NCBI GenBank assembly: GCA_012270975.1 | Contig: JAAXHH010000141.1 | Location: 407,089 to 471,088, forward strand | Length of the DNA stretch: 64,000 nucleotides | From: Candidatus Latescibacterota bacterium | GTDB taxonomy: Bacteria; JAAXHH01 | Reading direction: 5' to 3' | In this document: piece after piece, positions 1-64,000 of the stretch | Layout: every line of letters starts with the position of its first letter | Numbering within the stretch: position 1 is the first letter of the stretch | Translations under genes and position numbers: made by a program | The notes under the pieces: model-generated | What the model saw: only the letters and a program-made list of their open reading frames with translations | What the model was told of the DNA's origin: nothing | Database searches by the model: none

Positions 1-822
1 TGTCCGCTCCTCCGTGCGTGGCCTCGCGGGTCGTCAGGAGGAGAAACAGGTTCAGTACGCCGGTTCGTATGAAGAGATCGGAACCCGCGCGCATGAGCCT
101 GCCGACCGCGCCGAATTCAACCTGGAACGTCCAGCCAAGCTTCCGCCTGATGATCCAGATCGACCAGACCGCCCCAATCCAGTACGCGACGACGCTGGCC
201 ACCGCCGCACCCGCGATGCCTAGGGCGGGCACGGGGCCCGCGCCGAAAATGAGGATCGGGTCGAGCACGATGTTTATGCCGTTGATGCCGAGGGCGATCC
301 AGAGCGGCGAGCGCATATCCTGGAGTCCCCTCAAAGCGCCACAGGCCGTCAGCGTGATCAGGATGGCGGGAGCGCCGAGCCAGCGCCAGAAGATGTAGTC
401 CACGGCCCCATCGTGGATCGCACCCGACGCCCCAAGCAACGTGGCGAGATACGAGGTGAGTGGAATGCCGAGGATGATGATCAGCAGGCCGAAGACCGTG
501 CTCATGATGATGCCCAGGCTGCTCATGGAAACGGACCGGTGCCGGTCGTTGTCGCCCTCGGCCTGAGCTACTTCGGTCTGGGTACTGATCCCGAGGAAGT
601 TGAAGACCCAGAAGAGGCCGGAAAGTGCCACGGCGCCGACCCCCAGGGCGGCCAGGGACTCGGCGCCGAGCCGCTTGATGAAGGCCGTGTCCACGAGACC
701 GGTAAGCGGTTCGGCGATGAGTGAGAGCAGGACGGGGAAGGAAAGCCGTACAAGCGTGGCGTGGGGTCTGGCCGAAAAGGGATGTTCTGGCGAGGAGACC
801 GCGGGTTTTGAATCGCGCATAT
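1..822 (-). CDS. MATE family efflux transporter (3' end outside window)
   Basis: Predicted inner-membrane drug/sodium or proton antiporter of the MATE (DinF-like) family. I translated the open frame from an ATG at 822 to the window edge: 274 residues, with a 20-residue hydrophilic N-terminus followed by the family's opening pattern (PVLLSLIAEPLTGLVDTAFI) and several hydrophobic helices with polar loops. A full MATE protein is about 440-470 residues, so roughly 40% lies outside. The start lies 30 nt after the stop of the upstream amino-acid oxidase gene on the same strand, so the two are probably co-transcribed. That context suggests export of an amino-acid-derived compound, but the substrate cannot be read from sequence. 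Confidence 0.85.
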
Positions 823-852
823 CTAGTTAATCGGCGTACTCAGTCGGCGTAC

Positions 853-2109
853 TTAGTAGGCGAACCGGTCCACCGCGAGAAGGTCGAGGTCGATATCGGT
901 CCGCTCGCCGGCTACAATCTGGCCAACCAGCTTCCCAGTCACCGGACCGAGGGATACCCCAATCATGGCATGGCCAGCCGCAACGACCAGGTTCCGGGCG
1001 TCCGGGGCCCGGCCCAGAAAAGGCAACCCGTCGGGCGTGCAGGGACGCAGGCCGCACCAGGTCTCCAGGATCTCATGGGATCCGATATCGAACGTCGGAA
1101 GATACCTGGATACGGCACTGGTAATGGCGAAAACACGCCGGTGGTTTATGGAATAGTCCATGCCGGCCAGCTCCAGGGTGCCTCCGATACGCAGCGTGTC
1201 GCCCATGGGCGTGACGGCCACCCGGGATTCGGACAGCATGAAGGGCATTTCCGGCCAGCCTGACGGCCGTCTCAGGGTAACGCTGTACCCCTTTGCCGGC
1301 TGGATGGGCAGCGGGATTCCGGCGAGTTTGGCGAGCGCGGCCGACCAGGAACCCGCCGTGAGCACCACTTCTCCCGCCGCGATGTCTCCCCGGGTCGTTT
1401 GGGTAACCTTGATGTGGCCGTTCTCTCGCGTAAATCCGGTCACTTCGGTACCTGTCCGCACCACCACACCGAGGCCCTCCATATGGTCCGCCAATGAACG
1501 CACGAACTTGCCCGGCGTCAAATGGGCATCCTGCCGGAAGTGCAGGCCGCCCAGCGCATCCAGTTCCAGCCCCGGAAGCACTTCGGCCAGACCGTCCGGT
1601 GAAAGTTCGTCGATTTCCAACCCGTAGGAAGAGAGGAGGTGACGTTCCTCTTCCCCTTCCTCCAGGCCCTCCGGCGTTCGATACAGGGACACTACGCCCC
1701 GCTGATGATAGTCGAATTCCACCCCGTCCAGGCCGTTCAGCTCATCGAAGAGTGACAGGCTCTGCAGACTCAGGTCCCGGATGAATGGTATAGCCCTTCG
1801 CATCCGGCCTTCACCGCTCGCCTTCCAGAACGCCCAGAGCCAGCGGATCAGCGACGGATCCAGCCGCGGCTTGATGTAGAAAGGGCTGTCCGGCTTGAAC
1901 ATCCACTTCAGGCCCTTCGACACGACGCCCGGCGCCGCGAGCGGCACGCTGTGACTGGGCACGACGAGCCCCATGTTGCCGTGGGAGGCGCCGGACCCGA
2001 TCTCCCCGCGGTCCACGAGGGTGACCTCGTATCCTGCCTCACGCAGGTAGTACGCGGCGCAGACGCCCACCGCGCCGCCTCCGATGATCAATACGTCGGT
2101 CTTGTCCAT
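853..2109 (-). CDS. FAD-dependent D-amino acid dehydrogenase/oxidase (DadA-like)
   Basis: DAO-superfamily flavoenzyme of 418 residues, expected to oxidise a D-amino acid or glycine-type secondary amine to the imino acid. The N-terminal dinucleotide-binding motif is intact (IIGGGAVG, residues 8-15, after a beta strand, ending in the VDRG acidic turn). The following GSGASHGNMG segment is the flavin-contacting region of DadA-type enzymes. The C-terminus has the GLRPCTPDGLPFLG signature and the GHAMIGVSLGP motif that closes the FAD site. Length matches DadA (about 410-430). It lies between a peptide-binding lipoprotein and a MATE exporter, all on the minus strand, which fits catabolism of imported peptide-derived D-amino acids. 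Substrate specificity is not readable. Confidence 0.85.
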   Translation of the reverse strand: MDKTDVLIIGGGAVGVCAAYYLREAGYEVTLVDRGEIGSGASHGNMGLVVPSHSVPLAAPGVVSKGLKWMFKPDSPFYIKPRLDPSLIRWLWAFWKASGEGRMRRAIPFIRDLSLQSLSLFDELNGLDGVEFDYHQRGVVSLYRTPEGLEEGEEERHLLSSYGLEIDELSPDGLAEVLPGLELDALGGLHFRQDAHLTPGKFVRSLADHMEGLGVVVRTGTEVTGFTRENGHIKVTQTTRGDIAAGEVVLTAGSWSAALAKLAGIPLPIQPAKGYSVTLRRPSGWPEMPFMLSESRVAVTPMGDTLRIGGTLELAGMDYSINHRRVFAITSAVSRYLPTFDIGSHEILETWCGLRPCTPDGLPFLGRAPDARNLVVAAGHAMIGVSLGPVTGKLVGQIVAGERTDIDLDLLAVDRFAY

Positions 2110-2178
2110 GAGAATCGCTGTGAATCAGTAGAGGGCGGGACGCAGTACGACGGATGTATCCATGCATTCCGCGGCGAA

Positions 2179-3888
2179 TCAGTCGCGGGCGATGTACATT
2201 TCCGTGAAGTTCACGGTCTGAATCGATATGATCGGCACCACGCGGCCTTCGCGGTCCTGCTTGACGCCCCGGAGATAGGGTTTTCGCAATTCCGTAATCA
2301 CCGGGTGGAATAGAAAGACGGCGCCCGCCTCCTCGGCGAGGATGCGTTCGGCCCGGGCGTACAGGTCGTAGCGTACCGCGGGATCCATATGGGTATTGGC
2401 CCGATCGAGCAGGTCGTCGAATTCCGCGTGCAGCCAGTCGTGGCGGGCATATCCCCTGGGCTGGGACCGCCAGAGGAGGCCGAGCATGTTGGACGGGTCG
2501 GGGTAGTCGTAGACGAAAACCAGCATGCCCATGGGGATCTGCCACTGGAACAGGTTCTCGTTGAAAACGTTGCGCTGCTGATACCGGATTTCGAGTTCGA
2601 TGCCCAGTGTCTCCCTGAGCATGGCCTGCACGGCCTCTCCCGCGATGCGGTTGATGCCCGTATCGGCCACCCGCAGCCACAGCTCAGTCTTCGGAAAGCC
2701 CCGTCCTTCCGGATAACCGGCTTCCGCCATCAGCCGCCGCGCCTCGTCGGGATCGTAAGCCTGGGACGCCCTGAACTGGTCCGCCGAATACCCGGGGAAG
2801 CCGGGCGGGAGCATGGAGTACGCCGGGATGGCGAGATCATTGAGGACGGTCGTGCTGAGCGTAGATCGGTCGATGGCACGCGCAATGGCCTGCCTTATCC
2901 GGGCGTCGTCGAAGGGAGGCTGCCGGGTCTGGAAGAACAGGTACCACGTGGTGAACTCCGGCATCCGGTGAATCTCCTGCACGAGCTGTTCGTCCTGAAG
3001 CACCCGCTCGTAGTCGATGGGATCCAGGCGGTAGGCGTCGACCTCACCGTTCTCGTAGGGCAGCGTGCCCGGCCGCTGGGCGCCGATGAACTTGACGATG
3101 ATCTCCTCGAGCAGCGCCTTGTGCGGACCGTTGTAGTTCGGATCCAGCGTGAACGTCATGTCCGATCCCGTTTTCCATTCCGCCAGCCGGTAGGTGAAAT
3201 TGGACACGCAGTGCTCCGGCTCGGTCCACGTCGCGCCGAACTTCTCCACCTGCCACCGCGGCACGGGCGAAGAGGTGATAAAGGAGACGATGTACGGCAG
3301 GTAAGGACAGGGGCCCTCCGTCTCGATCTCGAAGGTCAGATCGTCCACCGCGCGGATTCCCACCTGCTCCACGTCCTGGAGTTCGCCCTGATTGAAGGCC
3401 CGCCCGTTCTTGATCACGTAGTAGAGAAAGGCGTAGATGTTCCCGCTGGCCGGGTCCAGCATGCGGCGGAAGGAGTACTCGAAATCGTGGGCCGTTACGT
3501 CCCTCCCGTCGCTCCACCGCGCGCCTTCCCTGAGATGGAAGGTCCATGTCCGGCCGTCTTCCGAAGATTCCCAGCGGTCGGCTGCGGCAGGCACCAACTC
3601 GTTATTCTCGTCCAGCAACACCAGGCGCTCGAAGGCGAAGTACGTGCCGTCGGCTTCGTAGGCCGCCACGCTGATGTCCAGCGTGGACGGCTCGCGGAAC
3701 ATGTAGCGGAACTTCTGCCGGTCCGGCGGGGCCGCGTCGTCCGGCAGCTGGCGGCCTATGGAATTGACCCAGGTATGGCCGTCGGGCTGCTGGACGTCAT
3801 CCTCGACGCCGCATCCACTCAGATGGATGACGGACAGCGCAAACAGAGCGTAGCGTAGATGATTCAGAGGTTGCGTGAGCATGCGCAT
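2179..3888 (-). CDS. ABC transporter peptide-binding lipoprotein (SBP family 5, OppA/DppA-like)
   Basis: Extracytoplasmic solute receptor of the oligopeptide/dipeptide ABC family, 569 residues. I start it at ATG 3888 because a GGAG box lies 7 nt upstream; the longer frame begins at an unsupported TTG at 3894. The N-terminus is a lipoprotein signal with lipobox LSGC (Cys26). The mature part shows the SBP_bac_5 signature region (TWTFHLREGARWSDG and VTAHDFEYSFRRMLDP) and the later DDARIRQAIARAIDR segment. No permease or ATPase genes are adjacent, so it must use components encoded elsewhere or act as an orphan receptor. It lies between a membrane dipeptidase and a D-amino-acid oxidase gene, suggesting peptide uptake. 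Confidence 0.9.
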   Translation of the reverse strand: MRMLTQPLNHLRYALFALSVIHLSGCGVEDDVQQPDGHTWVNSIGRQLPDDAAPPDRQKFRYMFREPSTLDISVAAYEADGTYFAFERLVLLDENNELVPAAADRWESSEDGRTWTFHLREGARWSDGRDVTAHDFEYSFRRMLDPASGNIYAFLYYVIKNGRAFNQGELQDVEQVGIRAVDDLTFEIETEGPCPYLPYIVSFITSSPVPRWQVEKFGATWTEPEHCVSNFTYRLAEWKTGSDMTFTLDPNYNGPHKALLEEIIVKFIGAQRPGTLPYENGEVDAYRLDPIDYERVLQDEQLVQEIHRMPEFTTWYLFFQTRQPPFDDARIRQAIARAIDRSTLSTTVLNDLAIPAYSMLPPGFPGYSADQFRASQAYDPDEARRLMAEAGYPEGRGFPKTELWLRVADTGINRIAGEAVQAMLRETLGIELEIRYQQRNVFNENLFQWQIPMGMLVFVYDYPDPSNMLGLLWRSQPRGYARHDWLHAEFDDLLDRANTHMDPAVRYDLYARAERILAEEAGAVFLFHPVITELRKPYLRGVKQDREGRVVPIISIQTVNFTEMYIARD

Positions 3889-3988
3889 GATCAAACTCCG
3901 GGTGATTCCGTCGGCCGGTCCGTGGCGGGTATTCCGTTAGCTGGTCCGCGGCCGGTACTCCGTCCGCTTTTCCGTGGTGTATGGTCGG

Positions 3989-5077
3989 TCAACCACCCTT
4001 CGGCAGGTGGTCCGTATAGAATCGAACCCAGTTTCTGTACATGACCTTCTCGATGTCTTCCCGGGCGTATCCCCGCTCCTCGAGGATGGGAACCAGCAAC
4101 TGGTAATCGGCGATGGAATCGACTTCGGCGGGCGCTCCGTCGATACCGCCCTGTCCGTCGGTGTCGCCGCCGATCGCCGCGTGATCGGCGTTGCCTGCCA
4201 ACTGGCACACGTGATCGATGTGATCGGCCACGTGGGAAAGGCTGATGTCCTCGCGCCGGAAATGGTCCCGGCGGTTGTATCCCCCGGTGTTCGACCAGTC
4301 GAGGGTGTACCAGGGGCAGAGCATCCAGGTGTCCATGGACGCGCCGATGACGCCGCCCCGTTCGATGACGATCCTGAGCTGTTCGTCGGAGAACTGGCGC
4401 TGGCCAGGGACGAGGGTGCGGCAGTTCTGGTGACTGGCCAGGACCGGACCCTCATACAGGTCCACGGCCTCGAAGAAACTTTCGTCCGATATGTGTGTCA
4501 GATCGAGCAGCATGCCGCAGGCGGACATCTCGCGGAGCAACTCCCCGGCGGGCGGGAACAGGCCGCCCGTGGAACCCGTGCCGTGGGCATAGGTGCTCGG
4601 GCCGTAGTGGGTCAGGCTCACCACGCGGACACCCGCCTCGAACCATTCGTGTACCTGTTCGGGCCAGAGAATGGGATCGGCGCCCTCCATGCCCAGGATG
4701 AAACCCACGGGCAGTCTTTCGGTATCCTCCGCCTTTTCCCAGACGGACATATGCGTCGCCAGGGCTTGTCCGCCAGTAAGCACGACGCCTTCACCCTGTT
4801 CCGCCAGTATGTGATAATAGGCCAACTGGCCGCGGGCCGCCCCATAGACCGCCGCGCTGCCGCGGAGACCGTCCAGTATGCTGTTTTCTCGTTCTCGACG
4901 TACAGTGAACTTCATCAGGGCGGCCGCGACCCGGCCCCGGCGCATCTCGGGCAGGCAGGCGAAGGCGACGTTGTCCGGATCCCCGGCGGCTCGCACCTCC
5001 GCCAGAGGACAGGTGACGTCCCTGTTGCGTTCGATACCACTGTATGCCATGGGGTAGTCGCCGTCAAAGATAAGCAT
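3989..5077 (-). CDS. Membrane dipeptidase family protein (peptidase M19) with altered first metal motif
   Basis: Amidohydrolase-fold dipeptidase of the renal dipeptidase (M19) family, 362 residues. Start chosen at ATG 5077; a longer frame starts at TTG 5113, but that TTG is the -35 box of a promoter. Family metal and catalytic residues are visible: Glu131 (GMEG), His195 (DLTH), His216 (ASH) and Asp305 (GGDTDG). The usual N-terminal HxD zinc motif is not: the matching stretch reads FDGDYP (residues 4-9), with Asp in place of His and Pro in place of Asp. The enzyme may therefore bind one metal or use other ligands, and dipeptidase activity is uncertain. Downstream on the same strand is the peptide-binding lipoprotein gene, 100 nt away. 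Confidence 0.85.
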   Translation of the reverse strand: MLIFDGDYPMAYSGIERNRDVTCPLAEVRAAGDPDNVAFACLPEMRRGRVAAALMKFTVRRERENSILDGLRGSAAVYGAARGQLAYYHILAEQGEGVVLTGGQALATHMSVWEKAEDTERLPVGFILGMEGADPILWPEQVHEWFEAGVRVVSLTHYGPSTYAHGTGSTGGLFPPAGELLREMSACGMLLDLTHISDESFFEAVDLYEGPVLASHQNCRTLVPGQRQFSDEQLRIVIERGGVIGASMDTWMLCPWYTLDWSNTGGYNRRDHFRREDISLSHVADHIDHVCQLAGNADHAAIGGDTDGQGGIDGAPAEVDSIADYQLLVPILEERGYAREDIEKVMYRNWVRFYTDHLPKGG

Positions 5078-5084
5078 GAAAAAA

Positions 5085-5113
5085 ACGATACCGGGCGGGC
5101 CACGGAGTGTCAA
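5085..5113 (-). promoter_or_regulatory. Sigma70-type promoter giving a nearly leaderless M19 dipeptidase mRNA
   Basis: On the minus strand, TTGACA (5113-5108) and TATCGT (5090-5085) are separated by exactly 17 nt. The predicted start site falls 1-2 nt before the ATG at 5077, so the transcript would have essentially no leader. No Shine-Dalgarno sequence is visible upstream of that ATG, which agrees. Confidence 0.6.
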
Positions 5114-5165
5114 TACAAATCACCCGCCATAGTATCCCTTTGGAGCGACGGCCCTGCGCCTGTCC

Positions 5166-5194
5166 TTGCGCTCGCGCGGCCATGGTCGTATAAT
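5166..5194 (+). promoter_or_regulatory. Promoter for the zinc dehydrogenase pair
   Basis: A perfect TATAAT (5189-5194) lies 17 nt after a weak TTGCGC (5166-5171). It would give a leader of about 125 nt before the ATG at 5327. It is arranged divergently from the M19 dipeptidase promoter. Confidence 0.5.
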
Positions 5195-5223
5195 AGGCGT
5201 CCGTTGAGAGGCATCCGTGAAAC

Positions 5224-5281
5224 CCGGACCGTGGTCCGGTCGTCTTACCGGTAAGGCAGGTCCGTTCCAGACGGTAAGGCA
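5224..5281 (+). promoter_or_regulatory. Leader with two palindromes and a 9-nt direct repeat
   Basis: The leader of the first dehydrogenase gene contains an inverted repeat CCGGACC/GGTCCGG with a 2-nt centre (5224-5239), a 12-nt perfect palindrome CTTACCGGTAAG (5244-5255), and GGTAAGGCA twice (5250-5258 and 5273-5281, 23 nt apart). This is the kind of symmetry expected of repressor sites or an RNA hairpin. No regulator family can be named. Confidence 0.35.
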
Positions 5282-5326
5282 TTCCCGTCCCATTTACCCG
5301 AACCGGCCATTTCGGATACGAACCCG

Positions 5327-6355
5327 ATGCGTGCATGTGTACTCGTAGAACCCGGACGAATCGAGACCCGCGACGACATCGACATGCCCGTCGCGGGACC
5401 CGACGACGTGGTCGTACGAGTTAAATCCGCCCTGACCTGCGGGACAGATCTGAAAGCCTACAGGAGAGGGCATCATCTTATGCCGCCCCCGACCCTCTTC
5501 GGCCACGAGTTTTCCGGTGTGATTGTCGACAAAGGGAACAGGGTGGAAAGATTCTCCGTCGGGGAGCCCGTCATGTCCGTGCATACGGCACCCTGTGGGG
5601 AATGCGTGTATTGCAGAAGATCGCTCCAGAATCTGTGTCCCCATCTGACGAAAACGATGGCGCTGGGGGCCTACGCCGAATACCTGAGGGTTCCCGCCGC
5701 GGTGGTCGACACGAACATGTACCCCAAGCCCCATGCGCTGGGCTATCGCGAGGCGGCCATGCTCGAACCGCTGTCCTGCGTGGTCTATGGCATAAGTCAG
5801 GCACCCGTTGCATCCACCGACTCCGCGGTCGTCATCGGCGCCGGCGCCATCGGGCTGTTGCACGTCATGGTGCTGAAGGAAATGGGTGTGGAGCGGGTTA
5901 TCGTCTCGGGGCGTCACGACTACCGTCTCGAGATGGCGGCGAAGGTCGGGGCGGACCTCGTCATCGACAGCGACAGGGCGAATGCCACCGAAGTGGTGCT
6001 GGAAGCCACCGGGGGCCATGGTTCGCCCATCGTCTTCGAGTGCACGGGGTTGCCGGCCGTCTGGGAAGAAGCCGTCTCCATGGTCAGCAGGGGCGGCTGC
6101 GTCGTGCTTTTCGGCGGGTGCCCCGGCGGCACGACGGTAACTTATGACACCGCCAGGCTGCATTACGACCAGATCACCCTGAAGGGCGTTTTTCATTTTA
6201 CCCCGGAAGCGGTGCGCAGTTCCTACCACCTGCTCGCCGACGGACGACTCGACGTTACGCCCCTGATAACCGGCGATCGCACGCTGGAGGAAGTGCCGGA
6301 GACCTTTCGGAACTTCCTGGGAAACAACACGATGAAGTATGCGATCATTCCCTGA
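5327..6355 (+). CDS. Zinc-dependent medium-chain alcohol/polyol dehydrogenase
   Basis: MDR-family NAD(P)-dependent dehydrogenase of 342 residues (sorbitol or threonine dehydrogenase branch). Catalytic zinc ligands are visible as Cys38 (LTCGTD) and His60-Glu61 (FGHEF). The structural zinc lobe has its four cysteines at 90, 93, 96 and 104. A Rossmann GAGAIG motif follows in the middle of the protein. It is followed 18 nt later by a second MDR gene of identical length, so the two are probably one operon. The surrounding sugar-acid enzymes suggest a polyol or sugar-alcohol substrate, but specificity is not readable. The ribosome binding site is weak. Confidence 0.85.
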   Translation: MRACVLVEPGRIETRDDIDMPVAGPDDVVVRVKSALTCGTDLKAYRRGHHLMPPPTLFGHEFSGVIVDKGNRVERFSVGEPVMSVHTAPCGECVYCRRSLQNLCPHLTKTMALGAYAEYLRVPAAVVDTNMYPKPHALGYREAAMLEPLSCVVYGISQAPVASTDSAVVIGAGAIGLLHVMVLKEMGVERVIVSGRHDYRLEMAAKVGADLVIDSDRANATEVVLEATGGHGSPIVFECTGLPAVWEEAVSMVSRGGCVVLFGGCPGGTTVTYDTARLHYDQITLKGVFHFTPEAVRSSYHLLADGRLDVTPLITGDRTLEEVPETFRNFLGNNTMKYAIIP

Positions 6356-6373
6356 TTCCAAGAGATATTACCC

Positions 6374-7402
6374 ATGAAAGTCGCCCGGGTCTACGATATC
6401 GACGACATCCGAATCGAGGAGATGGACACGCCGGCCGTCACGGCGCGCGATGCCCTCGTGAAGATGCGCAGCTGCGGCATATGCAGTGGCGACGTTACCC
6501 CCTGGTACATCCGGCGAAAGGCACCCATCGTCATCGGGCACGAGCCGGCCGGAGTCATCGAGGCGCTGGGTAACGAGGTGGAGGGCCTGTCCGTGGGGGA
6601 TCGCGTGTTCATCCACCACCACGCTCCGTGCTATCGCTGCCGCCATTGCCGCCGCGGCAATTTCACCATGTGCGCTACCTGGAAGGAGACCCGGCTCGAC
6701 CCGGGCGGCGCGGCCGAGTATGTGCGCGTCCCTGAGATCAACCTCCGCTACGACACCCTGGTTCTGCCGGCGTCGGTCTCCTTCGACGACGGCGCGCTTA
6801 TCGAGCCCGTGGCCTGTTCGGTCAAGGCGGTCGAACGCGCGCGCATCCGTCCCGGCGATATCGTGCTCGTCATCGGACTGGGACTCATGGGTATGCTGAA
6901 CGGGATCGTGGCCCGGCATTACGGCGCGAAGACCGTCATCGGAACCGACCGGGTGGACTATCGCCTGAACAAGGCGCTCGAGCTCGGCATGGATCATGTG
7001 GTGGACGTGCGGGAAAGTGACCTGGCAGAATCCGTGCGCGATCTTACCGGTGGCATAATGGCCGACGCGGTCATCGTGGGTCCCGGAAGCATCCCCGCGA
7101 TGGAGACCGGACTGTCCTGCGTGGGCAAGGGCGGGATCGTGCTTCTTTTCATGTCCTCCCCCGAGGAGGATGTGCTTGCCTTCAGGCCCTTTGACCTGTA
7201 CTTTAACGATGTATCGATCGTGTGCAGCTATTCCTGCGGTCCGAATGACACCCGCATGGCGCTGGACCTCATCGAAGCCGGTGTGGTGACTTCCGACAAG
7301 GTCGTCACGCACCGTTTTCCATTGTCGGAGACGCGGCGGGGCATGGAGGTCACCGCCGCCGCCGGGGATTCTCTCAAAGTGTTGATACAGATCAATGCCT
7401 GA
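6374..7402 (+). CDS. Zinc-dependent medium-chain alcohol/polyol dehydrogenase (second copy)
   Basis: Second MDR dehydrogenase, also 342 residues. Zinc ligands are Cys37 (CGICSGD) and His56-Glu57 (GHEP). The structural zinc cysteines are 86, 89, 92 and 100 within a Cys-rich loop preceded by three histidines. The nucleotide-binding loop reads GLGLMG. It diverges clearly from its neighbour while keeping length and architecture, so the pair is either an old tandem duplication or two steps of one pathway. It probably oxidises a sugar alcohol or sugar; the cofactor and substrate are unresolved. Confidence 0.85.
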   Translation: MKVARVYDIDDIRIEEMDTPAVTARDALVKMRSCGICSGDVTPWYIRRKAPIVIGHEPAGVIEALGNEVEGLSVGDRVFIHHHAPCYRCRHCRRGNFTMCATWKETRLDPGGAAEYVRVPEINLRYDTLVLPASVSFDDGALIEPVACSVKAVERARIRPGDIVLVIGLGLMGMLNGIVARHYGAKTVIGTDRVDYRLNKALELGMDHVVDVRESDLAESVRDLTGGIMADAVIVGPGSIPAMETGLSCVGKGGIVLLFMSSPEEDVLAFRPFDLYFNDVSIVCSYSCGPNDTRMALDLIEAGVVTSDKVVTHRFPLSETRRGMEVTAAAGDSLKVLIQINA

Positions 7403-7477
7403 AACCACTACAATGGGTGTTTTAGTAATCGCGATCCATAAGCCCGTTGTCCCAATCGATAAGAAGGAGGAGTAGAA

Positions 7478-8302
7478 ATGTCCGACTATGATATCCGGGA
7501 GCAGCTACCCGGCAGCAACATACCCTATCTCAAGATCGCCATCGGCATCGTCGTGCTGCTGGTGTTGTACAACTCCTATGCCGTAATAGGCGCCGGCGAA
7601 CGAGGGGTCGTCTTCAGCAAGTTCGGCGGCGTCCAGGAACGCGTCCTGTCCGAAGGACTGCAGTTCAAGCTGCCCTTCATCGAGGACGTGATCCCCGTCG
7701 ACGTCAAGATCAAGAAGTCGGAAACGGCCGCAACAGCCTCCACCAAGGATCTGCAGACCGTTTCGTCCACGATCGCGTTGAACTATCACGTGGATCCGGG
7801 CGCGGTGAACACGGTATACCAGGAAATCGGTATCTTCTTCAAGGAGCGTGTCATCGATCCGGCGGTGCAGGAAGCCGTCAAGGCAGTATCCGCCCAGTAT
7901 ACCGCGGAGGAACTGATCACGCGCCGAGCCGATGTCAAGGACGAGATCAAGGAGTCCCTCACCGAACGCCTGATCACCTTCAACATGATCGTGGACGAGT
8001 TCAACATCGTCGATTTTTCTTTTTCCCAGACCTTCAACCTGGCGATCGAGGCCAAGCAGACGGCCGAGCAGCAGGCCCTGAAGGCCCAGCGCGACCTGGA
8101 ACGCATCCGGATCGAGGCCGAGCAGAAGATCGCCCAGGCAGAGGCGGAAGCCGAGGCGCAGCGCCTGCAGCGCGCCACGATCACGCCGACCCTGCTTCAA
8201 CTGCGCGCGATCGAGAAATGGGACGGCCACTTTCCGCAGGTCATCGGCCAGGCCATGCCCTTCATCGATATAAGAACGCTGGGAGCCCAGACCGGCAGGT
8301 AG
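7478..8302 (+). CDS. Prohibitin-like SPFH/Band 7 membrane protein
   Basis: SPFH-domain protein of 274 residues. A short cytoplasmic start is followed by one membrane helix (about residues 19-38) and the prohibitin entry motif (GAGERGVVFSKFGGV). Then come the Band 7 core (FKLPFIEDVIPVDVKIKKSE) and a C-terminal coiled coil rich in Ala, Glu and Gln (about 190-235). Such proteins form large membrane rings that scaffold or regulate membrane proteases such as FtsH. There is a strong ribosome binding site (AAGGAGGAG) before ATG 7478. No ftsH or NfeD-type partner is adjacent. Confidence 0.9.
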   Translation: MSDYDIREQLPGSNIPYLKIAIGIVVLLVLYNSYAVIGAGERGVVFSKFGGVQERVLSEGLQFKLPFIEDVIPVDVKIKKSETAATASTKDLQTVSSTIALNYHVDPGAVNTVYQEIGIFFKERVIDPAVQEAVKAVSAQYTAEELITRRADVKDEIKESLTERLITFNMIVDEFNIVDFSFSQTFNLAIEAKQTAEQQALKAQRDLERIRIEAEQKIAQAEAEAEAQRLQRATITPTLLQLRAIEKWDGHFPQVIGQAMPFIDIRTLGAQTGR

Positions 8303-8389
8303 AGCGTTCACGCACGCGTTCGAGCGTTCGCCGCATGAACACGGCTTAATCATCAATCCCCGCAGGCGACAAGGAGACAGGAGCCATAC

Positions 8390-9211
8390 ATGATCGGTTT
8401 GAACAGTCCGGAGTTCACGCGAGCCGTCACCTCGCAGTGGGACGGCGAACGGGGTCTGGACGGGCGCCCCGTCGTGCCTGACAGCATTCTGGAACGGATG
8501 AAGAAGGTAACCATAGAGGAAGCCTGGGGCGTCATCGGAGGAAAAGGATACAACTACCAGTTCGCGGGGGACTGGCAGATCCTCCACCCCGATCGTACCC
8601 TCGTCGGCCGTGCGGTAACCGGCGTGTACGTGCCTACCCGGCCCGACCTGGAAACGGCCATCCAGGCCGACGGCGCAAAACATGATTGCATCGGCGGCCA
8701 GAACTCTTGGGTGATCGACACGCTCGAGCCCAACGACGTGATCGTCATCGACCTCTTCGGAAAAGTCAAGTTCGGAACCTTCGCCGGCGACAACCTCGGC
8801 AATTCCATCTATGCCAAGACCGGCGCGGGCATGGTCATCGACGGAGGCATCCGGGACCTGCAAAGGCTCTACGAAATTCCCATGGCCTCCTACATCCGCG
8901 GGGTCGATCCCACGGCCATCGCGGACGTAACCCTCCTCGGCATCAACGTACCCGTTCGTATCGGTCTCGAGGCTACCTGCGTACCCGGAGATATCGTACT
9001 CGGAACGCGGGAAGGGGTCATCTTCATTCCGCCGCACCTGGCGGAACAGGTCGTCATCGAATCGGAAGAAACCCGGATGCGGGATGCATGGGGACACCAG
9101 CAGCTTCGCGAGGGCACCTACACGCCCGGCGAAATCGACCGCGAATGGACCCCCGAGATGACGGCAGAATTCGAGGTCTGGCGGAAACAGCAGGCCGCGG
9201 AAGGCCAGTAG
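8390..9211 (+). CDS. RraA family protein (possible 4-hydroxy-4-methyl-2-oxoglutarate aldolase-type lyase)
   Basis: RraA-fold protein of 273 residues, longer than E. coli RraA (161) because of N- and C-terminal extensions. The conserved GxxRDxxxL segment is present (IDGGIRDLQRL), with the surrounding family pattern of a GDN substrate loop (GTFAGDNLGN) upstream and PGDIVLGTREGVIFIPP downstream. Members with intact R and D are divalent-metal aldolases or decarboxylases acting on pyruvate-type oxo-acids; others regulate RNase E. The catabolic neighbourhood favours a lyase. Two ribosome-binding-like runs (AAGGAG, AGGAG) precede the ATG. Confidence 0.8.
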   Translation: MIGLNSPEFTRAVTSQWDGERGLDGRPVVPDSILERMKKVTIEEAWGVIGGKGYNYQFAGDWQILHPDRTLVGRAVTGVYVPTRPDLETAIQADGAKHDCIGGQNSWVIDTLEPNDVIVIDLFGKVKFGTFAGDNLGNSIYAKTGAGMVIDGGIRDLQRLYEIPMASYIRGVDPTAIADVTLLGINVPVRIGLEATCVPGDIVLGTREGVIFIPPHLAEQVVIESEETRMRDAWGHQQLREGTYTPGEIDREWTPEMTAEFEVWRKQQAAEGQ

Positions 9212-9319
9212 TTACCATCGATTACACCAGGTATCACGGAACTACCTTGGCTAATGCCATAGCGAGCTCGGAAGTGATCTGGAGATTCGTGCCCGCCGTG
9301 CCCGAAGGGGATACTATGC

Positions 9320-9348
9320 TTGTCGGGTCGTATTGTACTACATATATT
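9320..9348 (+). promoter_or_regulatory. Promoter and possible self-operator of the PadR gene
   Basis: TTGTCG (9320-9325), 17 nt, then TATATT (9343-9348) gives a plausible promoter about 28 nt upstream of ATG 9383. Two similar blocks, a TTGTACTA and a TCGTACTA (about 9333-9365), flank an AT-rich palindromic ATTTAAAT. This could be the regulator's own binding site, which is common for PadR genes. Confidence 0.4.
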
Positions 9349-9382
9349 TAAATCTAATCGTACTATTTCCTTCCATAACATT

Positions 9383-9946
9383 ATGGCCAAACAGTATACG
9401 CCCACCCTGCTCGGATACGTCCTGCTGGGGATGCTGAACCAGCTTCCCAGATCGGGCTACGACGTCCGCATGGAGATGGAAAACGCGTCCGTGGGCCATT
9501 TCAGCAGTAGTCCCGGTTCGATCTATCCCGCGCTCCAGTCGCTGAAAAAGAACGAATTTATAGACAGCGAAGTGGTCCATCGCTCCCGTTTGAAGCCGAG
9601 AGAAGTGTTTCACGTGACCGAAAAAGGGAGGAAGGCGCTTCGCGCCTGGTTGTGCAGGCGCCTCGCCGTATCCGACTTGCGGGACAACCTCGGTGAATTG
9701 ATGCTGCGGTTTCGTTACATGGAGGATACGGTCAGCAGCGTGGAAACGCTGCGGTTTCTCACGGATTTCAGGCGCAAAGCCAAGGCCTATGCCAACATCC
9801 TCAATGCTCAGACCCGGGTACAGGACGAGTCTTCGCCCCACTTCGCCCTCTCACTGCAGCGGGAGATTTCCATGGTGCGGATGCATATCGATTGGGCGGT
9901 AGAGGCTATCGAAGCCTTCGAGGCCATAAAACCGGAAGAATCGTAG
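9383..9946 (+). CDS. PadR family transcriptional regulator
   Basis: Winged-helix repressor of 187 residues. The N-terminal PadR domain starts LLGYVLLGMLNQLPRSGYDV and continues with the recognition region containing SPGSIYPALQSL and the wing (VFHVTEKGRKALRAWL). The C-terminal half is the helical dimerisation domain of the longer PadR-s1 class (Vir_act_alpha_C-like). The start is ATG 9383; an in-frame TTG at 9320 lies in the promoter and is rejected. It sits between an RraA-like gene and an HpcH/HpaI aldolase gene and may control the aldolase-sulfatase-isomerase trio. No ligand is inferable. Confidence 0.88.
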   Translation: MAKQYTPTLLGYVLLGMLNQLPRSGYDVRMEMENASVGHFSSSPGSIYPALQSLKKNEFIDSEVVHRSRLKPREVFHVTEKGRKALRAWLCRRLAVSDLRDNLGELMLRFRYMEDTVSSVETLRFLTDFRRKAKAYANILNAQTRVQDESSPHFALSLQREISMVRMHIDWAVEAIEAFEAIKPEES

Positions 9947-10027
9947 CGTTCGCAATGCTCGTAACCTAAAGTTTCAAACAGCATTCACTACGCGGCAACA
10001 CGAACCGGCGAAAGGCGAAATCACCAC

Positions 10028-10810
10028 ATGCGACCGAACAAGCTCAGGGAAATCCTCACCAGCGGCCAGCCCTCCCTGGCCACACATATTCACACGGTAT
10101 GGCCCTCCGTGGTCGAACTCGTTGGCCATACAGGCCGATACGACTATGTCGAGTTCGTGGGAGAGTATGGTCCCTATGACCTGCATGACCTGGACAACCT
10201 CGGCCGCGCCGCGGAACTGCACGACCTCGGCCTGATGATCAAGGTCGACCAGGAACCGCGGGGATTCCTGGCGCAACGGGCCATTGGATCCGGGTTTCAG
10301 AGCATCCTTTTCGCCGATTGCCGGACGCCGGACGATTTCCGGACCTGCGTTGACATCGCGCGGCCGGACACGCCCGAATCCCGGGGTACCTACGGCGTTG
10401 CGACCCGGCGGTTTTCCTACATGGGATACGGCGGCGGCCAGGACTACGTGAACGCCCTGGACGAGATCGTCGTGGCGGCCATGATCGAAAAGGGACCCGC
10501 GGTGGATCACCTGGACGAGATCCTGGAAATCGACGGGATCGACATGATCCAGTGGGGTCCGGCCGACTATTCGGTGAACGTGGGCAAGATAGGCCAACGA
10601 GAAGCGGTGAAATCCGTCGAACGCGAGGTAATCGACAAATCCCTGGCCGCGGGCAGGAACCCCCGCGCGGAAATCAACACCGCGGACGAGGCCCGGTACT
10701 ACCTCGATCTCGGCGTGCGCCACTTCTGCATTGGCACGGACGTGCACATACTGCACGGCTACTGGCGGCGTGAAGGCGACGATATGCGCAAGGCGCTGGA
10801 CGGGTCGTAG
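10028..10810 (+). CDS. HpcH/HpaI family 2-oxo-acid aldolase
   Basis: Class II (metal-dependent) pyruvate-type aldolase of 260 residues in the 2-dehydro-3-deoxy sugar-acid / 4-hydroxy-2-oxo-heptanedioate aldolase superfamily. Visible landmarks are the FVGEYGPYD strand, IKVDQEPRGFL with its Arg, the SILFADCRTPDD segment and the GPADYS loop carrying a metal-binding Asp. The sequence is divergent from HpaI itself, so the substrate may be a different sugar-derived oxo-acid. The sulfatase gene begins 14 nt after its stop (or overlaps it by 1 nt if a GTG at 10810 is used). Confidence 0.82.
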   Translation: MRPNKLREILTSGQPSLATHIHTVWPSVVELVGHTGRYDYVEFVGEYGPYDLHDLDNLGRAAELHDLGLMIKVDQEPRGFLAQRAIGSGFQSILFADCRTPDDFRTCVDIARPDTPESRGTYGVATRRFSYMGYGGGQDYVNALDEIVVAAMIEKGPAVDHLDEILEIDGIDMIQWGPADYSVNVGKIGQREAVKSVEREVIDKSLAAGRNPRAEINTADEARYYLDLGVRHFCIGTDVHILHGYWRREGDDMRKALDGS

Positions 10811-10824
10811 TGCCGGCCGAGACC

Positions 10825-12219
10825 ATGATGTCCCGCCCCAACATCCTCTTCGTATTCGACGACCAGCACCGGTACTCCGCCATGGGTACCAGCGGTAATC
10901 CCGTCGTACAGACACCGAACCTGGACCGGCTCGCCGCCGAAGGCATAACGCTGGACCAGGTGTTTTCCAGTTGTCCCATCTGCTCGCCCTACCGCGGTCA
11001 ACTCATGACCGGACGCTATTCCCACGTCAACGGCGTCATGGACAACGAGTACCTGTTGCGCCGTGACCAGGCCCTGCTGCCCGAAGTCCTGGGGGATCAC
11101 GGCTACCGCACGGCTTATATAGGCAAATGGCACCTGGGATACGGTCCCTATACAGCGGAAGACCGATACGGCTTCGACTACATGGCGGCCTACGACTGTA
11201 ACCATGACTACTACGACGTCTCCTACTACGAGAATGAGCAGGGGCCCCATGACATGGAGGGATGGGCGCCGGAAACGGAAACCTCGCTGGCGATCCGGTT
11301 CATGGAGGAGCATTTACGGGAACATGCGGATCGGCCCTTCGCCCTCGTGCTGAGCTGGGGACCGCCCCACTGGCCCTACGACCAGTATCCGGATGCGTAC
11401 GATACCTACGACCCGGAAACGGTGGACCTGCCGCCCAACGTCCCGGAACAGTTCGCCGCCTTCGCCCGGAGGGAAATCGCCCACTACTATGGAAACGTGA
11501 CCGCGCTGGACGACCAGTTCGGCAGGCTGGACGACGCGCTCGAACGGCTGGGCATCCGAAACGATACCCTCGTCGTCTTCACCTCCGACCACGGCGACCA
11601 CCTCAGCAGCCACGGCTATGGAAAACCCATGGACCGCTGGATGCATCCTTCCTTCCGCGCCTCGAAGGCGACCCCGTACGAGGAATCCATACATGTTCCC
11701 TTCATCGCCCGCCTGCCGGGCCGGATCGCTCCGGGAACGAGAAGCGACGCCCTGGTGAGCAGCGTGGACATGATGCCCACGTTGCTGGGTATGGGGGACG
11801 TGCCCGGGCCCGACGGGGTGCAGGGCACGGATCAGTCGCACGTGCTGACGGGGAAATCGGGCCCGGCCAACGATTCGGTCTATCTGCAGATTCTGGGTCC
11901 CGGATGGCCGCACCGGGGCGAATGGGTAGGCTACTGGCGCGGGATACGGACCGATCGCTGGGTTTACGCGCGCTGGCACGAAAATCAACGGGACACCCTG
12001 CTCTTCGACCGGCAGGACGATCCCTTCGAGATGAAGAATCTGGCGGGCGATCCTGATTACCGGGGGATTCAGGACGCGTGTGAAGCACGGCTACAGCGAT
12101 GGATGGCGGAAACCGGCGATCCCTTCGACACCGGACCCCGCGACCCGGAAACCGGTATGCTGCTGCTGGGTCAGCGGTTCAATCACGCGATGTACGAAAA
12201 GGGAGAAGAGGCAAGATGA
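10825..12219 (+). CDS. Sulfatase with intact formylglycine motif
   Basis: Type I sulfatase (alkaline phosphatase superfamily) of 464 residues from ATG 10825; a GTG at 10810 would add five residues. The formylglycine signature C-x-P-x-R is present as CSPYR with Cys53, followed by G-x-x-x-TGRYS. The N-terminal metal-site Asp pair (FDDQH) and the late TSDHGDH motif complete the calcium site. No signal peptide is visible, so action is probably cytoplasmic. It requires a formylglycine-generating enzyme encoded elsewhere. Its stop overlaps the next start as ATGA. With the aldolase and isomerase neighbours it probably desulfates a sugar before catabolism. Confidence 0.92.
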   Translation: MMSRPNILFVFDDQHRYSAMGTSGNPVVQTPNLDRLAAEGITLDQVFSSCPICSPYRGQLMTGRYSHVNGVMDNEYLLRRDQALLPEVLGDHGYRTAYIGKWHLGYGPYTAEDRYGFDYMAAYDCNHDYYDVSYYENEQGPHDMEGWAPETETSLAIRFMEEHLREHADRPFALVLSWGPPHWPYDQYPDAYDTYDPETVDLPPNVPEQFAAFARREIAHYYGNVTALDDQFGRLDDALERLGIRNDTLVVFTSDHGDHLSSHGYGKPMDRWMHPSFRASKATPYEESIHVPFIARLPGRIAPGTRSDALVSSVDMMPTLLGMGDVPGPDGVQGTDQSHVLTGKSGPANDSVYLQILGPGWPHRGEWVGYWRGIRTDRWVYARWHENQRDTLLFDRQDDPFEMKNLAGDPDYRGIQDACEARLQRWMAETGDPFDTGPRDPETGMLLLGQRFNHAMYEKGEEAR

Positions 12220-13016
12220 CGATTTCCTGCTGCACATGGGCCCTGGCGGGGACGGAAGCGGACGTATTGACGGCAATCGCCGGGGCGGGCCTGCGCCATA
12301 TCGATCATCGCCCCTTTGATTTCAGGTCCGCCGAATCCCGCCGACTTATCTCGGACCTCGGGCTTACACCGGCTTGCATGGCAACGGGTTTCGGGATGCC
12401 AAAAGGCGCGGCGCTCGACGCGGCGGGCACGCAATCCCGGACCGCGGCCATTGAACATACCCGGCGTGCCCTCGAATACGCCCACGAGACCGGTATCAGA
12501 CGGGCCTACCTGTTACCGGGAGACGAGGGTGGCGAGGAATCCCTGAAGCGGTACGGGGATTCCGTGGCCGGCCTCGCCGACACGGCGGGCGGGTACGACA
12601 TCAAACTGTGCATCGAACATTTTCCGAGAAAAGCCCTGGCGACGGTGCAAGACACCCTCGACTACATCGCGAAGCTGGGTCACGACAACCTGTACCTGCT
12701 GTTCGACATCGGTCACGCGCAGATTTCGAAGGAAGATCCTGCCGAGGCGGTTGCGAATGCGGGCGATCGGCTGGGCTACTTCCATCTCGACGACAACGAC
12801 GGCGCGTCCGATCTCCACTGGGCTTTGTGTGACGGGGTACTCACCGAGGACGTGCTGAAAACCACGCTGGCCACCCTCGACGACATCGGATACGACGGCC
12901 CGGTCAGCCTGGAAATGAATGCCGGGCTGCCCGACCCGCTGGCAGCTATAGAGGCAGGTTTCCGGCTGGTGCGGTCCCTCTACCAGTCCACCACCGATCC
13001 GTCGTCGGCCAGGTAA
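12216..13016 (+). CDS. Sugar phosphate isomerase/epimerase family TIM barrel protein
   Basis: Xylose-isomerase-like TIM barrel (AP endonuclease 2 superfamily) of 266 residues. The start is ATG 12216, which overlaps the sulfatase stop (ATGA) and implies translational coupling; a longer upstream frame lies inside the sulfatase gene. Metal-ligand strands are visible: LCIEHF (Glu), LFDIGHAQI (Asp, His), GYFHLDDNDG (His, Asp) and VSLEMN (Glu). The family contains hydroxypyruvate isomerase, ketose 3-epimerases and inosose dehydratase; which one cannot be told. Its 3' end overlaps the convergent enolase-superfamily gene by 37 nt. Confidence 0.82.
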   Translation: MTISCCTWALAGTEADVLTAIAGAGLRHIDHRPFDFRSAESRRLISDLGLTPACMATGFGMPKGAALDAAGTQSRTAAIEHTRRALEYAHETGIRRAYLLPGDEGGEESLKRYGDSVAGLADTAGGYDIKLCIEHFPRKALATVQDTLDYIAKLGHDNLYLLFDIGHAQISKEDPAEAVANAGDRLGYFHLDDNDGASDLHWALCDGVLTEDVLKTTLATLDDIGYDGPVSLEMNAGLPDPLAAIEAGFRLVRSLYQSTTDPSSAR

Positions 13017-14083
13017 CTCTCGCCGTTCCGCCAGTCGTGGTCGATCTGGTCCTCCATGGCGTCGTCGTCCAGCTCGATCCCGAGCCCCGGCGCCGTGGGC
13101 AGTTCCACGAATCCATCCTTGAATACGAAGGGCTTCTTTAGGTATCCCTCGCCCAGCGTGGTGTGCTCCTGGGCTACGAAATTGGGGATCGAGGCGTCCA
13201 ACTGCAGGCAGGCCGCCAGAGAAATGGGTCCCAGGGGATTGTGGGGGGCGATCCCGCCGTAGTAGGCCTCGGCCATGCCCGCGATGAGCCGCACTTCGAA
13301 GATGCCCCCGGCGTGGCACAGGTCCGGCTGCAGGATGGACGCGGCCTGCTTCTCCAGGATCTCGCGGAATCCCCACTTGGTGAAAACACGTTCGCCCGTG
13401 GCGATGGGCAGATGGGTGCCCCTTGCGATCTCGGCAAGCACGTCGACGTTCTGGCATTGGACGGGCTCTTCCACGAAGAAGGGCTGGTAGGGTTCGAGTT
13501 CCTTGATGAGCAGCTTGGCCGTCTGGGGACTGACCGCGCCATGGAAGTCGATGGCCAGATCGATTTCCGGGCCGGCGACTTCGCGGAGCCTGGCGAAATG
13601 ATTGGCGGCCGTGTCGATAAAGGCCTTGTTCTCGATGATCCGGGACGGCCGGTCCGAGTACGGCCCGGTCTTGAAGCAGGTGAAACCCTTCTCGATCCAG
13701 TCCTTGATGGTGTCCGGGTCGCCGCCGCCCTTGTACAGGCGGATCCGGTCCCGCGTGGGACCGCCCAGCATCTGGTATACTGGCACGCCCAGGGCCTTGC
13801 CCGCCAGGTCCCACAGCGCCTGTTCCACCCCGCTGAGCGCACTGGTCAGGATCGGACCGCCCCGATAGAAGGCGTGACGGTACATGGCCTGCCAGTGGTG
13901 GACCACCCGGGTCGGGTCCTTGCCGATCAGGTACGGCTCCAGCTCCGCCACGGCCTGGACGCAGGTCTTTGCCCGGCCCTCCAGGATGGGTTCCCCGAGT
14001 CCCACCAGCCCCTCGTCGGTATGCATCTTGAGAAAGAGCCAGCGGGGTTTGACCAGGAAGGTCTCCAGCTTCGTGATTTTCAT
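12980..14083 (-). CDS. Enolase-superfamily dehydratase, D-galactonate dehydratase-like
   Basis: Mandelate racemase/muconate lactonizing family member of 367 residues, most like DgoD-type galactonate dehydratases. The three metal ligands are readable as Asp in AIDFHG, Glu in FVEEP and Glu in TGERVF. The DFH His and the later His in IAPHNPLGPIS match the general acid/base pattern of galactonate dehydratase. It would convert a sugar acid to a 2-keto-3-deoxy acid, which the nearby aldolases could cleave. The ribosome binding site is AAGAGG, 5-6 nt before the ATG. It is the last gene of a minus-strand trio with an isomerase-type TIM barrel and a Gfo/Idh oxidoreductase. Confidence 0.85.
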   Translation of the reverse strand: MKITKLETFLVKPRWLFLKMHTDEGLVGLGEPILEGRAKTCVQAVAELEPYLIGKDPTRVVHHWQAMYRHAFYRGGPILTSALSGVEQALWDLAGKALGVPVYQMLGGPTRDRIRLYKGGGDPDTIKDWIEKGFTCFKTGPYSDRPSRIIENKAFIDTAANHFARLREVAGPEIDLAIDFHGAVSPQTAKLLIKELEPYQPFFVEEPVQCQNVDVLAEIARGTHLPIATGERVFTKWGFREILEKQAASILQPDLCHAGGIFEVRLIAGMAEAYYGGIAPHNPLGPISLAACLQLDASIPNFVAQEHTTLGEGYLKKPFVFKDGFVELPTAPGLGIELDDDAMEDQIDHDWRNGESYLADDGSVVDW

Positions 14084-14114
14084 ATTCGCCTCTTCTTCTG
14101 ATTATGTTTCAGCG

Positions 14115-14912
14115 TTACCGCGCTCCACACGCCTGGAGACACGCCTGCATGTGTCCCCGGGTCTCCGCGGCGATCACACAGCACTGCTCCAGAGAATACT
14201 CCCTGGCCCCGATGACCTCGAGGTTGACAGGTCCATCGTATCCGCCCTCGTGTAGTGCACGGATATACCCTACGAGGTCGATATCGCCGCGGCCGTTGGC
14301 CTGGTCCTCGGGGGCGCCCGGACCAGCCTGGCGGCCCTTGCAGTCGCGGATGTGGACGTGGCGGACACGGGGAAGCACGGCCTTGATGGCCTCGACCGGA
14401 TTCTCATCGGCGCGGTGGATATGGGAGGGGTCCATGTCGATCCCGAAAGCCGGTGACGAAATGGCTTCCATGGCCCGCAGCGTCGTCGGTGTGTCAAAGA
14501 TACTCGCGCCTACATGGGCCTTGACGCAGAGCGTAACCCCGTAGGTCTCCGCCCGATCCGCCAGCCGTCCAAGGGAGTCTATGGACGCCTGGAGGCTATC
14601 TTCGTCTCCTGAAGTTCCACCGGGGCCGCAATTGATGATCGGAATGCCGGTCTCGGCCGCGGCCTGGAATGCGGATTCCATAATCTCCTCGTCCTGCGAT
14701 GGTTGCTCCATGGCCAGCAGTTGCAGGCCGTATTCCCGCGACAACCGCTTGATTTCGGGTGCGATGGCCCGCCAGTCCGACAGGACGAGATGCTCGCTCA
14801 TGCCGCTGATAGCGGACACTTCTATGCCGTCATATCCGGCCATGGCCAGGTACTTGAAGGCCGTCTCCATGTCGTATCCGCCGAACAGTACCGAGTTGGC
14901 GCCAAGCTTCAT
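14115..14912 (-). CDS. Sugar phosphate isomerase/epimerase family TIM barrel protein
   Basis: Second xylose-isomerase-like TIM barrel, 265 residues and distinct from the one at 12216. Conserved strands are YDGIEVSAISG near the N-terminus, LLAMEQPS, FGIDMDPSHIH (Asp, His), HVHIRDCKG (His, Asp) and VNLEVIGARE (final Glu). A Val-Lys-Ala-His replaces the usual Glu-bearing strand in the middle (LCVKAHVG), so the metal-ligand set may differ from the textbook one. The AAGGAGAAG ribosome binding site is excellent. It lies 12 nt after the Gfo/Idh gene and 31 nt before the galactonate dehydratase-like gene, so the three form an operon. Confidence 0.82.
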   Translation of the reverse strand: MKLGANSVLFGGYDMETAFKYLAMAGYDGIEVSAISGMSEHLVLSDWRAIAPEIKRLSREYGLQLLAMEQPSQDEEIMESAFQAAAETGIPIINCGPGGTSGDEDSLQASIDSLGRLADRAETYGVTLCVKAHVGASIFDTPTTLRAMEAISSPAFGIDMDPSHIHRADENPVEAIKAVLPRVRHVHIRDCKGRQAGPGAPEDQANGRGDIDLVGYIRALHEGGYDGPVNLEVIGAREYSLEQCCVIAAETRGHMQACLQACGAR

Positions 14913-14924
14913 ATCTTCTCCTTA

Positions 14925-15920
14925 TCAGTATTGTACCGTCACCACGGAATCGGTATCCCAGGATTCGATGGCAGCCTCGATGATCAACTGGGCGCGCAGG
15001 GCGTCCTCGGCTTTTGCGTCGATCTCCTCCGGTGCCGCATCCTCGAGATTCTGCTCGATCCAGCGGTTGATCCTCGAACCGAATGTCTCGGAGAACCCCA
15101 TCATGCCGCCCAGGTATTGGTAGGTCTCCACTTCTCTGGAATGCCTGGGGTAGAACTCCAGTTGTTCGCAGGCCTCGCGCAGAACGAATCGGGCGTCCGA
15201 GCCCACGACCTCGCAGGTTTCCAGGCCATAGCTTCCCCCGGCGTCGTAGCTCCCGGTGAGATGGCCGACGACGCCGTTCTCGAACAGCATGTTGACCTGG
15301 ACATTGGACCAGATCTTCCGTCCCCGGCCCTTCTTGAAGAAGGCCTGCACCTTTTGCACGTCGCCGCAGAAATACCGCATCACGTCGATGGAATGGGGAT
15401 GGAGGGCACGCATGTGGAAATGGGGCGAGCTCTCGTTGGGGTTGTTGATCCACATCGTCATGTTGATGATGTTCAGTTCGCGCAGCCGGCCGGCCTCGAC
15501 CCACTCCTTCGCCCGCAGCGCGGCGGGCGTGAAGCGGTGGTTGAGGTTGATCCCGTAGCGAAGACCCCGTTCCCGCGCCAGCGCGACCATCTCCCGGGCC
15601 TTCGGGATCTCGTTGGATATGGGCTTCTCGCCCAGCACAGGGATGCCGCCCCCCAGCAATTCTATGGTCGGGGCGTAATGATCCCCGCCGTTCTCAACGC
15701 CGGCCGTACAGACGCTGGCCGCGTCGACCTTCAGCCCGCTGTTCAGCAGGTCGCCGACGCTGTAGTACGCCTGACAGCCGTAAGTCTGCGCTGCCTCGTC
15801 GGCCTTGTCCTTTATGGCGTCGCATACGGCCACGATCGTGCATGCTTCATGTGCCTGGTAGTTCCTGGCATGATTGTTTCCAATGCCGCCCATACCGACC
15901 ACCGCGATATTCAGCCCCAT
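14925..15920 (-). CDS. Gfo/Idh/MocA family NAD(P)-dependent sugar oxidoreductase
   Basis: Oxidoreductase of 331 residues with an N-terminal Rossmann fold (VVGMGGIGNNHA) and the family's GEKPIS motif contributing the catalytic Lys. A C-terminal alpha/beta substrate domain follows. Members oxidise sugars, inositols or sugar acids, or hydrolyse glycosides with transient oxidation. It is first in a three-gene operon with its own AT-rich promoter and a strong AAAGGAG ribosome binding site. The specific sugar is unknown. Confidence 0.88.
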   Translation of the reverse strand: MGLNIAVVGMGGIGNNHARNYQAHEACTIVAVCDAIKDKADEAAQTYGCQAYYSVGDLLNSGLKVDAASVCTAGVENGGDHYAPTIELLGGGIPVLGEKPISNEIPKAREMVALARERGLRYGINLNHRFTPAALRAKEWVEAGRLRELNIINMTMWINNPNESSPHFHMRALHPHSIDVMRYFCGDVQKVQAFFKKGRGRKIWSNVQVNMLFENGVVGHLTGSYDAGGSYGLETCEVVGSDARFVLREACEQLEFYPRHSREVETYQYLGGMMGFSETFGSRINRWIEQNLEDAAPEEIDAKAEDALRAQLIIEAAIESWDTDSVVTVQY

Positions 15921-15933
15921 CTTGAAACGCTCC

Positions 15934-15979
15934 TTTGCGCAAACTGCGCTACTTGCACTATACGCGTTAAATTATTATA
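15934..15979 (-). promoter_or_regulatory. Promoter and palindromic operator of the Gfo/Idh operon
   Basis: On the minus strand an AT-rich tract holds a perfect TATAAT (15979-15974). About 30 nt downstream, just before the ribosome binding site, is the 10-nt palindrome TTTGCGCAAA (15943-15934). A symmetric site between start site and gene suggests repression by a LacI/GntR-type regulator. No good -35 box is visible. Confidence 0.4.
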
Positions 15980-16025
15980 TTTCAGTCACTTGCTTATATA
16001 GCCAGCCCTCGCGAATCAGCCGTCA

Positions 16026-17424
<1,399 letters not shown>

Positions 17425-17432
<8 letters not shown>

Positions 17433-18270
17433 GGGTTGGTCCTCTATGTTTATGCCACCAATTCATGTATGCGATGAATTCTGATTTTCGTATCAAGTGA
17501 TGGTGATAGGGTAAATTGGCGTGGCAGGCAATGCACAACGCCTGGAGATTCTCGCTGATGTTATTGTTCTTGTTGCCGTCTTTATGATGAACGTGCAGGT
17601 ATTCTCGTTTATCATGTAGGGAAACATGGCATTCTTCACATCTCCAATTTACTCTCTCCTTATATCCACGGGAGATGTTACTCCAATTAACCGTGTATTC
17701 GTTGGCCGGTGCGGTGACGTTATTGTGAGTTGGTTCAATTCTGATCTGTGAAGTGTATTTTCCAAAGAACTCGCCCAGTGTAAATGACTTAAGAATCCAG
17801 TTCTTGGTCTGCTGGTTGCAATTTGCGAAACCTTTGTAATTCAAGCGTATCAGACAATTCCAACAGATAGACAGTTTTTCATCGACGCCCTTCTCAACAA
17901 TCCGCCCCTGCTCAGTTGAATTGATGGTGAATGTCCCATCGGTCCTGTTTGACACTACATATCTGTCGTATCGATTGTTAAGTCTCATTTGTGTCAACGT
18001 TTTGCAGTCGGCAACATGAAACTTGTATGGTTTGTACTGAACCAACTGATCTCGAATATAAACTACTACTTTACGGCCTTCGTATTCTAAAGTCCCATCT
18101 CCTGCTACGGCTAATTCTTCTGGCGCAATGTCATGGCCGGTTGTTACCAGTATTTCGTCAATATCAATGGAATTCCAGATCCCGCTCTCGCTCCAGTCTA
18201 CCAGTTGAGCGTTCATCCGTCTTCTTAATTGGTTGAACAAATCATGCTGCTTGAAATCAGGTAGTCTCAT
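17425..18270 (-). CDS. zorE: HNH endonuclease, ZorE-like effector of a Zorya type II-like system
   Basis: Protein of 281 residues with a C-terminal HNH nuclease domain. A CxxC zinc pair (211, 214), His228-His229 with KDG, Asn241, and a second CxxC followed by His250 reproduce the HNH zinc-finger pattern. A further CWNC pair lies near the middle (after LSI), hinting at a second small metal site. The N-terminal 200 residues are not recognised and may bind DNA. It follows the MotB-like gene by 5 nt, as ZorE follows ZorB in type II Zorya, where it acts as the DNA-cutting or nicking effector. Line 17641-17700 is only 24/60 G+C, against 41/60 in the next gene (16501-16560), which suggests transfer. 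Confidence 0.75.
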
Positions 18271-18275
18271 GATCC

Positions 18276-19004
18276 CTATTCTTGATTCACGATAATATCG
18301 ATTCGTTTTTCCGCGTTAGTCTGTACCCTGAATTCCACTCTTCTGGATTTTACTCTGTCTTCTCTGCCTTCACTGCCCTCTACAAACAGCAGTTGGCTTG
18401 AAGACAGACCGTTCGCGGTCAACACCCTTTTGATCCAATTTCTATCCTGTTGCTCAATCGAAGGCATTTGCAACACAAACTCTAGTACGCTTCGAGTCCT
18501 TCCCTGCGAAAGTTCCATATTCAGGATATAGGCTTCGTCAGGCCCTACTCCGGTAATCCACTCACTGGATGTATGGCCCTCTATTCTTATCTCCGTGATT
18601 TCGCCTTTAAATAGCTTTAAAACTTCCAGATAACGTGGAAAGAACTCGTTCAGAATATCCTGAAAATACGGACGTAGTTTGGCCTCGCCTTGCCCGAACA
18701 ACACATTCAACTGATTAGCCCTGAACTGAATTGAAAGTGTTGTATCGACCAGTTCAGCATTCCACTTTTCGAAGTCGTACTTGAATTCATTATTGAGGCT
18801 GTCTATCAATGCGGACTGCAACTGGTTATAAGTAAGGGCGATCTGTTCAATCTTGTCTTTTTCAGATCGGACATATAGCATGTAACTTATTGCAATAAAG
18901 AGAAATATCACCATCAGACCGGCCATCATGTCCGAGATCGAAATCCATGTCTCTTCGGTGTCTTTCTGGCTTGTCGGGGTCAGTTCCATGGTCAATGCAT
19001 CCAT
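18276..19004 (-). CDS. zorB: ZorB-like MotB/OmpA-domain stator protein
   Basis: Protein of 242 residues with the stator-unit B architecture: a short cytoplasmic start, one membrane helix (about 28-45) and a periplasmic OmpA-like peptidoglycan-binding domain. Asp25 in the SDMMAGLM context sits at the position of the proton-binding Asp of MotB. The OmpA domain is marked by IEGHTSS (141-147), LSQGRTRSV (165-173) and a final RRVEFRV strand. The start overlaps the upstream MotA-like gene's stop as TAATG. Absence of flagellar genes and the HNH neighbour favour ZorB over MotB; TolR/ExbD-type proteins lack this OmpA domain. Confidence 0.82.
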   Translation of the reverse strand: MDALTMELTPTSQKDTEETWISISDMMAGLMVIFLFIAISYMLYVRSEKDKIEQIALTYNQLQSALIDSLNNEFKYDFEKWNAELVDTTLSIQFRANQLNVLFGQGEAKLRPYFQDILNEFFPRYLEVLKLFKGEITEIRIEGHTSSEWITGVGPDEAYILNMELSQGRTRSVLEFVLQMPSIEQQDRNWIKRVLTANGLSSSQLLFVEGSEGREDRVKSRRVEFRVQTNAEKRIDIIVNQE

Positions 19005-20338
19005 TAACGATCGGGTGTTGAACGAGAATTACTCGGCAAGCCGTCTGCCAATCTCACAACCTCGCGGAGCCTTGATGTAAGGGGACCGTAATCCTCGACA
19101 AACTTGGTCGAGAGGCTTGCGAGTTGGTTACCCATCGAGTTGATCGACTCTGTAAGCGCATTCTCCAACGCCTTGTCCAATACACTGATTTGTTGAGCAA
19201 TCTGTCGTGTGCTTTCCGTGAAGACTCTCTCAGACTCCGCGGTCAGTTTGGTGTTCGTATCATTAATCAGTTTTTCAAACTGCTCGTGGGTCTTTTGTAC
19301 TAACTCATCGAATTGCGCGGCATGTCGATCAAGTACGCGTCGCTGGTTCTTTACATCTTCCTGAGAGCTGTTTATGGTATCCAACGCGGCTTCAGAAAAC
19401 TCGCTAGTCAGTTTATCAAGGCGTTCTTCGATAAGGGGAAAAGCGACACGGGCGTTCTCACTAAGTGAGTTGAACGCTTCCACCCGATCGTTCATTGAAA
19501 TCAACTGTTCCTGAAGCGTTTGAAGAACGGGTTCCAGGTGCTTTGCGGTGGCAACAAATACATCGGACTGCTCGGTGATTGTTTCCAATGATTGACGCGA
19601 TTTATCCATGCTCTCCATTGCGACTTCAATTACGCGAGCCAGGTCATTCATCTGTAACCGGTAATGATCCTGCCAGTCATTAACGCGGCCAATGGCTTCA
19701 TTCAGGTGCTTGAAGTTGTCCCCGAATTGCTCATTTATCTTCGTGTTAAAATCCCGCATGACTGATTCGAGTGCTTCTATCAAAGCGTTGGTATTGTCTT
19801 CGGCTACTTGATTTGAAAACGCCGTTATGGCCTGAACGACTTCATCCTGTTTATCTACGAAGCTCGTTCGAAGTTTTTGCAACTGAGTAAGCACAGTGCT
19901 TTCACCATCTCCGGTTAATGCAGCCTCCATTGATTTCATGGTCTCTTTGTTTTCATTCGTGGCGGTCTGTATTGCATTTAGGATATCCACCAAGGTTGTC
20001 TCCAAATCGTCGACTGTCGCTCCGACAACAGGCTGAGATTCATCCGAATCCGCTCTTTTCTTCATTTTGTACAATTCGGCCAGCTTTATGACAACTGACG
20101 CAAATATCCCGCAAATGGAAGTCAAGAACGCGAACATCAACCCGTCGAGTAATTCGGGTATGCTTTCGTCAGGATTAGCGGGGTTGAAATGCGCAAGTCC
20201 CCATGCTATTCCACAGAAAGTTCCAAGCACTCCGATCACAGTTACGAGGGAGGCCGTGGAGTTTACGTGTTTCCTGAAAACAAAGACCACCAGGATAATC
20301 GCGACGACGAATATGGATATTATCACATAAGTGCTCAT
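19004..20338 (-). CDS. zorA: ZorA-like MotA/TolQ-family stator with long helical tail
   Basis: Protein of 444 residues. Three membrane helices (about 3-22, 30-51, 65-90) contain the MotA/TolQ/ExbB-type signature GVLGTFCGIAWGL and the third-helix FLTSICGIFASVV. They are followed by roughly 340 residues of charged, heptad-rich sequence. That long cytoplasmic coiled tail is the feature separating ZorA from MotA (about 290 residues) and ExbB. In Zorya, ZorA5-ZorB2 is a proton-driven motor whose tail transmits the infection signal. A GGGAG ribosome binding site lies 9 nt before the ATG. One line of this gene (19621-19680) is 29/60 G+C, lower than adjoining genes. Confidence 0.82.
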   Translation of the reverse strand: MSTYVIISIFVVAIILVVFVFRKHVNSTASLVTVIGVLGTFCGIAWGLAHFNPANPDESIPELLDGLMFAFLTSICGIFASVVIKLAELYKMKKRADSDESQPVVGATVDDLETTLVDILNAIQTATNENKETMKSMEAALTGDGESTVLTQLQKLRTSFVDKQDEVVQAITAFSNQVAEDNTNALIEALESVMRDFNTKINEQFGDNFKHLNEAIGRVNDWQDHYRLQMNDLARVIEVAMESMDKSRQSLETITEQSDVFVATAKHLEPVLQTLQEQLISMNDRVEAFNSLSENARVAFPLIEERLDKLTSEFSEAALDTINSSQEDVKNQRRVLDRHAAQFDELVQKTHEQFEKLINDTNTKLTAESERVFTESTRQIAQQISVLDKALENALTESINSMGNQLASLSTKFVEDYGPLTSRLREVVRLADGLPSNSRSTPDR

Positions 20339-20392
20339 CCGGATTTACTCCCACGTTCCTTCATTGAGACTACATCGATAAACCGCTACATT

Positions 20393-21145
20393 CTACTCCG
20401 GCATGAAAAACTCGTACCGGTCCGGGTCGCCGTAGCCGTCGACCCAGGTTTCCTTCAATCCCTGGTTCTCCACGGCGGCCTTTACGATGAGCTTATTGAA
20501 CTGGCTTACGTTCTCCGAACCCATGTAGGTCTCCACGGGCATCCAGAAACACTCTTCAATTTCCGTGGCCTGCATCTCGATGATCTGGTGGAGGGGCTTC
20601 AGGCGACAGACGAAGTAAATATCGGACTTGTCGTAGCGGTAACCGTGCCAGTGCCGGAAACAGACCAGGCCATCGAAGCGGGTCGGCACACCCGTTTCCT
20701 CGAATACTTCGCGGACGACGCCTTCGGCCAGGTGCTCCTCCGGCTGCAGCGCTCCGCCGGGCAGCTTGTAGTACGGCGCGCGGCCCCCGCGAAACCGTTC
20801 ACAGACCACCAGCAGTTCGTTCTTCTCGTTGATCACCACGCCGCCGGCGCCGATGTAATGGGTCGCGTAGAGCGGTACGAAGGCGCCTTCGGCCAGGCGA
20901 AGCGTCAGCATCAGGTAGTCGGTGGTACTGTGGTGAAATACACTTCCCGCGTCCACCAGGGCGGGAATGAGAAAGGCACGGGTCAGGGGGACTTTAAACC
21001 AGGCGACCTGCAGTCCCTCTTCCTTCCAGGATCGGATCGAATGGTCGAGGCGCCCCTTGAAGCCGTCGGCCGTATCCGGCAGGGCGTCCGAACCGACTTC
21101 CACGCCGTGGAAACGGTTGCGCTCCCCCTCGATCATCTTTGACAT
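20393..21145 (-). CDS. Nudix hydrolase with N-terminal pre-Nudix domain (NUDT6/plant-type)
   Basis: Protein of 250 residues. The Nudix box is complete (residues 131-153: G-x5-E-x7-REVFEETGV). The preceding 95 residues, with WFKVPLTRAFLIPALVDAG and HHSTTDYLML, resemble the pre-Nudix domain of NUDT6 and plant Nudix proteins rather than MutT. Substrates of this branch include NADH and ADP-ribose type dinucleotides, so a housekeeping nucleotide-cleaning role is likely. It lies 31 nt after pepF and 54 nt before the Zorya genes. Its codon use matches the high-GC neighbours, so I do not count it as part of the defence cassette. Confidence 0.85.
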   Translation of the reverse strand: MSKMIEGERNRFHGVEVGSDALPDTADGFKGRLDHSIRSWKEEGLQVAWFKVPLTRAFLIPALVDAGSVFHHSTTDYLMLTLRLAEGAFVPLYATHYIGAGGVVINEKNELLVVCERFRGGRAPYYKLPGGALQPEEHLAEGVVREVFEETGVPTRFDGLVCFRHWHGYRYDKSDIYFVCRLKPLHQIIEMQATEIEECFWMPVETYMGSENVSQFNKLIVKAAVENQGLKETWVDGYGDPDRYEFFMPE

Positions 21146-21176
21146 ACACTACAGCCCTTTCACTCCGGTGATCCTG

Positions 21177-22979
21177 TTAGTTCAACACGGCCCGGCTTGC
21201 GTCCACGCTGGCTTTGAGCTGGTCGAGCACACCTTCCAAGCCCCGTATGGCATCCGACCAGAACCCGGGTTCCGTAAGTTCGAGGCCGATGGTTTGCCGC
21301 ACCACGTTTTCTGCCGTATCGCTGCCGGTCAACTTCAGGTACTGCTCGTATCTCGGCAGGAAATCCGGACCTTCCTTCTCGTACTGGGCGAAGAGACCCC
21401 GGCTGAGCAGGTAGCCGAAGGTATAGGGGAAATTGTAGAATGTGGTGTCCGTGATGTAGAAATGGAGCTTCGACGCCCAGAAGTAGGGATCGCCGCCCTC
21501 GGGATCCAGCACGTCCCCCAGCACGCGGCGCTGGGTTTCGACCATCAGCTCCTTCAGCCTGCTCACGCCGACCTCGCCGTCCGCCCGTTCCTCATGGAAG
21601 GCCTTTTCAAATTCGAAGCGCACCGGGATGTCCAGCAGGTAGGTCGCACCATCGCTGGCCTCCAGGTTCAACAGGAAAGCCCTGGTTTCGGCGCTGACGC
21701 CCGGTTCCTCCAGCAGGCCCCGCATGAGCAGCATCTCGCCGAAAGTGGAAGCGGATTCGGCCAGGGTCATGGGGTAGGCTCGGTTCAGCGTGCGTTCCCC
21801 CCGCATCAAATGGCCGTGAAACGCGTGTCCCAGCTCGTGGGCCAGGGTCAACACGTCGCCCATGTTGGCGTTGTACGTCATGTAGACCCGGGACTCTTTC
21901 GTCAGGGGAGATCCCGTGCAGAAGGCGCCGGGACGCTTGCCCGGCCGGGGCGACCAGTCGATCCAGCTCAGCTCGCAGGCCTCGTTCGTGTAGTCCGCCA
22001 GGGCGGGATATCCGGCCGCAAAGGCGCGATGCACCAGTGCCCTGGCATCTTCCCAGGAAGGTTCGTCCTGGTTCTCCACGGTCAGGGGCGCCGAGAGGTC
22101 GTACCATCCCAGTGTATCGCCGCCCATGAGGCGCGCCTTGTAAGCCAGGATGCCGCGGGCAACTTCGATTTCCGCGAACACCGCTTCAAACATGGCGTCC
22201 AGCGTTTCGCGTGAAATTGCCGCCTGGAACAGTGCCTTATCCAGGTAATGGTCCATGCCGCGATGACGGTACAGGGTCAACCGCGTGCCACCGATGGCGT
22301 TCAACGCGGCGGCCGGCACGGTCTCGATCGATGCCCAAGCTTTGTTGCCCCCCTCGAAAGCTGCGCGGCGCACCTGCCGGTCCGGATGTTCCATCAAGGC
22401 TCGGCGCTGCGACATGGGCACCTGCTCCCGCCGACCGTCCGGATAGGCCATCTCGAAGGTCAGCTTGCCCGAGATCCTATCGTATAGCCGTCCCCAGGCC
22501 TCGATCCCGTCCACGCCCAGGTCCGACGCCAGGTGTTCCTCCACCGAGGACATGGTATGCCTGGACTGTTCCCTGATCCGAGTGATTCGGTACCGGGCGT
22601 CCCGGAGGGCGGGGCGGGAGGTGAAAGCGTCGAAAACCTCTTCGGGCGGGGACTTGAATCCCCGCTGCAGTTCCACGAGGATCTTGGACATCTGGGCGTC
22701 CAGCAGGCTTAATGCACCTTCCTCCGCGGCGAAATCCTCGTTGTTCGCGTCCGCCGAGGTGATACACGAAACATAAGAACCCAGGTGTCGCAAACGGGTG
22801 ACGGCGTCTTCGAATGCGAGCACGATCCGCTCCCAAGCATCCTGGTTGTCGGGGTTCAAATCCGCCGTGTCCGAGGCATCGGACTGCAAAGTGTCCAGGT
22901 CGTCCCGGAGGCCGGCCTTGAAACGGCGCATTTCCGGTCCGTCGAAAGCAGGAAAGTAAGAAGACAGATCCCAATCCAT
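21177..22979 (-). CDS. pepF: Oligoendopeptidase F (peptidase M3 family)
   Basis: Zinc metallopeptidase of 600 residues, the usual length for PepF. The thermolysin-like HELGH motif (LTLAHELGHAFHGHLM, near residue 380) supplies two zinc His and the catalytic Glu; the third ligand is the Glu in MTLAESASTFGE about 25 residues later. The N-terminal half is the long helical domain that encloses the active site and limits substrates to short peptides. It is cytoplasmic, with no signal peptide. It follows the D-aminoacylase gene by 21 nt on the same strand, consistent with a peptide-degradation operon. Confidence 0.92.
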   Translation of the reverse strand: MDWDLSSYFPAFDGPEMRRFKAGLRDDLDTLQSDASDTADLNPDNQDAWERIVLAFEDAVTRLRHLGSYVSCITSADANNEDFAAEEGALSLLDAQMSKILVELQRGFKSPPEEVFDAFTSRPALRDARYRITRIREQSRHTMSSVEEHLASDLGVDGIEAWGRLYDRISGKLTFEMAYPDGRREQVPMSQRRALMEHPDRQVRRAAFEGGNKAWASIETVPAAALNAIGGTRLTLYRHRGMDHYLDKALFQAAISRETLDAMFEAVFAEIEVARGILAYKARLMGGDTLGWYDLSAPLTVENQDEPSWEDARALVHRAFAAGYPALADYTNEACELSWIDWSPRPGKRPGAFCTGSPLTKESRVYMTYNANMGDVLTLAHELGHAFHGHLMRGERTLNRAYPMTLAESASTFGEMLLMRGLLEEPGVSAETRAFLLNLEASDGATYLLDIPVRFEFEKAFHEERADGEVGVSRLKELMVETQRRVLGDVLDPEGGDPYFWASKLHFYITDTTFYNFPYTFGYLLSRGLFAQYEKEGPDFLPRYEQYLKLTGSDTAENVVRQTIGLELTEPGFWSDAIRGLEGVLDQLKASVDASRAVLN

Positions 22980-23000
22980 GTATCTACAGCACGTCCCTTC

Positions 23001-24545
23001 TTATCCTCTGCTCAGGACCTGGCCCGGGCGGTGTTCCGTGGGCTCGTGGTTTTCGATGACCGGCATGCCGTTGACGAAGACGTGGGGAATACCGTCAGGA
23101 GGCTGAATCGGCGCTTCGAAGGTAGCCCGGTCGGCTACGGTCTGCGGATCGAAGACGACCACGTCCGCGGGAGCGCCTTCGCGCAGAACGCCCCGGTCTT
23201 TCAGCCTGTAGCGTTCCGCCGGAAAGCCACTCATCTTGTAGACGGCCTCTTCCAGGGAAAGCAGACCTCGTTCACGGACGAATTTACGGAGCATCTGCGC
23301 GAAACACCCCTGTCCACGGGGATGGGGATGGGTGCAGTCATAGACGCCGTCGCTGGCGACCATCATGAGGGGGTGGGGCGCCGTCCGGTTCAGCACGGCG
23401 TCGACTTCCGCTTCCGGCAGCGGCCAGAACATGATAAACGCCTGGATGCCGTCTTCATCGAGCACGAGGTCGTAGGCGAACTCCTCGTTGGACTTGTTCA
23501 CGCTCCGCGCGGCCTCGCCGAGGGTCATCCCGGCGAATCTACCGGAGCGCGTATAGCCGATGTACTGGCGATCCGCCAGATTCGTCGATTCCAGATGCTC
23601 CAGGGCCTTTTGGCGGGTATCCGGCTGGCGCAATCGCTCGAGGACTTCCTCTGGACTGCCCGTCTGGACCCACATGGGCAACTGCATCGTGATGTGGGTC
23701 ATGCCGGCCGGATAGAGATAGGATTCGAAGGTGATGTCCACCCCGTCCTTCACGGCCTGATCCAGGATCGGACCCGTCATGCCGTCGACGCGCTCGTGGG
23801 ACACGTGTACGGGAATGCCGCTGGCCCGGTGGAGGTCGATGATTTCCTGCCAGGCCCGATCCCGTCCCAGAATCTGGTACCTCAGGTGGGCGGCGTAGAT
23901 CCCGTCGTACTCCAGGGCCACCTTGCAAAGCGCGACCAGCTCCTCGAAGGGCGCATTGGCGCTGGGCTGGTAGTCCAGTCCCAGGCACAGGCAGCCGGCG
24001 CCGGCTTCCATCCAGGCACGGGTCTCCGCTTCCATGACTTTCAACTGGTTCGGCGTGGGTGCCCCCGGGTCCCAGCCCATGGCCTTGACGCGAACGGCGC
24101 AGTGCGGCACCTGGGGATACACATTGGCGGGTGAGCGGCCCGGGAAGAGGTCCAGGTAGGACTCGATGGTGGGCCAGTTGACCGGCTCCAGGGGCTCGCC
24201 GTAGGCAAACTGCGTGTAGTGCCAGAGGGGCAAGGCTTCTTCGGGCGACAGGCCCGCCCAGCCGAATCCGTCCGGCGCCAGCAGTTGCGTTGTTACACCC
24301 TGACGGATGCCGCCCATCTGGTCCCGGCCGCCGAGCAGGGAATTCTCGGAGTGAACGTGGACATCGATGAAGCCGGGGCAGACGATATGGCCGCGGGCAT
24401 CTATCGTCCGGGCCGTCTCAGCGTCCGACAGGTCTCCGATCCCCGCAACGCGGCTGTCCCGCAACCCCACGTCCGCACGGTACCGGTTCGTCTTCCCGGT
24501 ACCATCAATCACCTCGCCGCCGCGAATGACGACATCGAAGGCCAT
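23001..24545 (-). CDS. N-acyl-D-amino-acid deacylase / D-aminoacylase family amidohydrolase
   Basis: Amidohydrolase superfamily enzyme of 514 residues. The metal motif HxH is in CPGFIDVHVHSEN (near 60-70), preceded by IDARGHIVCPGF. The C-terminal barrel closes with SDGVYD (metal Asp) and the small beta-sandwich ends in ADVVVFDP and VFVNGMPV, all typical of D-aminoacylase/dihydroorotase-like proteins. The expected reaction is hydrolysis of an N-acyl-D-amino acid. A GGAGGAATGA ribosome binding site precedes the ATG. It starts 12 nt after the SMP-30 gene. Other family members are hydantoinase-like, so the substrate is open. Confidence 0.85.
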   Translation of the reverse strand: MAFDVVIRGGEVIDGTGKTNRYRADVGLRDSRVAGIGDLSDAETARTIDARGHIVCPGFIDVHVHSENSLLGGRDQMGGIRQGVTTQLLAPDGFGWAGLSPEEALPLWHYTQFAYGEPLEPVNWPTIESYLDLFPGRSPANVYPQVPHCAVRVKAMGWDPGAPTPNQLKVMEAETRAWMEAGAGCLCLGLDYQPSANAPFEELVALCKVALEYDGIYAAHLRYQILGRDRAWQEIIDLHRASGIPVHVSHERVDGMTGPILDQAVKDGVDITFESYLYPAGMTHITMQLPMWVQTGSPEEVLERLRQPDTRQKALEHLESTNLADRQYIGYTRSGRFAGMTLGEAARSVNKSNEEFAYDLVLDEDGIQAFIMFWPLPEAEVDAVLNRTAPHPLMMVASDGVYDCTHPHPRGQGCFAQMLRKFVRERGLLSLEEAVYKMSGFPAERYRLKDRGVLREGAPADVVVFDPQTVADRATFEAPIQPPDGIPHVFVNGMPVIENHEPTEHRPGQVLSRG

Positions 24546-24557
24546 TCATTCCTCCAG

Positions 24558-25472
24558 TCATGGTTTGTCCGGCCACGGGAAGCGGGCCTTGTATTCGGGC
24601 TTGCCCTGTATGTCCTGCCGCACGCGGAACAGGCCTCCACCGCGGTAATGCTCGCCGTATGCCTGCCAGTCGTAGTCCTTCGGATCAAGGGGCGAACCGG
24701 GTTCCAGCGACGTTCCGGCGGTCGTCACGTAAATGTCCGTCAGGTCCGCACCGCCAAACATGACGCTCGAAGTCTGTATCGCCGGCAACGCGATGCGGCG
24801 CTCCTCCACGCCGTCGGGGTCGAACCGGACGATGCATCCGTCGAACCAGACGGCCGTCCAGACGAATCCCTCGGCGTCCACCGTCATCCCGTCCGGAACC
24901 CCCGCGGTATCGGGCAGCGTGACGAAATCGCGCCGGTTGGATACGGAACCGGTCGCCCGGTCGTAATCATAGGCGTAGATCGTCCGCTCGGCGGAATCGG
25001 TGTAGTACATGATCGTTTCGTCCGGCGAGTAGCCCATGCCGTTGCTGCATCCGATCCCTTCTTCGATGACTTCCACGCTGCCATCGGGATCGAAACGGTA
25101 CAATTTGCCCAGACCTCCGTCGATCAGGGAGCCGGCGAACATCCGCCCGCCGGGATCTGCCGTCACGTCGTTGAAGCGCAGCGGCTCTCCTTCATGCGTC
25201 TCGTCAAATATGCGCACCCACTCGTCGTCCGACTTCCATAGCACGACCCCGTCCCAGATGCAGGCGACAAGGCCTCCGAATTCGTTGAAGGCGAACCCAC
25301 CGACGTTGAATCCGTCGTGCACCTGGCGGTTCTGATTCGTGGCCGGGTCATAGGTGAAAAACCGGCCGGTCCGGATGTCTGTCCAGATCAGCGTTCCGCT
25401 GTCCGGGTCCCAGACCGGTCCCTCGCCCACCATCGCCTCGACTTCCGCGATCTTCTCAATGGTCGCCAACAT
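24558..25472 (-). CDS. SMP-30/gluconolactonase/LRE family lactonase
   Basis: Six-bladed beta-propeller lactonase of 304 residues. The start is ATG 25472, supported by GGAG 7 nt upstream; the longer frame adds 17 residues without a ribosome binding site. Calcium-ligand and family landmarks are EGPVWDPDSGTLIWTDI at the N-terminus, NDVTADPGGRMFAGS (Asn, Asp), SNGMGYSPDETIMYYTDS, and PDGMTVDAEGFVW. The family hydrolyses sugar lactones such as glucono- or arabino-lactone to sugar acids, which could feed the nearby acid dehydratases. First gene of the minus-strand run; it has its own promoter. Confidence 0.88.
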   Translation of the reverse strand: MLATIEKIAEVEAMVGEGPVWDPDSGTLIWTDIRTGRFFTYDPATNQNRQVHDGFNVGGFAFNEFGGLVACIWDGVVLWKSDDEWVRIFDETHEGEPLRFNDVTADPGGRMFAGSLIDGGLGKLYRFDPDGSVEVIEEGIGCSNGMGYSPDETIMYYTDSAERTIYAYDYDRATGSVSNRRDFVTLPDTAGVPDGMTVDAEGFVWTAVWFDGCIVRFDPDGVEERRIALPAIQTSSVMFGGADLTDIYVTTAGTSLEPGSPLDPKDYDWQAYGEHYRGGGLFRVRQDIQGKPEYKARFPWPDKP

Positions 25473-25579
25473 GGCATAGCTCCGGTTGCCCAATCGTGGT
25501 GCCAATAACTGATTTTGGCTCAAACAGTATGGTATTCAAGCGGTACCGCCGAGGGAGGACGGTTCGGCGGGATTGCAAG

Positions 25580-25608
25580 TATATATATCAAAAGAGGGCA
25601 CGGGTCAA
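25580..25608 (-). promoter_or_regulatory. Promoter of the SMP-30 lactonase gene
   Basis: On the minus strand TTGACC (25608-25603), 17 nt, then TATATA (25585-25580). It gives a leader of about 100 nt before ATG 25472. Confidence 0.5.
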
Positions 25609-25681
25609 GGCGGGACATGGGTGAATATCGTGAGCGGCTGACACGGGATTACCGGAATGCGTGCGGCGGGACCGCCTGGGC

Positions 25682-25711
25682 TTGCATCCCCGGTACTAAA
25701 AGGTATATATT
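25682..25711 (+). promoter_or_regulatory. Promoter upstream of the oxidoreductase-like gene and helicase fusion
   Basis: TTGCAT (25682-25687) is followed by TATATA (25704-25709, 16-nt spacer) or TATATT (25706-25711, 18-nt spacer). It lies about 75 nt before the gene and may drive the helicase fusion as well, because that gene follows after only 27 nt. Confidence 0.45.
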
Positions 25712-25790
25712 GGCCTGACCTAAACTGTTTAAAGAGCAAGACATTAGCCTTAATTATGGGATGATTCTCGGAGTCAGGGACTCAGAAGCT

Positions 25791-26798
25791 ATGAAAACAT
25801 ACCTGGAAGGCTGCGGCGTACCCACGACACGGATCGGCCAGGCCGAGGTGCCCAAACTGATCATGGGAATCCATCCCTACGATGGCTGTTCCTATCAGAA
25901 TAAGGCACGGGATGCCGAGAATTACCGTGTCTTCAGCCGCGTCCAATCAGTAGCCGACGTGCTGCGATATGCCGTGGAAGAAGGCGGCATCACGGCCGTC
26001 CAGGTAGACCACATGCTGCCCGAGCTCGACCGGCTGCACCTGCAGGCCATCTGGGAAACCGAGCAACAGACCGGCACCAGATTGGGCATGGTGGCCTATA
26101 TCCTGATCCCGGTTACGCTGGACGGCGAAATCGTCTCGTACTCGGACCGAGCGCATTCGACCTTCTACGGCTGCAACGAAGCTCTTGCTGGCCAAGCCTT
26201 CCGCGATCACTTCCACCGCGACGACATCATCCGCTACAACCTGGGCGATACCTTCGACGGCATCGTCACCCCAGAGATCGTTCCGCCCTACGCGGAAGAA
26301 GACGCCGCCCGATTCGAGATCGACTACGGTGTCCTGGAGCAATACCTGGGTTTCTTCGCCGGGTGCGATATCCTCGTCGCCGACCCGGGCGCCGAAATCG
26401 ACCTGCTTGCAATGACGGGACGCTTTGACTTGATTCGGGAGTACCTGGGCTTTCTGCGTCAACGGTTCGACACCGTGATCACGAGCGTCCACCACGCCGG
26501 GGTAACCCTGCCGCTGCTAGAGGCCGAAAACATCCCGGTCGACGGCTACCTGACCACCGTCAACGCCCCGGGTACCTTCATGTTTCCCACACGCGACGTG
26601 GCCATTGACGCCATCAGGCAGGCCAGCAAGCCCGTCATCGCCATCAAGCCCATGGCCGGTGGCCGCTACCTCGGACACAAGGCGTTCGAGTACGTGTTCA
26701 ACGAGATCGGCGTGTCGGCTTCGATGTTCGGGATGGGGACCCTGGACCAGGTCCGCGAGACCACGCAGGCCGCCCGCGAAGTGCTGGGCGCTGCCTGA
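25791..26798 (+). CDS. Uncharacterised TIM-barrel protein, aldo/keto reductase-like
   Basis: Protein of 335 residues from ATG 25791 (345 if ATG 25761 is used; neither has a good ribosome binding site). It has the alternating strand-helix pattern of a TIM barrel. The end, with VIAIKPMAGGR and FGMGTLDQVRETTQAA, is like the closing strands and NAD(P)-loop of aldo/keto reductases. The classical AKR Tyr-Lys-His-Asp tetrad is not obvious, so it may be a non-reductase relative. A repeated theme of Asp and His residues (HFHRDDI, SVHHAG) suggests a metal site, but this is speculation. I cannot assign a function. The helicase fusion gene follows 27 nt later. Confidence 0.65.
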   Translation: MKTYLEGCGVPTTRIGQAEVPKLIMGIHPYDGCSYQNKARDAENYRVFSRVQSVADVLRYAVEEGGITAVQVDHMLPELDRLHLQAIWETEQQTGTRLGMVAYILIPVTLDGEIVSYSDRAHSTFYGCNEALAGQAFRDHFHRDDIIRYNLGDTFDGIVTPEIVPPYAEEDAARFEIDYGVLEQYLGFFAGCDILVADPGAEIDLLAMTGRFDLIREYLGFLRQRFDTVITSVHHAGVTLPLLEAENIPVDGYLTTVNAPGTFMFPTRDVAIDAIRQASKPVIAIKPMAGGRYLGHKAFEYVFNEIGVSASMFGMGTLDQVRETTQAAREVLGAA

Positions 26799-26825
26799 GC
26801 TGAACTCTTGCATATCACATCGAAT

Positions 26826-29800
26826 ATGGAATCCACCTTACTCCCGCGCTGTCTCTCTCTTGATCTCGAAGTAAGCAAGAAAAACGGACGTATTCGTGCA
26901 TTTGCAGGCGTGCGCATGGGTATCGACGGATCCATGACGTATAGCAAGGGGAACTTGAATACAGCACTGGCGGAACTTGACGACTTCGCCAGTGGAGCTA
27001 ACTACCTCCTTGGACACAACCTGATCAATTTCGATCTTCCACACCTAAGAGCCGTGAAACCGGATCTTGCACTGCTGAACTTACCTGCGGTGGATACACT
27101 ATGGCTCAACCCTCTCGCCTTTCCCCGCAATCCCTATCACTACCTCGTCAAACACTATCAGGACGGCCAACTCAAACGTGGTCGAATAAACGATCCCGAA
27201 TTGGACTCCAGGCTCGTAATAGAAGTCTTAGGTAACCAATACAACGCATTTCAAAATATGTCTCCGGAACTGCTTTCCGCCTGGCATTACCTGACTTCCA
27301 TAGATACCGATGGTACGGGCTTCAAGGACGTTTTCGCCGATATACGCGGAGCGGAACGGCCAACCCGTGCCGCCGCAATTGAGGCGATCCGGAACCAGCT
27401 ACGCGGAAACGCATGCGCAATTCACGGTCAAAGTGTTCTGAACCAGGAAAGTCCCGATGGCTGGCCCCTTGCGTACGCATTGGCCTGGTTGTCCGTGTCG
27501 GGAGGCAATTCGGTTATGCCACCCTGGGTTCGACACCAGTTCCCTCAGGCTGGGGAACTGGTACAACTACTGAGAGACACGCCCTGCGGCAAACCGGACT
27601 GTGACTGGTGCGGCGAAAGACACGAACCTCGCAAGGAACTCAAACGATGGTTCGGATTCGACGATTACCGCCCGGATCCAAAGGACGACGATGGTCGTCC
27701 CATGCAACAGGTCATTGTCGAGGCGGCCATATCCCGGCAGCATTTGTTGGGGATACTGCCCACCGGCACCGGCAAATCCCTTTGCTACCAGTTGCCGGCT
27801 CTATCCCGTTACGACAAGACTGGCGCCTTGACGGTTGTGATTTCACCCTTAGTCGCACTCATGGAGGATCAGGTATCGGGTCTCGAGGCGCACGGTGTCG
27901 GTTCCTGTGTAGCCATTAATGGATTGCTGAGCTTGCCAGAGCGGGCTAATGCACTAGATCAGGTCCGCCTTGGAGATACAGGCATTCTACTGATTTCGCC
28001 GGAGCAATTACGTACTACTGCTGTACGTAAAGTGATCGATCTGCGTGAGATCGGGGGCTGGGTGTTGGATGAAGCACACTGCCTATCAATGTGGGGACAC
28101 GACTTTCGTCCAGACTACCGGTATATCGGAAGGTTTATAAAGGAAAGGGCAGGTAAAGCGCCAGTCCCACCGATTATGTGCCTCACCGCAACCGCCAAAC
28201 CCGATGTAGTGGAAGATATCAGACAACATTTCAGGGACCAACTTGGTATCGAACTGAAGGTTTTCGATGGCGGCTCGCATCGTAAAAATCTGGAATTTAC
28301 GGTAATACCAACGACTGGAGGGGAGAAGTTCGCACACATTCATCATGTCTTAACGACATACCTGCCACAAGACACCCCTGGCGGCGCCATCGTATATTGC
28401 GCGACGCGCCGTCAGACCGAAGAGGTCGCGGAATTCCTTGCGGACAAAGATATCACTGCTGACTTTTTTCATGCCGGGCTTCCTCCAGACACAAAGAAGA
28501 ACATACAGTACCGTTTCATCGAAGGGAAACTACGCGTTATTACAGCGACGAATGCCTTCGGTATGGGAATAGACAAACCGGACGTTCGGCTGGTCATCCA
28601 CGCAGACATTCCAGGGTCGCAGGAGAACTACCTCCAGGAAGCCGGACGCGCTGGGCGTGACCGGCAGTCGGCGCACTGTGTTCTGTTGTACTCGACGGGA
28701 GATGTCGAATGGCAATTTGGCATGTCAGCGCGGTCTAGGCTTACCCGACAGGAGATCCATGGTGTTCTGAGAGCGCTTCGAAACCTCGACCGAAGGAAGC
28801 GCTTCAACGGCGAGGTCGTGGCCACGCCGGGAGAAATCTTAAGCGAGGATGAGGAGAACGCTTTCGAAAGAGACTCGACCACAGACGATACCCGCGTGCG
28901 AACGGCCGTCTCATGGCTTGAAGAGGCGGTCCTGTTGTCCCGGGAGGAGAACAGGGTACAAGTCTTTCCGTCGTCGTTGAGGGTGAACTCAGTCGAAGAA
29001 GCACGCAGTCGCCTGTCGAGAGCGGAAATTAACGATGATTATCGCAAACGACTGCTCAGCATCGCCGAAATGCTCATCGATGCGAATCCGGATGAAGGCA
29101 TATCAACCGATGAACTCATGGGTGTGTCCGGTCTCAGCGCCGAAGGCGTCCGTAGCGCTATGTACGACTTGGAACGGCTAGGCATCGCCAGCAATGATAC
29201 AGCACTTACAGCCTATGTACATGCGGGCGTGGTCAAATCATCAGAGAAGCGGTTTGGCGAGGCTGCCGAACTGGAGACCAATCTGATCTCGTTGATGCGT
29301 GAAACCGCTCCGGATACGGGTAAAGGAGAAAAGTGGCCTCTGCATCTGCGCGTCGCCGCGGATAAATTGCGCGCCAGGGAAGTTGCAGATCCCCTGCCGG
29401 AGAGAATCTGGCGCGTTGTTCGCAGCATCGCCCATGATGGACGCGGTGATGGGGGCGACTCGGGAAGCCTTGGCGTAAGACGAACGGACATGGACACCGT
29501 GCAGGTGACTTTGCGGCGCGCCTGGTCGGATCTAGAGGAACTGGCATCGCGACGGAGGGACGGGGCAAAGCGGCTCCTTGAAAGTTTGCTTTCCGGTCTC
29601 CCGCCGGGAAGACGAGGTACGGATCTACTGGTCGAGACTACCCTGGGCAAGTTACTGGCCGCAATCACGTCAGACCTGTTTCTTGTGAGCAAGAAGCCGG
29701 AAAAGCTTCTAGACCGCGCGCTCCTCTGGTTGCATGAGCAGGAGGTCATTCGCCTGCACAAGGGCCTAGCGGTGTTCCGTCCCGCCATGACCATCAAACT

Positions 29801-32000
29801 GGCAGAAGACAGTAGAGGTTTTGCCAAAGTAGACTTTGAACCGCTTAATCTTCACTACAAGGGGCGGGTACGGCAGATCCATGTGATGGCCGAATTCGCA
29901 CAACGCGGGCTTGAGGACATGGCCGAAGCGATACGACTGGCCATGGATTACTTCAGTCTGAAAGAGGGAGACTTCCTGCAACGTTGGTTGCCGGATAGTA
30001 ACAAGGAAACTGAACGGGAGACCATGCCGGAATCGTGGCGAGCTATCGTGGAAAACCTTAAGAACCCCATCCAGCAGAGAATCGTCGCAGATGAACGTGA
30101 TCAGGTGAACATGCTGGTCCTGGCGGGTCCGGGTTCTGGAAAGACCAGGGTACTGGTGCATCGAATCGCCTACCTTGTGCGCGTTAGGCGAGAAAACCCC
30201 CGATGGATTCTTGCCCTAGCGTACAACCGGCACGCGGCTGTCGAGATCCGACAGCGTCTGACGGAACTGATCGGCAACGACGCCTGTGGAGTAACCGTAC
30301 TCACGTGCCACGCACTCGCCATGCGATTGGTCGGTGTCAGTTTCCGGGAACGAGCAAGTGGGACACTTGAGGATGTTGACTTCGAAGAGGTGTTGCGCCA
30401 GGCAGTAGCGTTGCTGCACGGTGAGGGTCTTGAAGAGGAAGAAGCGGACGATCAACGGGACCGTCTGCTCGCGGGTTTCCGATGGATCCTGGTCGATGAA
30501 TATCAGGACATCGGCAAAGACCAATATGAGTTGATCTCGGCATTAGCAGGACGAACCCTACAGGAGGAAGACCGCAAACTTACCGTATTTGCAGTTGGTG
30601 ACGATGATCAGAACATATATACCTTCAATGGGGCTTCCGTGGAGTTTATTCGTCGATTCGAGAAGGATTACGGACCCAAACCGATGTATCTCGTCGAGAA
30701 CTATCGTTCCACCGGCCATATCATTAAAGCGGCATATGCCGTTATAGATTCGGCGCGAAACAGGATGAAGTCGCAACATCATATTCGTATAGACCGCGCG
30801 CGGGTTAACAATCCCGACGGCGGAGAGTGGCACTCGCTTGATCCGGTTTCCAAAGGTCGCGTTCAAATTCTGCACGCCAGCCGCGATCCGATATCTCAAG
30901 CCCAAGTAGCGATTAGGGAACTGGAGCGTCTCGCCGCGCTCTCGCCTGACTGGAACTGGTCCGAGTGCGCGGTGATTGCACGCGAGTGGAAATACCTAGA
31001 ACCGGTACGAGCGCTCTGCGAAGTAAGAGGCATCCCGGTGCATATGGGTAATGAAGAAACTCTGGGGTTCTGGCGTCTGCGTGAGACTCGTTTGTTAATC
31101 GAACAGATACGTCGGCAACATGCCCGGGTAGTGTGTAGTGCAGACCTCGCCCGCTGCCTGGGTACTCTTCCTAAGGGGCCCTGGACGGAATTGATGCAAA
31201 CGGCGCTGGATGACTTCGAGTTGGAGTCAGGCGGTGGGGAAGTGCCTTTGGATCATTTTCTTGAGTGGCTTGCCGAGTGGGGACGCGAAGCCCGCCTTCG
31301 TCAACATGGTCTTTTACTGCTTACGGCACACCGCGCAAAAGGACTGGAGTTCGAACACGTCGTGGTGCTGGACGGAGGGTGGGACAAAATCGGTAGGGAT
31401 GAAGATCCGGATGCGCCTCGCAGACTCTTTTACGTGTCCATGACACGTGCCAAACAGACCCTTGCAGCCGTGCATCTTCATGGACCTTATGTCAGAAGAT
31501 CCCAAGAAGCAAAAAACGTAAGGGAACCGGATTCCCCGGTATACGATGGAGATTTGCGTTCAATGCCTTTTACCTTTCCGAAAAACGGATCAATCCTATA
31601 CCGTTCGCAGGATGGAATGCAGAAGCCAACCCGAGAACTCGCTCGTCAATACCGGCGTCCCAGTCTGGGTGACGTAAATCTGGGGTATGCGGGGCGATTT
31701 CATACCAGTCATCCGGTGCATCGTGCGATCGCTGCATTGTCGCACGGAGATCAACTCACAACACGGATCACCGAGCACGGATCCTGGGAACTTCTCGACC
31801 GGGCAGGAACGGTGGTAGGTCGTCTTGCCAGGTCGTTCGAGGCCCCGAGTAGGACTCGGTGCAGTTCTGCGTCCGTATTTGCGATTGTGTCCTGGAGCAG
31901 GGAAGCGTCACAGCCCGAATACCGTGACAGTGCCAAGTGCGACGCTTGGGAAGTAGTGGTGCCGGAACTCGTATTTGAACCGGAGTCAGTTATGTCTTGA
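26826..32000 (+). CDS. DEDD exonuclease-RecQ-UvrD triple-fusion helicase
   Basis: One polypeptide of 1,724 residues from ATG 26826; an upstream TTG at 26808 is less likely. Domain order: DEDD-type 3'-5' exonuclease (about 8-190; SLDLEVS, GHNLINFD, NDPELDSRL); a small CxxxxCxxC segment near 253; RecQ core with motif 0 (WFGFDDYRP), Walker A PTGTGKS near 312, DEAH near 413, WGHDFRPDY, and QEAGRAGRDR; about 450 residues of helical linker including winged-helix-like parts; UvrD-type SF1A helicase with GPGSGKT near 1100, VDEYQD near 1222, GDDDQNIYTFNG near 1257, TAHRAKGLEFE near 1496 and SMTRAK; and a C-terminal tail. All helicase motifs are intact. It resembles WRN (exonuclease plus RecQ) with an added UvrD motor. 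A repair or phage-defence role is inferred, not shown. Confidence 0.88.
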   Translation: MESTLLPRCLSLDLEVSKKNGRIRAFAGVRMGIDGSMTYSKGNLNTALAELDDFASGANYLLGHNLINFDLPHLRAVKPDLALLNLPAVDTLWLNPLAFPRNPYHYLVKHYQDGQLKRGRINDPELDSRLVIEVLGNQYNAFQNMSPELLSAWHYLTSIDTDGTGFKDVFADIRGAERPTRAAAIEAIRNQLRGNACAIHGQSVLNQESPDGWPLAYALAWLSVSGGNSVMPPWVRHQFPQAGELVQLLRDTPCGKPDCDWCGERHEPRKELKRWFGFDDYRPDPKDDDGRPMQQVIVEAAISRQHLLGILPTGTGKSLCYQLPALSRYDKTGALTVVISPLVALMEDQVSGLEAHGVGSCVAINGLLSLPERANALDQVRLGDTGILLISPEQLRTTAVRKVIDLREIGGWVLDEAHCLSMWGHDFRPDYRYIGRFIKERAGKAPVPPIMCLTATAKPDVVEDIRQHFRDQLGIELKVFDGGSHRKNLEFTVIPTTGGEKFAHIHHVLTTYLPQDTPGGAIVYCATRRQTEEVAEFLADKDITADFFHAGLPPDTKKNIQYRFIEGKLRVITATNAFGMGIDKPDVRLVIHADIPGSQENYLQEAGRAGRDRQSAHCVLLYSTGDVEWQFGMSARSRLTRQEIHGVLRALRNLDRRKRFNGEVVATPGEILSEDEENAFERDSTTDDTRVRTAVSWLEEAVLLSREENRVQVFPSSLRVNSVEEARSRLSRAEINDDYRKRLLSIAEMLIDANPDEGISTDELMGVSGLSAEGVRSAMYDLERLGIASNDTALTAYVHAGVVKSSEKRFGEAAELETNLISLMRETAPDTGKGEKWPLHLRVAADKLRAREVADPLPERIWRVVRSIAHDGRGDGGDSGSLGVRRTDMDTVQVTLRRAWSDLEELASRRRDGAKRLLESLLSGLPPGRRGTDLLVETTLGKLLAAITSDLFLVSKKPEKLLDRALLWLHEQEVIRLHKGLAVFRPAMTIKLAEDSRGFAKVDFEPLNLHYKGRVRQIHVMAEFAQRGLEDMAEAIRLAMDYFSLKEGDFLQRWLPDSNKETERETMPESWRAIVENLKNPIQQRIVADERDQVNMLVLAGPGSGKTRVLVHRIAYLVRVRRENPRWILALAYNRHAAVEIRQRLTELIGNDACGVTVLTCHALAMRLVGVSFRERASGTLEDVDFEEVLRQAVALLHGEGLEEEEADDQRDRLLAGFRWILVDEYQDIGKDQYELISALAGRTLQEEDRKLTVFAVGDDDQNIYTFNGASVEFIRRFEKDYGPKPMYLVENYRSTGHIIKAAYAVIDSARNRMKSQHHIRIDRARVNNPDGGEWHSLDPVSKGRVQILHASRDPISQAQVAIRELERLAALSPDWNWSECAVIAREWKYLEPVRALCEVRGIPVHMGNEETLGFWRLRETRLLIEQIRRQHARVVCSADLARCLGTLPKGPWTELMQTALDDFELESGGGEVPLDHFLEWLAEWGREARLRQHGLLLLTAHRAKGLEFEHVVVLDGGWDKIGRDEDPDAPRRLFYVSMTRAKQTLAAVHLHGPYVRRSQEAKNVREPDSPVYDGDLRSMPFTFPKNGSILYRSQDGMQKPTRELARQYRRPSLGDVNLGYAGRFHTSHPVHRAIAALSHGDQLTTRITEHGSWELLDRAGTVVGRLARSFEAPSRTRCSSASVFAIVSWSREASQPEYRDSAKCDAWEVVVPELVFEPESVMS

Positions 32001-32091
32001 GCATAAAATACCGCTGACCTTATGTGAGAGCCAGCCTCCGTATGCAAAATTCAGATCTTGAGGGCTGCCGCCTGACGCCGTTGAAGACCGT

Positions 32092-32751
32092 CTACGCCCC
32101 ATCCTCCACCATGGGCACGAATCGTACGCCGCCGTGATGCACCTTGACCGCCTCATCTCCTGATCGCGTCACGGTGTACAGTTCTTCACCAATGGGGATG
32201 ACCATCCGTCCCCCGGATTTCAACTGGCGAAACAGCGCTTCAGGCAGCACACTTGGCGCCGCCGTCACTATGATGCCGTCGAAGGGCGCTTCCTCCGGCC
32301 ATCCTCCGTGGCCGTCTCCAATCCGGTAATGGATATCGTCATATCCCAGGGATTCCAGGGTCTCCCTGGCTCGCTGCCCTAGGACGGAAAGCCGCTCCAC
32401 CGTGTATACGGACCGGGCGAGCCGGGCGAGGATCGCCGTCTGATAGCCAGACCCGGTGCCGATTTCCAGGATCCTGTCCAGTTCATTCACACCGAGAAGC
32501 CGGGTCATAAGCCCCACGATATACGGTTGGGACACGGTTTGCCCCAGGTCGAGAGACACAGCGCAGTCTTCGTATGCCTGCGCTCGGTACGCCTCGGGAA
32601 TGAACCGGTGCCGCGGCACGGCGCCCATGGCCTCGATCAGCCGGGGCTCGTCGAGACCGCGTCCCCGGATCTGTTCCTCGATCATCCGTTCCTGGGAAGA
32701 AACGGGAGAGGCGTCCGACCCCCATTTTTTAAAAAAGCGGGATAGCAGCAT
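32092..32751 (-). CDS. pcm: Protein-L-isoaspartate O-methyltransferase
   Basis: SAM-dependent methyltransferase of 219 residues that methylates isoaspartyl residues of damaged proteins to start their repair. The family N-terminus is present (VPRHRFIPEAYRAQAYED), with substrate and SAM motifs QTVSQPYIVGLM and EIGTGSGYQTAIL, then DGIIVTAAP and LKSGGRMVIPIG. The slightly long N-terminus still fits the bacterial Pcm range. It is convergent with the helicase fusion gene; 91 nt separate their stops and no terminator-like hairpin is visible between them. Confidence 0.93.
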   Translation of the reverse strand: MLLSRFFKKWGSDASPVSSQERMIEEQIRGRGLDEPRLIEAMGAVPRHRFIPEAYRAQAYEDCAVSLDLGQTVSQPYIVGLMTRLLGVNELDRILEIGTGSGYQTAILARLARSVYTVERLSVLGQRARETLESLGYDDIHYRIGDGHGGWPEEAPFDGIIVTAAPSVLPEALFRQLKSGGRMVIPIGEELYTVTRSGDEAVKVHHGGVRFVPMVEDGA

Positions 32752-32772
32752 GGTCCGTTCAGTCTAACGGGG

Positions 32773-32922
32773 CTACTTGACCGGAGCAAGGCAAATCAGG
32801 GTGCTACGGCGACCAGAAATGCGGACGAATCGTAACGTATCCTGGAGCGCGTGCGGCAGAGCCCGGACCGTCGTGCCCGGCTTGACACGAAGGCACTCGG
32901 TCGCTAAGTTCTTCTTGCCCAT
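32773..32922 (-). CDS. Possible small basic protein (49 residues)
   Basis: A short frame begins ATG 32922 and encodes a basic peptide (MGKKNLATEC...). An almost perfect Shine-Dalgarno AGGAGGTG lies about 18 nt upstream, too far for this ATG and properly spaced only for an ATG at 32930 that stops after eight codons. It lies under a plausible plus-strand promoter for the metallohydrolase gene. I do not recognise the sequence and consider it more likely not to be a gene. Confidence 0.2.
   Translation of the reverse strand: MGKKNLATECLRVKPGTTVRALPHALQDTLRFVRISGRRSTLICLAPVK
32882..32910 (+). promoter_or_regulatory. Promoter of the UlaG-like metallohydrolase gene
   Basis: A perfect TTGACA (32882-32887), 17 nt, then TAAGTT (32905-32910). 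The leader of about 70 nt contains CACCTCCT (32939-32946), complementary to the Shine-Dalgarno consensus. It could pair with the AAAGGA ribosome binding site region only weakly. Confidence 0.45.
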
Positions 32923-32989
32923 ACGCCCATGAAGAAAACACCTCCTGAAAGCACCACTTGAACGACTGTGCTCAGAAAGGACATCCCGT

Positions 32990-33781
32990 ATGCACCCCTT
33001 CAAAGACCTGCACGTGCCCGACGGAAGCGTAGGCATTCACTGGTTCGGCCAGAGCTCATTCGGATTGAAGCATCCGGACGGCACGATGATCCAGGTCGAT
33101 CCCTACTATCCCCGTGAACGGCCCGCGGACCGCTTCGTCCATGCCCATCCGCCCCTGGACGAAGGGACGCTGAAGACCGACTACGTGCTCCTGACGCACA
33201 ACCACGGCGATCACACCTGCCTGGAGTCGCTGGAGCGTCTCACAGCCGCCTTTCCGGAGGTCCGTTTCGTGGGACCCATCGAGAGCGTAGACGCGCTGAA
33301 GGAAGCAGGGTTCGATGCCGGGCGCATGACGGTCGTTACCGCGGGAGACACCGCCGAAATGGGGTCCTCAAAAGCGCATACGGTATGGGCCAAGCCGTCG
33401 GAAGGCCTTCCCGAGGACGGTATCGCGCCACCCGACGTGCAGCACCTGGGTTACGTCGTCGAAATCGGACCGGTCCGCGTGTATATCTCCGGCGATCCGG
33501 TCAATACCTTCGGCGACCACGAATCCCTGCTCGCACCGGTACGGGACCTGCGGCCACAGATCGGGTTTCTGACCAATCACCCGAACGAGGGCGAATTCCC
33601 CTTCTTCGACGGATCGGCCCGCATCGCGGTTTCCCTTGGTCTCAAAACCGCCGTGCCCGCCCATTACGCCTGTTTCGTGGCGCGCGACTACGATCCCCTT
33701 GAATGGGCTTCCCATCTGCCTGACGACGGACCGGAACCCCTCATCATTCCTTATAACCAGTCCACCGTGTACAGCCCCTGA
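32990..33781 (+). CDS. MBL-fold metal-dependent hydrolase (UlaG-like)
   Basis: Metallo-beta-lactamase superfamily protein of 263 residues. The metal motif THNHGDH (His70, His72, Asp74, His75) is complete, with WFGQSSFGL at the N-terminus as in UlaG-type lactonases. Further ligand positions are probably the Asp in VYISGDPV and a late His in PAHYACF. UlaG hydrolyses L-ascorbate-6-phosphate, but this branch includes many uncharacterised lactonases and phosphodiesterases. It lies upstream of an enolase-superfamily and a DHDPS-family gene on the same strand, which suggests a lactone to acid to keto-acid route. The ribosome binding site is AAAGGA. Confidence 0.85.
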   Translation: MHPFKDLHVPDGSVGIHWFGQSSFGLKHPDGTMIQVDPYYPRERPADRFVHAHPPLDEGTLKTDYVLLTHNHGDHTCLESLERLTAAFPEVRFVGPIESVDALKEAGFDAGRMTVVTAGDTAEMGSSKAHTVWAKPSEGLPEDGIAPPDVQHLGYVVEIGPVRVYISGDPVNTFGDHESLLAPVRDLRPQIGFLTNHPNEGEFPFFDGSARIAVSLGLKTAVPAHYACFVARDYDPLEWASHLPDDGPEPLIIPYNQSTVYSP

Positions 33782-33856
33782 GACCGATATTCGTCCGGTG
33801 CTCATGGGGTCGCGGCGGACCGCCTCGATTCCCAGGGGAGTCGAAATGCACAATCC

Positions 33857-34954
33857 ATGCGCATAACGGGCATCGATCTCGACGCGGTGGACGTGAACGG
33901 ACAGCATCACTGGGTGTTCGTGCACGTCCGAACCGACGAAGGTGTGGACGGGCTGGGTGAGCTTAACCCATCTGCGCCGAGAAGCGCGGTCCTGGATGCG
34001 CTGCGGGAAATCGAGCGGGAGGTCGTCGGGAAGGACCCGCGACGAATCGAACACCTGGCCGCGAGCCTGAAACCCCGTCCGGAAGACCGGCCGGCCGTGC
34101 ATGCGCTATGCGCCTTCGAGCAGGGCCTGTGGGATATTCTCGGAAAGTCGCTGGCCGTACCGGTACATAACCTGCTCGGGGGACAGTGCCGCGACAGTAT
34201 CCCCGTCTACGCCAACGTCACCCGAGCCGCGCTGGAGGGTACGCCGGACGATTTCGTCCGTCAGGCCACGGGCGCCGTCGCTGACGGCCATGCCGCGGTG
34301 AAGATCGCGCCCTTCGACAGCCGCTTCGGAACCGGCAACACGCTGATCGATCACGGACTGCAGTGCGTCCACGCCGTGCGGGACGCAATCGGTCCGGATA
34401 TCGATCTGCTTCTCGACTGCTACGGCCGTTTCTCGCTGGAACAAGCCCGCCGGATCGTGGACGGCCTGCGCGGCGTCGACCTGTACTGGCTGGAAGAGCC
34501 GGTGGAGGAGCGGGATCTGGATGGATACAGACAGATCAGAAGGGAAACCGGTTGGCGGCTCGCCGGCGGGGAACGGGCCATGCTGATCGAGGGATTCTGG
34601 CCTCTTTTCGATCCGGAGGCTATGGACGTCATCATGCCCGACGTCACGATCGCGGGCGGCATCGGCGAATTGAAGAAAATCGCATCGATCGCCGAGGGCA
34701 GGGGACAACTGACCGCGCCGCACGGCCCCTTCGGACCGGTTACGGTCGCGGCGCACGTCCAGCTTATGGCTTCCCATCCCGGATTTCTCATTCTCGAATA
34801 CGCCTGGGGACAGGTTCCCTGGCGCGAGGGACTCGTATCGCCCGCGGAACGGGTTGTAAACGGCCGGATCAATATCTCCGACAGGCCGGGGCTTGGCCTG
34901 ACCCTGGACCCCAATGTCGTGGAAGATCACCGCGTCGATCCTGTGGCTGTCTGA
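33857..34954 (+). CDS. Mandelate racemase/muconate lactonizing family enzyme
   Basis: Enolase-superfamily enzyme of 365 residues. Metal ligands are Asp in LLLDCYGRF, Glu in WLEEPVEE and Glu in LAGGERAML; the Lys in AAVKIAPFDS and His in TAPHGPFGP are the probable general acid/base pair. It differs from the DgoD-like protein at 12980 in most active-site flanks, so it likely acts on another acid sugar, as dehydratase or racemase. It is followed 32 nt later by a DHDPS-family gene, a common dehydratase plus aldolase pairing. Confidence 0.87.
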   Translation: MRITGIDLDAVDVNGQHHWVFVHVRTDEGVDGLGELNPSAPRSAVLDALREIEREVVGKDPRRIEHLAASLKPRPEDRPAVHALCAFEQGLWDILGKSLAVPVHNLLGGQCRDSIPVYANVTRAALEGTPDDFVRQATGAVADGHAAVKIAPFDSRFGTGNTLIDHGLQCVHAVRDAIGPDIDLLLDCYGRFSLEQARRIVDGLRGVDLYWLEEPVEERDLDGYRQIRRETGWRLAGGERAMLIEGFWPLFDPEAMDVIMPDVTIAGGIGELKKIASIAEGRGQLTAPHGPFGPVTVAAHVQLMASHPGFLILEYAWGQVPWREGLVSPAERVVNGRINISDRPGLGLTLDPNVVEDHRVDPVAV

Positions 34955-34986
34955 TCGACAGCCTACTGACGAAAGGACCCTGATCA

Positions 34987-35919
34987 ATGCAAACCGAAGC
35001 ACTGTACGACACGCTCGATTCCGTCACCGCGATACCAATCGTACCCTTCCGCGGCGGTGTCATCGACCTCGACGGTCACCGCATGAACATCCGGTACCTG
35101 ATGGAGAACAACCATCTCGACGGGAACAGGAAACGGGTCACCGGCATCGCGGGTACGAGCCTGATACACCATTTCGCCGTCGAGGACCAGATGCGCCTCA
35201 TCCGCGCCACTGGTGAAGAGATGGGAGAGGACGGATTCCTGATGTCCGGCATCGTGCCGAATCCCCTTTCACAGGCCGAGGAACTCGTGCGCAGGCAATC
35301 GGCCCTTCCCCGTCCGCCGGACATCTACCTGATCATGCCGCTGACCGGGGTGGCTGATCACGAAGCGACCTACGACGACTATATGGCCTTTGCCGAGCGG
35401 CTCGGCGAATCCTGCGGCGCCCGTTTCCTTCTGTACATGCGGTCCGCGGACTACGTGAGCCCGATCATCCGTCTGGTCAAGGATTCGCCACACATGGTCG
35501 GCGTGAAGGTGGGTACGAGCGAAGAAGAAGTCGCCCCGCTCATCGAAGGCATCGGAGACAACGGCATCGTCATGTGGGGGATCGGGGACCGCAGCACCCG
35601 GGCCGCCGAACTGGGCGCCCGGGGACACACCTCGGGCATTGCCATCGTTGCCGCCCGCGCGGCCGACGAGATCAACAACGCGCAGCGCCGGGGCGACTAC
35701 ACGGCCTCGGCCGCCGTGGAAGCCCTCATTTCAGACCTCGAACACCTGCGGTTCATGAATGGACGGCAGTACAACTACTCGGCGGTAATCGAGGCGATGA
35801 TCATCGGGGGCTGGGAGGACGTTGCGGCAGGTGAAGGCGGGCCCTTCAATCCGCGGGTTCCGCGGGACATAGCCGCCCGCGTGGTCGACGCGATAGAACC
35901 GCTAAGGACCTACCACTAA
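34987..35919 (+). CDS. Dihydrodipicolinate synthase family aldolase/lyase
   Basis: Class I (Schiff-base) aldolase-superfamily TIM barrel of 310 residues. The Lys in MVGVKVGTS is the expected Schiff-base residue and the Tyr in FLLYMRS the proton-relay Tyr. The usual GTTGE substrate loop is replaced by a longer insertion (GIAGTSLIHHF), unlike true DapA. It is therefore better called a catabolic member, for example a 2-keto-3-deoxy-sugar-acid aldolase or dehydratase. Start ATG 34987 has a weak AAAGGA-type site upstream. It would act on the product of the enolase-superfamily enzyme just before it. Confidence 0.82.
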   Translation: MQTEALYDTLDSVTAIPIVPFRGGVIDLDGHRMNIRYLMENNHLDGNRKRVTGIAGTSLIHHFAVEDQMRLIRATGEEMGEDGFLMSGIVPNPLSQAEELVRRQSALPRPPDIYLIMPLTGVADHEATYDDYMAFAERLGESCGARFLLYMRSADYVSPIIRLVKDSPHMVGVKVGTSEEEVAPLIEGIGDNGIVMWGIGDRSTRAAELGARGHTSGIAIVAARAADEINNAQRRGDYTASAAVEALISDLEHLRFMNGRQYNYSAVIEAMIIGGWEDVAAGEGGPFNPRVPRDIAARVVDAIEPLRTYH

Positions 35920-35979
35920 GCGACGCTGCCAGGCGACTGGCCGGATACTGCAATTGCCGCAACCGGTTCCGGACTACCC

Positions 35980-38004
35980 TCAATACACGATCTGCGAAAT
36001 CGCCTTGGATATCAGCGCGATGGCGATGGCGATCATGCCTATGAGTCCAATGCCGGCCCCGTAGCCGGCTAGCACAATGGGCACGTAGGCCATCCATCTC
36101 TCTTCCCCGAAGCGCTTGGAGAAGTAGTAGCGCCCCAGGATCGCGCCGAAGAAGGTTGGCAGGGTCTGCCAGAGCGGCATGGCCAGGCCGCCGACCATAC
36201 CGTAGAAGAATAGGGGCGAGGCGCCCACGAGCGTGATCAGGCCGAAGAGTCCTCCCGTTATGCCCAGACCGGCGATGATGTATTCGATCTTGATGATATC
36301 GAAGATGAACGTGAGGCCGCCGGGCAGGGTGGACTTCACCCAGATGGTCCGCATGGCCGCGTTGAGGGGCCACATCTTCTGCACGTAGGGATAGGCGGAA
36401 GACGGGATCGGGTTGAGCTTCCACACGAGCGAGTAGAAGATGAAGCTGCAGACGAACATCAGGACGGTGGTCACCGCGGTCAGCTTGACCACGCTGCCGA
36501 AGGTCGTCTTGGTGAGATCGAGCTGCTTGAAAGTCTCGGCCACCTTCCCGTGCTCGAAGATGGGTATCGGCGCGAACCACACGGCGACCCCCTTGTAGCC
36601 GGACAGCAGGAACGAGGCTTCCTTGATGAAGGGGAAGGAGGTGCCGTACGGGGAGCCGGTGATGCCGATCATCCGGGCCCCGATGTAGGAAAACACCGGC
36701 GACCAGAGGTATCCGAAGATAGCGCTGATCCACCAGGGAAAGTCGGGGATCAGGATGTAGAGAATGACCACGAAGCCCGTCGTACTCACGAACCAGAAGA
36801 TGAAGACGAGCCAGATCGGCAGATCGCCCCGGCCCTTCGGCGTTGGTCTCACCTCCGTCTCCCGGTCGGGATCGTTCCGCCTTTCCCGGTTGGACTTCAT
36901 TATGGCCCGGATGGTCGCGGTGAAACCCACGATGCCGATGACGAGGGAGGCGCCGATGGTGAAGCTCAGCCAGAAATCGATGTTGTTGGATATCTGGGTC
37001 GGAATGAGCGACATCCCGGGCTCCCAGGTGGTCAGGATGCCATTGTGGTAGAGCAGCGGGTTGGCGACCAGCGCAATCAGGGCCGAAGACACGAAGGTGC
37101 CGATCACGACCCAGAAGGGCAGGACGAACCCGGCTACGAGGGTGCCGAGATCGGTACCGATGCCCACCATGGTCGCGGGCAGCACTTCCTTGAGGCTGGT
37201 GGTGAAATCGATGAAGGGTATCGGCAGAATGGTGATGGGCGTGACCAGGAACGTACTGGACAGAATGGGGATCATCACGTACAGGAGTCCCCAGGACACG
37301 CCGATCACGGATCCGATGCTGAAGGCCCGCCATCGCCAGCCCTCCCGGTTCTGCGACGTTTCGGCCAGTGCCGTGGCGCCGCCCGCGTGCACGCGGGCCA
37401 ACGGGAAGGTCAGCCGTTCCACGTCGTTGGTGACCCGGAAGAGGATGTACCCCATCGAGTAGGAATTGACGGCGAAAAGGACCGTCACCGCGGTGAGGAC
37501 GAGGACGGGCACGAACCAGTCCATGTGGAAGAATGTCCGGCTCGCCATCGCGGTCGAATCCAGGGTCGGCACGACCCAGGTAGGGATCAGCGTGGCGATG
37601 CCCGTGGCTTCCGGAGACTGCTTGTAGTACTGCTCCCAGATCAGGTGGGCGAAGGGACCGCCGGTGATGCCCGTGTTCATGGCGTTCCCCGCGGCGGCCA
37701 GCCCGGCCGCGGCCCAGTACAGGATCATTATTTCCTGCCGGGACATCTTGACGAGGGAGCGCTTTGCGATCTCGAGGAACAGGATGACGGTGACCCAGTC
37801 GGCCGCGCCGGTCTGCCCGCCCGTCACCAGGCTCAGGTAGATCGATCCCGGCAACATGACGAAACCGACGAACAGGCATGCCCAGATCGTCTTCAGGTTG
37901 AATCCGGACCGGTAGGGCTCGTCCGCTTCCCCGAACAGTGCGACATCGGGATTCTGGTATTGCTCCGGACTGTCTTCCCTCAGTTCCTCTTCACGGACGG
38001 ACAC
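35980..38004 (-). CDS. Large polytopic membrane protein, OPT-like transporter
   Basis: Protein of 674 residues with a hydrophilic N-terminus of about 35 residues and then many hydrophobic segments (I count at least 12 by eye), ending in a TM helix at the C-terminus. The opening membrane segment and the following glycine-rich TGGQTGAADW loop are reminiscent of oligopeptide transporter (OPT) family proteins, and similar proteins are often annotated as peptide transporters. A solute transporter for peptides or metal chelates is plausible. It is convergent with the DHDPS-family gene (60-nt gap). I recognise no subunit partner. Confidence 0.7.
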   Translation of the reverse strand: MSVREEELREDSPEQYQNPDVALFGEADEPYRSGFNLKTIWACLFVGFVMLPGSIYLSLVTGGQTGAADWVTVILFLEIAKRSLVKMSRQEIMILYWAAAGLAAAGNAMNTGITGGPFAHLIWEQYYKQSPEATGIATLIPTWVVPTLDSTAMASRTFFHMDWFVPVLVLTAVTVLFAVNSYSMGYILFRVTNDVERLTFPLARVHAGGATALAETSQNREGWRWRAFSIGSVIGVSWGLLYVMIPILSSTFLVTPITILPIPFIDFTTSLKEVLPATMVGIGTDLGTLVAGFVLPFWVVIGTFVSSALIALVANPLLYHNGILTTWEPGMSLIPTQISNNIDFWLSFTIGASLVIGIVGFTATIRAIMKSNRERRNDPDRETEVRPTPKGRGDLPIWLVFIFWFVSTTGFVVILYILIPDFPWWISAIFGYLWSPVFSYIGARMIGITGSPYGTSFPFIKEASFLLSGYKGVAVWFAPIPIFEHGKVAETFKQLDLTKTTFGSVVKLTAVTTVLMFVCSFIFYSLVWKLNPIPSSAYPYVQKMWPLNAAMRTIWVKSTLPGGLTFIFDIIKIEYIIAGLGITGGLFGLITLVGASPLFFYGMVGGLAMPLWQTLPTFFGAILGRYYFSKRFGEERWMAYVPIVLAGYGAGIGLIGMIAIAIALISKAISQIVY

Positions 38005-38083
38005 CGGACACCCCCTGAAGCGGCACAGCAGATAAATCCTGTAACATCTTGTACGCCAGTAAATTCCACTTTTTTACATATAC

Positions 38084-38112
38084 AGAAAATTGCGTGGGAA
38101 ACGTGGGTTTCC
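38084..38112 (-). promoter_or_regulatory. Hairpin-forming leader of the OPT-like gene
   Basis: The 182-nt gap upstream of this gene contains an inverted repeat GGAAAC-GTGG-GTTTCC (about 38097-38112) in the untranslated leader, between the promoter and the ATG. It is not followed by a T-run, so it is not a terminator; it may be a translational control element. No riboswitch class is recognised. Confidence 0.25.
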
Positions 38113-38135
38113 GCATGTGGGATATCAAGTGAGAC

Positions 38136-38163
38136 AAGATAGGACCCGCCATATGCCTGTCAA
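38136..38163 (-). promoter_or_regulatory. Promoter of the OPT-like transporter gene
   Basis: On the minus strand a perfect TTGACA (38163-38158), 16 nt, then TATCTT (38141-38136). Predicted leader is about 125 nt. Confidence 0.5.
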
Positions 38164-38186
38164 GGTGTATTTCGCCTCCTTAAGCC

Positions 38187-40403
38187 TCATGTCGCCAGGC
38201 CGGGGAGGACGCCGGGCCGGGCGCCGATCATTTCGCCCAGCGCTTCCCGGAGCCCCGTGTACCGCTCGACGACCCGGTTGTTCTTCACCGCGATGGCCAG
38301 GGCCTTGGGCGTTCCGACGATAACGACGAGCGCTTTGGCGCGGGTGAGGGCGGTATACAGCAGATTCCGCTGCAGCATGATGTAATGGGTGCTGTAGAGC
38401 GGCAGGATGATCGCCGGGTACTCCGAGCCCTGGCTCTTGTGGACGCTGATAGCGTAGGCCAGGATCAGTTCGTCCAGTTCCCCGTAATCATACTGAACCG
38501 TCTCGTGGAAGGAGATATCCATAGTCTGGGCATCCGGATCGATGCGGGTGATGCGGCCGATATCGCCGTTGAAGATCATCTTGCCGTAGTTGTTCCGCGT
38601 CTGCAACACCTTGTCGCCCTCGCGAAGTTCCCGGTCGCCCCGTTTCAACGATGCTCCCTCGGGATTCAGTACCTGCTGAAGAGTCTGGTTGAGCTGGTCC
38701 ACGCCGATATCGCCGCGATACATGGGGGTGAGCACCTGGATATCGTTGAAGGGATCGAGTCCGTACTTGCGCGGCAGGCGGTCCGTGCACAGCTCGGCGA
38801 TCGTGTCCGCGCCGGCCGACGGATCGGGCTCGTTGATGAAGAAGAAATCGCCCTGGTTCCTGTTCTTCGTGTCCGGCATCTCGCCCCGGTTCACCAGGTG
38901 GGCGTTCATCACGATGCTGCTTTCCTGCGCCTGCCGGAAGATTTCGGTCAGGCGGACCACCGGAACATGGCCGGCGTCGATCATGTCCCTGAGGACGTTC
39001 CCCGCACCCACGGAAGGCAACTGGTCGACGTCGCCGACCATGATGAACCGGGCGGAGGTCTTCACGGCCCGCAACAGGGCGTTCATCAGGACCGTATCCA
39101 CCATGGAGGACTCGTCGAGGATGACCAGGTCGGCTTCGAGCCGGTTGTCCGCGTTGCGGCCGAATTCCATGACGCCGGGATTGAACTCGAGCAGCCGGTG
39201 GATGGTCTTCGCTTCGGCGCCCGTCACTTCGGACAGCCGCTTCGCGGCCCGGCCCGTCGGCGCGGCCAGCAGCACCTTGCCGCCCACGCGGCGAAACAGG
39301 TAGACTATGCCCTGCACGCAGGTGGTCTTTCCGGTTCCCGGTCCGCCGGTAATCGCCATGACGCTCTGGGACGCGGCGGTGTGTATCGCCTCGCGCTGTT
39401 CGGCGTTGAAGGCAATGTCCCGTTCTTTTTCTATGTGCCGGATATGGTCGTCGACGCGTTCGCGGGCCGGCGGAGTGCGAGGATGATCGACCAGGCGCGC
39501 GACGTGCCGCGCGATGCCTTGCTCCGCGTAATAGAGGGGCTGCAGGTAGATCCAGTCGTTGCTGCGAATGACGACCTCGGCCTGGATCAGCGCTTCGAGG
39601 CCGGCGGGAATGGCGGCGGAATCGACGTCGAGAAAGCCGATGCATTCTTCCACGAGTCCATCGAAGGGGACGTATACATGGCCGTCCTCGGCCTGGGTCT
39701 CCAGCACGTACCGGATGCCGGCCTGTATCCGCGCCGGATCACCGGGATCTACCCCCAGGTTCATGGCGATCTTGTCGGCGGTCTTGAATCCGATGCCCCA
39801 AATGTCCGTGGACAGCCGGTACGGATTCTCCGTGACCTGCCTGATGGCCTCGTTGCCGTAGGTCTTGTAGATCTTGACCGCGTAGGCCATGCTGACGTCA
39901 TGGCCGAGCAGGAACTGCATGACCTCCTGGATGTGCTTCTGTTCCTCCCAGCCGGACCGGATGACGTCGATGGTCTTCCGCGCGATGCCCCTCACTTCGG
40001 ACAGCCTGTTCGGCGTCTTTTCGATGACCTGGAGGGTGTCTTCGCCGAAGTGGTCGACGATCATGGCGGCCTTGGCCGGCCCCAGCCCCTTGATGAGACC
40101 GGAACCAAGGTACTTTCGAATACCGTCGGTAGTCGTGGGCTGGATCGATTTGGAGTCGACGATCTTGAACTGCTTGCCGTACTGCTTGTGGGTTACCCAG
40201 TACCCGCTCACTTCGACGCGCTCGCCCGGCGCGATCTTCGCCAGCTCGCCCGTGACGGTCAGCAGGCCGTCCCGCGTAGATGCGCGGGCCAGGCTCTCCG
40301 CGGTCCTGCAGGCGTCAGGTTCGGGACGCAGCCGCGCGACCGTGTATCCGGTCTCTTCGCTCTGGTAGGTGATGCGCTCGATGGTACCGGTAAGAAGGTC
40401 CAT
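38187..40403 (-). CDS. recD2: RecD2-type SF1B ATP-dependent DNA helicase
   Basis: 5'-3' DNA helicase of 738 residues, the RecBC-independent RecD2 class. The N-terminal OB-like and helix-hairpin-helix region is visible (GLIKGLGPAKAAMIVDHFG, then ANPYRL-like helical repeats). This is followed by the RecA1 core with Walker A GGPGTGKTT, DESSMVD (motif II), GDVDQLPSVG (motif III) and a late VHKSQGSE motif with TALTRAK at the end. It acts in DNA repair and replication-fork processing. It follows ndk by 20 nt on the same strand, so the two are co-transcribed. Confidence 0.93.
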   Translation of the reverse strand: MDLLTGTIERITYQSEETGYTVARLRPEPDACRTAESLARASTRDGLLTVTGELAKIAPGERVEVSGYWVTHKQYGKQFKIVDSKSIQPTTTDGIRKYLGSGLIKGLGPAKAAMIVDHFGEDTLQVIEKTPNRLSEVRGIARKTIDVIRSGWEEQKHIQEVMQFLLGHDVSMAYAVKIYKTYGNEAIRQVTENPYRLSTDIWGIGFKTADKIAMNLGVDPGDPARIQAGIRYVLETQAEDGHVYVPFDGLVEECIGFLDVDSAAIPAGLEALIQAEVVIRSNDWIYLQPLYYAEQGIARHVARLVDHPRTPPARERVDDHIRHIEKERDIAFNAEQREAIHTAASQSVMAITGGPGTGKTTCVQGIVYLFRRVGGKVLLAAPTGRAAKRLSEVTGAEAKTIHRLLEFNPGVMEFGRNADNRLEADLVILDESSMVDTVLMNALLRAVKTSARFIMVGDVDQLPSVGAGNVLRDMIDAGHVPVVRLTEIFRQAQESSIVMNAHLVNRGEMPDTKNRNQGDFFFINEPDPSAGADTIAELCTDRLPRKYGLDPFNDIQVLTPMYRGDIGVDQLNQTLQQVLNPEGASLKRGDRELREGDKVLQTRNNYGKMIFNGDIGRITRIDPDAQTMDISFHETVQYDYGELDELILAYAISVHKSQGSEYPAIILPLYSTHYIMLQRNLLYTALTRAKALVVIVGTPKALAIAVKNNRVVERYTGLREALGEMIGARPGVLPGLAT

Positions 40404-40423
40404 GCCTGACCGGGGAAGGATGC

Positions 40424-40885
40424 CTACCGCTCATCGCTGGCGTAGACGACGGTGTCTTCCGCCTTCGCATAGGTGAACAGTTCGTCCTCGGAAAAGAAAC
40501 GGGGCACTTCGGCCCGTGCCGTCTCCTGGGAGTCGGAAGCGTGCACCAGGTTGCACTGCACGCTCATGCCGAAATCGCCGCGGATCGTACCCGGAGCGGC
40601 CTGGCGTGCGTTCGTCACGCCACACAGGCCCCGCACGACCTCCACGGCGTCTACACCTTCCAGGCACAGGGCCACCACCGGCGTTTCCCGCATGAAGGAC
40701 TTGATACGGGGAAAAAAGGGTTTGTCGGACAGGTGCGCGTAGTGCTCGTTCAGGATCCCGTCGGTCAGCTGCATCAACTTGAGACCCGCGACCTTGAGCC
40801 CCTTGCTTTCGAAGCGGCCGGTGACGAGGCCGATCATTCCGCGCTGCACGGCATCCGGCTTGATGAGAACAAGCGTTCGTTCCAC
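40424..40885 (-). CDS. ndk: Nucleoside diphosphate kinase
   Basis: Enzyme of 153 residues transferring the gamma-phosphate between nucleoside triphosphates and diphosphates through a phosphohistidine. Opening TLVLIKPDAVQRG is canonical. The active His is His115 in NLVHASDS, where Ala replaces the usual Gly. The C-terminus YASDER replaces the common YE ending but stays in the family length range. The start is GTG 40885 with GGAG 9 nt upstream. It has its own promoter and precedes recD2. Confidence 0.95.
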   Translation of the reverse strand: MERTLVLIKPDAVQRGMIGLVTGRFESKGLKVAGLKLMQLTDGILNEHYAHLSDKPFFPRIKSFMRETPVVALCLEGVDAVEVVRGLCGVTNARQAAPGTIRGDFGMSVQCNLVHASDSQETARAEVPRFFSEDELFTYAKAEDTVVYASDER

Positions 40886-40937
40886 GGACTGATTCTCCTT
40901 TAAAAGTGGGTCGGAGCAACGGATTTAAACCTCGTGC

Positions 40938-40966
40938 AATGTAGGTTCCGCCACCCGGAGTGTCAA
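40938..40966 (-). promoter_or_regulatory. Promoter of ndk-recD2
   Basis: On the minus strand a perfect TTGACA (40966-40961), 17 nt, then TACATT (40943-40938). The leader is about 45 nt. The same -10 hexamer occurs in the aceE promoter. Confidence 0.6.
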
Positions 40967-41012
40967 CGAAAATGGCCCGGATACAAAGTCCGTCGATTGC
41001 GCAAAAATGCGG

Positions 41013-41041
41013 TGGACATTTAGAGCTCCGGCACATATAAT
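41013..41041 (+). promoter_or_regulatory. Promoter of purF
   Basis: TGGACA (41013-41018), 17 nt, then a perfect TATAAT (41036-41041). The leader is about 32 nt. A palindrome TTGCGCAA (40997-41004) just upstream of the -35 box could be a regulator site. It is divergent from the ndk promoter, about 50 nt apart. Confidence 0.65.
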
Positions 41042-41079
41042 GTCGGTGGGTTACATCCACATACAATCGGGGCAAGGCC

Positions 41080-42489
41080 ATGTGGGAAGACGATGAAATT
41101 CGCGAGGAGTGCGGTGTCTTCGGCGTTTATGGCGACCCCGCAGCCGCCCGGCTGACCTTCCTGGGGTTGTATGCCCTCCAGCACCGCGGCCAGGAAAGCT
41201 CCGGCATGGCCGTCTCCGACGGCCATCACATCGCATCCCACCGGGCCATGGGCCTGGTCAGCGAAGCCTACGACCATGGCGAGCGGGTGAACGACCTCGA
41301 AGGCCACATGGCCATCGGCCACAACCGGTATTCCACCACCGGCACTTCGAACGTCGACAACGCGCAGCCCTTCATGGTCAACTTCAAGCGCGGACAGTTG
41401 GCTACCGCCCACAATGGCAATTTTACCAACACCGGCGCGCTGCACCTGTCGATGGAAGAGACCGGTTCCATTTTCCGCACCTCGTCCGACAGCGAGATCG
41501 TACTCCACCTCATCGCGCGATCGAACGAACCCGACCTGCCCGCCATGATCGCGGACGCCCTGCGCCAGGTCGAAGGCGCCTATTCCATCGTGTTCCTGTC
41601 TGGATCGCAGCTGATCGGCGTCCGGGATCCCCGCGGATTCCGGCCCCTGTGCCTGGGACGCCTGGGCGATGCCCACGTGCTCGCATCGGAAACCTGCGCC
41701 TTCGACATCATGAAAGCGGAATACGTCCGTGAAGTGAAACCCGGCGAGATGGTCGTCATCGACGAGCAGGGCATCCGGTCCTTCTTCCCCTTCGAAGAGG
41801 CGGAACCGGCCGCCTGCATCTTCGAGTACATCTATTTCGCCCGGCCCGACAGCAAGGTATTCGGAGAAAACAGCGACAAGTTCCGTCGTCGGTTCGGCCG
41901 CCAGCTGGCGGAGGAACACCCCGTGGACGCCGACATCGTCATCGCCGTGCCGGATTCGGCCACGACCGCCGCGCTGGGTTACTCGGAGCAGTCGGGCATC
42001 CGGTTCGAGATCGGCCTGATCCGGAACCACTACGTGGGGCGGTCCTTCATCGACCCGGACCAGTCCATGCGCGAATTTACCGTGAGACTGAAGTACAACC
42101 CGGTCCAGGGCGTGCTGCGGAACCGGCGCGTGGTCCTCGTGGACGATTCCATCGTGCGGGGCACGACCCTGAATCAGCTGGTCAGGCTGATCCGCGGCGC
42201 GGGCGCTTCCGAGGTACACGTGCGGATCAGCAGTCCACCCATCCGCCATCCCTGCTACTACGGTATCGACATGCAGAGCCGGGGCGAGCTCATCGCCTCG
42301 CAGACCCGGGTGGAGGAGATCCGCCAGTATCTCGGGGCGGACAGTCTGGGCTACCTGTCCATCGAAGGCATGGTGAAGACGGGTAAGGAGTATGGAAAGC
42401 CCGGGGTGGGCTACTGCACGGCCTGCTTCAGCGGGGACTACCCTGTAGTCCCGGAAGACTCGCTCAGCAAACTCATGCTGGAATCGTGA
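41080..42489 (+). CDS. purF: Amidophosphoribosyltransferase
   Basis: First enzyme of de novo purine synthesis (PRPP plus glutamine to phosphoribosylamine), 469 residues. The class II glutaminase Cys is Cys11 in REECGVFGVYG, so a 10-residue propeptide must be removed. The glutaminase landmarks are LQHRGQESSG, GHNRYSTTG and HNGN. The phosphoribosyltransferase domain carries the PRPP motif VVLVDDSIVRGTT. The C-terminal part has the cysteines that often bind a regulatory 4Fe-4S cluster in Bacillus-type PurF (Cys in IRHPCYYG and YCTACFSG). No other pur genes are adjacent. Confidence 0.96.
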   Translation: MWEDDEIREECGVFGVYGDPAAARLTFLGLYALQHRGQESSGMAVSDGHHIASHRAMGLVSEAYDHGERVNDLEGHMAIGHNRYSTTGTSNVDNAQPFMVNFKRGQLATAHNGNFTNTGALHLSMEETGSIFRTSSDSEIVLHLIARSNEPDLPAMIADALRQVEGAYSIVFLSGSQLIGVRDPRGFRPLCLGRLGDAHVLASETCAFDIMKAEYVREVKPGEMVVIDEQGIRSFFPFEEAEPAACIFEYIYFARPDSKVFGENSDKFRRRFGRQLAEEHPVDADIVIAVPDSATTAALGYSEQSGIRFEIGLIRNHYVGRSFIDPDQSMREFTVRLKYNPVQGVLRNRRVVLVDDSIVRGTTLNQLVRLIRGAGASEVHVRISSPPIRHPCYYGIDMQSRGELIASQTRVEEIRQYLGADSLGYLSIEGMVKTGKEYGKPGVGYCTACFSGDYPVVPEDSLSKLMLES

Positions 42490-42503
42490 TAGGCGCGGCG
42501 CCC

Positions 42504-42546
42504 GCGCATCACGGTGACATGCTTACATGCGCCAGGCGCATCACGG
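42504..42546 (+). repeat. 11-nt direct repeat between convergent purF and accD
   Basis: GCGCATCACGG occurs at 42504-42514 and 42536-42546, the second copy overlapping the accD stop. The intervening segment contains a short TGCGCC/GGCGCA inverted repeat. It may form a shared termination structure, but there is no T-run. Confidence 0.3.
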
Positions 42547-43416
42547 CGCTTCCGGCGCCACCTCTTCCTTCTTCTCCCGGTCGGGAAAATAGCTCAGGAT
42601 CGTGGCCAGGGTCTCCCGCAACCCGGTCCTGGGCACGACCTGGTCGACGAAACCCTTGGTCAGGAAGAACTCCGCGGTCTGGAACCCCTCCGGCAGGCTC
42701 GATCCTATCGTCTGTTCGATCACCCTTCCGCCGGCGAAGCCCATCATGGCGCCCGGCTCGGCCAGGGTAAAGTCTCCCAGCGAAGCATAACTCGCCATCA
42801 CGCCGGCCATGGTCGGATTCGTGATCACGACGACAAAGGGGATCTTCTCCTCCGACAGGCGGTTCAGCCAGAGGGAAGTCTTCGCCATCTGCATGAGGGA
42901 GAGGATGCCTTCCTGCATGCGCGCGCCGCCCGACGTGGCGACCACGAGCAGCGGGATCTCCAGGTCGAGCGACCGCCGGATGGACCGCGTTACCTTCTCG
43001 CCGACTACGGATCCCATGCTCCCGGCCAGGAAGGACCCGTCGTGTATGGACAGGGAAACGAGCCTTCCCTCGATGCGTCCCGTGCCCGATACCACGGCCT
43101 CCATCATGCCGGTTCGCTTCTGGTACCGCTTCATGTAGTCCGGGTAGTTTTCCTTCTCCTTGAACTCGAGCGGGTCGACGGTGCGCAGGTCGGTGTCGGT
43201 TTCGGCAAAGGAATCCGGATCCATGATCAGGGATATATAGCCCTGGTGGCCGATCTTGAAATGAAACCCGCACTGGCCGCACACGTTGAAGTCCCGCTCG
43301 AGCTCGGCCTTGTACAGCATGGCGTCGCACTTGTCGCACTTGACCCACAGGCCCTTGGGGATTTCCTTGCGCTTCTGCGGGTTCAGTCCCCGCTGTCTTC
43401 TTTCGAACCAGGCCAT
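42541..43416 (-). CDS. accD: Acetyl-CoA carboxylase carboxyltransferase subunit beta
   Basis: Protein of 291 residues, subunit of the bacterial ACC carboxyltransferase that forms malonyl-CoA for fatty acid synthesis. The N-terminal zinc ribbon has Cys27, Cys30, Cys46 and Cys49. The crotonase-fold core carries VVATSGGARMQEG (the oxyanion Gly-Gly) and NPTMAGVMASYA, and ends GFVDQVVPRTGLRETLATIL. The accA partner is not in the window. It is convergent with purF and followed on its 5' side by the phosphorylase gene, 93 nt away. Confidence 0.95.
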   Translation of the reverse strand: MAWFERRQRGLNPQKRKEIPKGLWVKCDKCDAMLYKAELERDFNVCGQCGFHFKIGHQGYISLIMDPDSFAETDTDLRTVDPLEFKEKENYPDYMKRYQKRTGMMEAVVSGTGRIEGRLVSLSIHDGSFLAGSMGSVVGEKVTRSIRRSLDLEIPLLVVATSGGARMQEGILSLMQMAKTSLWLNRLSEEKIPFVVVITNPTMAGVMASYASLGDFTLAEPGAMMGFAGGRVIEQTIGSSLPEGFQTAEFFLTKGFVDQVVPRTGLRETLATILSYFPDREKKEEVAPEAP

Positions 43417-43508
43417 ATTTCTCTCGCTTACGCTGTGAAACCGAAGCCGGCCTGTCCTGGCCGGCCCATCAGTGCCGGTCTACCCTGGCCGGGCTGCCGT
43501 GAGCCGGC

Positions 43509-44321
43509 CTACTCCCGGTGGGCCATCCGGCGGACCAGGCGGGCCAGTAGGTCGGAGCAGCGTCCGGCCGACGATTCGACCGTTGACACCACGTCATCGG
43601 TGTCGACTGTTTCCCCTTTTCGGCCCGTCCATACATTGGATATGCACGACAGGGCGGCGGTCCGCATGCCGAGTCGCCGCCCGGCCAGCACTTCGGGGAC
43701 GGTAGACATGGTCACCGCGTCCGCGCCCAGTGATTTGAGCAGGGAAATTTCGGCGCGGGTCTCGAAGGATGGTCCGGGCATCCACGCCAGAATTCCCTGT
43801 TGAACAGGCAGTTTTCTTTGTATACTGATCTTAAGAAGCGACTCCCTCAAGGCGTCATCGTAACAGGGGTCGCCGTCCGTTTCCGCAGTCAGGTCTCCCA
43901 TCTGTTTTCGACCGATGGGATGGATGTGATGCCGTACGGCCATGAGGTCTCCCGCCTCGTACCGGGGATTCAATCCGCCCGCGGCATTGGTCACGATCAG
44001 CACTTCGACGCCGAACCGGTGCATAACCTCGAGCGGATAAGCGATCTGCCGTATATCATATCCCTCGTACAGATGGACCCGGCCCTGCATCACGATCACG
44101 GACGCATCGCCCCGGCCGCCGTAGACCAGGTTGCCCTCGTGGCCTTTGACGGTCGACGCCGGAAAATGGGGGATGGAACGATAAGAGACAACTGATTTCT
44201 GTTCGACCGCCTGGACGCACGCCCCGAAGCCGGTGCCCAGGATCAGGCCGAACCGGGCGGTCGAAAATCCCTGCGAACCCAGGAAGTCCGTGGTCTCGCT
44301 CAGCGGATCATGACGGGGCAT
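43509..44321 (-). CDS. Purine nucleoside phosphorylase (trimeric, inosine/guanosine type)
   Basis: Enzyme of 270 residues that phosphorolyses purine nucleosides in salvage. Family marks are GLILGTGFGACV (phosphate loop), SIPHFPAST followed by GHEGNLVYG, VTNAAGGLNP, and MPGPSFETRAEI, then AVTMSTVPEVLAG. The late residue after ISNVW is typically Asn in the family; here the local sequence is SCISNVWTG. Length matches the human-like trimeric class. It is divergent from the kinase-like gene (64 nt between starts). Confidence 0.93.
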   Translation of the reverse strand: MPRHDPLSETTDFLGSQGFSTARFGLILGTGFGACVQAVEQKSVVSYRSIPHFPASTVKGHEGNLVYGGRGDASVIVMQGRVHLYEGYDIRQIAYPLEVMHRFGVEVLIVTNAAGGLNPRYEAGDLMAVRHHIHPIGRKQMGDLTAETDGDPCYDDALRESLLKISIQRKLPVQQGILAWMPGPSFETRAEISLLKSLGADAVTMSTVPEVLAGRRLGMRTAALSCISNVWTGRKGETVDTDDVVSTVESSAGRCSDLLARLVRRMAHRE

Positions 44322-44385
44322 GGCGAGGCGCCTTCAATCGGTTTTCTCGTCTCCTTTGACGGTTGTACGTAACAAGGAGTCCAAC

Positions 44386-45081
44386 ATGGGCATCATAACG
44401 GTTGCCAGAGAATACGGCAGCGGCGGGAAGGATATCGCGAAGATCATCGCGGACCGCCTCGGCTATGATTGCGTGGACAAGGAACTCATCGCCGAAATCG
44501 CCCATGCCGCCGGCGTTTCGGAAGATATCGTCGAGCAGATGGACGAAGTGGGCGAATCGACCATCCGGCGATTCCTCGGCGAACTGTTCACTCCTTCGAC
44601 CGTCTACTCCCTGTCCCCGGAATACCCGCCCCTCATCTGGCCCTATGTGCCTGGCGACGACGAAGGTACGAAGGATCCCACCTCTCTCAAGAACACCTTT
44701 CTGGACCGGGGGGAGTATCTCCAGATCCTGCAGGACACCATCCGTTCGCTGGCCGGCAGAAAAAACGTCATCATCGTGGGGCGCGGCAGCCAGTGCATCC
44801 TGTCGGACAGCAGGACCGTCTTCCATACCCGGTTCATCGCGCCGGTCGAATACCGGGTCGACGTGATCATGGACGAGATGAACCTCTCACGGGACCGTGC
44901 CGCCGAACTCATTAAGGAAAAGGACCGCCAGCGCGCGCTTTACCTTCAGCACAACTACCACCGTGACTGGACTGACCCGACACTCTACCACGTGGTGTTC
45001 AATACGTCCCGTACGACGTGGGAGAACATGGCCGACATCGTGATCGATACCCATCGCAGACTCTTTGGCGACGGCGGATGA
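44386..45081 (+). CDS. Cytidylate kinase-like family protein
   Basis: P-loop protein of 231 residues from ATG 44386, chosen because AAGGAG lies just upstream; the longer frame from 44320 has no support. The N-terminus IITVAREYGSGGKDIAKIIADRLGY is the cytidylate-kinase-like signature (AAA_26 family) with a modified P-loop GSGGKD. A middle VGRGSQ motif and an Arg-rich lid (SRDRAAELI with KDRQRALY) follow. True Cmk normally carries GxSGSGK[ST], so CMP kinase activity is unproven. The adjacent phosphorylase gene hints at nucleotide metabolism. Confidence 0.8.
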   Translation: MGIITVAREYGSGGKDIAKIIADRLGYDCVDKELIAEIAHAAGVSEDIVEQMDEVGESTIRRFLGELFTPSTVYSLSPEYPPLIWPYVPGDDEGTKDPTSLKNTFLDRGEYLQILQDTIRSLAGRKNVIIVGRGSQCILSDSRTVFHTRFIAPVEYRVDVIMDEMNLSRDRAAELIKEKDRQRALYLQHNYHRDWTDPTLYHVVFNTSRTTWENMADIVIDTHRRLFGDGG

Positions 45082-45185
45082 AAGCCAGTTCACCCCGTAA
45101 ACCGAATCGAAAGATAACCCCAACCAGTATTCGTGTCAACAGACGGCTCACCGCCGTGCATGCCACAAACCGGTGAGGAAAGGCC

Positions 45186-46001
45186 ATGAATTACGAGGTT
45201 TCAGACTTCAGCGAAGAAGTAGTGGAAAGAAGCCATACCACCCCCGTGCTGGTCGATTTCTGGGCGGAATGGTGCGGACCCTGCAAGATGCTGGGGCCCG
45301 TGATCGAGTCGCTCGCCGAACGCCACAGTGACCGGTGGAAGCTCGTCAAGGTAAACACGGAAACCAACCGGGAAATCGCCGCGCAGTACGGCATTCAGGG
45401 GATTCCCAACGTCAAGCTCTTCGTGGACGGCGAAGTAAGGGACGAGTTCACGGGCGCGCTGCCGGAGCCCATGATCGAACAGTGGCTGAAGAAGGCCCTG
45501 CCGAGCCCCCACGCGCGACAATTGGAAGAAGCACTCCGGCTTCTGGAAGACGGAGACACCGAGGGTTCCCGCGTGTTGCTCGAGGAGGTCCTGGCGGCCG
45601 AACCGGACAGCGAGCAGGCGGCGGTCTGCCTGGCGCGCACGTACCTGAATGAAGATCCGGGGCGGAGCCTGGACCTGTTGAAACCGATCGAACCGGGCTC
45701 CGAATTCCACGATTCGGCGGTCGTGCTGCGAACCATCGCCGGCCTCTTCCTGCACCTGGACGCACCGGAAAGTCTCGAGGAAGACCCGGTCAAATCCAGC
45801 TATCTGGGCGCGATCGGGCATCTCAGGCAGCAGGAGTACGATCTCGCCCTGCAGCACTTCATCGAGGTGCTGGAGAAGAACCGGGCCTACGACGACGACG
45901 GTGCCCGGCGGAGTTGCGTGGCTATTTTCGGCATGCTCGGAGAGGGTCACCCGACGACGCGCCAATACCGCCGCGCCTTCAGCAACGCGCTGTACGCCTG
46001 A
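45186..46001 (+). CDS. cnoX: Thioredoxin-TPR protein (CnoX/YbbN-like)
   Basis: Protein of 271 residues. An N-terminal thioredoxin domain carries WCGPC (Cys30, Cys33) and the cis-Pro in IQGIPN. It is followed by a helical TPR-like region from about residue 110 to the end (repeat elements near 110-160 and 200-250). This matches CnoX/YbbN chaperedoxin length and order. CnoX protects client proteins with GroEL and forms mixed disulfides; E. coli YbbN lacks the active CxxC, while this one keeps it. The ribosome binding site GAGGAAAGG is good. Confidence 0.9.
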   Translation: MNYEVSDFSEEVVERSHTTPVLVDFWAEWCGPCKMLGPVIESLAERHSDRWKLVKVNTETNREIAAQYGIQGIPNVKLFVDGEVRDEFTGALPEPMIEQWLKKALPSPHARQLEEALRLLEDGDTEGSRVLLEEVLAAEPDSEQAAVCLARTYLNEDPGRSLDLLKPIEPGSEFHDSAVVLRTIAGLFLHLDAPESLEEDPVKSSYLGAIGHLRQQEYDLALQHFIEVLEKNRAYDDDGARRSCVAIFGMLGEGHPTTRQYRRAFSNALYA

Positions 46002-46051
46002 TCAAACGTTGGTCGGCGGGCCGCGGACGAGCGCTCCGGTCGAACGCCTGG

Positions 46052-48733
46052 TCACACGTCCAGGGGATTGGCCTTTTCGGGGTCGATTTCCAGCTTGCGC
46101 ATGGCCCGTTCCGGGACGTCCGGGGAGAGGTCCCCTTTCCGGGCGAGGGCATTGAGGGTGCCGAGGGCAATGAAGCGGGCGTCCATTTCGAAGAAGTTAC
46201 GCAGCGCCGGCCGGCTGTCGCTCCGCCCGAAACCGTCCGTCCCCAGCGAGACCACGGGGCCCGGCACCCAGCGCGCGATGGAATCCGGCAGCGTCCTGAC
46301 GTAGTCGGAGGCCATGACGTACACCCCTTCGGTTTCTGCAAGGCATTGTGAAATGTACGGCACGCGGGGCGGTTCCGACGGGTGCAGCAGGTTCCAGCGC
46401 TCGGCCTCCATGGCGTCGCGACGCAGCTGCTTGTAACTCGTTACGCTCCAGACGTCCGCTTCCACTCCGAAGTCTTCGGCCAGCATCTCCTGGGCTTTCA
46501 GCGATTCGTTGATGATGGAGCCGCTTCCGAACAGGTGGGCCTTCGCCGTGCCTCCGTTCAGCGAACTGAGCCGGTACATGCCCTTCAGTATGCCTTCTTC
46601 CACCCCTTCCGGCATGGACGGCATGGCGTAGTTTTCGTTCTGCACGGTGATGTAGTAGAACAGGTCTTCCTGGTCGACGTACATGCGCCGGATGCCGTCC
46701 TTGATGATGGCCGCCAGTTCGTAGGCATAGGCCGGATCGTAGGTCAGCAGGTTGGGTACCGGGTCGGCCAGCAGGTGGCTCTGGCCGTCCTGGTGCTGAA
46801 GCCCCTCGCCGTTCAGCGTCGTCCGGCCCGCCGTACCGCCCAGCAGGAACCCCCGCGTGCGCATTTCCGCGGCGGCCCAGATCAGGTCGCCGACGCGCTG
46901 CAGGCCGAACATGGAATAGAAGATGAAGAAGGGGATCGTATTGACGCCATGGGTCGAATAGGCCGTCCCGGCGGCCACGAAGGAGGACAGGGAGCCGGCT
47001 TCCGTGATGCCTTCCTCGAGGATTTGGCCGTCCTGCGCCTCCTTGTAATAGAGCAGCGTATCGATGTCCACCGGTTCGTAGAGCTGGCCGGCGTGGGAGT
47101 AGATGCCGCACTGACGGAACAGGGCCTCCATGCCGAAGGTCCTGGCCTCGTCGGGCACGATGGGGACGATCAGCTTGCCGATCTCGGGTTCGCGCAGCAG
47201 GCGCGACAGCATCCGGGTGAACACCATGGTCGTCGAGACTTCGCGACCGTCCGTCCCCGCCTTGAATTCGTCGAACACCTCGTCCTTCGGGGCCGCGGGA
47301 AGGCCGGGATTCACGACGTTACGCCTGGGGATGTAGCCGCCGAGACTCTCCCGGCGTTCCCGGATGTACTCCATCTCGGCGCTGTCCGCCGCCGGCCTGA
47401 AATAAGGCGCTTCGCGGACCTCGTCATCGGAAAGGGGGATGCCAAGCTCGGTGCGCAGGTGGCGCAGTCCGTCCTCGTCGATCATCTTCTGCTGGTGGGC
47501 GGTGTTCTTTCCTTCGCCCCATTCGCCCAGGCCGTACCCCTTGATCGTCTTGGCCAGGATGACGGTCGGCGCGCCCGGGTGTTCCACCGCCGCCTTGTAC
47601 GCCGCGTAGATCTTCTCCTGGTCGTGGCCGCCGCGGATAATGGTCCGTACGTGCTCGTCGGTGAGCAGCCTGGACATCTCCATAAGCCTGGGATGCACGC
47701 CGAAAAAATGGTCCCGCTGGTACTTCCCGTCCGAAACGGTGTACTTCTGGTACTGGCCGTCGACGATCTCGCCCATGCGCTTGACGAGCAGCCCTTCGTC
47801 GTCCTGGGCCAGCAGGGGATCCCATCCGCTCCCCCAGATCACCTTGATGACGTTCCATCCGGCCCCGTGGAAGGCGGCTTCCAGTTCCTGTATGATCTTG
47901 CCGTTGCCCCGTACCGGGCCGTCCAGCCGCTGCAGGTTGCAGTTGACCACGAAGACCAGGTTGTCCAGCTTCTCGCGCGCTGCCAGCGTAATCGCGCCAA
48001 GCGCCTCGGGCTCATCGGTTTCCCCGTCGCCGAGAAAAGCCCAGACCTTGCATCCGTTGCCCTGCTTGAGACCCCGGTCTTCCAGGTACCGGTTAAACCG
48101 CGCCTGGTAGATGGACATGATGGCGCTCAGCCCCATGGAAGCCGTGGGGAAGACCCAGAAGTCGGGCATGAGCCAGGGATGGGGATAGGAAGAAAGGCCG
48201 CCGCCCGGCCGCAGTTCCCGCCGGAAGTTGTCCAGGTGCTGTTCGTTGAACCGCCCCTCGATATAGGCCCGGGCGTAGATGCCCGGCGAGGAGTGCGGCT
48301 GGAAGAAGATCTGGTCGCCGTCGTAGCCATCTCCCGGACCGCGGAAGAAATGGTTGAAGCCCACCTCGTAGAGATTACAGACCGAGGCGTAGGTGGCGAT
48401 GTGCCCGCCGAGGGACTTGTCCGCCGTGTTGGCGCGTACCACCATGGCCATGGCGTTCCACCGGATAATGTTGCGTATCCGGTGTTCGAGTTCGTCGCTG
48501 CCGGGATAGGGCGGCTGCTGATCGGGCGGGATGGTGTTGATGTAAGGCGTGTTTTCGGCGAAGGGTAGCCGGACGCCCTTGCCGCGGGCGTGGGCCTGGA
48601 GCTGGGCGATCAACTGGCGCACCCTGCCCGGACCGGAGTTCTGGAGGACGTAATCCAGCGACTCGAGCCATTCCAATGACTCTACGCGGTCCAGGTCAAT
48701 TTCATACTCCGAACGTGAGGAATCCTGGGTCAT
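46052..48733 (-). CDS. aceE: Pyruvate dehydrogenase E1 component (homodimeric)
   Basis: ThDP-dependent E1 of 893 residues, the AceE-type homodimeric enzyme (about 890). The ThDP motif begins GDGETDEPEALGA and ends NLVFVVNCN. Downstream are the catalytic-loop landmarks HGGHDQEKIYAAY-like sequence, KTIKGYGLG, and the transketolase-like domain with GTAYSTHGVNTIPF. It decarboxylates pyruvate and transfers acetyl to lipoyl-E2. Neither aceF nor lpd is adjacent. It has a clear promoter and a leader of about 108 nt. Confidence 0.95.
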   Translation of the reverse strand: MTQDSSRSEYEIDLDRVESLEWLESLDYVLQNSGPGRVRQLIAQLQAHARGKGVRLPFAENTPYINTIPPDQQPPYPGSDELEHRIRNIIRWNAMAMVVRANTADKSLGGHIATYASVCNLYEVGFNHFFRGPGDGYDGDQIFFQPHSSPGIYARAYIEGRFNEQHLDNFRRELRPGGGLSSYPHPWLMPDFWVFPTASMGLSAIMSIYQARFNRYLEDRGLKQGNGCKVWAFLGDGETDEPEALGAITLAAREKLDNLVFVVNCNLQRLDGPVRGNGKIIQELEAAFHGAGWNVIKVIWGSGWDPLLAQDDEGLLVKRMGEIVDGQYQKYTVSDGKYQRDHFFGVHPRLMEMSRLLTDEHVRTIIRGGHDQEKIYAAYKAAVEHPGAPTVILAKTIKGYGLGEWGEGKNTAHQQKMIDEDGLRHLRTELGIPLSDDEVREAPYFRPAADSAEMEYIRERRESLGGYIPRRNVVNPGLPAAPKDEVFDEFKAGTDGREVSTTMVFTRMLSRLLREPEIGKLIVPIVPDEARTFGMEALFRQCGIYSHAGQLYEPVDIDTLLYYKEAQDGQILEEGITEAGSLSSFVAAGTAYSTHGVNTIPFFIFYSMFGLQRVGDLIWAAAEMRTRGFLLGGTAGRTTLNGEGLQHQDGQSHLLADPVPNLLTYDPAYAYELAAIIKDGIRRMYVDQEDLFYYITVQNENYAMPSMPEGVEEGILKGMYRLSSLNGGTAKAHLFGSGSIINESLKAQEMLAEDFGVEADVWSVTSYKQLRRDAMEAERWNLLHPSEPPRVPYISQCLAETEGVYVMASDYVRTLPDSIARWVPGPVVSLGTDGFGRSDSRPALRNFFEMDARFIALGTLNALARKGDLSPDVPERAMRKLEIDPEKANPLDV

Positions 48734-49041
48734 AGCAAGTCCGCAGGCCGATGTGAAAGCTGGGGCTGTGCGCGGTTATCTGCCGGGTCTGCGCCCCGTG
48801 ATTTTCCGGTGCTGCGCTCCGTCATTTGCCGTTTGAAACGTACATTCAATGTAGCGTTCCCACCCTGCGATCGCAACAAAAATCACGGTCGCGGCCCATC
48901 AGACGAACGGGCAGTTTTGTATTGCTTCGGCCCGTAAGACGAGTCATTTTGGAACATTATCGCAATAGGCCGGAAAGTGCAAGCGACGCGCAAACCAGAC
49001 CCTGAACCGACCACTACTCGTACGCAAAAGCAGCCCACCCC
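48734..49041. other. Divergent intergenic region between aceE and an orphan gene, about 308 nt
   Basis: It holds the aceE promoter and leader on the minus strand. On the plus side there is a GGGC-rich inverted repeat (ACGGGC at 48907-48912 with GCCCGT about 24 nt later), but no convincing plus promoter for the gene at 49042. I see no small gene or structured RNA of a known class. Confidence 0.5.
48848..48876 (-). promoter_or_regulatory. Promoter of aceE
   Basis: On the minus strand TTGCGA (48876-48871), 17 nt, then TACATT (48853-48848). The spacing and -10 hexamer are identical to the ndk promoter. Confidence 0.55.
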
Positions 49042-49935
49042 ATGATCGCATTTCATCGCTCCTCCTTCCACTGGAGATCCTGGCCCTGGAAACCCGACCC
49101 GGTCTACAAGTACACCGGTGGATTCGTCGGGATACCGGGACAGGCCTACCAGGTGCGGTTCCACCTCGAGGCTGCCTGCACCGTGGAAGACCTGGACACC
49201 GGACACAAGACAGACTTGTTCCTCGGTGCGCCTTGCCGCTCGGAGTATACGATCGCCCGTCGAAACCTCTTCCAAGTACCCAGCGATGAATGGCGTATGG
49301 CCTTCAGCCGGAACCTGAACGTCCCGATTTCGCGCAGGCCGAGCACCGAATCTGCCGAGATCGAGGGCACTCCGCTGGAGAAGCAGTTCCAGGCCCATGA
49401 AATCTACATCAGGCAGTACGATACCGAAGAAACCCTGACCACTGCCGGGGCTGTCGTGGACGCGACAATTAACCGGGATCTCATGAATGGCAGGATCGTT
49501 TACCGCGAACCGGATCCGTCGGGCCAAGCTGACCAAGCTGACCAAGCTGACCGCAACATGCAGGTAACCCTTGAGTTTCCCGTGGATTTGATCAATATTA
49601 ACGAGGAAGACGCCGAATTCCAGATCTGCACGGGTCCCGTGATCCTGCCGGACCTGGCCACCTGGGACGGAAACGAGGTACATCGCGTGTTCCTGGCGGA
49701 CGCGGCGATCTCCGGTTTCGATCACGCGGAATTCATTCTCCGCAGGGAGATCGAGGCGGCCGAACGGGAGAAGCACTGGTACGAAGCGCCCCGGGGACGC
49801 GACCGCCTGGAACTGAACCACCCGGAGAATCCCCCGCCGGATTATCCGCCGCGCAGGCCGAGGCCCCTGGTCTACAGCGAAACCTGGGAAAAGGATTCCG
49901 AGAACGTCGTACTGAGGACAAAGAACGAAAACTGA
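49042..49935 (+). CDS. Uncharacterised protein, probably phytanoyl-dioxygenase neighbour
   Basis: Protein of 297 residues that I do not recognise. The N-terminal 30 residues are aromatic and Trp-rich (HWRSWPWKPDP) without a signal peptide. The middle is beta-rich and includes a three-fold QAD repeat encoded by a perfect 9-nt tandem at 49524-49550. The C-terminus is proline-rich and acidic/basic. The gene is on the plus strand with high-GC codon use and no alternative frame that looks better. The PhyH gene starts 40 nt downstream with a strong ribosome binding site, so the two are probably one operon. A substrate-binding or carbohydrate-related role would be a guess. Confidence 0.6.
   Translation: MIAFHRSSFHWRSWPWKPDPVYKYTGGFVGIPGQAYQVRFHLEAACTVEDLDTGHKTDLFLGAPCRSEYTIARRNLFQVPSDEWRMAFSRNLNVPISRRPSTESAEIEGTPLEKQFQAHEIYIRQYDTEETLTTAGAVVDATINRDLMNGRIVYREPDPSGQADQADQADRNMQVTLEFPVDLININEEDAEFQICTGPVILPDLATWDGNEVHRVFLADAAISGFDHAEFILRREIEAAEREKHWYEAPRGRDRLELNHPENPPPDYPPRRPRPLVYSETWEKDSENVVLRTKNEN
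49524..49550 (+). repeat. Three perfect tandem copies of a 9-nt unit inside a gene
   Basis: CCAAGCTGA is repeated three times head to tail and encodes QAD x3. It looks like recent slippage expansion and may vary in copy number without disturbing the reading frame. Confidence 0.85.
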
Positions 49936-49975
49936 GGTCGGCGATCAGTCCAACGGCCGACAGGAGGTAAAACCC

Positions 49976-50830
49976 ATGGCGCAGACGACCCTGCAGGATA
50001 CCCGATTCAAGCAGATGCCGACCCCGGAAGACCTGATCCGCATGTCCCGCGACCTCCGGTACCACCCGGTCCGCAACGAGAACCCGGCCGTGCTCACGAG
50101 CGCGCAGATCGAGATCTTCAACGAACAGGGCTACCTGAAGCCCTTCAGGATATACTCGGACGAAGAGATAGGCGCCATACGGGATGAGTTTGACGGCATG
50201 ATCGAGCAGGTCATGGCACGGGGAGACCACAACTACTCCATCATATCGGCCCACCTGAAATCGGGCATGGTGCACGATATCATCAACGAGCCGCGCATCG
50301 TCGCCTACATCAGCGACCTGCTCGGCGAGGACGTCGTGGGATGGGGCGCCCATTTCTTCTGCAAGCTTCCAGGAGACGGCAAGGTCGTCAACTGGCATCA
50401 GGACGCCAGCTTCTGGCCCCTCTCGCCGTCAAAGACGGTCACCGCCTGGCTGGCCATCGATGACGCGGACACGGGCAACGCATGCATGCGATTCATGGCC
50501 GGATCGCACCACCACGGCCACCTGACCTACCACCTGAGCGAAGAAGTCGAGAACAACGTGCTCAACCAGACGGTGAAAGAAGTCGAGATGTACGGCACCG
50601 AGGTCGACATCGAACTCAAGGCGGGAGAGATCTCGCTGCACAGCGACCTGCTGCTGCACGGTTCGGGGCTCAACACGTCGGATCGCCGCCGCTGCGGCCT
50701 GACGCTTCGGTACTGCGCCGCCTCCGTACGCGCAGAACTCAACTGGAACAAGGAAGGCGTAATCGTCAAGGGTTCCGATCCCACCGGCCACTGGGCGGAT
50801 CTGCCGAGGCCCGTGGTGGATAATGTGTAG
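49976..50830 (+). CDS. Phytanoyl-CoA dioxygenase (PhyH) family protein
   Basis: Fe(II)/2-oxoglutarate dioxygenase of 284 residues. The iron triad is visible as His141 and Asp143 (WHQDASFW) and His228 (LLHGSG), and the 2-oxoglutarate Arg follows in RRRCGLTLRY. Bacterial members hydroxylate many small substrates rather than phytanoyl-CoA, so the name denotes the family only. A strong AGGAGG ribosome binding site precedes the ATG. The convergent SorA-like gene ends 14 nt beyond its stop. Confidence 0.9.
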   Translation: MAQTTLQDTRFKQMPTPEDLIRMSRDLRYHPVRNENPAVLTSAQIEIFNEQGYLKPFRIYSDEEIGAIRDEFDGMIEQVMARGDHNYSIISAHLKSGMVHDIINEPRIVAYISDLLGEDVVGWGAHFFCKLPGDGKVVNWHQDASFWPLSPSKTVTAWLAIDDADTGNACMRFMAGSHHHGHLTYHLSEEVENNVLNQTVKEVEMYGTEVDIELKAGEISLHSDLLLHGSGLNTSDRRRCGLTLRYCAASVRAELNWNKEGVIVKGSDPTGHWADLPRPVVDNV

Positions 50831-50844
50831 GACTGCCTGGCGAG

Positions 50845-52140
50845 CTACTCCACGTAGACCGCAATACGGTGCAAGGCGTTGTTCAGGTAGCCGCCGGGAT
50901 TCCACGCAATGGCGTGGGGCTGGCTTACGCCGTGCGAATCCGTCGCCCGGGCCCAAACCTCGTAATACCCAGCCTGGGGGAAATCAACCTCGGCCCGCCA
51001 GTTCTGCCAGGCGTATGCGTTCACTGGTTGATTCAGCGTCGCAGGCTTCCAGGTCGCCCCGAAGTCGATCGACAGGTCCACCGCGGAGACCCGTCCTTCA
51101 CCCGTCCATGCATGACCGCGCACCTCAACCGAGCCTACCGTTGTCCTGCGTCCCGTCGCCGGATGGGTAATCAGGGACTTCACCGGCATGCTTTCGATGA
51201 TGCGAAAGTCCGTTTCTTCCACGGTCTCGCCGGGCGCAATCCCCCGGTCCGGCAACCGGTAAGAGGTTCCAGTCATCTTGGGGCCGTCGTGCACCTGGTC
51301 CCGGATCTCTATGCGGATCAGCCACTTCTGGGAACACGAACCGGGCCATCCCGGAACGATCAGCCGCAGCGGGCCGCCGTTCATCGGGTGAATCGGCCGG
51401 CCGTTCTGGGCGAAGGCGATGAGACTGTGCGGGTCCATCGCCTTGTCGATCGGCACCCCGCGGGAGATGGGAAGCCCGGCCGACTCACCGGACAGGTGGG
51501 TATCGGCGCCGTAGTGGGCGGTGTAGACGGCTTCGGGCCGGATTCCAGCGGCCGCCAAGACGTCAGACAACCGAACCCCCGTCCATTCCGAGCAGGCCAC
51601 CGCGCCGTAGGTCCACTGTTCGCCCTTCGTTTTCGGATCGAAGAAAGCCCGTCCATTGCCCGCGCATTCCAGGGCCAGCGCGCGGGTTACGACTTCGAAA
51701 CGCGCTCCAAGATTTTTGAGGCCGAGCGTCAACGGGTTGTCGACCAGGCCATCGATCGCCAGTTTCCAGCGCGATGCGTCCAGGTCCCCGGGCATTAGCC
51801 CGTTGTTGCGGACGAAGTGTCTTTCGGTGGGCGTAATGGCGTCATCGAGGAGGTGCGGCGGGGTCTCGGCGCACATGGGCCGGTCATTAAGGACCGTGAG
51901 ACCGTCTTTGCCGGGAATGACGCCTTCGGCGGCGAGCACTACGGGAATGAAGTGGGCGGGGACGTTTCGGTGGAAAGGAATTGACGCCCCGACCAGCGCG
52001 CCCATAGCCGCCAGGCCCGCGTTCTTCAGGAACCCCCGCCGGTCGGGATAAGCGCGACGGCCGAACAGCAGCCGGTCGGCTTCGTCGGGATCTTGCCGGT
52101 AGAGTTCGTAAAGGCGCTTTTCAGCCGCATCGGCGTCCAT
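50845..52140 (-). CDS. Sulfite oxidase-type molybdopterin oxidoreductase (SorA/SoxC-like)
   Basis: Moco enzyme of 431 residues. The start is ATG 52140, supported by GGGAG 9 nt upstream; a longer frame from TTG 52167 is unsupported. A Tat signal is present with RR at 34-35 (DRRGFLKN) and a hydrophobic stretch after it, giving periplasmic export. The Mo-ligating Cys is Cys159 in ALECAGNGR. The C-terminal Mo-co dimerisation domain is present (GHAWTGEGRVSAVDLS). It likely oxidises sulfite or a related oxyanion, with electrons passing to a cytochrome or Rieske protein. It starts 33 nt after the first Rieske gene. Confidence 0.85.
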   Translation of the reverse strand: MDADAAEKRLYELYRQDPDEADRLLFGRRAYPDRRGFLKNAGLAAMGALVGASIPFHRNVPAHFIPVVLAAEGVIPGKDGLTVLNDRPMCAETPPHLLDDAITPTERHFVRNNGLMPGDLDASRWKLAIDGLVDNPLTLGLKNLGARFEVVTRALALECAGNGRAFFDPKTKGEQWTYGAVACSEWTGVRLSDVLAAAGIRPEAVYTAHYGADTHLSGESAGLPISRGVPIDKAMDPHSLIAFAQNGRPIHPMNGGPLRLIVPGWPGSCSQKWLIRIEIRDQVHDGPKMTGTSYRLPDRGIAPGETVEETDFRIIESMPVKSLITHPATGRRTTVGSVEVRGHAWTGEGRVSAVDLSIDFGATWKPATLNQPVNAYAWQNWRAEVDFPQAGYYEVWARATDSHGVSQPHAIAWNPGGYLNNALHRIAVYVE

Positions 52141-52173
52141 GCCCCGCGCTCCCTCACACTGATTCAAACCGCA

Positions 52174-53946
52174 TTACGACTCGTACAGATCCACCGCGGT
52201 CTGCCCCTTGGCGAATCGGAGGGCGGTCGCCGCGGCGGACTGGCTGCCCGTCGCGCGCCGAACATCAGTAGCCCAGCGCGCGAGGCCGACCAGCAACTGG
52301 CCGCGCGAGGGATGATCCTCGCAAAGCGTCCACTCGTCGAATATCGTGCGCAGGGTGGAAAGGATGTTCCGGCCGTTGTCGTCCTTGAGGATCACCAGGC
52401 CGAGTTCCCGTAGCAGCGTATCGCCCGAGTATCCCGACCGGAGGTAGTCCCGGGTCTGACGTCCGATCTCCCTGATCTGGATCTGCTCTATGGAAGAAAG
52501 GACGCCTTCGATCGCTTCGGCTTCGTCCGCGCTTCCCGGCTGCAGACTTCCGCGGGATTCGGACAACGGCCGGTGGGTGATGTTCAGCCACCGGTCCCCG
52601 TAGAACTGCCAGGCGACGTGGTACAGTCCCTGGGCGGCGACCCGGTGGCCGCCGTACCGGAGGGCCTTGCGCACCGAAGAGGCCATCATCATCTCCCGGA
52701 CCAGTCCACCCCATCCCGGGTTCATGTTCACGGGCGTGCGCGCCATGCGGTCCGCCGCGAGCACCACCATGGTCGTCACGATCCGATCAATCGATACACC
52801 GTCTTTCAACGCCTGGGTCACCACGCCGAATGTCGGACCGATTTCGCCGCTGACCAGGCCTTCCGCGAAGGCATCTTCATCGAAATGTGCGGCGGTTTCA
52901 CTAGAGGCGGAACCGTCAGACGGCCCGTCCCCCAGGGAGTCCAATGTCTCCGTGTCGGCGATGAACCGGTCGATGGCGGACTGCCGGATCTCGTCGGGCA
53001 GTCCCCGCTCCTGGCCCAGGATCTTGGCCGACAGGTTGCAGACCAGTTCCTCCGCCTCGTCCCACCCGAATTCCTCGAGCACCTCCGCGATGTAGCCGAT
53101 GTTGAGCAGATTGTTCGAATTGCCGAGGAAATGGGGCGCCATGGCGCATTCGAAGAGCAGCGGAAGGATCTCGTGGTCATGGCCGCCCATCCGCCGGGCG
53201 GTGATCAGGCATTTCTCGATGCCTTCCCATTTCTTGTCTTTCGAAAACACCCGGATCCAACCTTCGAGTTTCTCCCAGGTAACCGGGTCGGGCAGCCGCT
53301 GGATGCTCGGCCGGTCCCCCGCACGGCCCGACAGTCCGTGGGCCGCGAAGGTCAGCGGGATGATACGGTCATCGCTCTCGTATTGACGGGCCACCTTGAT
53401 CCCGTTGACAAAATCCGAAACCTCGCCTCCGCCGTCGTTGGCCCCCCGTTCCGTGGCGATGTGCCGGCCGCCGTGCCGGATGATGAGATTCAACGTATCT
53501 TCTTCGGATACGCCCCGGGCCAGCATGATGGCCACGGCCTTGGATATGGTCCACTGGTCGGTGGAAAAGAGGCCTTCCTTCAAGAGCAGGAGATGGGCGT
53601 CGGACCGTTTCGACCCGCCTTCGCTCACGCTCACGAATACGTCGCCGTTACGCACTTCTACGGGAAAGGTCTCCAGGTCGTCACACCCGCCGGTAAAACA
53701 GCCGCCGCCCCCGAGATCGTAACTCCATCCGTGCCAGTCGCAGGTCAGCACGCCGTTGCGGACGCGCCCCCGGGTCAGCGGATAGCCCATGTGGGGACAC
53801 TGATTGTCCGTGGCGTAGATCGTCCCGTTGTGCCTGAAGAGGGCAATGCTGCGACCCTCCACCTTCACGGCCTTGGGCTTGCCGTCCTCCACTTCGGCCG
53901 TTGCCGCGACCCGTACGAATCCATTCTGTTCCTTTGACATATCCAT
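52174..53946 (-). CDS. Rieske 2Fe-2S protein with large unrecognised C-terminal domain (copy 1)
   Basis: Protein of 590 residues. The N-terminal 110 residues form a Rieske domain with Cys50, His52 (CPHMG) and Cys69, His72 (CDWHG), of the bacterial dioxygenase-ferredoxin type, without a signal or membrane anchor. The remaining 480 residues are mostly helical and unrecognised; both copies share segments such as MARTPVN and a GGHRVAAQGL-like region. A second ATG (53940) has a better-placed AGAGG site, so the true start may be two codons later. Located directly upstream of the Moco enzyme, it could pass electrons to or from it. Confidence 0.8.
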   Translation of the reverse strand: MDMSKEQNGFVRVAATAEVEDGKPKAVKVEGRSIALFRHNGTIYATDNQCPHMGYPLTRGRVRNGVLTCDWHGWSYDLGGGGCFTGGCDDLETFPVEVRNGDVFVSVSEGGSKRSDAHLLLLKEGLFSTDQWTISKAVAIMLARGVSEEDTLNLIIRHGGRHIATERGANDGGGEVSDFVNGIKVARQYESDDRIIPLTFAAHGLSGRAGDRPSIQRLPDPVTWEKLEGWIRVFSKDKKWEGIEKCLITARRMGGHDHEILPLLFECAMAPHFLGNSNNLLNIGYIAEVLEEFGWDEAEELVCNLSAKILGQERGLPDEIRQSAIDRFIADTETLDSLGDGPSDGSASSETAAHFDEDAFAEGLVSGEIGPTFGVVTQALKDGVSIDRIVTTMVVLAADRMARTPVNMNPGWGGLVREMMMASSVRKALRYGGHRVAAQGLYHVAWQFYGDRWLNITHRPLSESRGSLQPGSADEAEAIEGVLSSIEQIQIREIGRQTRDYLRSGYSGDTLLRELGLVILKDDNGRNILSTLRTIFDEWTLCEDHPSRGQLLVGLARWATDVRRATGSQSAAATALRFAKGQTAVDLYES

Positions 53947-53992
53947 TACCTCTGCGTTGATCGATACTCGCCGAAGAACCTTACGTTGAATG

Positions 53993-55756
53993 TTACTCGT
54001 CGAAAACCTCTACGGTCGTCCTGCCCTCCGAAAACCGCATCGCCGTGTTGATGGAGGCCATGCTGTTCTTGTTCAAGCGCACATCCGTAGCGTAACGCGC
54101 CAGTCCCACCAGGAGTTGATACCGGGACGGATGTCCGGCTCCGGCGGCGTCACCGCCCGCGCCGCCTTCCCATTCATTGAACGCGACGCGCAACGTGGGA
54201 AGCAGTTCCATGTTGGTGTCGTCCCACAGTATCGCCCGGCCCACTTCCTTGAGCAGTTCAGAACCGTCGAACCCGCTATTGAGATATCCCACCACCTGGT
54301 CGCCCACGTTGTGGATATCCAGCGACTTGATGGAATGGACGATGAGATCCGCCGCCCCGGCCGCGGCCGGGGCGTCCGAGCGATGACTTGAAAGGGGTTC
54401 GTCGAGAGACCGGGAGGGTATATTGATCCACCGGTTGTCGAAGATCTGCCAGGCCGCGTGGAACAGGCCCTTGGCCGCCGCTGCAGGTCCGCCGTAAGCG
54501 TGGACGTGACGCAGCGATGCCGCCAGGTTGAACTCGTTCGACAGCGAACCCCAGCCTGCATCCACATTTACCGGCGTACGCGCCATGCGGTCCGCCGCGA
54601 GCAGCACGAAGGTCGTGATGAGACGCTCGATGGCCACGCCGTCCCTCAAGGCCTGTGCCACGGCTTCGAAAGACCGATCGACGTTGACGCTCAGTAAGGC
54701 GTCCACGAGGGCGTTCTCGTCGTAGTCGGTCCGGGTGTTCCGCGCGTAGTCGTGCGATTCGAGCGCGGGGGCCATTTCGCCCAGCAGGCGTACGGCGTCC
54801 CGGTGAAACCGTTCCGGCTCGTCCCGTCCCCGGCCGACCATCTTGGCCCCGAGGTTGCAGACCAGTTCGGATGCCTCGCCCCACCCGAAGGAATCCACCA
54901 CCCGGGCGAGGTCGCCCAGGCTGGCCACGTTGCGGGCGAAACCGAGGAAGTACGGCGCCACGGCGCATTCGAACAGCAGTTTGAAGATCTTGTCTTCATG
55001 GCCGTTCTCGCAGGCCGTGTGCAGACATCTTTCGATCCTGAAATCCTGCATGTTGCGGGAGAACATGCGCACCCAGCCGTCGATCTGATCCCAACTTACC
55101 GGAGGGGGCAGCGTGATGACCTCGAGCCGTTCCGATGCCCTGCCCGATGCCGCACGGCCGGCCAGCGACAGGGCCATCAGCCGGTCCTCACCGTCGTATC
55201 TTCTGCCTACTTCGAGACCGGAGACCAGGAGGGAGACGATGTCGCCGCCCCCGCCCGCGCCTTGCTCCGACGCGACGTGACGGCCCAAGTGCCGCAGGAT
55301 CAACTGCACGATATCGTGTTCCGAGACGCCACCCGAGAGCAGTAATGCGGAGGCCTTGGAGACCGTCCACGAATCCCCGCTCAGGAGGCCCTCCCACAGC
55401 AGTTGCAGGTGCTGGTCCCGCCGCTTGTAGGTCGCGTCCCCGGCCTGTACCCAGATCTCGTCACCGCGGACGTCGACGGGGAAGGTCTCCAGGTCGTCGC
55501 ACTCATAGTTGAAGCATCCGCCGCCCTCGAGGTCGAAACTGCGGCCATGCCAGTCGCAAGTCAGGATCCCGTCCTTCACCACCCCGCGGGTCAGCGGAAA
55601 TCCCATGTGAGGGCACTGGTTGTCCGTGGCGTGTATCCGTCCGTCGACGTTGAAGAGCGCGATGCTTCGCCCTTCGCCAATTTTGACGGCACGGGACTCC
55701 CCGGGTGAGATATCGGCCTTGGATCCGATCCGGATCCAGCCGTTTCCTGAACTCAT
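53993..55756 (-). CDS. Rieske 2Fe-2S protein with large unrecognised C-terminal domain (copy 2)
   Basis: Paralog of the preceding gene, 587 residues with the same architecture. Rieske ligands are Cys48, His50, Cys67 and His70. The C-terminal domain keeps the same order of landmarks (LLFECAVAPYFLG, SELVCNLGAKM, RMARTPVN, then AAAKGLFHAAWQIF). The two proteins have diverged strongly outside these blocks, so the duplication is old. The gene ends 46 nt before copy 1, on the same strand, with a good GGAAAGG ribosome binding site. Its substrate is unknown. Confidence 0.8.
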   Translation of the reverse strand: MSSGNGWIRIGSKADISPGESRAVKIGEGRSIALFNVDGRIHATDNQCPHMGFPLTRGVVKDGILTCDWHGRSFDLEGGGCFNYECDDLETFPVDVRGDEIWVQAGDATYKRRDQHLQLLWEGLLSGDSWTVSKASALLLSGGVSEHDIVQLILRHLGRHVASEQGAGGGGDIVSLLVSGLEVGRRYDGEDRLMALSLAGRAASGRASERLEVITLPPPVSWDQIDGWVRMFSRNMQDFRIERCLHTACENGHEDKIFKLLFECAVAPYFLGFARNVASLGDLARVVDSFGWGEASELVCNLGAKMVGRGRDEPERFHRDAVRLLGEMAPALESHDYARNTRTDYDENALVDALLSVNVDRSFEAVAQALRDGVAIERLITTFVLLAADRMARTPVNVDAGWGSLSNEFNLAASLRHVHAYGGPAAAAKGLFHAAWQIFDNRWINIPSRSLDEPLSSHRSDAPAAAGAADLIVHSIKSLDIHNVGDQVVGYLNSGFDGSELLKEVGRAILWDDTNMELLPTLRVAFNEWEGGAGGDAAGAGHPSRYQLLVGLARYATDVRLNKNSMASINTAMRFSEGRTTVEVFDE

Positions 55757-55859
55757 GATTCCCTTTCCTTTCTTCTGGTGTGCCTCGGCTGAGGTCTTCC
55801 GGTTGAGGTATGTTTCGGGTGTGCTGTCATGCTTCCAACTGTCCCGAGTTTCCTTCCTG

Positions 55860-58622
55860 TCAGTGCGCTTCCAGCCAGTTCGCGCCGATGCCGATCTCCA
55901 CTTCTATGGGCACGGTCATGGGCAGGGCGCTCCGCATGCACTCCTCGATCATGGCCGGCAGGGAGTCTTCTTCGGACCTATGCAGATCGAAGACGAGTTC
56001 GTCATGCACTTGCAGCAGCATGCGCGTCCTGCATTCCCGCTTCTTCAGTTCGTTGTGAATCCGCGTCATGGCCAGCTTGATCAGGTCGGCCGCCGTGCCC
56101 TGGATGCGGGAATTGATGGCAACACGCTCCTCGGCGCGCTTGGTGGTGTTATTGCGCGAATTGATGTCCCGCAGGTACCGTCGCCGGCCCGTCATGGTCT
56201 CGACGAATCCGTTCTCCTCCGCGAATTTGACCGTATCGTCCATGTACTTGCGCGTCCCGGGATACTTTGCGAAGTACTGGTCGATCAACTCTTGGCCCTG
56301 GCCCCTCGGGATGTTGAGCCGTTCGGCCAGCCCGAAGGCGGAGATGCCGTAGATGATGCCGAAATTGACGGTCTTGGCGCGCCTGCGCATTTCGTCGGTC
56401 ACCCCATCGTAATCCACGTCGTAGATCTTCATGGCCGTCGCCGAATGGATGTCCTCGTGCTGAATGAAGGTCTCCATCATGCCCTCGTCCCGGCTGAGCT
56501 CGGCCGCGATGCGCAGTTCGATCTGGGAATAGTCCGCGGCCATCAGGAGATAGTCGCCGTCCCGGGGCACGAAGGCCTTGCGGATCTGGCGGCCCATCTC
56601 CGTGCGGACCGGGATGGTCTGCAGGTTGGGGCCGTGGGACTGGATCCGGCCCGTGGCGATAACGGCCTGCTCGTACGAAGTGTGTACGCGTCCCGTCCCG
56701 GAAAACACGGAATGGGGCAGTTGGCTGACGTACACTGAATTGAGCTTGGTGCACATCCTGTAATGGAGGATCTGTTCCACGATCTCGTGCTTGGGCGCGA
56801 GTCTTCGGAGTATGGCTTCCGCCGTCGAGTACTGGCCCGTCTTGGCCGTGCGCTTGGCGTTGGGATCGATCTTAAGCTTGTCGAAGAGGATATGGCCAAG
56901 TTGTTTGGCCGAATTGAAATCGACGGGCTCCCCGGCCAGCTCGGTGATCCGGTCCGAGGACCGCTGGATCTCCTCGTCCAGCAACCCGGACAGATGCTTC
57001 AGTTGCCCCACGTCCATCCGCACGCCTTCGTGTTCCATTTCTACGAGGGCGGTAACCAGAGGACACTCGATTTCACCGAATACCGTATCCTGCTTCATCT
57101 CGCCGATCCGGGGTCGCAGCAATCCCGCCAGTTGCAGCGTGATGTCCGCGTCTTCCGCCGCGTATTCGACGACTTTTTCCAGCGGCGCATCCTTGAGCGT
57201 ACCCTGCTCCTCGCCCTTCTCGCCGATGAGGGTGGTAATGGAGATCGGCGTGTAGCCCAGGAGGGCCTGCGACAGATAGTCCATGGTCCTCCGCAGGTCC
57301 GGCACGGTCACGTAGGCCGCCAGCATCGTGTCGAAGATGCGGCAGGACACGGTGATCCCGTGCCACCGCAGCACGGACAGGTCGAACTTGATGTTGTGCC
57401 CGATGAGTTCCTTGCCGGTGTCGTCGAAGAGAGACTGGAACTCGTCGGCGACCCGCAGCACGTCCTCGCGCCCGTCCGGCATGGGCACGTAGTAACCGGT
57501 ATGTGGCTCGATCGCGAACGCGAAGCCAAGTATCTCGCAGGTCTTCGGATCCAGGCTGGTCGTTTCCATGTCGAAACAGAAGGAAGGCGCCTGACGCAGC
57601 GAGTCGATAAGCGCCGCGCGGGACTCGGGGGTGTCGACACACCGGTAATCGTGTTCCACGTCCGCGATCGTCTTCAGCTGGTCATCGGAGAACAGGTCTT
57701 CCTGGCTGCCGGCGACGGTCAACCGGGGGGCCGCGGAGAAGTCTTCGCCAAAAAGCCGCTTGCCCAGGGTGTTGAACTCCAGTTCCACGAACAGCTTCTT
57801 CAGATCATCGTCCCGTCTTTCCTTGACGGTCAGTGAATCGGGGGTGACTTCCAGCGGGACGTCGCGTTCGATGGTGACCAGGCTTTTCGACAGCAGGGCC
57901 AGGTCCCGGTTTTCCTCGATCCGCTCCTTCTGCTTGCCTTTCAACTGGTCCGTGTTCTCCAGCAGGCTCTCGACGGAGCCGAATTGGGCGATGAGCTTCT
58001 GGGCGGTCTTTTCGCCGACGCCCGGAACGCCGGGCACGTTATCGCTGGCGTCGCCCATCAGGCCGAGCATGTCGATCACCTGGTCGATCCGCTCGATCCC
58101 CCATTTCTCCAGCACCTCGTCCACCCCCATGGTTTCGAAGTTGTCCCCGGTGTTCCCGGGTTTACAGATGAAGGACTGCGCGGAGACGAGTTGCGCGTAG
58201 TCCTTGTCCGGCGTGACCATGTAGGTGGTAAATCCCGTTTCGTCGGCCTGCTTCGCGAGGGTCCCGATCACGTCGTCGGCCTCCCAGCCGGGAACGCGGA
58301 TCACCGGAATGTTGAACCCCTCGATCAGCCGGAACAGGTAGGGCAGGGCGGTGCTCAGGTCCTCGGGCATGGCATCGCGCTGCGCCTTGTACTCGGCATA
58401 CTGCTTGTGCCGGTGCGTAGGTTCGGGCGTATCGAACACGGCGGCGATATGTGTGGGCCTGTTCTTGTTCAGAATGCCGAGGATGGTATTGGCGATGGCG
58501 AACACCATGGACACGTTCATGCCCGTCGACGTCATCCTCGGATTGCGGATCAACCCGAAATGGCCGCGATAGGCCAGGGCCATGCCGTCCAGCAGGAACA
58601 GGGTTTTCTCGGTGTCAGTCAT
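55860..58622 (-). CDS. polA: DNA polymerase I
   Basis: Enzyme of 920 residues with all three domains. 5' nuclease at the N-terminus (GMALAYRGHFGL, PGWEADDVIG, NVPGVPGVGEKTA). The 3'-5' exonuclease domain (about 330-500) keeps its acidic motifs (FDMETTSL, GHNIKFDLS, YAAEDADITL), so proofreading should be active. The polymerase domain has motif A AADYSQIELR, motif B KTVNFGIIYG and motif C LLQVHDELVF. It acts in repair and Okazaki-fragment maturation. The ribosome binding site GGAG precedes ATG 58622. It is longer than many polA genes only at the linkers. Confidence 0.96.
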   Translation of the reverse strand: MTDTEKTLFLLDGMALAYRGHFGLIRNPRMTSTGMNVSMVFAIANTILGILNKNRPTHIAAVFDTPEPTHRHKQYAEYKAQRDAMPEDLSTALPYLFRLIEGFNIPVIRVPGWEADDVIGTLAKQADETGFTTYMVTPDKDYAQLVSAQSFICKPGNTGDNFETMGVDEVLEKWGIERIDQVIDMLGLMGDASDNVPGVPGVGEKTAQKLIAQFGSVESLLENTDQLKGKQKERIEENRDLALLSKSLVTIERDVPLEVTPDSLTVKERRDDDLKKLFVELEFNTLGKRLFGEDFSAAPRLTVAGSQEDLFSDDQLKTIADVEHDYRCVDTPESRAALIDSLRQAPSFCFDMETTSLDPKTCEILGFAFAIEPHTGYYVPMPDGREDVLRVADEFQSLFDDTGKELIGHNIKFDLSVLRWHGITVSCRIFDTMLAAYVTVPDLRRTMDYLSQALLGYTPISITTLIGEKGEEQGTLKDAPLEKVVEYAAEDADITLQLAGLLRPRIGEMKQDTVFGEIECPLVTALVEMEHEGVRMDVGQLKHLSGLLDEEIQRSSDRITELAGEPVDFNSAKQLGHILFDKLKIDPNAKRTAKTGQYSTAEAILRRLAPKHEIVEQILHYRMCTKLNSVYVSQLPHSVFSGTGRVHTSYEQAVIATGRIQSHGPNLQTIPVRTEMGRQIRKAFVPRDGDYLLMAADYSQIELRIAAELSRDEGMMETFIQHEDIHSATAMKIYDVDYDGVTDEMRRRAKTVNFGIIYGISAFGLAERLNIPRGQGQELIDQYFAKYPGTRKYMDDTVKFAEENGFVETMTGRRRYLRDINSRNNTTKRAEERVAINSRIQGTAADLIKLAMTRIHNELKKRECRTRMLLQVHDELVFDLHRSEEDSLPAMIEECMRSALPMTVPIEVEIGIGANWLEAH

Positions 58623-58748
58623 ATGCGTGCATCTCCGGCTTCAAGGGAACCGGCACGTGCCGGGGACATCCCGCTCAACCTGCGGTTCCTGCCTGATCTG
58701 GCGTGTTTCCAGTGTAGTACGATAAACTTATTTTACCAGCTAATGGCT

Positions 58749-59729
58749 CTATACCTTCAAAAGGCCTGCCGCGTTGAGACCCGCGATGCGCTGCCTGTCC
58801 GCTTCGTCCAGCCCCTGTTCTTCGATGACACGCAGCCCCAGGTCGACGTCCGCGATCTGCTGGGGAAAGTCGGAGCCGAACATCACTCGATCGACGCCGG
58901 CAAAGTCGATTGCCAGGCGAAGCGCCCCGCTGTTCGGCATCCCTGCGGACTCGTAGTACATGTTCCTGAGGTATGCAGACGGCGGCCGGTCCAGTTTCTC
59001 GCGGGCTTCGGGATAGGAAATATACCCCTTGTCGATCCGGCCCGCAAGAAACGGGACGGTCCCCCCCAGGTTGCCAAGCACGATCTTCAGTTCCGGGAAC
59101 GCGGCCATCGTCCCGCTGAGCACCAGGTGCAGGGCGGCAACGGTCGTGTCGAACGGAAATCCCGCGATGGGGGTCAGCCTGTACGCTTCGAAAGCGTCAT
59201 TGGCGTGTGGGGTGGTGGGATGAACGAAGAGCGGCAGGTCCAGGGAGGACGCAGCCGCGAAAAGTTCATGAAACTCCGGGCCTCCAAGCGATCTGCCGTT
59301 GATATTCGAAAACAGCATGCCGCCCCGCAAACTAAGCGACTCTACGGCGCGGACCAGTTCCGCCGCCGAAGCGGCCGGATCCTGCAACGGAAGGACCGCC
59401 AGGGCAGACAGGCGATTGGGATAGCGGGACACGGTATCGGACAGGGCCTCGTTGACCACCCGGGCGAGACGACAGCCGGCATTCGGTTCCTCGACGTGCA
59501 GTCCCGGAATGGAAAAACTGAGCAGTTGCCGGTCCACCCCGTGCCGGTCCATGTGCTCGATCACGCGCTCTACATCGAAATGACCCGGCGCGATCATGCT
59601 GTAGTCGCCATCCAGTTTCAGCAGACGATTGCCGTCGGCATCCCTGAACAGTTCCGCCTGGTATCCCCCCTTTTCAATTTCGTCGAGGTAAGCGGATGTA
59701 TAGAAATGGGTGTGGAAGTCGAATACCAA
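58749..59729 (-). CDS. ACMSD-type amidohydrolase family protein
   Basis: Metal-dependent amidohydrolase-fold protein of 326 residues related to 2-amino-3-carboxymuconate semialdehyde decarboxylase. The metal HxH is at the N-terminus (VFDFHTHFYT), with a middle His in LFVHPTT and a late Asp in MFGSDFPQ. The family mixes decarboxylases and hydratases, so the reaction is unresolved. It diverges from the aminotransferase gene on the plus strand, with a shared AT-rich promoter gap. No kynurenine-pathway genes are nearby. Confidence 0.85.
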   Translation of the reverse strand: MVFDFHTHFYTSAYLDEIEKGGYQAELFRDADGNRLLKLDGDYSMIAPGHFDVERVIEHMDRHGVDRQLLSFSIPGLHVEEPNAGCRLARVVNEALSDTVSRYPNRLSALAVLPLQDPAASAAELVRAVESLSLRGGMLFSNINGRSLGGPEFHELFAAASSLDLPLFVHPTTPHANDAFEAYRLTPIAGFPFDTTVAALHLVLSGTMAAFPELKIVLGNLGGTVPFLAGRIDKGYISYPEAREKLDRPPSAYLRNMYYESAGMPNSGALRLAIDFAGVDRVMFGSDFPQQIADVDLGLRVIEEQGLDEADRQRIAGLNAAGLLKV

Positions 59730-59791
59730 CGGACACTCCGGCGACTGTACCGGTCGTTACGATAAAGCGATTCGATACCGGGTTTTCCTAC

Positions 59792-59819
59792 AATATAGAC
59801 CATTTCGAATCAATTACAA
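59792..59819 (-). promoter_or_regulatory. Promoter of the ACMSD-type gene
   Basis: On the minus strand TTGTAA (59819-59814), 16 nt, then TATATT (59797-59792). The gap is shared with the divergent aminotransferase gene; its plus-strand promoter is not clear. Confidence 0.4.
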
Positions 59820-59941
59820 CGACGGAGGCGACGTACAGTAACGAGACCCCGAATTCCCTGTACAAGAATCGTTCCGGCGAGTATCTTGGCATTCGAGTTC
59901 GCGAGCGACCGAAACCGCAGCAACTTCAACTGGAGACCCCG

Positions 59942-61126
59942 ATGCTGATTGATCCTTCCGAGTTCATTGGAACCCAGGGCATAACCCACCTTTGTACGGG
60001 CGGAGAATCGCCCATGCTGAAGACGCATGGAGACGCTGTCCACCGTTTTTTCGAAGACAAGCTCCTGGGCGAGGAAGGACGCAGGCGCCTCGAAGTGGTG
60101 TCCGGCGCGTGCAAGGAAAAGGTCGGCCGCCTGTTCGGCGTTCAGCCCGACGATATCGGTTTCCTGACTTCCACTTCCGAGGGGATCAACCTGCTGGTCT
60201 ACGCCCTCGACTGGAAACCCGGTGACAACGTGGTGGTCGCCGACGTGGAGTTCCCGTCGGACGTGCTGCCCTGGACCCTGCTGAAGGATCAGGGCGTAGA
60301 GCTCAGAATCGTGGAAAACAACAACTGGCGCATAGACTTGGAAGATCTTGATAAAGCGATAGATGAAAACACCAGAATGGTCAACGTCAGCCATGTCAGT
60401 TATTTCACCGGCCAACGTTTGCCGCTTCCTGAGCTCTCCGATATCGTCCACCGCAAGAACGCCCTGCTCTGTCTCGACGTCACCCACTCGGCAGGCGCTG
60501 TACCGGTCGAAGCGCAGTACGCGGATTTCGTCGTTTCGAGCTGCTACAAATGGCTCATGGCCGTGCACGGGGTGGGTATCTTCTACTGGAATCGAGAACG
60601 CGTTCCCGAACTGAATCCGCCCTTCGTGGGATGGCACACGCCGGCTTATCTTCCGGACTGGAAGGATCCCTCCGCCTACATACCCCGGGCGGACGCCAGC
60701 AGGTTCACGCCCGGCAACGAGACTTGGATCGGGGTATACGTCCTGGACAATGCCCTGGACTGCCTGTTGGATATCGGTATTGACCGCATAGAGGAGCACG
60801 TACTTCAGTTGAGCGCCCGGGTCTGGGACGGCCTGGCGGACATGGGCTGGGAGGTCATCACACCCAGGGCCGCGGCGGAAAGAGCCGGCAACGTCTGCTT
60901 TACCGCGGCGGACGTCAATGCGGTGACCCACGCCCTCGAGGACCAGAACGTGCTGATCTTCGGAGCCTACGGCGGCGTGGGCAGGGCTCGCGTGTCCACC
61001 CATTTCTACAATACGGACCAGGACGTGGACCGGTTCCTCGAAGTGATGCGGGAGATCCCGGTGACCCATCCGGAGTCGACGCCCGGCAGAGACTTCAGCA
61101 AAGCGGCCGGAGTGGCCGGCAATTAG
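59942..61126 (+). CDS. Class V aminotransferase (cysteine desulfurase/isopenicillin N epimerase-like)
   Basis: PLP enzyme of 394 residues from ATG 59942; the longer frame from 59696 crosses the promoter gap and is rejected. The PLP Lys is near residue 203 in SSCYKWLMAVHG, preceded by CLDVTHSAGAVPV (the PLP Asp and His). TSTSEGINLL and WFVGRVRVSTHFYN-type ends are typical of class V. A Cys-rich desulfurase loop is absent, so persulfide transfer is unlikely. It more probably acts as an epimerase, kynureninase-like or sugar-acid-related PLP enzyme. Confidence 0.85.
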   Translation: MLIDPSEFIGTQGITHLCTGGESPMLKTHGDAVHRFFEDKLLGEEGRRRLEVVSGACKEKVGRLFGVQPDDIGFLTSTSEGINLLVYALDWKPGDNVVVADVEFPSDVLPWTLLKDQGVELRIVENNNWRIDLEDLDKAIDENTRMVNVSHVSYFTGQRLPLPELSDIVHRKNALLCLDVTHSAGAVPVEAQYADFVVSSCYKWLMAVHGVGIFYWNRERVPELNPPFVGWHTPAYLPDWKDPSAYIPRADASRFTPGNETWIGVYVLDNALDCLLDIGIDRIEEHVLQLSARVWDGLADMGWEVITPRAAAERAGNVCFTAADVNAVTHALEDQNVLIFGAYGGVGRARVSTHFYNTDQDVDRFLEVMREIPVTHPESTPGRDFSKAAGVAGN

Positions 61127-61174
61127 CGGGTAACCACGCACCTGCGCAACCCCTCGTTCACAACCGCAATACCC

Positions 61175-61203
61175 TTGACACGCCACCTTGTTACGCGTAA
61201 ATA
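61175..61203 (+). promoter_or_regulatory. Promoter of the acyl-CoA dehydrogenase-etf operon
   Basis: A perfect TTGACA (61175-61180), 17 nt, then TAAATA (61198-61203). The leader is about 95 nt. Confidence 0.5.
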
Positions 61204-61304
61204 CGGGTGACTGCGGATTCCGGTCTTTCCGATCCGGTTTCGGGCGCAGTACGAACCTGGTGAAGCGGCAGGATTAAACACCCACGGAATGACGAATCAC
61301 GCCC

Positions 61305-62507
61305 ATGGATTTTGAGCTAAGCGAAGAACACCAGATGGTCGAGCGGATGGTCTACGACTTCGCCCGCAACGAGATCCTGCCGTCCATCAGGGAACACGAC
61401 CGAAACGGTACTTTCCCCCACGAACTGCTGCCCAAGATGGCGGCGCAGGGATTCATGGGCATCTGCCTCCCGGTTCGCTACGAAGGGGCCGGCATGGACT
61501 TCATCTCCCTGGGGCTGCTTTCCGAGGGGCTGGAGTGGGCCGATTCTTCCGTCCGGGAGACGATCGCGGTCCACCTGGGCCTGCACGCTCTTCCCATCTT
61601 TCAATGGGGCACGGACGAACAGAAGGAACGGTTCCTGCCGCCCCTGGCTACCGGCGAAAGCATCGCCTGTTTCGGACTGACCGAACCCGGCGCGGGTTCG
61701 GACGTGTCCGCCATGACCAGCCGGGCCCGGAAGGACGGCGACACCTACCTGGTCAGCGGCGAGAAGATGTGGATCACGCTGTCCGACGTGGCGGACCGCT
61801 TTCTCGTTTTCGCCAAGACGAACCAGGAAGAAGGCACGCGGGGTATCACCGCCTTCCTGCTGGAACGGGGCTGGGAAGGCCTGACCACCGGCACCATCAA
61901 GGGAAAGATGGGGGTGCGGGCCAGCAATACGGGCTGGATCAACATGGACCAGGTTCCCGTACCCGAATCCCATCGCCTTGGCGAAGAGGGCGAAGGCTTC
62001 AAAATCGCCATGTCCTGCCTCGACAACGCCCGCTATACCGTGGCCGCCGGCGCCGTCGGCCTGATGAAGTTCTGCCTGGAAGCGTCCGTGTCATACGCCC
62101 AACAGCGACGGACTTTCGGTCAGCCGATCGGCGATCATCAACTCGTGAAGCAGTTGATCGCCCAGATGAAGCAGCGGGTTGACCTGGGGGAACTGGCGGT
62201 GCGTAAGGTCGGCTGGCTCAAGAACCGGGGAATGCGGAACACCCGGGAGACGAGCATGGCCAAGTGGTTTTGCACGGAATCGGCCTTCGCCACGGCCAGC
62301 GACGCGGTCCAGGTGCACGGCGCCTACGGATACTCCGACGAATACGATGTCGAGCGTCACTTACGCAACAGCAAGAGCGCGGTGATCTACGAGGGCACGT
62401 CGCAGATCCATCAACTCATGCAGGCGGATTACGTGTTCGGCAACCGGACGGACCGGCCGCTTCGATGTGAAATGCCCGCCTACAATCCGGATTACTGGCA
62501 GAATTGA
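61305..62507 (+). CDS. Acyl-CoA dehydrogenase
   Basis: FAD enzyme of 400 residues that introduces the alpha-beta double bond into acyl-CoA. Family marks are [14 protein letters not shown] (FAD/substrate loop), [15 protein letters not shown] and the [12 protein letters not shown] segment. The catalytic Glu is Glu363 in [11 protein letters not shown], the position typical of short- and medium-chain enzymes. It is followed by etfB (39-nt gap) and etfA, its electron acceptor, so the operon is a self-contained beta-oxidation or amino-acid (for example glutaryl or isovaleryl) module. Chain length is not readable. Confidence 0.92.
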
Positions 62508-62546
62508 CCAGGCGCGGCAACGCCTGTCGCGAGAGGTAACGGTTAC

Positions 62547-63338
62547 GTGAACATCATCGCCCTGGTGAAACAGACGCCCGATACGGCCCAGCTATCCGCC
62601 TCCATGGACGGCCTGAAGCTGTCCGCCGAGGGCGGTCCCCGGATCGTCAATCCCTGGGACGAGTACACCCTGGAAACCGCCATTCAGGCCCGGGAGGAGC
62701 ACGGGGGCAAGGTAACCGCCCTTTGCCTGGGACCTCCCGGGGCCGACGACGCGCTAAAGACGGCCATGGCCATGGGGGTCGACGAGGCAATTCTGGTATC
62801 TGATCCGGCCATGGCGGACAGCGACTGCCTGACCACCGCGCACATACTGGCCACAGCCATCCGGAAAATCGGCGAATTCAGCCTGATCGTCGGCGGCAGG
62901 GCGGCGATAGACGGCAATACCGCGGCGACGGCCGTGCAGATCGCGGCCCTCCTGGATGTACCACTCATCTCTTACGTGGCCCATATCAACAGTCTGGATC
63001 CGTCAAGCCGGACCATTTCGGCGGTTCGGCTGTTGGAAGCAGCGCGGGAAACGGTCACCAGCAGGCTTCCGGCCCTGATCACTGTCGTTAAAGAGATCAA
63101 CGAACCCCGGTACCCGAGTCTCATCGGCATACGCAAAGCGGCCCGGGCAAACATACCCGTATGGGGATGCGAGGAACTCGGGGTCGACGCGTCCAGCGTC
63201 GGTGCCGGCGCTTCTTCGATTGGCTGGCAGTCCGAACTGCCCCCGTTGCGGGAGGCGAATGTCGAAATGATCGACGGAGCCCCGGCGGATGCGGCCAGGA
63301 CCCTCGTGGACCGTTTGATCGAGGAAAAAGTGATTTAG
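62547..63338 (+). CDS. etfB: Electron transfer flavoprotein subunit beta
   Basis: Subunit of 263 residues that binds AMP and, with EtfA, carries electrons from acyl-CoA dehydrogenase to ETF:quinone oxidoreductase. Starts at GTG 62547 with GAGAGG upstream. The opening NIIALVKQTPD is canonical, as is the middle VGGRAAIDGNTAATAVQIAALL and the EINEPRYPSLIGIRKA signature near residue 185. Followed 14 nt later by etfA. Confidence 0.94.
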   Translation: MNIIALVKQTPDTAQLSASMDGLKLSAEGGPRIVNPWDEYTLETAIQAREEHGGKVTALCLGPPGADDALKTAMAMGVDEAILVSDPAMADSDCLTTAHILATAIRKIGEFSLIVGGRAAIDGNTAATAVQIAALLDVPLISYVAHINSLDPSSRTISAVRLLEAARETVTSRLPALITVVKEINEPRYPSLIGIRKAARANIPVWGCEELGVDASSVGAGASSIGWQSELPPLREANVEMIDGAPADAARTLVDRLIEEKVI

Positions 63339-63352
63339 GCAGAAAGGACCCG

Positions 63353-64000
63353 ATGGCCGGCAGCGTATTCGTATGGATCGAACAGGAGGATGGCCGGGCG
63401 GACGCGATAGCGTGGCAGGCGATGGCCGCTGCGAAAACCGTCGCCTCGGACCTTGGCGGGACGCTGAACGCAATCGTATTCGGCGACCGGGTCGGCGATA
63501 TCGCGCAACAGGCCATCGAGGCCGGCGCGGACCGCGTGTACACCGCGGAAGATCCCTCGCTGGACCGGTATCGCGTAGAGCCTTATGCGAAACTCCTGGG
63601 GCACCTTCTGGAAAAGGAACCGCCCTCGGTGATCCTGATGGGGGCCAGTACGGCCGGCCTGGAGCTTTCGGCCTACGCGGCCGCCCTCACCGGCGCTGCC
63701 CTGGCGCCGGACTGCACGGACCTGCGTATGGAAGGAGACCAGCTGGTGGCGGTCCGGCCGGCCCTGGTCGGCAACCTGGTATCCACCGTGAGGTTCAACG
63801 GTACCGGGCACCGGTTTATCACGATACGGCGTAACATCTTTCAACCTGTCGATCTGAACGAATCACGCACCGGAGCGGTTATCGAAGTCCCGGCCGTCAT
63901 GGCCGAGGCCGATATCCCGACTAAGGTGGAGTCCGTGGAGACCGCGGACGGCACCGTCAGCCTGACCGAAGCGAGCATCATCGTTTCCGGTGGACGCGGC
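63353..64000 (+). CDS. etfA: Electron transfer flavoprotein subunit alpha (5' part)
   Basis: I translated 216 residues from ATG 63353 to the window edge. The N-terminal domain opens VFVWIEQEDGRADAIAWQ and carries the alpha-subunit pattern GASTAGLELSAYAAALTG, then VSTVRFNGTGHRFITIR and IIVSGGRG at the edge, the start of the FAD-binding domain. A complete EtfA is about 310-325 residues. It forms the ETF heterodimer with the gene before it. Confidence 0.93.
   Translation, partial: MAGSVFVWIEQEDGRADAIAWQAMAAAKTVASDLGGTLNAIVFGDRVGDIAQQAIEAGADRVYTAEDPSLDRYRVEPYAKLLGHLLEKEPPSVILMGASTAGLELSAYAAALTGAALAPDCTDLRMEGDQLVAVRPALVGNLVSTVRFNGTGHRFITIRRNIFQPVDLNESRTGAVIEVPAVMAEADIPTKVESVETADGTVSLTEASIIVSGGRG

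What the first reader, a model, noticed from the sequence alone, without database searches (positions are those of the whole stretch)
17425..20338. Zorya type II-like defence cassette (zorA-zorB-HNH)
Seen: three tightly packed genes (1-nt overlap, then a 5-nt gap) encode a MotA/TolQ-type protein with about 340 residues of coiled tail, a MotB-like protein with Asp25 and an OmpA domain, and an HNH nuclease. Line 17641-17700 is 24/60 G+C versus 41/60 for 16501-16560 in the next gene. Known: type II Zorya consists of ZorA, ZorB and the HNH effector ZorE, and ZorAB is a proton-driven stator. Inference: this is a horizontally acquired type II or variant Zorya system, in a lineage where such systems seem sparsely described. 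The 200-residue N-terminal part of the HNH protein and its extra CxxC are not recognised.
Basis: partly seen in the sequence, partly recalled or inferred. Interest (0 to 1): 0.85.

Follow-up and report, generated by a model that had tools for sequence, protein, structure and literature searches.

The report
Type II Zorya anti-phage defence cassette
Three neighbouring genes encode a known kind of bacterial anti-virus system, a membrane motor that switches on a DNA-nicking enzyme, which has been slotted between two ordinary genes at a spot where sister species carry nothing or a different suspected defence cassette.

Summary
The finding is right. Window 17425-20338 (minus strand) is a complete type II Zorya operon, zorA-zorB-zorE. 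Each protein hits its own type II PADLOC family best (E 1e-100, 2e-89, 3e-75); MotA and MotB models are far weaker. The closest solved complex is the type II ZorAB of Sulfuricurvum kujiense (8VVI). The ion-carrying Asp (D25), three of four tested peptidoglycan contacts and the whole HNH core are present. The 'unrecognised' N-terminus of the HNH protein is ZorE's DUF8245 domain; its extra CxxC completes an H85/C89/C136/C139 putative zinc site, invariant in 99 ZorE relatives. This ZorE is the short form (281 aa), without the C-terminal nuclease-like extension of E. coli-type ZorE. Acquisition is shown by comparison: eight congeners have an empty ~40-60 bp site between the same nudix and sulfatase genes; one has a different low-GC cassette there (methyltransferase, unknown protein, HerA-like ATPase); two others share zorE at the site. 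zorE differs more between the two complete copies than zorAB or the flanks. This is a new member of a known system. Less ordinary: a nuclease-free ZorAB-DUF8245 clade in marine Gammaproteobacteria, and a defence-swapping site. Anti-phage activity here is inferred, not shown.

The parts
19004..20338 (-). zorA (type II), 444 aa: MotA/ExbB-type three-TM core (GTF motif T40, T73/S74) and ~350-residue cytoplasmic coiled tail
   Evidence: PADLOC ZorA2 E 8.7e-100 against ZorA1 E 1.7e-14 at best; PDB 8VVI ZorA E 1.8e-54; alignment
18276..19004 (-). zorB (type II), 242 aa: single TM with D25, OmpA peptidoglycan-binding domain (H144, S146, R221)
   Evidence: PADLOC ZorB2 E 1.7e-89; NCBIfam ZorB2 E 3.8e-69, below its curated cut-off; Pfam OmpA above cut-off; 8VVI ZorB E 3.2e-42; residue map
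17425..18270 (-). zorE, short form, 281 aa: N-terminal DUF8245-type region with putative Zn site H85/C89/C136/C139, then HNH domain C211/C214/H226/H228/H229/N237/N241/C246/C249/H250
   Evidence: PADLOC ZorE2 E 2.9e-75; AlphaFold2 model mean pLDDT 87.3
17425..17448 (-). right insertion border: zorE's last codons and stop run into conserved host sequence ahead of the sulfatase start (GAGGACCAACCCATGGCTAA)
   Evidence: comparison with empty sites; the same fusion in G011 and G009
20339..20393 (-). left insertion border: nudix stop to zorA start; conserved homology to empty sites ends at the nudix stop (20393), extending to 20384-20385 in two genomes
20393..21145 (-). flanking host gene, nudix hydrolase (not part of the system)
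   Evidence: Pfam Nudix_hydro and NUDIX
16026..17432 (-). flanking host gene, sulfatase, present in all 12 genus members (not part of the system)
   Evidence: Pfam Sulfatase E 6e-52

Best explanation
A complete type II Zorya anti-phage system, horizontally acquired at a site between a nudix and a sulfatase gene. Five ZorA and two ZorB form an inner-membrane ion-driven motor with a long cytoplasmic ZorA rod. ZorB's OmpA domain grips peptidoglycan and senses its disturbance at phage entry. Ion flow through D25 and the ZorA Thr/Ser ring turns or rearranges the rod, which recruits ZorE, so that ZorE nicks DNA near the entry site and stops the infection. Shown here: gene content, order, key residues, foreign origin, purifying selection. 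Inferred from characterised relatives (PMC11890865, PMC13192584): 5:2 assembly, sensing, recruitment, nicking.
For: All three genes hit type II PADLOC families best, over nearly full length. Closest solved relatives are both chains of 8VVI. D25, H144, S146 and R221 match E. coli ZorB D24, H141, S143 and R215, reported essential in PMC11890865. ZorE H85, Y192, H229 and K234 match H90, Y189, H226 and K231, whose mutation abolishes defence in PMC13192584. dN/dS between G000 and G011 is about 0.11 (zorA), 0.16 (zorB) and 0.22 (zorE), so all three are kept functional. Empty sites in eight congeners. No MotB_plug in the genus.
Against: No activity was measured. All three fall below NCBIfam's equivalog cut-offs (154/700, 233/400, 177/600 bits), which seem set for close relatives of the E. 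coli proteins. The position of E. coli ZorB R230, also reported essential, is D236 here, though it varies among relatives. The characterised type II ZorE is a long form; no short-form ZorE was found to have been tested. The host is a draft genome, so its own biology is unexamined.
Confidence: 0.92

Rival explanations
1. The pair is a flagellar, gliding or Ton/Tol-type stator and the HNH gene is an unrelated neighbour.
For: ZorA and ZorB are distant homologues of MotA/ExbB and MotB.
Against: MotA_ExbB is below cut-off (17.7 bits); MotB models reach 39 bits against 298 for PADLOC ZorB2. The genus has no MotB_plug match. The host has two separate ordinary ExbB/TolQ-type proteins. The third gene is ZorE by profile and follows ZorAB in most relatives.
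Confidence: 0.02
2. A ZorAB-type system kept for a non-defence job (for example an envelope sensor), as may hold for the nuclease-free ZorAB-DUF8245 loci of marine Gammaproteobacteria.
For: Related ZorAB occur with a DUF8245 protein lacking HNH, in partly shared chromosomal neighbourhoods, so not every ZorAB relative need be defensive.
Against: The window's ZorE keeps every catalytic HNH residue. The cassette is patchily present, foreign in composition, and replaced in a sister species by another probable defence cassette, the distribution of a defence system.
Confidence: 0.04
3. A decaying, inactive Zorya remnant.
For: Present in only 3 of 12 genus members.
Against: All reading frames are intact with tight spacing; key residues are kept; dN/dS is well below 1 for all three genes.
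Confidence: 0.03

Closest known systems
Type II Zorya of Sulfuricurvum kujiense (ZorAB structure 8VVI; PMC11890865)
   Same: ZorA and ZorB align over most of their length; same Asp; short ZorA (378 there, 444 here).
   Different: ZorA tail is longer here; sequence identity is moderate.
Type II Zorya of E. coli with long ZorE (PMC11890865, PMC13192584; plasmid copy NZ_CP127005 read here)
   Same: Same three genes and order; essential ZorB and ZorE residues largely conserved.
   Different: ZorE 281 versus 367 aa: the C-terminal nuclease-like extension linked to Druantia III is absent. E99 and H235, needed for Druantia synergy against phage Bas37, are Q94 and I238 here. ZorE identity is about 37%.
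Short-form Zorya II loci in Latescibacterota (L050), Poribacteria (L099) and a Burkholderia multivorans replicon (L045)
   Same: Short ZorE with an M-x-L-P-[DN]-F type N-terminus and a full HNH; L050 is the nearest ZorB outside the genus (58% identity).
   Different: Different hosts and genomic sites; L099 has a second, tandem ZorAB pair.
Type I and type III Zorya
   Same: ZorAB motor core.
   Different: No zorC/zorD or zorF/zorG; type I and III profiles score far lower.

Membership tests
Zorya type II | ZorA: MotA/ExbB-type membrane core with long cytoplasmic tail, closest to type II profiles | tested here: met
   PADLOC ZorA2 E 8.7e-100, next type I 1.7e-14; 8VVI; three hydrophobic segments and tail
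Zorya type II | ZorB: single TM with ion-carrying Asp and OmpA-type peptidoglycan-binding domain | tested here: met
   D25; OmpA above Pfam cut-off; H144, S146 and R221 conserved, R230 equivalent is D236
Zorya type II | ZorE with HNH nuclease core | tested here: met
   PADLOC ZorE2 E 2.9e-75; HNH and zinc residues all present
Zorya type II | Gene order zorA-zorB-zorE as one tight operon | tested here: met
   1-nt overlap and 5-nt gap; same order in relatives
Zorya type II | NCBIfam equivalog cut-offs for ZorA2, ZorB2, ZorE | tested here: inconclusive
   The ZorA2, ZorB2 and ZorE models are each the best NCBIfam match but fall below the strict cut-offs, which appear set for the E. coli-like subset; not a definition of the system
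Zorya type II | Anti-phage activity depending on ion flow and on the nuclease | not testable with these tools
   Needs plaque assays with D25N and H229A mutants
Druantia-associated long-form ZorE | C-terminal nuclease-like extension after the HNH | tested here: not met
   ZorE ends at 281 aa, just after the HNH domain; a search of the genome with E. coli DruH found nothing, without a positive control
MotAB flagellar stator | MotB plug domain or MotA above cut-off, in a flagellated host | tested here: not met
   No MotB_plug match in 11 genus members, while controls match; MotA_ExbB below cut-off
Zorya type I / III | zorC and zorD, or zorF and zorG, beside zorAB | tested here: not met
   Neighbours are nudix and sulfatase genes

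The most novel reading that the evidence does not exclude
DUF8245, the N-terminal zinc domain of ZorE, is the coupling module that reads the ZorAB motor, and the nuclease is an exchangeable add-on. In this genus the effector evolves faster than the motor (zorE 72% against zorAB 90-93% identity at a shared site), while a sister clade of ZorAB in marine Gammaproteobacteria keeps DUF8245 with no nuclease and a stable chromosomal position, implying a ZorAB function that is not DNA cleavage.
Probability: 0.3. Interest if true: 0.6.

Novelty: new member of a known kind. Interest (0 to 1): 0.33.

Why it matters
It adds a short-form type II Zorya in a lineage apart from the Gammaproteobacteria and Campylobacterota where the type is best described, with a clean picture of how it was acquired: same flanks, same site, present, absent or replaced by another suspected defence cassette among sister species. 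It also settles what the 'unknown' N-terminal half of this HNH protein is, and points to the DUF8245 domain as the likely coupling part between motor and effector, which mutagenesis can test.

Tried and rejected
MotAB/TolQR reading: rejected by profiles and genome context. Pfam for the N-terminal domain of ZorE: no hit in the local copy, also not for E. coli ZorE; the name DUF8245 comes from PMC13192584. Fold search of the ZorE model against PDB: no match at E <= 0.001; weak matches to McrA, Cap5 and other HNH proteins and to DotN, none that identifies the N-terminal domain. Phages: no ZorE match in 50,697 records. Plasmids: ZorE relatives only below 60% identity, no DNA-level match. Promoter and terminator scan: no more than chance. 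Repeats at the borders: only short imperfect matches and no clear target-site duplication. A first HNH regex wrongly flagged 25 ZorE as HNH-less; the alignment corrected this. Organism name: not obtained; the own record is left out of the named collections.

Full report
Observation. The cassette is 45.1% G+C; stretches of equal length elsewhere in the window average 61.2% with a minimum of 54.6%, and the lowest-G+C stretch of the window lies at the cassette. GC at third positions is ~0.5 against 0.80-0.86 in the flanking genes.

Identity. Against PADLOC each protein finds its type II Zorya family first by a wide margin: ZorA2 8.7e-100 (best type I 1.7e-14), ZorB2 1.7e-89, ZorE2 2.9e-75 over nearly the full length. 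NCBIfam ranks the ZorA2, ZorB2 and ZorE models first, though below their strict equivalog cut-offs. The nearest solved structure is the S. kujiense type II ZorAB complex 8VVI for both subunits. MotA_ExbB is below Pfam's cut-off, no MotB_plug is found in the genus although the control genomes respond, and the genome has two other, ordinary MotA/ExbB-type proteins. So the pair is not a flagellar or Ton/Tol stator.

Key residues. Mapping the residues reported essential in PMC11890865 gives D24 to D25, H141 to H144, S143 to S146 and R215 to R221; R230 maps to D236, a position that varies among relatives. Mapping those of PMC13192584 onto ZorE gives H90 to H85, Y189 to Y192, H226 to H229, K231 to K234, N234 to N237, N238/L239 to N241/L242, and H247/H253 to H250/H256, all kept. 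[quoted passage not shown]

The 'unrecognised' N-terminal part. [quoted passage not shown] In an alignment of 99 ZorE relatives the residues H85, C89, C136 and C139 are invariant, including in 16 proteins with no HNH domain. The window's ZorE is the short form: it ends just after the HNH. An AlphaFold2 model from 61 homologues is confident (mean pLDDT 87.3), but no solved structure resembles the N-terminal domain.

Acquisition. All 12 genus members carry the sulfatase gene. In eight (G001-G005, G007, G008, G010) the nudix stop and the sulfatase start are separated by only about 40-60 bp. G011 carries the whole cassette at the same place. G009 carries at least the end of zorE there, its contig ending inside the gene. 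G006 carries a different low-GC insert at the same place: an N6/N4-type DNA methyltransferase, a 387-aa protein without a family, and a HerA-like ATPase. The right border is neat: zorE's last codons and stop lie in host sequence that in empty-site genomes is the leader and start of the sulfatase. No integrase, transposase, tRNA gene or clear target duplication was seen at this site. The nudix gene tree joins the window and G011 with strong support while the other flank does not resolve them, which fits spread by homologous recombination through the flanks (inference).

Selection. Between the two complete copies dN/dS is 0.11 (zorA), 0.16 (zorB) and 0.22 (zorE), so all are maintained. zorE is 72% identical at protein level against 90% (zorA) and 93% (zorB); nucleotide identity falls to ~0.72 within zorE but is 0.83-0.95 across zorAB and 0.84-0.97 in the flanks. 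Its dS is also raised (0.78), so allele replacement is at least as likely as rapid change.

Mechanism. Published work on relatives shows a ZorA5-ZorB2 ion-driven motor with a cytoplasmic ZorA rod, a need for peptidoglycan binding by ZorB and for the Asp, and a ZorE nickase recruited to the membrane on infection (PMC11890865). Given the conserved parts, the same scheme is the best explanation here; every step in this organism is inferred.

Wider family. A scan of 84,980 species genomes returned 490 ZorB relatives, 80 of them kept; 18 viral contigs also hold one. Named phages hold no ZorE match and 16 plasmid records do. The window's ZorB groups with G011 only; the nearest named relative is a Latescibacterota contig (58%, L050), and the deeper placement is unresolved. 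In the same tree 13 loci from marine Gammaproteobacteria form one supported clade in which the third gene is DUF8245 alone with no HNH. Several of these share gene neighbourhoods across genera: BolA and rhodanese genes downstream, oxaloacetate decarboxylase genes upstream, or a thioredoxin-reductase gene upstream (names partly from my own reading of the sequences). That looks like vertical inheritance, not a mobile defence gene. PMC13192584 set aside ZorE variants without a recognisable endonuclease domain; I found no paper that studies them.

Verdict. A correct first reading; a new member of a known system. Interest is modest for the cassette itself, a little higher for the defence-swapping site and the nuclease-free relatives.

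Noticed in passing
L026:557-5187 (genome G006, same nudix/sulfatase site): A different low-GC three-gene insert at the very site that holds Zorya in the window: N6/N4 DNA methyltransferase (435 aa), a 387-aa protein with no Pfam, PADLOC or NCBIfam match (it sits where HerA's usual partner nuclease NurA would be), and a HerA-like ATPase (719 aa). Probably an undescribed or poorly described defence cassette.
   Followed up: partly
L096, L098, L101, L104, L105, L108, L112, L113, L115, L116, L121, L125, L085 (also L055, L110, L052): ZorAB operons whose third gene is the ZorE N-terminal (DUF8245) domain alone, ~155-200 aa, zinc residues kept, no HNH. Thirteen form one ZorB clade in Oceanospirillaceae, Saccharospirillaceae and Cellvibrionaceae with partly shared gene neighbourhoods; one PADLOC ZorE model is only 162 aa long and may lump them with ZorE.
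   Followed up: partly
L047:1463-8199 (genome G199; also L099, Candidatus Poribacteria): Two ZorAB pairs in tandem. The first has a normal short ZorE and a zorA that appears split by a frameshift; the second pair is in reversed order (zorB-zorA) and is followed by an ORF that starts like ZorE (MKLPDFGQNRRFASLRKRME) but continues without an HNH.
   Followed up: partly
L007:4368-6624 (G022) and L008:4806-8224 (G056): ZorAB pairs related to type II with no ZorE gene next to them; the ZorA of G056 is 890 aa long.
   Followed up: no
window 17425-18270 versus L006:11516-12361: zorE differs much more between the two species (72% aa, dS 0.78) than zorA, zorB (90-93% aa, dS 0.19-0.45) or the flanking genes: fast effector turnover or allele exchange.
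   Followed up: partly
window 17425-17432: zorE stop and sulfatase start overlap by 8 nt; zorE's final codons are borrowed from the host's sulfatase leader, also in G011 and G009.
   Followed up: yes
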